Source: Betaproteobacteria bacterium (GTDB lineage: Bacteria > Pseudomonadota > Gammaproteobacteria > Burkholderiales > Thiobacillaceae). Taken from it: a stretch of DNA of 34,688 nt. Positions 1 to 34,688 of the stretch are shown piece after piece. The position numbers were made by a program, and so were the translations under genes. The notes beneath the pieces are model-generated. The model was not told where the DNA came from. It searched no databases and saw only the letters and a program-made list of their open reading frames with translations. The stretch is taken from NCBI GenBank assembly GCA_016873935.1, contig VGVT01000023.1, forward strand, positions 1 through 34,688. The letters run 5' to 3'. Position 1 is the stretch's first letter; each line of letters starts with the position of its first letter.

Positions 1-90
1 CCAAGGGCAACACCACAATGCAGAGGACCGGCTCCATCCAGTCCGCTACACTTATCCACAACCAGCCTTTAAAAGGCCGGCTTCAGACCC

Positions 91-134
91 TGGTCAAAAT
101 TCAACGCGCACCAGTGGTCAGAATTCAACGCGCG
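91..134. repeat. Two tandem 24-bp repeats, probable insertion-sequence end
   Basis: Two copies of a unit starting TGGTCAAAATTCAACGCGC lie at 91-110 and 115-134, 24 bp apart, differing at one base (A/G) in the first 19. Multiple short subterminal repeats of this general form are found at the ends of IS21-family elements, so this may be the terminus of such an element whose body lies left of the window. No transposase is recognisable in the 90 bases before it, so the assignment is an inference. It could also be a leftover repeat with no element attached. Confidence 0.45.
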
Positions 135-353
135 TCGACATCGATGCCAAATAACCCAACGGGTCAGCTTCGATTTCCATAACGGCTTGCCTGCAAACTA
201 GGGGCTCTTGTTGTTGATGACCAATGAGTACCTTTGTTGTTGTGTGTGTTGTAGTATGTAACTGCATGTCAGTATGTGACACACCTATATTATTGTATTT
301 AAAGTTAAAAATATAAATTTTGTGTATTTGTATGGTTGATATCGTGTAATTCC
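135..353. other. AT-rich spacer ahead of the Fic gene
   Basis: No gene is seen here. From about 200 the sequence becomes strongly AT-rich (runs such as TTTAAAGTTAAAAATATAAATT around 298-320), unlike the GC-rich remainder of the window. It probably holds the promoter of the Fic gene, but no clear -35/-10 pair can be chosen with confidence. The composition shift, next to insertion-sequence-like repeats, fits horizontally acquired DNA. Confidence 0.5.
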
Positions 354-1514
354 ATGCCGCCTGCTTTTGTTGATTTTCCGTTGCGCGTTGTCGCGCCAGA
401 CTTCACTTCACCGCTCACTGACGTGGTGATGGAGCTTGAGCATTTGCGCCGGCTTGAACTCGCCGGGGATACGCCTGCGGCGGTGTTCTTTCAGCTCAAA
501 ACCATTTTCCACACACTGGAAAGCCTGGGGTCTGCCCGCATCGAGGGCAACCACACGACGCTGGCCGATTACATCGAGAGCAAGATCGATGCGCCTGCCA
601 ACCCCGCCGAGAACATTCTGGAGGTGCGGAACATCGAGATGGCGATGGATTATGTGGAAGACGCCGTGCAGGTCGGCGCCGCGATTACCGAGCAGTTGGT
701 TCGCGAATTGCATCAGATGACGGTGGGCGGTCTGATCCGGGAGGGGGACAAGACGCCGGGCAGGTATCGCGATGGCAATGTGCAGATCGCTGGCGCGGCG
801 CACCTGCCGCCGGATGTGGCGGCCGTGCCGGGGTATATGCAGGAGCTGGTCGAATTCATCAACCGAGACGATCCGCATAAATACGACCTGCTCAAGATGG
901 CGCTGGTGCATCACCGGTTTTGCTGGATACACCCGTTTGGCAACGGCAATGGCCGGGTGGTGCGACTGGTGAGCTACGCGATGATGATCAAGTACGGATT
1001 CAATGTGAAAACGGGCGGCCGGGTGCTGAACCCGACGGCCGTTTTTTGCAACGACCGTGATGCGTATTACGCGATGCTTTCAGGCGCCGATACGGGCACG
1101 GACGAGGGGCTGGAGGCTTGGTGTCTGTATGTGCTGAGCGGTATTCGGGATGAGTTGCAGAAGGTAGACCGGCTGACTCGCTACGATTACCTGAAGGATG
1201 AAATCCTCAGGCCGGCACTGGCGCATAGCAAATCAAGAAAGCTGATCACCAGCAGAGAAGAAGCTGTGCTTGCAATGGCGATTGCCAAGCGGGAATTCAA
1301 GGCGGCCGATCTGGATGGCGTGCTTCCTGCACTGACGATGCGCCAGCGTTCATACCAGCTCAGCAAGCTGCTGGATGCGCACATGATCCGACCGGTGCGT
1401 GAAGGTGCGCGCAGCTATACGATCAACTTCACCAACAGCTATCTGCTGCGTGGCGTGATCCATGCGCTGGAGCAAAAAGGCTTCATTCCGCCGCTGGTGA
1501 AGGCGGGTGGCTGA
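354..1514 (+). CDS. Fic-domain protein (probable AMPylase-type), COG3177-like
   Basis: Fic proteins usually transfer AMP or another nucleotide part onto target proteins. The catalytic loop reads HPFGNGNGR (about residues 193-201 counted from this start), matching HxFx(D/E)GNGR except that Asn replaces the metal-binding acidic residue. An SARIEGN segment near residue 60 fits the inhibitory (S/T)xxxE(G/N) helix of class II Fic proteins, so the protein is probably self-inhibited. The last 110 residues look like a winged-helix region. The ATG at 354 is preferred; an in-frame TTG at 336 would add six residues, and neither has a good ribosome site. hsdM starts 48 bp downstream; Fic genes of this group are often found inside type I restriction-modification loci. 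The target is unknown, and the Asn variant may reduce or alter activity. Confidence 0.85.
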
Positions 1515-1562
1515 GATCGAACCCAACGCAACAACCGTCTGAAATGGCGGTATGGATCAAGA

Positions 1563-3161
1563 ATGAATACCGCAACCATCGTCCAAAAACTCTGGAACTA
1601 CTGCAACGTCCTGCGCGACGACGGCATGAGCTACGGCGACTACGTCGAGCAGCTCACCTATCTGCTGTTCCTGAAGATGGCTGACGAGCGCAGCCGGCCG
1701 CCCTACAACCAAGCCAGCCCGGTGCCCGCCGGGTATGACTGGCCAAGCTTGGTGAAGAAGGACGGCGACGAACTGTTCGACCACTACCGCCACACGCTGG
1801 AGGAACTGGGCAAGCAGAAGGGCCTGCTCGGTCTGATCTTCACCAAGTCGCAGAACAAGTTCCAGGACCCGGCAAAACTGCGGCGGCTGATCGTGGACCT
1901 GATCGACAAGGAAACCTGGGTGTCGATGAGCGCCGACGTGAAGGGCGACGCCTACGAGGGCCTGCTGGAGAAGAACGCGCAGGACACCAAGTCCGGCGCG
2001 GGCCAGTACTTCACGCCGCGCCCGCTGATCCAGGCGATTGTCGATGCCATGGCGCCCCGGCCCGGCGAGACCGTCTCCGACCCGGCCTGCGGCACCGGCG
2101 GCTTTCTGCTGGCGGCGCACGACTATGTGGTGAAGCACTATCCCAACATGACGTCGGCGGAGAAGAAGAAGCTGCGCGGGGAAAGCTTCAAGGGCTGGGA
2201 GCTGGTGCAGGCCACCGCCCGGCTGTGCGCGATGAACATGCTGTTGCACGGCATCGGCAGCCAGGAGTTCGAGCCGATTGCGGTGGGCGATTCGCTGGCC
2301 GCCGACCCCGGCGATCGCTTCGACGTGGTGCTGACCAATCCGCCCTTCGGCAAGAAGAGCAGCACCACCATCGTGGGCGAGGAGGGCAAGGTCAGCAAGG
2401 AGCGCGACACCGTCGAGCGCGACGACTTCTGGGCCACCACCTCGAACAAGCAGCTCAACTTCGTCCAGCACGTGAAGACGTTGCTGAAGCAGAACGGCCG
2501 CGCCGCCGTGGTCGTGCCCGACAACGTGCTGTTCGAAGGCGGGGCCGGCGAGACCATCCGCCGCAAACTGCTGCACGACTGCGACGTCCACACCCTGCTG
2601 CGCCTGCCCACCGGCCTGTTCTACGCCCAGGGCGTGAAGGCGAACGTGCTGTTCTTCGACAAGAAGCCCGCCTCTGAGACCCCGTGGACCAGGAAGCTGT
2701 GGATCTACGACCTGCGCACCAACATGCACTTCACGCTGAAGACCGATCCGCTGAAGCGGGAGGATCTGGATGAGTTCGTGCGGTGTTACAACCCGGCGAA
2801 CCGGCATGACCGGAAGGCGACTTGGTATGCGGAGGCTTCACCCCCACCCCAGCCCTCCCCCCTCGAGGGGGAGGGGGGATCAACTCCGCCCCTGTCCTCC
2901 CGCCTCGAGGGGGAGGGAGTTGTTGGTGAGGAGGTTGGGGCGAAGGGCCGCTGGCGGGCGTATGACTACGAGGAACTGGTCAGCCGCGACAAGGCCAGCC
3001 TGGACATCTTCTGGCTGAAGGACGAGTCGCTGTCCGACTCCGACAACCTGCCCGCGCCGGAAGTAATCGCGGCGGAGATCGTGGAAGACCTGGAGGCGGC
3101 TCTGGAGCAGTTCCGGGAGATTCTGGGGGATATGGGGCCGGAGGCGGCCGAGGTCACTTGA
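1563..3161 (+). CDS. hsdM: Type I restriction-modification methyltransferase subunit HsdM
   Basis: HsdM is the adenine-N6 methylating subunit of type I restriction-modification enzymes; it works as M2S with HsdS, which reads the DNA site. Residues 1-130 match the helical HsdM N-terminal domain; the SAM-binding motif I DPACGTGGF is at 173-181 and the catalytic NPPF at 259-262. The C-terminal helix region (about 465-525, containing DIFWLKDESL) is intact. Residues of about 425-461 are a low-complexity Pro/Glu/Gly segment absent from ordinary HsdM and encoded by a palindromic repeat (separate entry). Length is 532 residues, about 37 over what the flanking homologous parts would need. No hsdS or hsdR follows; the next gene is a membrane protein. 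It is either an orphan methylase, a relic of a broken system, or served by an HsdS elsewhere. Confidence 0.92.
   Translation: MNTATIVQKLWNYCNVLRDDGMSYGDYVEQLTYLLFLKMADERSRPPYNQASPVPAGYDWPSLVKKDGDELFDHYRHTLEELGKQKGLLGLIFTKSQNKFQDPAKLRRLIVDLIDKETWVSMSADVKGDAYEGLLEKNAQDTKSGAGQYFTPRPLIQAIVDAMAPRPGETVSDPACGTGGFLLAAHDYVVKHYPNMTSAEKKKLRGESFKGWELVQATARLCAMNMLLHGIGSQEFEPIAVGDSLAADPGDRFDVVLTNPPFGKKSSTTIVGEEGKVSKERDTVERDDFWATTSNKQLNFVQHVKTLLKQNGRAAVVVPDNVLFEGGAGETIRRKLLHDCDVHTLLRLPTGLFYAQGVKANVLFFDKKPASETPWTRKLWIYDLRTNMHFTLKTDPLKREDLDEFVRCYNPANRHDRKATWYAEASPPPQPSPLEGEGGSTPPLSSRLEGEGVVGEEVGAKGRWRAYDYEELVSRDKASLDIFWLKDESLSDSDNLPAPEVIAAEIVEDLEAALEQFREILGDMGPEAAEVT
2837..2948. repeat. REP-like palindromic element inserted in frame in hsdM
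   Basis: Two G/C-run palindromes centred on CTCGAG (about 2853-2878 and 2897-2917) lie inside a longer imperfect inverted repeat. The outer arms are CTTCACCCCCACC at the left and GGTTGGGGCGAAG at the right, and the second unit is also framed by CAACTCC (2881-2887) and GGAGTTG (2916-2922). Such elements are normally intergenic in Proteobacteria. Here the element is read through in frame as a segment containing PSPLEGEGG and SRLEGEG. Element limits are approximate. Confidence 0.75.
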
Positions 3162-3239
3162 GTGTGAGCGGACTTGTCATCGGCGTTGATCTCCAGCATA
3201 CCGGCACGCAACGGGTTGGCCTGCTGAAGGTGCAGTGAT

Positions 3240-3914
3240 GTGATGCCTGAAACCCTAATGTCGAGTACCGAAGGCCGGCTGCTGGGTATAGGTCTCGCGC
3301 TGTCAGTCTTGATGCTGCTGGCGTTTGGCATCGGGGCGCAGATGTTTCCGGACAGCGTGCTTACCTACGCGGCCATGACCGGGCTCAACCTGGTCATCGG
3401 TCGCGCCGCCGGGATGTCGTTCGGCTACGCGAGCGGCTTCGGCCATGCCCAGGTGGTGCCCATCAACATGCTGGTGGAGACCATCCAGGTGCTGGTGGTG
3501 TACCCCCTCTTCGCACTGAGCTGGCGGCAACTGATCCGGCTGCCCCAACTGGAAGCCTCTCTCGCGCGATTGCGCCACGCGGCCGAGTTGCGGGGCGACA
3601 CGGTGCGCAGGTTCGGCATCGCCGGCCTGTTTGTGTTCGTGTTTTTGCCGTTCTGGATGACCGGGCCGGTTGTGGGAGCGATCATCGGCTTCCTGATTGG
3701 CCTGCGCCCCTGGGTGAACATGGGGGTGGTGCTGGTGGCGACCTATGTCGCCATCGGCGTCTGGGCGCTGCTGCTGAACGAGCTCAGTGCCTGGGCGGCG
3801 ACCGTCAACCGCTTCGCGCCCTACGCGCTGTTCGTGGCGATCGTGCTCATCGCCGGGGTCATGTATCTGCTGCACCGTCGCGATCGTCCCGCCGGCGATG
3901 CGTCCAATGCATAG
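3240..3914 (+). CDS. Small multidrug export family membrane protein (COG2426-like)
   Basis: A 224-residue integral membrane protein with about five to six hydrophobic helices (for example near 15-35, 80-97, 126-150, 155-180 and 195-215). The pattern, including the conserved-looking GLFVFVFLPFWMTGPVVGAIIGFLIGL stretch from about residue 128, resembles the putative small multidrug export family (Sm_multidrug_ex). Members are poorly characterised and transport has not been firmly shown for most. The GTG at 3240 has an AAGG nine bases upstream; an ATG directly follows it and could be used instead. It is followed 55 bp later by a nucleoside transporter on the same strand. Family call is from recall of the sequence pattern; substrate is unknown. 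Confidence 0.7.
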   Translation: MMPETLMSSTEGRLLGIGLALSVLMLLAFGIGAQMFPDSVLTYAAMTGLNLVIGRAAGMSFGYASGFGHAQVVPINMLVETIQVLVVYPLFALSWRQLIRLPQLEASLARLRHAAELRGDTVRRFGIAGLFVFVFLPFWMTGPVVGAIIGFLIGLRPWVNMGVVLVATYVAIGVWALLLNELSAWAATVNRFAPYALFVAIVLIAGVMYLLHRRDRPAGDASNA

Positions 3915-3969
3915 CGTCTTCGCCGTCCTGGCCAAGCCTGCCTGGCTCTAACCCGGCTACCATTGGTTC

Positions 3970-5220
3970 ATGCTCCCCAACCTGCAAAGCGCCCTCGGCA
4001 TCCTGGCCTTCGTCGGCCTGGCCTGGGTCTTGAGCGAGAACCGGGCCCGGTTTCCCACGCGTATCGTGCTGGCGGGCCTGGCGCTGCAATTCGTGCTGGC
4101 CGTGGCGTTGTTGAAGCTGCCCCTGTTCCAGGGCGTGTTCATGGCCTTGAACGAGGCCCTCGGCGCCCTGGAGCACGCCACCCAGGCGGGCACCAGTTTC
4201 GTCTTCGGCTACCTGGGCGGCGGCGCGGCGCCGTTCGCGGTGACCGATCCGTCCTCCTCCTTCGTGCTGGCCTTTCGCGCCCTGCCGCTGATCCTGGTGG
4301 TGAGCGCGTTGTCCTCCCTGCTGTTCTACTGGCGGGTGCTGCCCTGGCTGGTGCGGGCGGTTTCGCACCTGCTGCGCAAGACCCTGGGCATCGGCGGGGC
4401 GGTGGGCCTGTCGGCGGCGGCGGACATTTTCGTCGGCATGGTCGAGGCGCCGCTGTTCGTGCGGCCCTATCTGGCGGCCATGAGCCGCGGCGAACTGTTT
4501 TCGGTGATGACCTGCGGCATGGCGACGGTGGCGGGCACGGTGATGGCGCTCTACGCCAGCTTCCTGGCCCCGGTGGTGCCGGGCGCCATGGGCCACATCC
4601 TCACCGCCTCGCTGGTGAGCACGCCGGGGGCGCTGCTCATCGCCGCCCTGATGGTGCCGGCGGGGGAGGCGTCCACCGCGGGCGAGCTGAAGGCGCCGGA
4701 CTCCGCCCGTTCCAGCATGGAGGCCATCACCCAGGGCACCCTGGCGGGGGTGACGCTGCTCATCAACATCGTCGCCATGCTGCTGGTGTTCGTCGCCCTG
4801 GTGAGCCTGGGCAACCTGCTGCTCGGCCTGCTGCCGGACGTGCAGGGCGGGCCGCTTTCCCTGCAACGGGTGCTGGGCTGGGTGATGGCGCCGGTGGTGT
4901 GGCTGATCGGAATTCCCTGGGCCGAGGCCACCACCGCGGGCAGCCTGATGGGTACCAAGACCGTGCTCAACGAGCTCATCGCCTACCTGGACATGGCCCG
5001 CCTGCCGGCCGAGGCCCTGAGCCCGCGCAGCGACCTGATCATGACCTATGCCCTGTGCGGCTTCGCCAACCTGGGCAGCCTCGGCATCCTCATCGGCGGC
5101 CTCGTCACCATGGTCCCCGAACGCCGCGCCGACATCGTCTCCCTGGCCCCCAAGGCGGTGCTCTCCGGCACCCTGGCGACGCTGCTGACCGGCGCGGTGG
5201 TGGGCTTGCTGACGGTGTGA
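3970..5220 (+). CDS. Concentrative nucleoside transporter (CNT/NupC family)
   Basis: CNT proteins import nucleosides across the inner membrane coupled to protons or sodium. The 416-residue length is normal for bacterial members. Family signatures seen are the N-terminal three-helix Nucleos_tra2_N region, GTSFVFGYLGG near residue 78, and the C-terminal half with FVGMVEAPLFVRPYL, MATVAGTVMALYA and, late, IGIPWAEATTAGSLMGTKTVLNEL. The conserved EAP and TTAGSLMGTKTVLNE elements correspond to substrate- and ion-site regions in the family. No good Shine-Dalgarno sequence precedes the ATG, but no better start is visible. It may be co-transcribed with the preceding membrane protein gene. Which nucleosides it carries cannot be read from the sequence. 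Confidence 0.9.
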   Translation: MLPNLQSALGILAFVGLAWVLSENRARFPTRIVLAGLALQFVLAVALLKLPLFQGVFMALNEALGALEHATQAGTSFVFGYLGGGAAPFAVTDPSSSFVLAFRALPLILVVSALSSLLFYWRVLPWLVRAVSHLLRKTLGIGGAVGLSAAADIFVGMVEAPLFVRPYLAAMSRGELFSVMTCGMATVAGTVMALYASFLAPVVPGAMGHILTASLVSTPGALLIAALMVPAGEASTAGELKAPDSARSSMEAITQGTLAGVTLLINIVAMLLVFVALVSLGNLLLGLLPDVQGGPLSLQRVLGWVMAPVVWLIGIPWAEATTAGSLMGTKTVLNELIAYLDMARLPAEALSPRSDLIMTYALCGFANLGSLGILIGGLVTMVPERRADIVSLAPKAVLSGTLATLLTGAVVGLLTV

Positions 5221-5315
5221 GCCTCGGTGGATGCTGTTGCCCGGCTGCGGGCCGGTGTGCAAGGCGCCGGTGTTTTCGGGGATGATCGCGGGCCAGGTTT
5301 CACGGGAGGAATAAC

Positions 5316-6296
5316 ATGAGCGAGATGCAGGGTGAAGTGCTGCTGTATCAGACCCCCGAGGGGGGGCCGGCGCTGGATGTGCGGCTGGAGCGGGAAACGG
5401 TGTGGCTGACCCAGTTTCAGATGGCCGAGCTTTTTGGGGTGAATGTTCCAGCGGTGTTCAAACACATCAAGAACATCTACGCCACCGGCGAACTGGAGCC
5501 CAAGTCAACTGTTTCCAAAATGGAAATAGTTCGCCAGGAAGGAAAGCGGATGGTCAGGAGGGCTGTAGACCACTACAGCCTGGATATGGCGATATCCGTT
5601 GGCTATCGGGTGAACTCCCTGCGCGGTACCCAGTTCCGCATCTGGGCCACCAACGTACTGCGCCAGCATCTGGTGCGAGGTTACAGCGTGCATGAGCGGC
5701 GGCTGAAGGACCTCAACCAGGCCGTGCGTCTGATTGCCGTCGTGGCCCAGCGCCGGCCTCTGAGCGGGGACGAGGCCAGCGCCCTGCTGAACGTGGTGGG
5801 GGACTATGCCTATGCCCTGGAAGTGCTGGACGACTACGACCACCAGCGGGTACGACTGGGAGAGGTCTCGGCTGGCCCGGTGGTGGCACTCGGCCTCGAC
5901 GAAGCCAGGCAGGTGATCGTGCGCATGGGCGAGCGCTTCGGTGCTTCCGGCCTGTTCGGCCGTCAGAAGGACGAGGGCCTGGAGGGTTCTCTGTCCGCCG
6001 TGATGCAGACCTTCGGCGGCCAGGAGGTCTACCCAAGCCTGGAAGAAAAGGCCGCCCATCTCCTGTACTTCCTGGTGAAGAACCACCACTTCGTGGACGG
6101 CAACAAACGCATCGCGGCGGCCTTGTTCCTGTGGTTCCTTGAAAAGAACCGGGCCCTCTACCGGGCCGAAGGTGGCAAGCGCATCGCCGACAATGCTCTG
6201 GTGGCCATGACCCTGCTTATCGCCGAGAGCCGGCCGGAGGAAAAAGACGTGCTGACCCGCGTGGTGGTGAACCTGATCAATCGGCGCAATGCCTGA
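5316..6296 (+). CDS. RhuM-family protein fused to a C-terminal Fic/Doc domain
   Basis: Residues 1 to about 135 match the virulence-RhuM family (VWLTQFQMAELFGVNVPAVFKHI, then SLDMAISVGYRVNS and TQFRIWATNVLRQHL). Residues from about 190 form a Fic/Doc fold with the loop HHFVDGNKR at 257-265. The GNKR ending is the Doc form (HxFx(D/E)xNKR) seen in Doc toxins that phosphorylate EF-Tu, unlike the GNGR of the first Fic gene in this window. RhuM was named from a Salmonella pathogenicity island; its biochemical role is not established. No Phd-like antitoxin gene flanks it, so the N-terminal half may itself restrain or direct the Fic domain (inference). A strong GGGAGGA lies just upstream of the ATG. 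The RhuM-Fic architecture is known in other bacteria. Confidence 0.88.
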   Translation: MSEMQGEVLLYQTPEGGPALDVRLERETVWLTQFQMAELFGVNVPAVFKHIKNIYATGELEPKSTVSKMEIVRQEGKRMVRRAVDHYSLDMAISVGYRVNSLRGTQFRIWATNVLRQHLVRGYSVHERRLKDLNQAVRLIAVVAQRRPLSGDEASALLNVVGDYAYALEVLDDYDHQRVRLGEVSAGPVVALGLDEARQVIVRMGERFGASGLFGRQKDEGLEGSLSAVMQTFGGQEVYPSLEEKAAHLLYFLVKNHHFVDGNKRIAAALFLWFLEKNRALYRAEGGKRIADNALVAMTLLIAESRPEEKDVLTRVVVNLINRRNA

Positions 6297-6345
6297 TTGA
6301 TTGCAGCTTGTTTCTCTGGTCCAGGGTGTCCGCCTGTAAACCGAC

Positions 6346-7677
6346 CTACCTGCCCGCGTCCGGCACGAACTTCAGCACGTTGCCGTTGATGCAGTAGCGT
6401 TTGCCGGAGGGGGGCGGGCCGTCGTCGAAGACGTGGCCGAGGTGGATGCCGGAGCTGGCGCTCTTCACTTCCACCCGCTTCATGCCGTGGCTGTTGTCGG
6501 CGTGGTAGGTGAGGGCGCCTGGCGCCGGCTGGAAGAAGCTCGGCCAGCCGGTGCCGCTGTCGAACTTGGCGTCGCTGCGGAACAGGCGGGCGCCGCTGAT
6601 GGGATCGACGAACCAGCCGGGCCGCTTCTCGTCCAGGTGCGAGCCGGTGAAGGGCCGCTCGGTGCCCTGCTCGAATGCGATGCGGCGTTGCTCGGGGGTG
6701 AGCAGCCGGTGCCCCAGCCATTTCCAGAAACGTTCCTGCTCGCCGTTGTAGCCGGTGTAGCGGGAGACTTCGCGGCCGTTCTCGAAGAGGACGATGGTGG
6801 GCGTGGCGAACAAGGCCTTCTCCAGGGTCCAGCCGGTCGGCGCCTGCGGACTGAAGGTGGCGCGGATGGGTACCGGAGATGTCCAGCGGTCCATTACCTC
6901 GGCCTTGAACTGCTTGCAGAAGGCGCAGTCCTCGGCCTCGAACACCACGAGCTGGCGGTCGGCGGCGAGGGCCTTGCCATCCAGGGCGGGTGCTCCGGCG
7001 GCGGCCGCGATGGACTTGCCGGCGCCGGGATACTTGACGCCGGTGCCGCCCAGGCCGCAGTAGCCCTTGGGGTTCTTTACCAGGTAGTCCTGGTGGTATT
7101 CCTCGGCGCGGAAATAGGCCTTGAGTGGGGCGATCTCGGTGGTGATGGCGCCGCGTCCGGCCTGGCTGAGGGCGGCCTGATAGGCGGCGCGGGTCTTCTC
7201 GGCGGTTTCCAGTTGCGCCGGCGAGCGGGTGTACACGGCGCTGCGGTAGTTGCTGCCGACGTCGTTGCCCTGGCGGTCGCCCTGGGTGGGATCGTGGTTC
7301 TCCCAGAAGCCGGCGAGCACGGCTTCCAGGCTGGTTTTAGCCGGATCGTAGGTGACCTTCACCACTTCGGCGTGGTTGCGCTTCGCCGATTTTCTTGCGC
7401 GCAGGGCGCGTTCCTGGGCGAGCACCGCCTCGTAGCTGCCGGCGATCTCGCCGTTGGCGTAGCCGCTTTCCACGTCCACCACGCCGGGCAGCGCCGCCAT
7501 GCGCCTTTCCGCGCCCCAGAAGCAGCCCATGCCGAGGACGATGCTGTCGACCTGGGCATTGGGGTCGAGGGTCTTCGCGGCGGCGGGCGCCGAGGTGCTG
7601 TCGCGGGCGCAGGCGCCGAGCAGCGCGGCGAGACTCAGGGAAAGCAGCAGGGTTTGCATCGTGCGGGTTTGAAACAT
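6346..7677 (-). CDS. msrAB: Lipoprotein methionine sulfoxide reductase MsrA-thioredoxin-MsrB fusion
   Basis: It repairs oxidised methionine in envelope proteins, acting on both S- and R-sulfoxides. A lipobox LLGAC (Cys23) marks it as membrane-anchored in the periplasm. MsrA spans about 45-215 with catalytic Cys52 in GCFWG and likely resolving Cys207 (GYCGLGGTG). A thioredoxin-like segment with CAFC at 251-254 lies in the middle, and MsrB fills about 325-440, with GTGWPSF and catalytic Cys429 in RYCIN. The MsrB zinc cysteines are absent, as in many fused forms. Neisserial PilB/MsrAB has the order thioredoxin-MsrA-MsrB, so the middle redox segment is unusual. MsrA also carries a basic stretch (about residues 86-100, RALRARKSAKR) not expected in the family. 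The ATG at 7677 has GAGG at good spacing. Convergent with the RhuM-Fic gene. Confidence 0.9.
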   Translation of the reverse strand: MFQTRTMQTLLLSLSLAALLGACARDSTSAPAAAKTLDPNAQVDSIVLGMGCFWGAERRMAALPGVVDVESGYANGEIAGSYEAVLAQERALRARKSAKRNHAEVVKVTYDPAKTSLEAVLAGFWENHDPTQGDRQGNDVGSNYRSAVYTRSPAQLETAEKTRAAYQAALSQAGRGAITTEIAPLKAYFRAEEYHQDYLVKNPKGYCGLGGTGVKYPGAGKSIAAAAGAPALDGKALAADRQLVVFEAEDCAFCKQFKAEVMDRWTSPVPIRATFSPQAPTGWTLEKALFATPTIVLFENGREVSRYTGYNGEQERFWKWLGHRLLTPEQRRIAFEQGTERPFTGSHLDEKRPGWFVDPISGARLFRSDAKFDSGTGWPSFFQPAPGALTYHADNSHGMKRVEVKSASSGIHLGHVFDDGPPPSGKRYCINGNVLKFVPDAGR

Positions 7678-7885
7678 GGTGGTTCCTCGCGATGTGGAAG
7701 CAGGAGCGGAAGCGTGGCTCTTGATGCCATGGAGTGCGAGTGTGCCGGCAAATTCCCCGGCCGCGCGGGGGTGGCGGAAATGTTATGGAATCGTGAACTC
7801 CGATCCCGACCCGGCCTCGTGCCGGGCGCAGGGCTTATCATCCTGCCCCGACCCATACCTTCTCCAAGTTCAGGGGCCGCCGGCC

Positions 7886-9439
7886 ATGACCACCCTGCAA
7901 AGCTACGACGACCTGCCCTACGAGAGCGTGCCGATCACCGATACGCATCCGGATTACCTGGGCGCTCTGGCGCGGCTGTTCGGGGTGGAGACGGCGCCGG
8001 CGGAGGCCTGCCGGGTCCTGGAGCTGGGCTGTGCCGGCGGCGGCAACCTGGTGCCGATGGCGTTTCATCTGCCCGGCAGCCGCTTCGTCGGCATCGACCT
8101 CGCCCGCGCGCACGTCGACGAGGCGAGTGCCTGGATCAGCGAACTGGGGCTGGACAACATCCGGGTACTGCATCGCAGTGTCAGTGACGACCTCTCCGAT
8201 CTGGGGGAATTCGACTACATCCTGGCGCACGGCCTCTATTCCTGGGTGCCGCGGCCGGTGCAGGACGCGATCCTGGCGGTGTGCGCGCGCCAGCTCGCGG
8301 CCAACGGCGTGGCCTACGTCAGCTACAACACCCTGCCGGGCTGGCACGCCCGCGCCGGCCTGCGCGCCATGCTGCTGCAGCACTGCGCGGCGGGGGCGCC
8401 GGCCTCGCAGCGTCTGGCCCAGGCGCATGGCCTGTTTGATTTCCTGGAGCCCGCCCTGCGCCTGAACCCGGCCGACGACGCGCGCGGCCTGCTCGCTGAG
8501 ATCGAGTATCTGCGGCGGGCACCGCCTTCCTATGTCTATCACGAGTACCTGGAGGAGACCAACGAGCCGGTCTGGTTCGGCGAGTTCATGGCGCGTGCCG
8601 GCGCCGCTGGCCTGGATTACCTGGCCGACGCGGGCATTGCCAGCATGTTGCCGGAAACCCTGGGGCAGGAGGCCGAAGCCATGCTGGCCGGCGAGACCGA
8701 CCGCATCCGCCGCGAGCAGCTCATGGATTGCGCGCGTCTGCGCAAATTCCGCCGCACCCTGCTGGTTCGGCGTGGCGTTGGCGGCCGTGAGCGGCCCGAC
8801 CTGGAGGCGTTCCGCGGCCTGGGCTTGCACGCCGACCTGTCGCGCGCCGGAGAGATCGACCTCGCCAGCGCGACGCCCGAGGAGTTCGACCTGCCGGCGG
8901 GCGGCCACTGCGTGCTTACCCACCCTGTCGCCAAGGCCGCTGCCATGCTGCTGGCCTCGCGCTATCCCGACAGCCTGTCGTGGCCGCAGTTGCGCGCCGG
9001 CGCCGAGGACCTGCTGGCCGCGCACGGCAGCCCGCTGGCCGGCGCGGCGGAGAACGAGTCGGCCCTGCTCAGCGAGCTCTACAGCCTGGTCGCGCATCAG
9101 GCCGCCCGCGTGTCGCGGCGGGCCCAGCCGCTGGCGCTGGACGACCTGCCGACACGACCGGCCGCGCACGCTCTGGCCCGTAGCCAGGCCGGTCGCGGTC
9201 GCGTGCTGGCCTCCTCGCGCCACGTCGCGGTCGATCTGGACCCGCACGGTGCCCGCCTGGTCGCGGCGCTCGATGGCAGCCGCGATCTCGACGGGTTGAC
9301 CGCCTGGCTGTCCGACCACCTCTGCGCCGAGGGCCTGCTGCCGCCGCCGCACGCTGCGCTGCGCGACGCCGTGCACGCCCTGTTGTGGACCCTGGCGCGC
9401 GGCGGAGCGCTGTCGTCCGGCGGCGGGGAAGCGGCCTGA
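7886..9439 (+). CDS. Class I SAM methyltransferase with methyltransferase regulatory domain
   Basis: A 517-residue protein. SAM motif I is VLELGCAGGGN at residues 44-54, followed by an acidic strand end (GIDLA, 69-73), typical of Rossmann methyltransferases. The middle and C-terminal parts match the pattern of the MethyTransf_Reg family (segment YLRRAPPSYVYHEYLEETNEPVWF near 212-235), found in proteins related to protein-lysine methyltransferases, though the target is unknown. The ATG at 7886 gives the N-terminus typical of the family (YDDLPYES, then THPDYLGALA); a longer reading frame upstream is not needed. The stop codon overlaps the start of the next gene (TGATG), so the two are probably translated together. 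Confidence 0.82.
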   Translation: MTTLQSYDDLPYESVPITDTHPDYLGALARLFGVETAPAEACRVLELGCAGGGNLVPMAFHLPGSRFVGIDLARAHVDEASAWISELGLDNIRVLHRSVSDDLSDLGEFDYILAHGLYSWVPRPVQDAILAVCARQLAANGVAYVSYNTLPGWHARAGLRAMLLQHCAAGAPASQRLAQAHGLFDFLEPALRLNPADDARGLLAEIEYLRRAPPSYVYHEYLEETNEPVWFGEFMARAGAAGLDYLADAGIASMLPETLGQEAEAMLAGETDRIRREQLMDCARLRKFRRTLLVRRGVGGRERPDLEAFRGLGLHADLSRAGEIDLASATPEEFDLPAGGHCVLTHPVAKAAAMLLASRYPDSLSWPQLRAGAEDLLAAHGSPLAGAAENESALLSELYSLVAHQAARVSRRAQPLALDDLPTRPAAHALARSQAGRGRVLASSRHVAVDLDPHGARLVAALDGSRDLDGLTAWLSDHLCAEGLLPPPHAALRDAVHALLWTLARGGALSSGGGEAA

Positions 9440-10401
9440 TGCACAACCGGCGCCGCTTGTTGTGGGGCACCCTACTGCTGGGCGCGATGTTGGCGGGCGC
9501 CGTGCTGGCCTGGCGGTCCTCGTGGCCGGCGCTCGCCTACCACTGGATGAAGATGTGGCAGGGGGAACAGCGCTGGAGCGACACAGCGGTCTGGCTGCCC
9601 GCCTACCGCGTCGCCCTGGAGGCACAACCGTTGGATGGCGTTGTCGACAACGCATCCGGCCTGACCTACTGTCCGCTGTCCGACACCCTCTACACCGTCA
9701 TCAACAAGCCAGCCGGCGTCGCCGAGATCAGTCGCGACGGGCGCCTGATCCGCCACATCCCGATAAGCGGGATGAGCGATCCCGAGGGCATCAGCCATGT
9801 GCGTGACGATTTATTCGTTCTGGTGGATGAGCGCGAACAGCAGATGGTGCTGGTCAAAATCGGGCCGCGGACGACGAGGATTGATACGCGTGGCCTGCCC
9901 AGGCTCGGGCTGAGGGTGGATCTGAGCGGCAATCTCGGCTTCGAGGGGGTTTCCTGGGATCACGAGCGCAGGCGCTTGCTGGTGGTCAAGGAGAAATCCC
10001 CGCTGCGCGTGTTCGAGATCACCGGGCTGCCGGAAGTACTGTCCGGCGCCGCTTTCGACCTGCAGATACGCGAGTGGAAGCAGAGCGGCGCGCCCGGCCT
10101 GTTCATGCGCGATCTTTCCTCGCTGACCCTGCATGAGCCCACCGGCCACATGTTGCTGTTGAGCGACGAATCCCGCCTGGTGGTGGAATACGATGCCGAT
10201 GGCGAAGCGGTCAGCCTGATGCCGCTTTGGCGCGGCTGGCATGGATTGAAACGGGACGTGCCGCAGGCGGAGGGTATAGCCGTGGGGCCGGACGGCAGTC
10301 TTTATCTGATTTCCGAGCCGAACCTGTTCTACCGCTTCGAACGGACCCGGCCGGCATCCTGGCGACGGACCGCGGCGCCGTCCGCCACGGGCGGGCAATG
10401 A
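9439..10401 (+). CDS. Membrane-anchored SdiA-regulated domain protein
   Basis: A 320-residue protein with a basic N-terminus and one hydrophobic helix at about 7-26 (signal anchor or signal peptide), followed by a beta-propeller-like region. Pieces such as ASGLTYCPLSDTLYTV, ISGMSDPEGISHV, GNLGFEGVSWD and PQAEGIAVGPDGSLYLISE fit the SdiA-regulated (YjiK-type) family. These periplasmic or surface proteins have no firmly known function. Translation starts within the stop codon of the upstream methyltransferase gene, so they form an operon, and a perfect palindrome at 10403-10430 ends it. The functional tie to the methyltransferase is unknown. Confidence 0.8.
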   Translation: MHNRRRLLWGTLLLGAMLAGAVLAWRSSWPALAYHWMKMWQGEQRWSDTAVWLPAYRVALEAQPLDGVVDNASGLTYCPLSDTLYTVINKPAGVAEISRDGRLIRHIPISGMSDPEGISHVRDDLFVLVDEREQQMVLVKIGPRTTRIDTRGLPRLGLRVDLSGNLGFEGVSWDHERRRLLVVKEKSPLRVFEITGLPEVLSGAAFDLQIREWKQSGAPGLFMRDLSSLTLHEPTGHMLLLSDESRLVVEYDADGEAVSLMPLWRGWHGLKRDVPQAEGIAVGPDGSLYLISEPNLFYRFERTRPASWRRTAAPSATGGQ

Positions 10402-10402
10402 A

Positions 10403-10430
10403 AAACGGCATGCCCGCGGGCATGCCGTTT
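10403..10430. terminator. Perfect 28-bp palindrome, bidirectional terminator candidate
   Basis: The arm AAACGGCATGCCCG is followed at once by its exact reverse complement. It sits two bases after the stop of the plus-strand gene and 19 bases beyond the stop of the convergent minus-strand gene at 10450. The A-run at one end and T-run at the other fit an intrinsic terminator working in both directions, although the T-tract is short. Confidence 0.7.
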
Positions 10431-10449
10431 CGATTTACGCGGCTGATTA

Positions 10450-10800
10450 TTACAGGCCGCGCAGGCGCTTCACCGCGTGGGCCGGCTGCACGGCTTCGAC
10501 GAAGGAGAGATCGTGGGGGGTGAGCTGGCCGTACTGGCAGACTTCGCCCTCGATCACGGTGGCGGCGACAGGTTGCGCCAGGGTGGGTTGCACGGCCTCG
10601 ACGTAGGACATGTCTTCGGCGCTGAGCTGGCCCAGGTGGCAGACCTCGCCGGTGATGCCCAGCTTGGGATCGACGGCGGCGGCATTCACCGAGCGGATGG
10701 CGCTTTCGCTTTCAACGCAGTGAGTGTTGAAGGTGCTGGTCTTGCCGGCATGCACCGGCAGGGACAAGAGCGCGATGGCGATCAAAGTAAGGGTACGCAT
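10450..10800 (-). CDS. Small secreted protein with two internal repeats
   Basis: Not recognised. The 116-residue product starts with a clear signal peptide (MRTLTLIAIALLSLPVHA, cleaved near residue 18), so it is periplasmic or exported. The mature part has two repeats at residues 52-72 and 86-106 sharing the pattern GQLxxxDxSxVEAVQP, with 14 of 21 positions identical when the preceding EVC is included; the period is 34 residues. Cysteines lie at 28, 54 and 88, the last two at the same place in each repeat; there is no CxxCH heme site. An AAAGGA ribosome site precedes the ATG. An FNR/DNR-like box lies about 94 bases upstream, with TATATT (10850-10855 on the minus strand) as a possible -10. This suggests expression under oxygen limitation or NO. 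Confidence 0.8.
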   Translation of the reverse strand: MRTLTLIAIALLSLPVHAGKTSTFNTHCVESESAIRSVNAAAVDPKLGITGEVCHLGQLSAEDMSYVEAVQPTLAQPVAATVIEGEVCQYGQLTPHDLSFVEAVQPAHAVKRLRGL

Positions 10801-10886
10801 GGCATTTCCTTTCCAGGTAGTTGAAAAATACTAAATATCAGTGATTTCTAATATACCCGTGCAAATTGCTCAGGTGAGGCACAAAA

Positions 10887-10900
10887 TTGATCCATGTCAA
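10887..10900. promoter_or_regulatory. FNR/DNR-type box upstream of the secreted repeat protein
   Basis: TTGATCCATGTCAA matches TTGAT-N4-ATCAA at 9 of 10 fixed positions. It is closer to the minus-strand gene starting at 10800 (centre about 94 bases away) than to tag at 11099 (about 205 bases). With the TATATT at 10850-10855 as -10, the centre would be near -50, which is not the classical -41.5, so the true start site is uncertain. Confidence 0.65.
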
Positions 10901-11098
10901 AAAATGCGGGGTGGGCATGCGGCTTTGTCGCATCAGCAATACAGGGCACGCCGCACTTGCCGGGTGTTTATTTCTCGGGGCTGGCAGTCTCGCCGTGCAG
11001 CACAGGTTGCCGGACAATGCAGGCATGACCGTTACCGCATGTGCCTGCCGGATCACCGGACTCCTGCGCGAGCCTCCTCTATTCCGTGTGGGCCGCTC

Positions 11099-11713
11099 AT
11101 GAGCGAACCGCCGCGTTGCGCCTGGTGCGGCGCCGACCCGCTCTACCGCGACTACCACGACCGTGAATGGGGCGTGCCGCTGCACGACGAGCGCGGCCTG
11201 TTCGAATTCCTGATTCTGGAGGGGGCGCAGGCCGGCCTGTCGTGGCTCACCATCCTCCGGAAGCGGGAAGGCTACCGGCGCGCCTTCGAGCAGTTCGACG
11301 CGGAACGGGTGGCGCGCTACGGCGAGGCGGACGTGGCCCGCCTGCTGGCGGACACGGACATCGTGCGCAACCGGTTGAAGATCGAGGCGGCCATCGCCAA
11401 CGCGCGCGCCACCCTGACGGTGCGCGAGGCCTTCGGTGGCCTGGATGCCTACTTCTGGCGTTTCGTCGACGGCCGGCCGATCCAGAACGCCTGGCGCGAT
11501 CTCGGCCAGGTGCCGGCGACCACGCCGCTCTCCGACCGCATCAGCAAGGACCTGAAGCAGCGCGGCTTCAAGTTCGTCGGTTCCACCATCGTCTATGCCC
11601 ACATGCAGGCCACCGGCATGGTCAACGACCACACCGTGGAGTGTTTTCGCCATGCCGAACTGCGCACGCACGGGGGTAACCCGTCTGCGTCAGCATTCCC
11701 GCATCCACTGTGA
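11099..11713 (+). CDS. tag: DNA-3-methyladenine glycosylase I
   Basis: Tag removes 3-methyladenine from alkylated DNA to begin base excision repair in the cytoplasm. The 204-residue product has the four zinc ligands expected from the E. coli enzyme shifted by three residues: Cys7 (RCAWC), His20 (DYHDREWG), His178 and Cys182 (NDHTVECFRH). Glu41 in ILEGAQAGLSW fits the conserved active-site acidic residue. The ATG at 11099 gives the standard N-terminus RCAWCGADPLY. The secreted HExxH protein gene starts 13 bases downstream, so the two may share a transcript without an obvious functional tie. Confidence 0.95.
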   Translation: MSEPPRCAWCGADPLYRDYHDREWGVPLHDERGLFEFLILEGAQAGLSWLTILRKREGYRRAFEQFDAERVARYGEADVARLLADTDIVRNRLKIEAAIANARATLTVREAFGGLDAYFWRFVDGRPIQNAWRDLGQVPATTPLSDRISKDLKQRGFKFVGSTIVYAHMQATGMVNDHTVECFRHAELRTHGGNPSASAFPHPL

Positions 11714-11726
11714 ATCGGGAGCCACC

Positions 11727-12803
11727 ATGCGATTTTCCGTGACGCGTGTTCTGTTGATCCTGGCCCTGCTGTCGCCGCCGGCCTGGGCCGCCTGTCCGCC
11801 CCGGCCGGCGGACGTGTCGCCGCCGCCGGCGGAACGCCAGCAGGTGGACCTGGAACGCGAACTCGACGCGCCCTGGCAGGCGGGTGGCGCCATCGTCCTC
11901 TACTGCGACGCCGAGGGACGTCCCCAGGCCGGCCGCTCCTCGCATCCGCCGCGCGACGCGGCGGAGGAGCAGGCGCGCCGGGCCGAGCACTGGGCGCTGG
12001 CGCGCAAGCTGAACATGGCGAAGAAGGGCGAGGCGCATCCGCGCGGCCTGCCCCTGGCTCAGCCGCAGAGGGAACTGCTGCAACGCTTCGCCATGGCCGA
12101 TGCCGGTGCGGTGTGGCTGCGCGAGGTGGCGGACGACAGCCTGCGTCTGTTCAACAAGGGCTACCTCGACTATGACCGCGCGCTGTGGGCGCGATCCGTC
12201 AAGGCCGGCCGCATGCCGCCGCTGTCGCGGCTGCTCACCGGCAAGCTGACCGACAAGGGCTTGTTCGCCGGCGACGCCCAGGTCTTCAAGTTCTCCGGCT
12301 ACGCCGGACCCGGCGCCATGGCCCATCCCGGCGCCATCGGCCTGGGCGACGGCGGCCTGCGCTGCCAATTCCCGGCCAGCAACGAACTGGTCGATCCGCA
12401 TGCCATCCTTTCCCACGAATTCGGCCATACCCGCTACGGCGATCCCGCCAGCGGCGGCAGCCTGCTGGGCGAGGCGCGCACCGTCGAGCGTTACGAGAAT
12501 CCGGTGCGCGTGCGCAATGGCTTCGAAGCGCGCTCGGTGTATTTCGAGCGCGTCAACCAGGGCGCGCTGGAAGCGAAAAAGGACAGCCTGGTCGAGCGTC
12601 TGCTGCGCCTGGAGCGGCAGCGTGGCATTTCGGTGCAGGACCTGTCCTCGGTGGAGCGCTACCACTGTGATTGTTCCGGCCCGCTGCCCATCATCCTCGA
12701 CTGCGAGGTTCGCGAGCGCCCCGCCGGCGAGGATGCCAGCGTCCCCGCCTACGAGCACGACTGCAAGCTCAACTGGAAGCCGGAGCCGGCGCCACTGCGC
12801 TGA
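11727..12803 (+). CDS. Secreted protein with HExxH zinc-metallopeptidase motif
   Basis: A 358-residue protein with a signal peptide (VLLILALLSPPAWA, cleaved near residue 21), so it acts in the periplasm or outside the cell. The motif SHEFGHTRYG (about residues 230-239) is the HExxH zinc site of metallopeptidases. About 20 residues later ERYENPVRVRNGFEARSVYF follows, resembling the conserved ENxxRxxxGxxxRxxY stretch that I recall from M91/NleD-like effector peptidases. Two Cys-rich spots (YHCDCSG and a C-terminal HDCK) suggest disulfides. A GGGAG site precedes the ATG. The substrate is unknown; the family assignment is tentative but the zinc motif is plain. Confidence 0.72.
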   Translation: MRFSVTRVLLILALLSPPAWAACPPRPADVSPPPAERQQVDLERELDAPWQAGGAIVLYCDAEGRPQAGRSSHPPRDAAEEQARRAEHWALARKLNMAKKGEAHPRGLPLAQPQRELLQRFAMADAGAVWLREVADDSLRLFNKGYLDYDRALWARSVKAGRMPPLSRLLTGKLTDKGLFAGDAQVFKFSGYAGPGAMAHPGAIGLGDGGLRCQFPASNELVDPHAILSHEFGHTRYGDPASGGSLLGEARTVERYENPVRVRNGFEARSVYFERVNQGALEAKKDSLVERLLRLERQRGISVQDLSSVERYHCDCSGPLPIILDCEVRERPAGEDASVPAYEHDCKLNWKPEPAPLR

Positions 12804-12823
12804 ACCCCGCGCGGCGGCCGCGC

Positions 12824-12837
12824 TTGATGTCCGTCAA
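12824..12837. promoter_or_regulatory. FNR/DNR-type box upstream of nnrS
   Basis: TTGATGTCCGTCAA matches TTGAT-N4-ATCAA at 9 of 10 fixed positions. Its centre is about 63 bases before the nnrS ATG at 12894. A start site about 41 bases from the centre would fall near 12872, but the -10 there (around GACACT) is weak. The placement and the known NO-linked control of nnrS in other denitrifiers support function. Confidence 0.75.
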
Positions 12838-12893
12838 GGCCGGCCCGCCGGTCGACCCCGACACTGGCGCGTCCTCCACCACCGTCGTCCACC

Positions 12894-14108
12894 ATGCCCA
12901 GTCTCTGGTCCACCTATACCGCCGCGCCGCATCGCGTGCTTTTTCTGCCCGGTGCGGTGCAGGTCGTCCTGGTCATGCTCTGGTGGTTGCTCGACATGCA
13001 TCTGCGCGCGGCCGGCGGCGCGGGCCTGGCTGCGGGCGGGCTGCCAGGCCCCGCTCTGCATGTCTGGTGGATGCTGTATGGCTGCCTGCCCTTCTTTATC
13101 TTCGGATTTCTCTTCACCGCCATGCCCAATTGGCTGAATGGCCCGGCCATCCCGCGCCCAGCCTACGTCGCGTCCGGCCTGGCGATGAGCCTGGGCGTGC
13201 TCGGCGTGTACCTCGGCGGCATGCTGCCCGCCGCCCTGCCGGCCGGCCTCGCCCTGCACGCGGCGGGTTGGGCCGTCGCGGCGCTGGCCCTGGGCCGCAC
13301 CCTGTTGCGCGCGCCGCCACAGGACAAGCTGCATTCCGCCTTCGCCGTCGCGGCCATCGTCCTCGGCCTGCTGGGTGATCTGGCCTTCCTGGCGGCGCTG
13401 GCCGCGGACTGGACGCCAGGCCTGGCCGTGGCCGGCGCGCTGGGCTTGTGGGGTTTCCTGACCCCGATCTTCCTGGTGGTCTGCCACCGCATGATTCCCT
13501 GGTTCACCAGCCGCGTCGTCCCCAACTACGTCATGCTGCGGCCTTACGGCCCGCTCTGGCTGTTGCTGGCCGGCTGTCTGCTGCGCGGCGGGTTTGAACT
13601 GGCCGGGCGCGGCGAACTGGCCTGGCCGGTCGACCTGCTGATGGCTTTCCTGGTGTGGCGTTTTTCCGCCTGGTGGGGGCTGACGCGCGGCATCCGCCAG
13701 GTCTGGCTGCTGGCCATGCTGCACATCGCCTTCCTCTGGAGCGGCGTGGCCTTCGCCCTCTACGGTCTGGGCAGCCTGGCCGCCATCGCGGGCTTGGACT
13801 GGTCGCCGGGACAGGCGCCGGCACATGCCCTGGGCATCGGTTTTTTCGCCACCATGCTGATCGCCATGGCGTCCAGGGTGAGCCTGGGCCATTCCGGCCG
13901 CGCCTTGCAGGCCGACGCCCTCACCTGGGGTTTGTTCTGGCTCATGCAGGTGGCGGCGCTGGCGCGCGTGCTGCCGGATCTGGTTCCGGCCCTGCCGCGC
14001 TGGCCCATCGAGGCGGCCGGGCTGGTCTGGTTGCTGGGTTTCGCCGTCTGGGCGTGGCGCTATGCGCCGATGTACTGGCGGCCGCGGGTGGACGGCAAGC
14101 CGGGCTGA
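12894..14108 (+). CDS. nnrS: NnrS family heme/copper membrane protein
   Basis: NnrS proteins are inner-membrane proteins, reported to bind heme and copper, that are induced with denitrification genes and help cells withstand nitric oxide. The 404-residue sequence is almost entirely hydrophobic with about 12 helices. Family features seen are APHRVLFLPGAVQ at the N-terminus, HVWWMLYGCLPFFIFGFLFTAMPNW near residue 60, CHRMIPWFTSRVVPNY near 198, and HALGIGFFATMLIAMASRVSLGHSGR near 310, where the His residues are probable metal ligands. It has its own FNR/DNR-type box and lies left of the nir cluster, so it should be co-regulated with nitrite and NO reduction. Confidence 0.92.
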   Translation: MPSLWSTYTAAPHRVLFLPGAVQVVLVMLWWLLDMHLRAAGGAGLAAGGLPGPALHVWWMLYGCLPFFIFGFLFTAMPNWLNGPAIPRPAYVASGLAMSLGVLGVYLGGMLPAALPAGLALHAAGWAVAALALGRTLLRAPPQDKLHSAFAVAAIVLGLLGDLAFLAALAADWTPGLAVAGALGLWGFLTPIFLVVCHRMIPWFTSRVVPNYVMLRPYGPLWLLLAGCLLRGGFELAGRGELAWPVDLLMAFLVWRFSAWWGLTRGIRQVWLLAMLHIAFLWSGVAFALYGLGSLAAIAGLDWSPGQAPAHALGIGFFATMLIAMASRVSLGHSGRALQADALTWGLFWLMQVAALARVLPDLVPALPRWPIEAAGLVWLLGFAVWAWRYAPMYWRPRVDGKPG

Positions 14109-14116
14109 GGCGGCCG

Positions 14117-14529
14117 TCAGGCGGGCAGCAGCGGTGTCGCTTCCGCCGCGCGCACCAGGTGCAGGTGCGTGCGTTCGTCAACGTTGCGGGTGGCGAACAG
14201 GGCCTCGGCGCGGGGCCGCAGGGCATCCGGGTCGGCGGCCGCGAGCACCAGGCGGAAGCGGTGGAAGCCCAGGGCGTCGCGCTGTTCCAGGCCCTCCTGC
14301 AGCCAGCCCGCGAGCACTCTCTCCGGGTCCTCTTCCCGTGCGCAGACGCGGACATGCACCAGCAGGCGGCGCCGACGCTGAGCACGGTGGGGCCGCCCGG
14401 CCACCGCTCGATGTCGAGCTTCGCCAGCAGTTCGTCGGGACAGCCGCAGCCCAGGCGCTCACGTACGAAAGCGCGCGCGAAGGCGAACGGATCCGGGCTT
14501 GCGCCGGATTGCGGGGAGGTCGCGTGCAT
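14117..14529 (-). pseudogene. Frameshifted small gene, (2Fe-2S) ferredoxin-like
   Basis: Two minus-strand reading frames join into one plausible protein if a single base is added near 14365-14375. The first part starts at the ATG at 14529 (MHATSPQ, then FVRERLGCGCPDELLAKLDIERWPG), and the second reads RLLVHVRVCAREEDPERVL and ends LVRAAEATPLLPA at 14117. The span of 413 bases becomes 414, exactly 138 codons, when one base is inserted. The CGCPDE spot and the second cysteine loosely recall ferredoxin-like proteins, but I do not recognise the family with confidence. It may be a true pseudogene or a sequencing or assembly error in a GC-rich run (GGCGCCGCC). It is convergent with nnrS. Confidence 0.6.
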
Positions 14530-14637
14530 GCCGCCATGGTGCCGTCGCGCAAGGTGCGCGGCAAGCGGCGGCGGAGGGCCGGCGGGCCCGCAAGTTTTTT
14601 GCGCGGTTGCCGATAAGCCCGGCAGGAGGACACGAAC

Positions 14638-15153
14638 ATGCATGATGTGGAAGCACTGCGCCGGGACATCGTCGGCATGGTCGACGAACTGCGTTCGGCC
14701 ATCGAGGACATCGGCGACGGCGGCATGCCGGAAGCGAATGTGGTCAGCAACGCCCGCGACCGCCTGCGTTACATCTCGGCGCTTACCGAGCAGGCGGCGG
14801 GACGCAGCCTGAACGCGGCGGAAGCCATCGCCGACCGCCTGCATGCCCAGCGCGCGCGCGCCGAGGCCCTCATGGGCAGGACGCGATCGCCGGCGCTGCG
14901 AGCTTTCCTCGCCGAATTGCGCGAGGAGCACGAACTCAGCGCCGCCGACACCAGCGAGATCATCCAGGCCCAGGCCTTCCAGGATCTGGTCGGCCAGGTG
15001 GTGAACAAGCTGATGGTGACGGTGCAGAAAATGGAGGATGGCCTTGTCCACCTGCTGCTGGATGACGAGCCCGATCCCGGACTCCTGGCCGGTCCAGCCG
15101 TCACGCCGCGGGCGGCGATTTCCCAGGACGACGTCGATAGCCTGTTCGACTGA
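14638..15153 (+). CDS. CheZ-like protein phosphatase
   Basis: CheZ removes phosphate from the response regulator CheY and resets flagellar signalling. The 171-residue helical protein contains AQAFQDLVGQVV at 111-122, matching the catalytic AQDFQDLTGQVI of CheZ; Asp116 and Gln120 correspond to catalytic D143 and Q147 of the E. coli enzyme. The C-terminal SQDDVDSLFD resembles the CheZ tail that docks on CheY. It is shorter than E. coli CheZ (214 residues). CAGGAGG precedes the ATG. No cheY or other chemotaxis gene is nearby; instead it sits between nnrS and the nir cluster, so it may act on a different receiver-domain protein. Confidence 0.82.
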   Translation: MHDVEALRRDIVGMVDELRSAIEDIGDGGMPEANVVSNARDRLRYISALTEQAAGRSLNAAEAIADRLHAQRARAEALMGRTRSPALRAFLAELREEHELSAADTSEIIQAQAFQDLVGQVVNKLMVTVQKMEDGLVHLLLDDEPDPGLLAGPAVTPRAAISQDDVDSLFD

Positions 15154-15156
15154 GAC

Positions 15157-15174
15157 GGCGGGGGGTCACCCGCC
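15157..15174. terminator. Hairpin between convergent cheZ-like gene and small membrane protein
   Basis: GGCGGG (15157-15162) and CCCGCC (15169-15174) form a 6-bp stem with a 6-base loop in the short gap between two convergent genes. There is no clear T-run on either side, so it is a modest terminator candidate. Confidence 0.4.
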
Positions 15175-15186
15175 ATCCCGGTTTAC

Positions 15187-15294
15187 TCAAACCACGGTGA
15201 ACAGGTAGAGCATGCCGAAGTGAAAGACGATGAAGAGGACCACACCGTAGAAGACGGCGGCGTTTTCGCTTTTCTCGAAGGCTTTTTGCAACAT
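15187..15294 (-). CDS. 35-residue single-span membrane protein
   Basis: Not recognised. The product starts MLQKAFEKSENAAV and continues as one hydrophobic helix (about residues 12-35, with FYGVVLFIVFHFGMLYLF), which fits a single-pass inner-membrane protein with a short charged cytoplasmic start. A GGAG site lies eight bases before the ATG. It is the last gene in the direction of the nir operon, 124 bases after the nirN stop. It also has its own FNR/DNR-type box at 15403-15416 and a hairpin in its leader. Its size recalls small accessory subunits of respiratory enzymes such as CcoQ-type proteins, but no homology is claimed. The ribosome site, codon-like composition and dedicated regulatory site argue that it is a real gene. 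Confidence 0.7.
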   Translation of the reverse strand: MLQKAFEKSENAAVFYGVVLFIVFHFGMLYLFTVV

Positions 15295-15322
15295 GGCGAT
15301 TCTCCAGAGGGTTGGGGGGTTA

Positions 15323-15344
15323 AGAGCCTACTGAAATAGGCTCT
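15323..15344 (-). other. Hairpin in the leader of the 35-residue gene
   Basis: AGAGCCTA (15323-15330) and TAGGCTCT (15337-15344) form a perfect 8-bp stem with a CTGAAA loop on the plus strand. It lies between the box at 15403 and the small gene start at 15294. Without a T-run after it on the minus strand, it could stop or process read-through RNA from nirN, or stabilise the small-gene message. Confidence 0.5.
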
Positions 15345-15402
15345 AAGGTCTGCGTCACGGGAAAACGATAGGGGCCATGCCCGTCCGGGTCCAGACCGCG
15401 CT

Positions 15403-15416
15403 TTGATGATTGTCAA
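15403..15416. promoter_or_regulatory. FNR/DNR-type box between nirN and the 35-residue gene
   Basis: TTGATGATTGTCAA matches TTGAT-N4-ATCAA at 9 of 10 fixed positions and starts just past the nirN stop codon. The centre is about 115 bases before the small gene start. A TATCGT on the minus strand (15365-15370) could be a -10, which would put the centre near -51. It suggests a promoter separate from the nirS operon promoter. Confidence 0.7.
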
Positions 15417-15418
15417 CG

Positions 15419-16999
15419 TCAGTGGCTGGTGCCGGCGGACAGCCGGGTCTTGTTCCATACGTTGTACTTGCCCACCGGGCGCTTCATCGGCAGGCGCTTG
15501 ACCTCCTTCAGGGTTTTCGCGTCGTAGACGATCAGGGCGCCGTCCATCTCCCACAGCGAGACCAGGGCGTACTTGCCGTAACGGTCGAACTCCACGTGCG
15601 TGGCGGTCTTGCCCGGTTCGGGCTTGAGGTCGGCCACCACTTCCAGGCTGCGCTTGTCGATGACGTGCATGACGTCGCGGTTCTTGCCGAAGAAGACGTC
15701 CGCCCAGGCGTAGGGCGTCTCCTCGTGGCTGCGCAGGAAGAAGCCGGGACCGGCGGTGGGGATGACCTTCAGCGTCTTCCAAGTCTTCATGTCGATGACC
15801 TGGATGTGGCCGTCCTTCAGGTTGGGCGAGGCCATCACCGGATGGGTGACGCCCTTGTCGTCGGTCCACTCCCAGGTGATGCCGGAACCCAGGTGCGGCA
15901 TGCCGGGGATGTCCAGGTCGGCGATCTTGCGGCCGACACCCATGTGCACCACCTGGCCCTTGGGCACGTCGCGGGAGGCGCCCATCAGGTAGTTGTAGCT
16001 TTGGTCGAAGAAGAAATCGTCGAGGATCTGATCGAGCACGATCTGCCGCACCGGCAGGGGGCCGGGCTCGGCAATGGCCTCCTTGTACTGATAGTCGTGC
16101 ACCAGGCCCTTGTAGACCGGACGGCCGTCGTAGGGGATCTCCCAGACCTCCGGGATGTCCTTCAGCGCCGCCACGAAGCTGGCGCGCGGCCGCGCGTCGT
16201 AGACCGCGGAGACGCGCGAGGTCTTGCCGTTCCTGGCCACCACGGGAATCACCTTGACCAGGGAAAGATCCTTGCCGCTGAGGGCGACGAGCGTATGCGG
16301 CAGGTAGTTGGCCACCATGACGTATTGCCCGTCGCTGGACACGGCGACGTTGCGGGTGTTGATGCCGGCGCGCACTTCCGCCACCACCTTCAGGTTCCAC
16401 AGGTCGTACTTGGTGATCCAGCCGTCCCGCGAAGCCCAGTAGACGAAGCGCCCGTCCGGGGTGAACTTGGGGCCGCCGTGCAGGGCGTAGCGGGTCTGGA
16501 AGCGGTGGAAGGGTTCCATGACGTCGCCGTCGAGGATGCTGATGTGATGGTCGCCATGCTCCACCACCAGGGTGACGTTGCTCGGATCGGCCTTGAACAC
16601 CGGTTTCGCGGGCAGGCCCACGTTCTCCGTGTTGACGATGTGGGAGGCGGTGATGTCCTCGGCGTCCCACTTCGGCGGAATCTTGTTGGGGGTGTAGATC
16701 CAGGCCGTCAGGACCTGCATCTCGTCCTCTTTCAGCATCTCCTTGAAGCCGGGCATCTGCGTGGCAGGCAGGCCTTCGGCGATGGCCTTGTAGGCGTCGG
16801 CCCTCTTCAGCCTGGCCAGGGATTCCGGCAGCAGGGTGGGGCCCATGCCGCCCAGGCGGTTGGGGGCGTGGCAGGACAGGCAGTGGGTCTCGTAGAGCTT
16901 CTCGGGATCGGGGGCGGCGTGGGCGGGGCTGATGAAACCCACGCAAAGGGCGGCCATCATGATCCAAGAGGTTGCCAATCGTGCCTTCCACTTTCGCAA
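15419..16999 (-). CDS. nirN: Dihydro-heme d1 dehydrogenase NirN
   Basis: NirN is a periplasmic cytochrome c with a d1-type propeller that carries out the last step of heme d1 synthesis, oxidising a propionate side chain to acrylate. The 526-residue product has a c-heme site CLSCH at 40-44, followed by MGPTLLPESL, then a d1-propeller (HGDHHISILDGDVMEPFHRF onward). The Pro-rich GGMG and MPGF segments fit a class I cytochrome c. The TTG at 16999 is chosen because it gives a proper signal peptide (MRKWKARLATSWIMMAALCV, cleaved after AHA near 28) and has GGGAG just upstream; the ATG at 16960 would leave no basic residues in front. It follows nirJ after a 134-base gap holding a palindromic repeat. 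It differs from NirS by its N-terminus and lack of the GWD region. Confidence 0.9.
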   Translation of the reverse strand: MRKWKARLATSWIMMAALCVGFISPAHAAPDPEKLYETHCLSCHAPNRLGGMGPTLLPESLARLKRADAYKAIAEGLPATQMPGFKEMLKEDEMQVLTAWIYTPNKIPPKWDAEDITASHIVNTENVGLPAKPVFKADPSNVTLVVEHGDHHISILDGDVMEPFHRFQTRYALHGGPKFTPDGRFVYWASRDGWITKYDLWNLKVVAEVRAGINTRNVAVSSDGQYVMVANYLPHTLVALSGKDLSLVKVIPVVARNGKTSRVSAVYDARPRASFVAALKDIPEVWEIPYDGRPVYKGLVHDYQYKEAIAEPGPLPVRQIVLDQILDDFFFDQSYNYLMGASRDVPKGQVVHMGVGRKIADLDIPGMPHLGSGITWEWTDDKGVTHPVMASPNLKDGHIQVIDMKTWKTLKVIPTAGPGFFLRSHEETPYAWADVFFGKNRDVMHVIDKRSLEVVADLKPEPGKTATHVEFDRYGKYALVSLWEMDGALIVYDAKTLKEVKRLPMKRPVGKYNVWNKTRLSAGTSH

Positions 17000-17066
17000 C
17001 AGCTCCCGTTCGGGAATAAAGGGGAATGAGGGGGATTGGGCCGGGTAGGCCGTTGCACAGGCCACT

Positions 17067-17106
17067 GGAATCCCCCCCAGCCCCCCTTTGGAAAAGGGGG
17101 GAGAGA
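17067..17106. repeat. REP-like palindromic repeat between nirJ and nirN
   Basis: CCCCCCTTT (17081-17089) and AAAGGGGGG (17093-17101) form a 9-bp stem with a 3-base loop, flanked by GGAATCCCCCCCAG. This is a common type of intergenic palindrome in GC-rich Proteobacteria. In the nir transcript it would make a stable hairpin and could protect the upstream message or lower nirN expression. It has no T-run, so it is not a classical terminator. Confidence 0.65.
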
Positions 17107-17133
17107 AACAGCCGATGTTCGGGTCTATGCAGT

Positions 17134-18303
17134 TCATGCGCAGGATTCCATGCATTGGGGTTGGGTGATGCCCAGTTCCTCGTCCGCCAGATAGCAGCCC
17201 GGGTCTTCCGCCCAGAAGTCGCCGGTGGTCTGCCAGGCGCGTACGCGGGTGTTGCCGTTGCAGAGGTCGAGGTGGCGGCACTGGGCGCAGCGGCCGCCGA
17301 CCGGGCGGGGAGACTGTTTCAGGCCGGCCATCAGGAGGTCTGATGTGTCGGCCCAGATTTCGCCGAAGGGGCGCTGGCGCGCGTTGCCCAGCGGGTAGTT
17401 CCACCACATGGTGTCGGGGTGCACGTCGCCCAGGTTGTCGATGTTGGCGACGTTGACGCCGCTGGCGTTGCCGCCCCATTGCACCAGTTTTTTCCGGATG
17501 TGCTCGTACTTGTCGGGGAAGCGCGCCGCCACCCAGTGCAGCAGGTAGACGCCGTCGGCGTCGTTGTTGCCGGTGACGAATTCCCTGGGCCGGCCGGCTT
17601 CCATCTGCGCCCAGCAACGCTCGAAGAGCAGGTCCATGGCGGTCCGGGTGGTGCGGAAGTGGGCGTCGTCCTTGCGGTTTTTGTTGCCCCGTCCGGCGTA
17701 GTTCAGGTGGGACAGGTAGAACTTGTCGATGTCCTCGGCTTCCATCAAATCCAGCAAGGCCGGGAAGTCCTGGGCGTTCTCCTGCGCGAGGGTGAAGCGG
17801 ATGCCGACCTTGGCACCCGCCTCCCGGCACAGGCGCACGCCGTTCAATGCGGCGTCGAAGGCGCCTTGCTTGCGACGAAAGCGGTCGTGGGTCGCCTTGA
17901 TGCCGTCCAGGCTGATGCCCACGTAGTCGAAGCCGGTGGCGGCGATGGCCTCGACGTTTTCGGCGTTGACCAGGGTGCCGTTGCTGGACAGGCCGACGTA
18001 GAAGCCCATTTCCTTGGCGCGCCGGCCGATATCGAAGATGTCCGGGCGCAGCAGCGGTTCGCCGCCGGAAAGGATGAGGACGGGCACCCGCGCCGCCTTG
18101 AGGTCGTCCATGACGCGAAAGACTTCCCGCGTCGACAGTTCGCCCGGGAAGTCCTTGTCGGCGGAGATGGAGTAGCAGTGCTTGCAGGTCAGGTTGCAGC
18201 GCCGCACCAGGTTCCAGATCACCACCGGCCCGGGCGGGTTGCGCCTGGGGCCGGTGGCGGTGGGCTCGACGAGTTCCCGCATGAATTGGGTGACGCGGAA
18301 CAT
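17134..18303 (-). CDS. nirJ: Heme d1 biosynthesis radical SAM protein NirJ
   Basis: NirJ acts on 12,18-didecarboxysiroheme, removing the propionates of two rings in heme d1 synthesis. The 389-residue protein carries the radical SAM cluster motif CNLTCKHCY (Cys36, Cys40, Cys43), then SGGEPLLRPD and GLSSNGTLV. The C-terminal part has the auxiliary-cluster cysteines in CAQCRHLDLC and DPGCYL, as in SPASM-like members, and a late MESC. The ATG at 18303 sits two bases after the nirH stop with GGAG upstream. It is cytoplasmic and part of the nirS operon. Confidence 0.96.
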   Translation of the reverse strand: MFRVTQFMRELVEPTATGPRRNPPGPVVIWNLVRRCNLTCKHCYSISADKDFPGELSTREVFRVMDDLKAARVPVLILSGGEPLLRPDIFDIGRRAKEMGFYVGLSSNGTLVNAENVEAIAATGFDYVGISLDGIKATHDRFRRKQGAFDAALNGVRLCREAGAKVGIRFTLAQENAQDFPALLDLMEAEDIDKFYLSHLNYAGRGNKNRKDDAHFRTTRTAMDLLFERCWAQMEAGRPREFVTGNNDADGVYLLHWVAARFPDKYEHIRKKLVQWGGNASGVNVANIDNLGDVHPDTMWWNYPLGNARQRPFGEIWADTSDLLMAGLKQSPRPVGGRCAQCRHLDLCNGNTRVRAWQTTGDFWAEDPGCYLADEELGITQPQCMESCA

Positions 18304-18305
18304 GC

Positions 18306-18833
18306 TCAGCGTTCTCCGGAGGCGGATTCGGTCAGGCGCAGCCCGGTCTTCTTGAGGATGTGGCTGCTGTACAGGATGTCGCGCGCGCGCAGAGCCGGGC
18401 CGAGCAGGTCGGCGATGCGCGCTGCCTGGGTTTCCACCTCCTCGCGCGAATGGCCGTGCACCATGGCGAACAGGTTGTACGGCCACATCGGCGGCCGGCG
18501 CGGTCGCCGGTAGCAATGGCTGACGCAGTCGAGCCGGCCGACCGCCTCGCCGAGCGTGTCGACGTGCGCGTCGTCGACGTCCCAGACGGTCATGCCGTTG
18601 GCGACGTAGCCCAGCGCGTAATGGTTGGGCACCACGCCGATGCGGCGGATGACGCCGCTGTCGAGCATGGCGCGCAGCCGCGCGATGACTTCCTCGGGCG
18701 GCAGGCCGAGCTGGTCGGCAAGCTGGTGGTAGGGCCGCGGCACCAGTGGCAGGCCGCCCTGGGTGGCGCGCACCAGGCGGCGATCGACATCGTCCAGCTT
18801 ATGGGCCGGGGTTCGCGAGTGGGGCGTGGACAT
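18306..18833 (-). CDS. nirH: Siroheme decarboxylase subunit NirH
   Basis: With NirD, NirL and NirG this protein converts siroheme to 12,18-didecarboxysiroheme in the heme d1 pathway. The 175-residue product has an Lrp/AsnC-type fold: a helix-turn-helix-like N-terminus (about residues 30-65, DQLGLPPEEVIARLRAML) and a C-terminal part with CYRRPRRPPMWPYNLFAMVHG. The ATG at 18833 gives the expected N-terminus; the frame is open further upstream but no better start with a ribosome site appears. GAGG lies upstream, 23 bases after nirG. It resembles the second half of the NirDL fusion. Confidence 0.9.
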   Translation of the reverse strand: MSTPHSRTPAHKLDDVDRRLVRATQGGLPLVPRPYHQLADQLGLPPEEVIARLRAMLDSGVIRRIGVVPNHYALGYVANGMTVWDVDDAHVDTLGEAVGRLDCVSHCYRRPRRPPMWPYNLFAMVHGHSREEVETQAARIADLLGPALRARDILYSSHILKKTGLRLTESASGER

Positions 18834-18856
18834 GGCCTGGTTCCTCGCTTCCACGC

Positions 18857-19321
18857 TCAGGCTTGCAGCTTGAGTTCGACGAAGTACTCCCGCTCCTTGG
18901 GAAAGCGGAAGACCTCCAGGCCGGTCGCCGCCTCGATGCGCGCGCAGGCCTTTTCCGCCCGGCGCGGTGTCTCCGCGGCGACCACGAACCACATGTTGAG
19001 GGCATGCTCGCGCCGGTAGTTGTGCGCGACTTCCGGCTGCGCGTTGACCACCAGGGCGATCTCCTCGTAGTCCGCTTCCGGCACCGCCATGGCCGCCAGC
19101 AGGTTGACGCCGCCCATGCGGTCGGCGTTGAACAGCGGGCCGAAGCGCGTCAGCGTGCGTTCCTGCAGCATGCGCTCGATGCGTGCGATCAACTGCCGCT
19201 CGCTGACGTTGAGCCGGTTGACGTAGCCCAGGAATGGCCGCTCCGCGAGGGGGAAATCCCCCTGCATGAGATTGATGATGCGCCGGTCCAACTCGTCGAG
19301 CGGCCGGGCGGGGGCGCTCAT
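18857..19321 (-). CDS. nirG: Siroheme decarboxylase subunit NirG
   Basis: A 154-residue member of the NirD/L/G/H (AhbA/AhbB-like) group. It has a helix-turn-helix-like N-terminal half (RLNVSERQLIARIERML) and the family motif VAHNYRREHALNMWFVVA near residue 100. Its ATG overlaps the nirDL stop by four bases (ATGA), so translation is coupled. It resembles the first half of NirDL. It works in the cytoplasm with the other three to decarboxylate siroheme. Confidence 0.92.
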   Translation of the reverse strand: MSAPARPLDELDRRIINLMQGDFPLAERPFLGYVNRLNVSERQLIARIERMLQERTLTRFGPLFNADRMGGVNLLAAMAVPEADYEEIALVVNAQPEVAHNYRREHALNMWFVVAAETPRRAEKACARIEAATGLEVFRFPKEREYFVELKLQA

Positions 19322-20364
19322 GCCGCGCGCTCCAGGGGCCGCGCGCCAGCCGATGGCGCGTGGCGGGTGCCGCACTGCTTGAATCGGCGAAGCGAAAACA
19401 GCGGCGCGCAGGCCAGGTCCGCGAGGTCGAACTCGCCGCTCAGGCCGGCGCGCAGGCGGGCCACCTCGGCCAGCACCGCGGTGCGGTCGCGGCCGTGCAC
19501 CATGGAGAACAGGTTGTAACGCCAGTCCGGGTCGCGGCGCGGGCGGCGGTAGCAGAGGGTGACCGCCGGCTCACCGGCCAGGCGGCGGCCGACCTCGCCC
19601 ACGCGCTGGTCGGGGATGTCCCACACCACCATGGCGTTGGCGGTGTAACCCAGTTCGCGGTGGCGCACCACCACGCCGAAACGGCGCAGCACGCCGAGCG
19701 CGAGCAGGCGTTCGAGGCGGGCGATGACGGTTTCCTCGCGCCAGCCCAGGCGGGCGGCGAGCGCGGCGTAGGGACGCGGGACGAGGGCGAGGCCGTCGTC
19801 GAGCGCGGCGGCCAAGGCATGGTCATCCGTCTCCAGGCCGGCGCGCAGGCGCTGCGCCGAGGCGGCGGCGCCGGCGCCGTCCAGGTGGACGCGCGGGCGG
19901 CTGCCGTTGGCGAGATCGAAGCCGAGATCGATGTGGAAATCTTCGAGCATCGGCAGATCGAGGGCGGCACAGCCCGCCAGTGCGCCGATCTCGCCCAGCA
20001 CCGCGTCGACGCGGGCGCGGCTGGGCGCGGCGAGCACGAACCACAGGTTGTAGCGGTGCTCGCGCTCGTAATTGTGGTTGACCTCGGGATAGGCGCTGAT
20101 GGCGGTGGCGACGCTTGCCACGCGCGCCTCGTCGACCGCCACGGCGGCCAGGGTGCTCCAGCCCAGGGTGTGCGGACGGAACACCGCGCCCACGCGCGAG
20201 ACCACGCCGCGCGCGGCGAGATCGCGCAGGCGGGCGATGACTTCGTCTTCGGCCAGGCCCAGGGCGTCGCCCAGGCGGGCGAAGGGGCGCGACGTCAGCG
20301 GGAAGTCGCGCTGCCAGTCGTTGAGCAGGCGGAATTCGCAATCGTGCAGGTCGGCGGGGCGCAT
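19318..20364 (-). CDS. nirDL: Fused siroheme decarboxylase subunits NirDL
   Basis: A 348-residue fusion of two Lrp/AsnC-like siroheme decarboxylase units. The first half (1 to about 150) carries VNHNYEREHRYNLWFVLA near residue 88; the second half (about 175-348) carries CYRRPRRDPDWRYNLFSMVHG near residue 280. Each half has its own helix-turn-helix-like start (LGLAEDEVIARLRDL and LGWREETVIARLERL). A TTGAGGAG ribosome site overlaps the stop codon of nirF, and the end overlaps nirG, so the operon is translationally linked. The product acts on siroheme in the cytoplasm. NirDL fusions occur in other denitrifiers. Confidence 0.93.
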   Translation of the reverse strand: MRPADLHDCEFRLLNDWQRDFPLTSRPFARLGDALGLAEDEVIARLRDLAARGVVSRVGAVFRPHTLGWSTLAAVAVDEARVASVATAISAYPEVNHNYEREHRYNLWFVLAAPSRARVDAVLGEIGALAGCAALDLPMLEDFHIDLGFDLANGSRPRVHLDGAGAAASAQRLRAGLETDDHALAAALDDGLALVPRPYAALAARLGWREETVIARLERLLALGVLRRFGVVVRHRELGYTANAMVVWDIPDQRVGEVGRRLAGEPAVTLCYRRPRRDPDWRYNLFSMVHGRDRTAVLAEVARLRAGLSGEFDLADLACAPLFSLRRFKQCGTRHAPSAGARPLERAA

Positions 20365-20374
20365 GGCGTGCTCC

Positions 20375-21637
20375 TCAAAGGCCCATGCGATGGGCGCGCG
20401 CGGTGAAGAAGATGCCGCTCGGCGCGGCGGCGGGAATTTCCGCCAGCTTGCGGAAGCTGGCGGTGTCGTAGACCTCGACGCGGTTCTCGTCGCGCACCGA
20501 GATCCAGACATGCTCGCCGCGCGGCGTGAACTCCATGTGCAGCACGGCCTTGCCGGGCTTGAAGCTGTGCACGATGGCACGCGTCGGCACGTCGATGACC
20601 TGCACCGTGTCGTAGTGGGGGAAGGCGAAGTTGACCCAGAGACGGCGGCCGGAGGGCTCGGCCATGACGAAGACCGGCTGGCCGGCGACGGGAATGACGC
20701 CCACCTTTTCCCAGGTGTTCATGTCGACGATCACCACCTCGTGGCGGCCGACGCCGGGAATGAAGGTGAGGTTGCCGGAAACCGCCCAGGTTTCCAGGTG
20801 CGGCATCTTGTACACCGGCAGTTTCTCGCCGCCGCGGCCATAGTCGGGGAGGGCGCGGCGCACGCCCTGCTCGGGCTGCCACAGGTCGAGCACGGCGATG
20901 CCGTCCTCGCCGAACAGGCCGGCCACGTACCAGCGTCCGTCCGGCGTCACCAGGGCGTCGTAGGGTTCCTTGCCGATGCCCGTGTAGCGCGTGATCTTCG
21001 GGTTCTTCGCGTCCTCGGAAAGGTCGGCGAGCCAGGTCTCGCCGGCCTCGAACAGGCTGAAGACGAAGCGGTTGCCGGGCGCGTCCTCGAGGCCCACCAC
21101 CTTGGAGAGCGCGCCCGTCACCTCCGACTTCGCGGGGATTTCCGTCACCAGCTCCAGCGTCTCGCTGTCGAAGATCTTGACGCCGCCCGGCGTGTAGTTG
21201 GCGGCGGCGATGAAGCGGCCGTCCTGCGAGACCGCGCCGCCGATCGAATTGCCGGACTGGATGACGCGCTTGACGATGCGGGCGGTGAGCATGTCCACCT
21301 TGCTGAGGCCGCCGTCGCGGCCGAACACGTAGGCGTAACGCGCGTCGCGCGAGAACACGGCGGAGGCGTGCGACAGGTCGCCGAGCCCCTCGACGCGTTG
21401 CAGGGCGGTTTTGCGCGTGGTGTCGACCAGTTGCAGCGAGCCCTTGGCGCGCTCGACGATCAGGCCGAGGTCGCCGCTGCCGCGCGGCTCCGTGGCAAAG
21501 GCGGGCAGGGCGAGGGTGATGCAGGCGAGCACGGTGAGGGTGATGCGCAGCACCCTGGCGCCGCGCGCACCGTGGCCGCATGTTTGGCAAGCAGTGCCGG
21601 CGACGTGGGCATGGGAGTGGCGGGGCAGGGGACTCAT
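20375..21637 (-). CDS. nirF: Heme d1 biosynthesis protein NirF
   Basis: NirF is needed for a late step of heme d1 synthesis and has a d1-type propeller without a c-heme. The 420-residue product starts MSPLPRHSHAH, then ACQTCGHG, before a hydrophobic helix at about 32-48 (RITLTVLACITLALPAFA). The propeller begins at GDLGLIVERAKGSLQLVD and ends near MEFTPRGEHVWISVRDENRV. The ATG overlaps the nirC stop (ATGA), which supports this start, although a GTG just before the hydrophobic stretch could make a standard signal peptide. The CxxC in the leader is odd and parallels that of NirC. No clear lipobox is seen, unlike the lipoprotein form in Pseudomonas. Confidence 0.93.
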   Translation of the reverse strand: MSPLPRHSHAHVAGTACQTCGHGARGARVLRITLTVLACITLALPAFATEPRGSGDLGLIVERAKGSLQLVDTTRKTALQRVEGLGDLSHASAVFSRDARYAYVFGRDGGLSKVDMLTARIVKRVIQSGNSIGGAVSQDGRFIAAANYTPGGVKIFDSETLELVTEIPAKSEVTGALSKVVGLEDAPGNRFVFSLFEAGETWLADLSEDAKNPKITRYTGIGKEPYDALVTPDGRWYVAGLFGEDGIAVLDLWQPEQGVRRALPDYGRGGEKLPVYKMPHLETWAVSGNLTFIPGVGRHEVVIVDMNTWEKVGVIPVAGQPVFVMAEPSGRRLWVNFAFPHYDTVQVIDVPTRAIVHSFKPGKAVLHMEFTPRGEHVWISVRDENRVEVYDTASFRKLAEIPAAAPSGIFFTARAHRMGL

Positions 21638-22062
21638 TCCGGAAATCCTTTCAGCAGTTCGCTGACGATCCAGCGCGTGTCGCTTTCCGACAGGTGCGGC
21701 GCCCAGCCGGGCATGGCGGTGCCGGTGCGGCCGTGCAGGATGGTGGCTTCCAGCGCCTCGGCCGGTTTCTCGGCGAGGGCGGCGGCGGTGAGCGGCGTGC
21801 CGAGCCCGCCGGTCAGGCGCAGGCCGTGGCAGAAACCGCATTCCTGGCGCACGAAGCGGGTCAGCTCGCGCTGGCGCTCGGCGCCCGGCGACTCGGCTGC
21901 CATGGCCTGGTTCATCAACGCGGTGAGGGCGGTGACCGCGACGGCCAGCACCAGCGACATGGCGGCGCCCAGGGCCAGGCCGAACTTCCAGTCCGTGGGG
22001 TGCGCCGTCCGCCTGGGGACCGCGCAGGGAGAAGCGCAGGTCGCGCATTGATGCTTACGCAT
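21634..22062 (-). CDS. nirC: Cytochrome c55X, NirC
   Basis: NirC is a small periplasmic monoheme c-type cytochrome that can pass electrons to NirS and is thought to help its maturation. The 142-residue protein has one c-heme site CGFCH near residue 75, and MPGWAPHLSESDTRWIV near the C-terminus gives the distal Met. A hydrophobic helix at about 27-49 serves as anchor or signal. In front of it lies a Cys-rich start, MRKHQCATCASPC, that is not usual for the family. The ATG at 22062 is chosen because it gives this compact N-terminus; a longer frame upstream has no support. nirF overlaps its stop by four bases. Confidence 0.9.
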   Translation of the reverse strand: MRKHQCATCASPCAVPRRTAHPTDWKFGLALGAAMSLVLAVAVTALTALMNQAMAAESPGAERQRELTRFVRQECGFCHGLRLTGGLGTPLTAAALAEKPAEALEATILHGRTGTAMPGWAPHLSESDTRWIVSELLKGFPE

Positions 22063-22087
22063 GGCCGTTCCTCTGCTTGCTGCTGGG

Positions 22088-22145
22088 TTGGCGTGGCATC
22101 CCCGCCGGAGACGCCGTGCCAACCCGCCCGGCCGGAGCCGGGCGG
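22088..22145 (-). other. Two hairpins between nirS and nirC
   Basis: A perfect 9-bp stem (CCGCCCGGC at 22124-22132 with GCCGGGCGG at 22137-22145, loop CGGA) lies 13 bases after the nirS stop. A second stem with 8 of 10 pairs (22088-22097 with 22113-22122) follows directly. Neither has a T-run. They could stabilise the nirS message or cut read-through, which would give much nirS and less of the assembly genes. Confidence 0.6.
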
Positions 22146-22158
22146 AGAGGTCAGCCGA

Positions 22159-24057
<1,899 letters not shown>

Positions 24058-24058
24058 C

Positions 24059-24064
24059 TACAAT
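24059..24064 (+). promoter_or_regulatory. -10 box of the norCB operon promoter
   Basis: TACAAT matches TATAAT at five of six positions and is correctly placed for a class II FNR/DNR promoter. It argues against the in-frame ATG at 24063 as a start codon, since that ATG overlaps the -10, and supports the GTG at 24096. Confidence 0.7.
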
Positions 24065-24095
24065 GCGCCGCACCTCAACGAGCCAGGAGCGCGTC

Positions 24096-24434
24096 GTGAT
24101 CGTCGAACCCGTCCATCTCGCCAATTTCTTCACGGTCTTTTTCAGCGCCGCGTCGGTCATCCTGTTCGGCGCCCTCTACGCCCTGCTGTTCGCCTGGTCG
24201 CGGGTGCGCGGCCGGCCGCGCCTGATGGCCATGGCCTACGCCGCCTACCTGGGCCTGGCCGCCTCGGTGGTTACCCTGGGCTATGCCGCCAACCTGTTCA
24301 ACAGCGGCTTCTGGACCTTCATCGTCCTGCTCATGCTCGTCGGCTATCTCTTCGCTCCCCACGCCATCTGGCATCTCTGCGTGGGCACCCACGCCGAGGA
24401 GGACGAGATGGTGAAGATTTCTCAACCGCGCTAA
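24096..24434 (+). CDS. 112-residue three-helix membrane protein ahead of norCB
   Basis: Not recognised. The GTG start has AGGAG six bases upstream; the product begins with MIVEPVHLANFFTVFFSAAS. Three hydrophobic helices lie at about 9-32, 42-62 and 67-88, followed by a charged tail (GTHAEEDEMVKISQPR). A conserved-looking FAPHAIWHLCVGTHAEED has two His and one Cys near the membrane edge. It is the first gene of the norCB operon, 12 bases before norC, and directly downstream of the FNR/DNR-driven promoter. The position suggests a role in NO reductase assembly, stability or quinone/NO handling, but this is inference. It is not NorE (a larger subunit III-like protein), judging by length. Confidence 0.8.
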   Translation: MIVEPVHLANFFTVFFSAASVILFGALYALLFAWSRVRGRPRLMAMAYAAYLGLAASVVTLGYAANLFNSGFWTFIVLLMLVGYLFAPHAIWHLCVGTHAEEDEMVKISQPR

Positions 24435-24446
24435 GGAGGCATTCAC

Positions 24447-25112
24447 ATGTCGCAAACGCAAACGCAAACGCTCTGGTGGGCATCGGAATCCTTCTGGAAG
24501 AAGATGGCCGTCTGGATCACGGCCGGCTCGGCCGTGGTGCTCATCTTTCTGACCTTCGACACGGTCAAGCAGATCACCGCCGGCGGCAAACGCGTGCCGG
24601 CCTATTCGGTGATCAACAACCGCATCGACTACGTGTTCGACGAGAAGCGCAACCATCAGGTGCCGGTCATCGGCCCGGAGGAGCCGCTGTTCGGCAAGAA
24701 GCTGACCGAGGAGGAGGCCATGGCCCTGGTCAGCAAGGGCAAGCTCACCACCCAGGCGAAGAACTGCATGAACTGCCATACCCTGCTGGGCAACGGTTCC
24801 TACTACGCGCCCGACCTCACCAAGTCCTGGCTGGACCCTACCTGGGGCACCAAGCAGTTGCGCGAGCAGCAGATGGTGGACTTCCTCATGAATCCTCAGG
24901 ATTACCTGTACAACTCCCTCGGCCGCCGCATGCCCAACCTGGGCATCACCGAGGAGGAAGCGCGCGCCACGGTGGCCTTCCTGAAGTGGATGTCATCGAT
25001 CGACACCAACGGCTTCCCGCGTAACTTCAAGCCCATCGATCAGACCGACCCCGCTCCCGACGCGGCGCCCGCCGCTCCGGCTGATGCCGCCGCCGCCCCG
25101 GTTCAACAGTAA
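24447..25112 (+). CDS. norC: Nitric oxide reductase cytochrome c subunit NorC
   Basis: NorC is the membrane-anchored c-type cytochrome that feeds electrons to NorB. The 221-residue protein has one N-terminal helix (about 20-39) and the heme site CMNCH at 107-111, then TLLGNGSYYAPDLTKSW; the distal Met lies in RRMPNLGI near residue 160, and KWMSSIDTNGFPRNF fits the usual C-terminal end. It is longer than the Pseudomonas form (about 146): a linker of about 40 extra residues follows the helix, and an Ala/Pro/Asp-rich tail of about 22 residues ends the protein. AAGGAGG lies upstream of the ATG. Confidence 0.96.
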   Translation: MSQTQTQTLWWASESFWKKMAVWITAGSAVVLIFLTFDTVKQITAGGKRVPAYSVINNRIDYVFDEKRNHQVPVIGPEEPLFGKKLTEEEAMALVSKGKLTTQAKNCMNCHTLLGNGSYYAPDLTKSWLDPTWGTKQLREQQMVDFLMNPQDYLYNSLGRRMPNLGITEEEARATVAFLKWMSSIDTNGFPRNFKPIDQTDPAPDAAPAAPADAAAAPVQQ

Positions 25113-25122
25113 GGAGATACAC

Positions 25123-26574
25123 ATGGCAGCTCTTGGAACCCTCAGTTCCGCCAATCTCAACGGCGGACAGAAACTGGCGGTGAAGTTTTTCACCGTCGCC
25201 ATCGCCCTGTTCGGCGCCCAGGTCCTGTTCGGCATGCTGGCCGGCATCCAGTACCTGAAGCCGGACTTCCTGTTCGGCATCCTCGACTTCTCCGTCAACC
25301 GCATGCTGCACATCAACGCCTTGGTGGTGTGGCTGCTGTTCGGCTTCATCGGCGCGGTGTACTGGATACTGGAGGATGAATCCGGCACGCCGGTGGTCGG
25401 CCTGGGCCTGGGCAACCTGATGTTCTGGGTGTTCACCTTGGCCGTGGTGGTGGTGGTGCTGGTCTACCTGCTGGTGCAGACCGGTCCGGGCGAGCTGAAG
25501 TCGATCTGGCTCATCAACGAGGGCCGCGAGTACATCGAGGCGCCGCGCTGGGCCGACATCGGCATCGTGGTGTGCGTGCTGATCTTCTTCTACAACGTCG
25601 CCGCCACCTTCATGAAGGGCCGCTTCACCGGCATCGGCGGGGTGCTGGTGTTCGACCTGGTCGCCCTGGCCGGCCTGTATCTGGCGGGCATGTGGTACAC
25701 CCCCAACATCTCCATGGATCAGCACTGGTGGTGGTGGGTGATCCACCTCTGGGTGGAAGCCACCTGGGAAGTGCTGGTCGGCTGCCTGCTGGCCTACGGC
25801 CTGATCAAGACCATGGGCGTGCGCCGCAAGATCGTCGAGACCTGGCTGTACATCGAAGTGGCGCTGCTGTTCGGCTCCGGCATCCTGGGCCTGGGTCACC
25901 ACTACTTCTGGATCGGCACGCCGGAGTACTGGCTCGCCATCGGCGGCTTCTTCTCCGCCCTGGAGCCCATCCCGCTGGTGGCCATGGTGGTGCACGCGGT
26001 GTTCGACGCCGGCCATCACAAGATGAAGAGCGCCAACCATCCCGCCCTGGCGTGGATGATCGCGCAGGCCTTCGGCAACTTCTTCGGCGCCGGCGTCTGG
26101 GGCTTCATGCACACCCTGCCGCAGATCAACATCTACACTCACGGCACCCAGTGGACCGCCTCGCACGGCCACCTGGCCTTCTTCGGCGCCTACGCCACCA
26201 TCGTCATCGCCTTCATCTACCTGGCGGTGCAGAAATGGCGCGGCAACGTCTGGATGAGCGGCAACATGGCCGGGGCCTGGAGATGGAAATGGGCGATGTT
26301 CCTGCTGCACGCCGGCATGATCGGCATGACCATGGCCCTGCTCATCGCCGGCTACGAGCAATCCCACATCGAACGCGCCATCGGTGGTTCCACCTGGATG
26401 GCCTACTTCGAAGCCCAGGCCGGACCGTGGTTCCAGCAGGCCATGACCTGGCGGATGATCTCCGGCTGGTCGTTCGCCGCCGGTTTCGTCCTGCTGGCCT
26501 GGGACCTGATGACCATCGGCAAGCGCGAGACCCGTCCGGCGCAATTGCCCGCCGCCGAGGCCGCCGCCGCCTGA
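25123..26574 (+). CDS. norB: Nitric oxide reductase catalytic subunit NorB
   Basis: NorB reduces two NO to N2O at a heme b3-FeB site in the inner membrane. The 483-residue protein has about 12 helices. Key residues seen: His63 (RMLHIN, heme b ligand), His208 and Glu212 in IHLWVEATWE, His259-His260 in GHHYFWIG, Glu281 in EPIPL, and His348 and His350 in SHGHLAFFGAYA. These match the FeB and heme ligands and the catalytic glutamates of cNOR. AAGGAGATACAC precedes the ATG, 10 bases after norC. A strong terminator follows; norD, norQ and norE are not in the window. Confidence 0.97.
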   Translation: MAALGTLSSANLNGGQKLAVKFFTVAIALFGAQVLFGMLAGIQYLKPDFLFGILDFSVNRMLHINALVVWLLFGFIGAVYWILEDESGTPVVGLGLGNLMFWVFTLAVVVVVLVYLLVQTGPGELKSIWLINEGREYIEAPRWADIGIVVCVLIFFYNVAATFMKGRFTGIGGVLVFDLVALAGLYLAGMWYTPNISMDQHWWWWVIHLWVEATWEVLVGCLLAYGLIKTMGVRRKIVETWLYIEVALLFGSGILGLGHHYFWIGTPEYWLAIGGFFSALEPIPLVAMVVHAVFDAGHHKMKSANHPALAWMIAQAFGNFFGAGVWGFMHTLPQINIYTHGTQWTASHGHLAFFGAYATIVIAFIYLAVQKWRGNVWMSGNMAGAWRWKWAMFLLHAGMIGMTMALLIAGYEQSHIERAIGGSTWMAYFEAQAGPWFQQAMTWRMISGWSFAAGFVLLAWDLMTIGKRETRPAQLPAAEAAAA

Positions 26575-26599
26575 TCGCGTCACCTCTCGTCGCGTGTTC

Positions 26600-26630
26600 G
26601 GCCCGCCGCTGTTTCGGCGGGCCTTTTTTT
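26600..26630 (+). terminator. Intrinsic terminator of the norCB operon
   Basis: GGCCCGCCG (26600-26608) and CGGCGGGCC (26615-26623) pair perfectly over nine bases with a six-base loop, followed by seven T (26624-26630). It starts 25 bases after the norB stop. Confidence 0.93.
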
Positions 26631-26720
26631 CGGGTGCGGCCGCCGCTCCGGCCACCGGGGCGGCGGTATCATGCCCCCCTGTTTTGCCGCCGTTCCTTTC
26701 GCCACCCTCGCGGAGTCCAC

Positions 26721-27038
26721 ATGAAAATCCTGTCCCTGCTGTTCGCCCTGTTCCTTGCCGTCCCCGCCTTTGCCACCCCCCCCTCCGGCAAGCCGGCCGC
26801 ATTGACCCAGACCGCGAAGGTGGTGAGCACCATCAAGTCGCCGCCCTATACCTACCTCGAGGTTTCCCAGGGCAAGCAGACGCGCTGGCTGGCGGCGACC
26901 ATCATCGCCGTGAAGGCGGGCGACGTGATCCAGTTCGACGAGGGCCTGGAAATGCGCGATTTCCACAGCAAGACGCTGAAGCGCACCTTCCCCAGCATCT
27001 ACTTCGTCAACAAGGTGGAGGTGGTTCCGGCGCGCTAA
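26721..27038 (+). CDS. NrfJ-like small periplasmic protein
   Basis: A 105-residue protein with a signal peptide (MKILSLLFALFLAVPAFA, cleaved near 18). The mature part (KVVSTIKSPPYTYLEVSQGKQTRWLAA and RDFHSKTLKRTFPSIYFVNKVEVV) resembles NrfJ and its relatives, small beta-rich proteins linked to nitrite-reducing systems in some bacteria; their role is not settled. It lies after the norB terminator, so it is transcribed separately, and no FNR/DNR box is seen before it. It overlaps the end of the convergent pcm gene by four bases. Confidence 0.7.
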   Translation: MKILSLLFALFLAVPAFATPPSGKPAALTQTAKVVSTIKSPPYTYLEVSQGKQTRWLAATIIAVKAGDVIQFDEGLEMRDFHSKTLKRTFPSIYFVNKVEVVPAR

Positions 27039-27706
27039 TCGCCGTCGCAATGCGGGCCGGTGAGGGGCACGAAGGCGACGTCCAGCACGGTCCGGGCATC
27101 CAGCCCGCCGTCGGCGCGCTTTTCCAGCACACGCAGTTCCTGCGACCAGCCCTGTCGGCCGACCGGGATGACCAGGCGGGCGCCCGGCGCGAGTTGTTCC
27201 GGCAGGGCGGGTGGCACATGCGGCGCCGCGGCGGTGACCAGGATGCCGTCGTAGGGCGCGTGTTCCGGCAGGCCGGCATAGCCGTCGGCGTGGCGCACCT
27301 CGACGTTGTCGTAGCCCAGTTCGGCCAGGCGCGCGGCGGCCGCGGCCGCCAGCTCGGGGACGATCTCCAGGCTGTAGACGCGCCGCACCAGCCGGCTCAG
27401 TACCGCCGCCTGGTAGCCGGAGCCGCAGCCGATTTCCAGCACCGTGTCGCCGGCGCGCGGCCGCAGCAGGTCAGTCATCAGGGCGACGATGAAGGGCTGC
27501 GAAATGGTCTGGCCGTGGCCGATGGGCAGCGGGCCGTTGTCGAAGGCGCGCGGCCGCAGGCCGGCAGGAACGAAGGCCTCGCGCGGCACCGCCGCCAGGG
27601 CCGCCATGACCCGCGCGTCGAGGACATCCTTGCCCAGCCAGTGGCGGGTCAGTTCCGCCTCGCGGCAGATGTCCCGCAGCATGCCTTCGCGTTCGTCCAT
27701 GTTCAT
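27035..27706 (-). CDS. pcm: Protein-L-isoaspartate O-methyltransferase
   Basis: Pcm methylates isoaspartyl residues that form in ageing proteins, starting their repair. The 223-residue enzyme has the family motifs PIGHGQTISQP (61-71), SAM motif I VLEIGCGSGYQ (89-99), YSLEI, and DGILVTAA near 155. Length is normal. The 3' end overlaps the convergent NrfJ-like gene by four bases, and truC starts 17 bases from its start on the other strand. Confidence 0.95.
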   Translation of the reverse strand: MNMDEREGMLRDICREAELTRHWLGKDVLDARVMAALAAVPREAFVPAGLRPRAFDNGPLPIGHGQTISQPFIVALMTDLLRPRAGDTVLEIGCGSGYQAAVLSRLVRRVYSLEIVPELAAAAAARLAELGYDNVEVRHADGYAGLPEHAPYDGILVTAAAPHVPPALPEQLAPGARLVIPVGRQGWSQELRVLEKRADGGLDARTVLDVAFVPLTGPHCDGD

Positions 27707-27723
27707 GTGCCGCTCCCAGGCCG

Positions 27724-28527
27724 ATGGCGCTTACCTTACGCTCGACGCCGGCGCTCCGCCAAGGCTTCGCGAACGTGAGCGATCTGCCCGTTCTCCATCG
27801 CGACGACTGGCTCATCGCCATCGACAAGCCCAGCGGTCTGCTGGTGCATCGCAGCGACCTCGATCGCCACGAAACCCGCTTCGCCCTGCAACTGCTGCGC
27901 GACCAGATCGGCCGGCCGGTGTATCCCGTGCACCGGCTGGACAAGGGCACTTCGGGCGTGCTGCTGTTCGCCCTCGACCCCGAGGTGGGCCGCGAACTCG
28001 GCCGCCAGTTCATGGCTGGGGCCGTGGACAAACGCTACCTCGCGGTAGTGCGCGGACATCCGCCGCAGGCCGGGGTGGTGGAGCATCCCCTCGCGCCGAT
28101 GGCGGATGCCCGTGCCGGCGTAGCGTCCGGCGGCGCGCCGCAGCCGGCGATCACCCATTTCCGCCTGCTGGCGCGCGCCGAACTGCCATATCGCGTAGAC
28201 CGCTATCCCAGCAGCCGCTATGCCCTGGTGGAACTGCACCCGCTGACCGGGCGCCGGCACCAGTTGCGCCGGCACATGAAGCACATCGCCCATCCCATCA
28301 TCGGCGACGCTACCCACGGCAAGGGGTGCCACAACCGCCTGTTCACCGAGCTGTTCGGCTCGCGCCGCCTGCTGCTGGCGGCGGTGCGGCTGCGGCTGCG
28401 GCATCCGGTGACCGGCCAGCCCCTCGATGTGCGGGCGCCGCCGGCGGCGGATTACACGCGGGTACTGGTCGATCTGGGCTGGACGGACCCGGCGGCGGGC
28501 GGGTTCGACACTGATTTGCTACCCTGA
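27724..28527 (+). CDS. truC: tRNA pseudouridine(65) synthase TruC
   Basis: TruC converts U65 in tRNA to pseudouridine. The RluA-family motif HRLDKGTSG is at residues 70-78 of this start, with catalytic Asp73. DDWLIAIDKPSGLLVHRS near 27 and LHPLTGRRHQLRRHMKHI near 180 are typical of the TruC group. The start is uncertain: the ATG at 27724 lacks a ribosome site, and a GTG at 27775 would begin shortly before the first conserved strand, as usual in the family. Confidence 0.88.
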   Translation: MALTLRSTPALRQGFANVSDLPVLHRDDWLIAIDKPSGLLVHRSDLDRHETRFALQLLRDQIGRPVYPVHRLDKGTSGVLLFALDPEVGRELGRQFMAGAVDKRYLAVVRGHPPQAGVVEHPLAPMADARAGVASGGAPQPAITHFRLLARAELPYRVDRYPSSRYALVELHPLTGRRHQLRRHMKHIAHPIIGDATHGKGCHNRLFTELFGSRRLLLAAVRLRLRHPVTGQPLDVRAPPAADYTRVLVDLGWTDPAAGGFDTDLLP

Positions 28528-28604
28528 AACTGAAAGGGTGGGAATTTGGATGTACAGCGTCCCGTTTTGGGATACGTGGCAAATTGGAAAATGGGGGATT
28601 GGCG

Positions 28605-29003
28605 ATGGGCGAGCGTAAGTGGTTGGCGACCCTGTTGGGGGTGGTCGGTCGCGCCATGCGACCAGGGGCGCGTGCCTCGCGGTTGGCTCGTGAAGACATA
28701 AGTTTTGGCCATCCCGCGCCCCGCCAGGACGATGGGCTGCAGAACCTTGCCCGCTTTTCCCATACTCAGGAAATCCAGGTCGAAGAGATCGAGCGGGAAG
28801 TCTTCGTGCGCGAATGGAGCCAGACCCAGGTCGAACTGGTCACCGGCGCGGCGGAGAATGCCCAGGCGTCGGGGCCGTACGTTGTCGATCGTCGGCTGCC
28901 CAACTACGAACGGCGCCAGCCTATGAACGACAGGCGGGCCGGTGATGGCCATGACCGGCGGGCGAACGGCAAGGCCTTGAGCCGTCGTTCCGCAGGCTCC
29001 TAG
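28605..29003 (+). CDS. Hypothetical protein with charged tail
   Basis: Not recognised. The 132-residue protein has no clear signal peptide or membrane helix; a weakly hydrophobic start (KWLATLLGVVGRAMRPG) is followed by an acidic middle with possible helix (TQEIQVEEIEREVFVREWSQTQ) and a very basic, repetitive C-terminus (ERRQPMNDRRAGDGHDRRANG). GGGGGA precedes the ATG at 28605. A TTG at 28584 would add seven residues. The basic tail could bind nucleic acid or membrane, but nothing more can be said. Confidence 0.6.
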   Translation: MGERKWLATLLGVVGRAMRPGARASRLAREDISFGHPAPRQDDGLQNLARFSHTQEIQVEEIEREVFVREWSQTQVELVTGAAENAQASGPYVVDRRLPNYERRQPMNDRRAGDGHDRRANGKALSRRSAGS

Positions 29004-29100
29004 CATTCCCGCTAGATCTCGTCTTGCGAGTGCTTGCGCGTTGCTTGGGCAGACCTCCGTGGGGCACTACAATCGTTGCTTTGCCCTCCCGGCGATACCC

Positions 29101-29424
29101 ATGATCGATGACGACGCCATCCTGCGCGCCAAGCTGAATAGCGACACCGGACAGTTGGATTGGCCTGAACTGGAGCGCCATTTCGCGCGCGGCGTGGTGA
29201 TCCGGGTTGCGGCCGGCGTCGATTTGCTCGACGTCGCCCTGGCCATGGCCCGGGATGACGCGGCGACCTTGCGCGACTGGCTGGCGAACGGCCGCGTGGC
29301 CCACGCCGGCGCCGCCGAGGCCAGCCTCTGGCACGCCGCCGGCAGCCGTTTCTGGGCCGTGGTGGTGGCGCCCTGGGTGCTGGTCCAGGAAGTCGCCGGC
29401 CATCCTTCCCATCGACCCAACTAG
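29101..29424 (+). CDS. DUF2288 family protein
   Basis: A 107-residue soluble protein matching the DUF2288 pattern: ILRAKLNSDTGQLDWPELERHFARG at the start, GVDLLDVALAMARDD in the middle and WAVVVAPWVLVQE at the end. Function is unknown in the family. No good ribosome site is seen before the ATG. It is followed by yaeQ after 14 bases, so they probably form an operon. Confidence 0.82.
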   Translation: MIDDDAILRAKLNSDTGQLDWPELERHFARGVVIRVAAGVDLLDVALAMARDDAATLRDWLANGRVAHAGAAEASLWHAAGSRFWAVVVAPWVLVQEVAGHPSHRPN

Positions 29425-29438
29425 CCGGGCCGCAACGC

Positions 29439-29987
29439 ATGGCGCTCAAGGCGACCATCTTCAAGGCCGAACTCGAGGTCGCCGACATGGACCGCGAGCA
29501 TTACGCGGCCTACAGCCTCACCCTGGCGCGGCATCCTTCCGAGACCGACGAGCGCATGATGGTCCGCCTGCTCGCCTTTGCCCTGTTCGCCGAGGACGGC
29601 CTCGCCTTCGGCAAGGGACTCTGCGTCGATGACGAGCCGGAGCTGTGGCAAAGGGATGCGACCGGCGCCATCGAACGCTGGATCGACGTCGGACTGCCGG
29701 ACCCGAAGTGGGTGCGCAAGGCCTGCAACCGCGCGCGGCGCGTGGTGATCGTCGCCTACGGCGGGCGCCAGGCGGAGGTCTGGTGGCGGCAGGCCGGCGC
29801 CGACCTGGAACGCCTCGACAATCTGCGCGTCCTCGCCCTGCCCCAGGAGGCCAGCCGCGCGCTGGCGGCCATGGCGGTGCGCGGCATGCGCCTGCAATGC
29901 AGCATCCAGGACGGGATCGCCTGGGTGACGGACGGGAACAGCTCCGTCCAGGTCGAACCGGTCCTCCTGCGCGAGGAGACGGGCTGA
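29439..29987 (+). CDS. yaeQ: YaeQ family protein
   Basis: A 182-residue protein with the YaeQ signatures MALKATIFKAELEVADMDREHY, HPSETDERMMVRLLAFALFA and DEPELWQRDATGAIERWIDVGLPD. YaeQ has a PD-(D/E)xK nuclease-like fold and was linked early to RfaH-type activity, a link later doubted; its role is not firm. Length is normal for the family. It lies between the DUF2288 and S4-domain genes, with gaps of 14 bases each. Confidence 0.93.
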   Translation: MALKATIFKAELEVADMDREHYAAYSLTLARHPSETDERMMVRLLAFALFAEDGLAFGKGLCVDDEPELWQRDATGAIERWIDVGLPDPKWVRKACNRARRVVIVAYGGRQAEVWWRQAGADLERLDNLRVLALPQEASRALAAMAVRGMRLQCSIQDGIAWVTDGNSSVQVEPVLLREETG

Positions 29988-30001
29988 GCGCCCGCGTCCG
30001 C

Positions 30002-30220
30002 ATGCGCAGGCTCGAATTCCGATTGCGGGGCGACTACGTCGCGCTCTGCGACTTGCTGAAACTGGTCGGCCTTGCCGACAGCGGCGGCCAGGGCAAGGCC
30101 CTGGTGGCCTCCGGGCGGGTACGCGTCGACGGTCAGCCGGAAAGCCGCAAGACCGCGAAGATTCGCGCCGGACAATGGGTGGAATGCGACGGCACGGAAA
30201 TCCGCGTCGAGGCGGCCTGA
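30002..30220 (+). CDS. S4-domain RNA-binding protein (YbcJ-like)
   Basis: A 72-residue protein that is little more than one S4 RNA-binding domain: EFRLRGDYVALCDLLKLVGLADSGGQGKALVASGRVRVDGQPESRKTAKI covers residues 4-53. It resembles E. coli YbcJ, which is thought to bind RNA. The ATG at 30002 is 14 bases after yaeQ. Confidence 0.85.
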   Translation: MRRLEFRLRGDYVALCDLLKLVGLADSGGQGKALVASGRVRVDGQPESRKTAKIRAGQWVECDGTEIRVEAA

Positions 30221-30272
30221 TTCCCGCTGAAATTCGCTCTAAGATGGCGGTGTTAACCACAGGAGAAGGTTC

Positions 30273-30680
30273 ATGCCCGACGACCCCCTCATGCGCGCGA
30301 CCCTGGTGCCCAAGCCCGGCATGATCAAGCTGACCCACGTGATGTACGCCTTGCATGCCTTCAGCGCCCTGACCGGTCTGGTCAGCGCCGCCTTCATCGT
30401 CACCGCCTTCCTGTCCGGATGGCCATCCATCATCGCCGTGGCGCTGAATTTCATGAACCGCGGGGAAGTGCGGGAGAGCTGGCTGGATTCGCATTTCCGC
30501 TGGCAGATGCGGACCTTCTGGTATGCCCTCGTCTGGATGCTGGTGGCGGGTCTGCTGGCCCTGACCCTGATTGGCATCCCGGCGGCCATCGTGCTCCTGC
30601 TGGGCGTCGGCATCTGGGTGCTCTATCGTCTGGCGCGCGGCTGGAGCGCGCTCGGCGCCGAGCGTCCTCTGGCGATCTGA
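30273..30680 (+). CDS. Small membrane protein, COG3671/DUF4870-like
   Basis: A 135-residue protein with three hydrophobic helices at about 20-60 (a pair close together) and 83-117. The HFRWQMRTFWYALVWMLVAGLLALTLIGIPAAIVLL segment resembles predicted membrane proteins of COG3671 (DUF4870-like). AGGAGAAGG precedes the ATG. Function is unknown. Confidence 0.72.
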   Translation: MPDDPLMRATLVPKPGMIKLTHVMYALHAFSALTGLVSAAFIVTAFLSGWPSIIAVALNFMNRGEVRESWLDSHFRWQMRTFWYALVWMLVAGLLALTLIGIPAAIVLLLGVGIWVLYRLARGWSALGAERPLAI

Positions 30681-30763
30681 GGGACGGGCCGCGATTGCGG
30701 AGATATGATGGCGCCGTGCCGACCCGGAGCGCGCGCGTTCGCAACCAACAGGAGGAGTACCCG

Positions 30764-31270
30764 ATGAGGAAGCAGGCAATTGCGGCGCTGGCGCTCGCTC
30801 TGGCGATGGCCAACGCCCCCGCGCTGGCCGAGGAGGATGCCTTCGACAAGGCCATTCATACCTATGGCTGCGCCGATTACCCCAAGGCCTTCGCCATGGT
30901 CACCCCCCTGGCCGAGAGCGGTCATGCCCTGGCGCAATACCAGATGGCGCTGATGCTGGAGCAGGGGCAGGGCACCGCCACCAACCTGGCGGAAGCCTAC
31001 AAGTGGTATGGCAAGGCCGCCGCCCAGGGCGTGGCCGACGCCTATTTCGCGCTCGGCCAGATTTATTACCGTGGCGTCGTGGTGCCGCGGGATGACATCC
31101 AGGCTTTTGCCGCGTTCGACGTTGCCGCCCGCCTGGGCTACGCCGTGGCCGGTGACTGGCGAGGCATGGTGGCCAAGACCCTGAACGACGAGCAGATGAC
31201 CAAGGCGCAGAAGGCCGCGGCGGAACTGCTGGCCCGGCGCCCGGCCGGAGCGCTCGACCGCATTCGCTGA
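30764..31270 (+). CDS. Secreted Sel1-repeat protein
   Basis: A 168-residue protein with a signal peptide (AALALALAMANAPALA, cleaved near 22) and two to three Sel1-like helical repeats (GHALAQYQMALMLEQGQGTATNLAEAYKWYGKAAAQGVADAYFALGQIYYRG and a following partial copy). Sel1 repeats mediate protein contacts in the envelope. GGAGGAG lies upstream of the ATG. It is convergent with the TetR gene. The partner is unknown. Confidence 0.85.
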   Translation: MRKQAIAALALALAMANAPALAEEDAFDKAIHTYGCADYPKAFAMVTPLAESGHALAQYQMALMLEQGQGTATNLAEAYKWYGKAAAQGVADAYFALGQIYYRGVVVPRDDIQAFAAFDVAARLGYAVAGDWRGMVAKTLNDEQMTKAQKAAAELLARRPAGALDRIR

Positions 31271-31286
31271 GCCCGCGGCGGAATTT

Positions 31287-31973
31287 CTACTGACGCCGCG
31301 TCCGCCTCGGCAGCGCGGCGCCTGCCGATTCGGCTGCCGCTGGGTCGCATGGGCTTTGCGCGCGGCGCAGGGCGACGTGGGCGCGCACCATGGCCGGAAT
31401 GCGTCGCGGCCATTCCCGCTCCTCAGGGCTTGCCAGCAGCTGGTGAAACAGACCGCGCACGAAGGCCAGGGTGTCCATGGCCAGGGCGCGCGGATCCAGG
31501 CCGTCGCGCAAGGTGCCCTTGGCCTGCGCGCGCCGATAGGCGAGTTCGGCGTCCACCAGGAATTGCAGGCCGGGCTTGTTGAGTTCCTCCAGCACGCCGG
31601 CGAAGTCATCCACGTATTCACAGCGCAGGAAGATGATCTCGAACATCTGCCGCACGCGTTCGCTTTCCAGAATGGCCTGGAACAAGGCCAGGATGCTTTG
31701 CTCGATGCCGTCCAGGGGGTCGGCCAGATTTTCCGCCAGGATCAGGCTGTGGCCCTTGTCCAGCAGGGGCAGGGAGATCTGCTCGCGCATGGCGAAGAAC
31801 AGTTCCGTCTTGTTGGCGAAATGCCAGTACACCGCGCCACGCGTGACGCCGGCGGCCTTGGCGACTTCCTCCAGGGTGGTGCGGCTGACGCCGCGGACGT
31901 GAAACGCGTGCAGCGCCGCCTCCAGGATCTGCTGGCGGGTCAGTTCCGCCTCGGCCTTGGTCTTACGCGCCAT
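31287..31973 (-). CDS. TetR/AcrR-family repressor of the adjacent RND pump
   Basis: A 228-residue repressor. The helix-turn-helix is TTLEEVAKAAGVTRGAVYWHFANKTELF (about residues 31-58), very close to AcrR, TtgR and MtrR-type regulators, and the C-terminal part (about 85-200) fits their ligand-binding domain. It is divergent from the efflux operon, with an AcrR-like operator between. It most likely represses the pump and perhaps itself until a drug or solvent binds. Confidence 0.93.
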   Translation of the reverse strand: MARKTKAEAELTRQQILEAALHAFHVRGVSRTTLEEVAKAAGVTRGAVYWHFANKTELFFAMREQISLPLLDKGHSLILAENLADPLDGIEQSILALFQAILESERVRQMFEIIFLRCEYVDDFAGVLEELNKPGLQFLVDAELAYRRAQAKGTLRDGLDPRALAMDTLAFVRGLFHQLLASPEEREWPRRIPAMVRAHVALRRAQSPCDPAAAESAGAALPRRTRRQ

Positions 31974-32070
31974 GGCGGCGCCTCGCGGGAGTTGTCCGCA
32001 TGGCGCGGATTCGCTCGAAGCCGGTTGTCATCCTGCGCATCCTCGAAGGCGATTGAGATGCCCGTCATTT

Positions 32071-32090
32071 TACATACATGCATGGTTGTA
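32071..32090. promoter_or_regulatory. AcrR-like operator between tetR and the efflux operon
   Basis: TACATACAT and ATGGTTGTA (TACAACCAT on the other strand) form an imperfect palindrome with a two-base gap; seven of nine positions match. AcrR binds TACATACATT-type palindromes in E. coli. The site lies 98 bases before the repressor start and 42 bases before the adaptor start. Confidence 0.72.
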
Positions 32091-32131
32091 TATACTGCCG
32101 GGACCCTGTTCCTCCATGCGGAGTCGTAATC

Positions 32132-33349
32132 ATGCCCGACCCCAACGTCCGCAATCCCAGCGTCCTGGCTGGCACAAGTATGGTCTTGCTGCTCGGAGTC
32201 CTGCTTGGCTGTGCGGACCCGGGGGCCGATGCGCGCGGCCAGCAAGACGGGCAGGGCGGCATGCCCCCGCTGCCGGTGACGGTGATCGAGGTCCAGCCCA
32301 GTCGCGTGCCCATCGCCGTCGAAGTCATGGCGCAGACCGAAGGCGCCCGCGAGACCGAGGTGCGCGCACGCGTCGGCGGGCTGCTGCTGAAACGCCTGTT
32401 CGAGGAGGGCATGCCGGTGCGCGCCGGCCAGCCGCTGTTCCAGATCGACCCGGCGCCGCACGAGATCGCCCTCGCCCAGGCCCGCGCCAACCTGGAGGAG
32501 GCGCGCGCACGCGCCGAGCAGGCCGCGCGCGAGGTCGTTCGCATGAAGGGTCTGCTCGAGCGGCAGGCCATCAGCCGCCGCGAGTTCGATGACGCCACCT
32601 CGCTCGACGCGGTGTCACGCGCGGCGGTGCGCGCGGCGGAGGCGGCGGTACGCCAAGCCGAGCTGAATCTGTCCTGGACCACGGTCACCGCGCCGGTCTC
32701 CGGGCAGAGCGGGCGGGCGGTGAAATCCGAGGGCAATCTCATCGTCGCCGGCACGGCGGACAGCCTGCTCACCACCATTCACCAGTCCGACCCCATGTGG
32801 GTGCGCTTCAGCCTGGCCGAGAGCGACGTCGCCAAGTTGCCGGGCGGACGCCTGCACGCCCGCTCCATCCAGGGCGTGGAACTGGTGCTGGCGGACGGCT
32901 CCCTCTATCCGCGCCGCGGGCGCGTGAATTTCCTGGCCGGACAGATCGATCCGGGCCTGGGCACGCAGGCGATGCGGGCCGAATTCGAGAATCCCGACGG
33001 CCGCCTGCTGCCCGGCCATTTCGTGCGCGTGCGCCTGCTGGCGGGTCAGCGTGACAACGCTTTCCTGGTGCCGCAGGCGGCCGTGCTGGAGAGCGAGCTG
33101 GGGCGCATGGTCATGCTGGCGGGCGCCGACGACAAGGTGGTACCGCGTCCGGTGGTCGCCGGCGAATGGCTGGGCCGAGACTGGGTGATCCTGGAAGGCT
33201 TGCAGGCCGGCGACCGCGTGATCGTCGACAATCTGATGAAGCTGCGTCCCGGCGCGTCGGTGCTGCCGCACAAGCCGGGCGAGATGCCGGCGGGGATGGG
33301 CCAGCCGCCGGGGGCGGGTGGTACCGGCAAGCCGGCGGCCAAGGGCTGA
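32132..33349 (+). CDS. RND efflux membrane-fusion lipoprotein (AcrA/MexA-type)
   Basis: This periplasmic adaptor joins the inner-membrane pump to an outer-membrane channel. A lipobox LLGC at Cys27 follows the signal peptide. The HlyD-type lipoyl halves (TEVRARVGGLLLKRLFEEGMPVRAGQPLFQID and LSWTTVTAPVSGQSGRAV) flank a coiled coil at about 110-175 (ALAQARANLEEARARAEQAAREV), followed by beta-barrel and membrane-proximal domains. The 405-residue length is normal; a Gly/Pro/Lys-rich tail ends it. GGAG precedes the ATG. The pump gene starts 11 bases later. Confidence 0.93.
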   Translation: MPDPNVRNPSVLAGTSMVLLLGVLLGCADPGADARGQQDGQGGMPPLPVTVIEVQPSRVPIAVEVMAQTEGARETEVRARVGGLLLKRLFEEGMPVRAGQPLFQIDPAPHEIALAQARANLEEARARAEQAAREVVRMKGLLERQAISRREFDDATSLDAVSRAAVRAAEAAVRQAELNLSWTTVTAPVSGQSGRAVKSEGNLIVAGTADSLLTTIHQSDPMWVRFSLAESDVAKLPGGRLHARSIQGVELVLADGSLYPRRGRVNFLAGQIDPGLGTQAMRAEFENPDGRLLPGHFVRVRLLAGQRDNAFLVPQAAVLESELGRMVMLAGADDKVVPRPVVAGEWLGRDWVILEGLQAGDRVIVDNLMKLRPGASVLPHKPGEMPAGMGQPPGAGGTGKPAAKG

Positions 33350-33360
33350 GGTAGATCGCG

Positions 33361-34688
33361 ATGTCCCGCTTCTTCATCCACCGCCCCATCTTCGCGGCGG
33401 TGATCTCCATCATCATCGTCATCGCCGGCCTGGTTGCCGCGCAGGTGCTGCCAGTCGCCCAGTATCCGCAGATCGCGCCGCCGACGGTGTTGATCACCGC
33501 CACCTATCCGGGCGCTTCCGCCGAGACCCTGATGCGCACCGTCGCCGCGCCCATCGAGGAACAGTTGAACGGCGTCGAGGGCATGTCGTATTTCGAGTCC
33601 TCGTCCTCGGCCAACGGAAGCGTGGTCATCACCGCCACTTTCGCGGTAGGCGCCGACGTCGATCAGGCCACGGTCAACGTCAACAACCGGGTGAAAGCGG
33701 CGGAACCGCGCCTGCCCGAGGAGGTCCGGCGCAACGGCGTGCTCGTGCAGAAGCGCTCCAACGACTTCCTGCAGGTCATCGGCATGGAGGCCCGGGATGC
33801 GCGCTACGACACCCTGTTCCTGTCCAACTACGCCAGCCTCAACATCGCCGACGAGCTGAAGCGGCTGCCGGGCGTCGGCGACGTCGTCGTCTTCGGCGCC
33901 CAGGACTACGCCATGCGCATCTGGCTGAAGCCCGACCGCATGGCGCAACTGGGCCTCACCACCAGCGATGTCGCCGCCGCCATCCGCGCCCAGAACGCGC
34001 AGAACGCGGCCGGCAAGATCGGCCAGGAGCCGGCGCCGGCCGACCAGGTGCTGGTCTACACGGTGACCGCCAAGGGCCGCCTGCTGACCCCGGAGCAGTT
34101 CGGCGACATCGTCCTCCGCGCCGGCGGCCCGGACGGCCTGCTGCGCCTGCGCGACGTGGCGCGCATCGAACTGGGTGCCAACAGCTACGAGCAGAGCGTC
34201 ACCCTGGACGGTCGTCCCACCATCGCCCTGGGCGTGTTCCTGCAGACCGGCGCCAACGCGCTGGAAACCGCGCAGCGGGTCAACACCAAGATGGAGGAGT
34301 TGAAGAAGAAATTCCCCGAGGGGCTCGGCTACATCATTCCCTACGACACCACCCGCTTCATCAGCGCCTCGATATACGAGGTCGAGCACACCCTGGCGGT
34401 CGCCGTCCTGCTGGTGCTGGGCGTGGTCTACCTGTTCCTGCAAAGCTGGCGGGCGACGCTGATTCCCATGGTGGCGGTGCCGGTCTCGCTCATCGGCAGC
34501 TTTGCCGGCCTGTGGCTGTTCGGCTTTTCCATCAACACCCTGACCCTGTTCGCCTTGGTGCTGGCCATCGGCATCGTCGTCGACGACGCCATCGTCGTGC
34601 TGGAAAACGTCGAGCGGCACATCGCCGAGGGTCTGAAACCCTTCGACGCCGCCTTGCAGGCGATGAAGGAGGTACAGGGCGCGGTCGT
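33361..34688 (+). CDS. RND efflux pump, AcrB/HAE1 family (3' truncated by window edge)
   Basis: The first 442 residues of a proton-driven tripartite pump, cut by the window end. The start MSRFFIHRPIFAAVISI is typical of HAE1 transporters. The periplasmic porter domain follows (YPGASAETLMRTVAAPIEEQLNGVEGM), and the central helix LVLAIGIVVDDAIVVLENVER holds Asp408-Asp409, matching the proton-relay pair Asp407-Asp408 of AcrB. It follows the adaptor in one operon; an outer-membrane factor gene may lie downstream, out of view. The substrate range cannot be read from sequence. Confidence 0.95.
   Translation, partial: MSRFFIHRPIFAAVISIIIVIAGLVAAQVLPVAQYPQIAPPTVLITATYPGASAETLMRTVAAPIEEQLNGVEGMSYFESSSSANGSVVITATFAVGADVDQATVNVNNRVKAAEPRLPEEVRRNGVLVQKRSNDFLQVIGMEARDARYDTLFLSNYASLNIADELKRLPGVGDVVVFGAQDYAMRIWLKPDRMAQLGLTTSDVAAAIRAQNAQNAAGKIGQEPAPADQVLVYTVTAKGRLLTPEQFGDIVLRAGGPDGLLRLRDVARIELGANSYEQSVTLDGRPTIALGVFLQTGANALETAQRVNTKMEELKKKFPEGLGYIIPYDTTRFISASIYEVEHTLAVAVLLVLGVVYLFLQSWRATLIPMVAVPVSLIGSFAGLWLFGFSINTLTLFALVLAIGIVVDDAIVVLENVERHIAEGLKPFDAALQAMKEVQGAV

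Follow-up and report, generated by a model that had tools for sequence, protein, structure and literature searches.

The minus-strand frame 15187-15294 of the window (the whole 34,688-nt stretch of DNA analysed here) is a real, conserved protein gene. Its product, MLQKAFEKSENAAVFYGVVLFIVFHFGMLYLFTVV (35 aa, hereafter the 35-mer), probably represents a new family of a known kind, the very small accessory proteins with a single helix that respiratory enzymes have. We lean somewhat towards its being an accessory subunit, or an assembly or stability factor, of a NorH-type cNOR (NorH-NorC-NorB); among the partners proposed for it in the original prediction (NirS, the NOR complex or another electron carrier), the NOR complex is the best supported. 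The features of the window on which the analysis draws are collected in Table 1.

Table 1. Coordinates and assignment of the small gene, its control elements and the neighbouring denitrification genes in the window.
Feature	Position	Strand	Basis
35-aa single-helix membrane protein gene	15187..15294	-	frame, homologues, pN/pS, AlphaFold2 model
Ribosome-binding site CTGGAG + 7-nt spacer	15295..15307	-	sequence
Leader hairpin	15322..15345	-	leader fold z -2.0 in window
Dedicated FNR/DNR-type box, minus-strand reading TTGACAATCATCAA	15403..15416	-	perfect consensus match
cheZ-like gene, converging	14638..15153	+	Pfam
nirN (cytochrome c + d1 domain), upstream neighbour	15419..16996	-	Pfam; start provisional
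nirS	22159..23934	-	Pfam
norH homologue	24063..24434	+	similarity to Thermus ORF; start uncertain
norC	24447..25112	+	Pfam cytochrome c
norB (start taken as 25123)	25084..26574	+	Pfam COX1; 62% identical to Thermus thermophilus NorB

The small frame, put forward as a gene of the kind that automated callers pass over, had been predicted to have a good ribosome site, which was found, and GGAG-like sites also lie 5' of most starts among the relatives' loci. AlphaFold2, run on the single sequence, returned one long helix spanning residues 2-34 (mean pLDDT 94.5), in agreement with the single clear transmembrane helix proposed. The charged start that was also proposed proved weak, two K being offset by two E. 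Searches of Pfam and NCBIfam with the 35-mer at E <=10 returned no family in either. Searched against PDB chains, the 35-mer profile gave nothing at E <1 and a single match at E <=10, an LH2 beta chain (E 1.3); no sequence similarity to small subunits of the CydX or CcoM kind was therefore detected in this set of solved structures, which presumably includes the CydX and CcoM chains. The plasmid collection contained no match to the 35-mer, and no account of it was found in the titles and abstract openings searched, which cover the literature in part.

A search with the single sequence matched 40 of 101 genomes at E <=1, and a profile (A3) built from 25 sequences matched, at E <=0.01, 43 of the 117 genomes from the taxonomic family to which the window belongs. 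The nine matches in an order sample of 399 genomes all came from that same family. The class sample (369 genomes) yielded the window's own genome plus six partial matches (E 0.003-0.01), and the phylum sample (339 genomes) two family members plus one partial match at 0.004; these partial matches were taken as noise, and the three samples gave nothing convincing for the profile outside the taxonomic family. The 24 named matches include Thiobacillus, Thiobacillaceae, Hydrogenophilus, Hydrogenophilales, Gallionellaceae and one Tepidiphilus, together with MAGs whose label goes no further than Burkholderiales, Betaproteobacteria, Pseudomonadota or bacterium.

Selection was assessed over 30 codons in 40 sequences, rows L059 and L067 being left out. 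Mean pS was 0.61 and mean pN 0.25, pN was smaller than pS in 774 of the 780 pairs, and the third codon position was the most variable. The window and locus L031 differ at two third positions, both silent, and encode the identical protein. Residues Q3, E10, N11, A13, V14 and H25 were invariant across the 40 sequences; Q3, E10, N11 and H25 are also kept in the two rows left out, where position 13 is S and the C-terminus altered in L059, and position 14 is A in L067. Judged from these substitution patterns, the gene is under purifying selection. The absence of a conserved homologue and of synonymous bias, named beforehand as the outcome that would count against the gene, was not what these genomes and pairs revealed. 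A conserved helical face was rejected, none of the faces being significant (permutation p 0.26). Near 8576-8918 of locus L066 (genome G002, contig 3) lies a second, decayed copy, in which what is left of nirN is short and only the C-terminal part of the small ORF comes after it; G002 also has an intact copy elsewhere in the genome.

The original prediction had further assigned the gene a dedicated anaerobic/NO box and a leader hairpin. The box at 15403-15416 (TTGATGATTGTCAA) is perfect, and its far edge lies 122 nt 5' of the ATG. With nirN as the upstream neighbour on the same strand and cheZ converging from downstream, this box can serve the 35-mer gene only. Eight boxes of FNR/DNR type with at most one mismatch (six of them perfect) were found in the window, versus 1.3 expected by chance; the same type is present beside nirS/norH (23962, 23992, 24022) and nnrS (12824). 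The three boxes between nirS and norH (23962-24035) are perfect and spaced at exactly 30 nt, forming a phased array. When the 300 nt 5' of the start were inspected at 38 loci, the window's own and 37 from relatives, a perfect TTGAYNNNNRTCAA was found in 32 of the 38 upstream regions, with the box centre 62-115 nt from the start, that is, a TTGAY-N4-RTCAA at promoter distance, as in genes of an FNR/DNR regulon. Shuffled upstream regions gave a mean of 0.05 of 38 with a perfect box (maximum 1), and when these loci were divided into consecutive 300-nt windows, 55 of the 2019 held a perfect box, the gene's own boxes counted in.

Six of the 38 loci had no perfect box. In L044, where the small gene lies directly after norB, the box has two mismatches, and in L058 and L060 one each; L067 has a TTG start and is perhaps decaying, while in L071 and L080 the small gene leads norHCB. 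A further set of seven, L122-L128 (L124 being the same locus as L080), yielded just one perfect box, in L126, and one with a single mismatch, in L127; the g6 loci in which the small gene leads norHCB have none that is perfect. A perfect box is nonetheless kept in seven loci (L046, L051, L055, L057, L062, L063 and L065) though no nir or nor gene is present in the fetched stretch, so the gene travels together with its switch. The box is thus conserved, as a candidate FNR/DNR-type site, and the prediction of a dedicated box was borne out. The hairpin, by contrast, was seen in the window but is not conserved: its stretch is missing from L031, the nearest relative, whose 35-mer is identical to that of the window, and it was rejected as a conserved control element. 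In 10 of the 38 rows a TATCGT motif begins 39 nt from the box centre, and in one more 50 nt from it; as a -10 element this would be too distant from a box at -41.5, and the motif may reflect plain inheritance. Consensus scans for a sigma-70 site found none.

NorH is reportedly the third subunit of an ancestral cNOR in Thermus thermophilus, as Bricio et al. are said to have found in 2014. In the plasmid collection, 308 records matched the window NorB; eight fell at 60-80% identity, all of them from T. thermophilus (62%), and the other 300 lay below 60%, with 52 among the matches listed at 39-44%. The Thermus locus contains norC, norB and, after norB, a 98-aa 'hypothetical protein' with several hydrophobic stretches that was taken for NorH by its position. 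The ORF 24063-24434, before norC in the window, is 27% identical to this Thermus ORF over 75 aa (BLASTP E 4e-10 in a one-sequence comparison with no composition correction; family HMM 21 bits; hhalign probability 91%). It had no match in Pfam or NCBIfam, and none in the plasmid collection. The alignment suggests that the window carries norH-norC-norB and, together with a norB 62% identical to that of Thermus, points to a cNOR of NorH type having a place in a Thiobacillus-like lineage. PMC5748679 describes NorH as a further component of the cNOR in Thermus. The 35-mer itself appears unrelated to NorH, BLASTP against the Thermus NorH ORF giving E 0.47 over 8 residues.

The distribution of the small gene follows this NOR lineage. 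With window-type cNorB defined by 68% identity or more, 50 of the 117 family genomes have the window type (fragments included) and 24 an ordinary cNorB (40-45%), while qNOR-like sequences lie near 29%. The small gene was found in 39 of the 50 genomes with window-type norB, in none of the 24 with ordinary cNorB, and in four of the 67 without the window type. Where window-type norB is full-length and intact, 36 of 39 genomes carry it (the misses are G045, G124 and G128), and in genus g6 six of the eight genomes with window-type norB do so. Conversely, 39 of the 43 carriers have window-type norB, the co-inheritance expected of an accessory protein of a NorH-type cNOR; the carriers without a norB match are G005, G030, G031 and G059 (norC piece only in G005). 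The norB copy of G042 contains an in-frame TGA; the 35-mer found no match in this genome. Window-type nirS is present in 34 of the 43 carriers, an association as strong as that with norB (Fisher 7.8e-17 versus 1.5e-16 for norB) because nir and nor often lie together. Thirteen genomes, some with broken contigs, have window-type norB but no window-type nirS, and six of them carry the small gene. In G008, G014 and G016 the small gene is divergent from norH, norB is present, and nirS has no match at E <=1e-20. The single reverse case is G031, in which nirS is cut by the contig end, so norB may be missing from the assembly.

Three f25 genomes have norHCB without a recognisable small gene, and a fourth shows a norB piece only. 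A scan around nor in three of the four f25 loci and in G128 found two hydrophobic ORFs, neither with a good ribosome site, and none of the small ORFs near nor in the f25 loci (the fourth locus covering 3 kb) and G128 has the box. A low-threshold profile scan of 15 genomes with window-type norB gave weak partial matches in six (best E 0.027); that of L177 shares the hydrophobic half but not the Q...SEN half, and may be due to chance or decay. The two Thermus loci scanned contain no homologue of the 35-mer. The Thermus loci, the three f25 norHCB genomes and three family genomes without the small gene together suggest a lineage-specific addition to the enzyme, with a role perhaps in stability, in docking NirS/NirN to the NOR, or in tuning.

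The neighbourhood of the small gene varies among the 43 carriers. It lies directly after nirN, on the same strand, in 17; before norH-norC-norB in five (L122-L125 and L128, the small ORF of L128 running into a stretch of N), and also in the named contig L071; directly after norB in three (L044, L045, L126); and divergent from norH in four (L040, L043, L053 and L059, the last with norH followed by only a norC piece). It therefore adjoins norHCB, or a piece of it, in 12 carriers. In the remaining 14 it is beside neither nirN nor norHCB; in L047 nirN is 1.6 kb upstream with an opposite-strand ORF between, in L127 the small gene converges on nirN, and in L061 it is beside nnrS. The proposal of an accessory subunit for NirS, the NOR or another carrier is thus best backed for the NOR, by co-occurrence with a single NorB type, three arrangements with nor genes and three genomes without a nirS match, although the 17 loci after nirN weigh on the other side. 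In genomes of 1.3-1.4 Mb (L062, L063, L065) the small gene, with its own perfect box, follows an AAA-ATPase/DUF2201 pair (Pfam on L062), and precedes an ORF that we take to be typA-like. Next to the denitrification cluster, at 336-6296 of the window, is an island of restriction-modification type that encodes a Fic domain protein, an HsdM-like methylase and a RhuM/Fic protein.

Instead of the NOR, the 35-mer might serve the cytochrome cd1 nitrite reductase or the d1-heme supply, as an inner-membrane tether or chaperone for NirS, NirN or NirF. The loci after nirN and the frequency of window-type nirS among carriers would both be explained, and PMC5658584 reports NirN, NirF and NirS associated with NorCB in P. 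aeruginosa, an association that would reconcile the nirN and nor linkages and through which both roles could merge. We nevertheless consider this reading unlikely, since G008, G014 and G016 combine the small gene and norB with no nirS match, the 24 ordinary-cNOR genomes lack the small gene (among them that of L133, where nirS and nirN lie beside an ordinary NOR), and in the four g6 loci L122-L125 the small gene leads norHCB, with nirS after norB.

To about the same degree, we doubt that the 35-mer is a general membrane peptide of NO or anoxia stress, belonging to the FNR/DNR regulon but not tied to any one enzyme, perhaps acting with NnrS or modulating a cbb3 oxidase. The perfect boxes of the seven loci whose fetched stretch lacks nir and nor genes are consistent with such a peptide, as are the ∼0.8 Mb between the small gene and norB in the single-contig genome G024, and the small gene of G030, which adjoins nnrS in a genome with no norB match; its scarcity in genomes without window-type norB argues against it. 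It is highly improbable that 15187-15294 is a conserved regulatory RNA or a chance frame beside a promoter, making no protein. The gene is very short, as this would have it, but the excess of synonymous change, the variable third positions, the purely silent differences from L031 and the ribosome sites 5' of most starts all speak for translation.

According to the favoured reading, that of a NOR accessory protein, anoxia or NO would cause an activator, putatively of FNR/DNR type, to bind the dedicated box and switch the small gene on along with the nir and nor operons, in whose region the same box type is found. The 35-mer would then insert as one helix, in a predicted topology, and might pack against NorB, NorC and NorH, with contacts made at one edge of the membrane by the invariant E10-N11 pair and within it by H25; an effect on NOR activity would be presumed. 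The polar E10-N11 pair and the intramembrane H25, being invariant, point to a defined contact more than to simple anchoring, but the conservation pattern marks no significant helical face. The 35-mer would, on this reading, be physically bound to the NOR.

Among known proteins, NorH of T. thermophilus resembles the 35-mer in being a small membrane protein whose gene goes with norC and norB, in a NOR of the same lineage, but the Thermus ORF has 98 aa and several hydrophobic stretches, and its homologue here is a separate ORF before norC. CydX of cytochrome bd and CcoM of cbb3 are small single-helix subunits of respiratory oxidases; like the 35-mer they have 30-40 aa and one helix and are linked to a terminal reductase, whereas the 35-mer has another presumed partner and an invariant intramembrane His, and its profile gave no such match in the PDB search above. 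NorC, described in PMC4816578 as a single-helix cNOR subunit, is likewise anchored by one transmembrane helix beside NorB; unlike NorC, the 35-mer is far smaller and has no heme-binding domain.

A more specific version, put forward tentatively and as distinctly less probable than an accessory role in general, is that the 35-mer is a stoichiometric fourth subunit, whose His25 and Glu10-Asn11, in contact with NorB, tune the delivery of NO, protons or electrons. A NOR 62% identical to Thermus NorB and accompanied by a norH homologue makes the 35-mer a candidate fourth component of the NorH-type cNOR; if this were true, the cNOR of these bacteria would be a four-part enzyme. Descriptions of the cytochrome c-dependent NO reductase usually give NorCB, plus NorH in Thermus. 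The composition of the enzyme would be extended, in chemolithotrophic denitrifiers that govern the release of NO and N2O, by a single-helix protein that is conserved, has regulation of its own and keeps to one NOR lineage. A profile search of raw DNA combined with a conserved box can recover genes this small.
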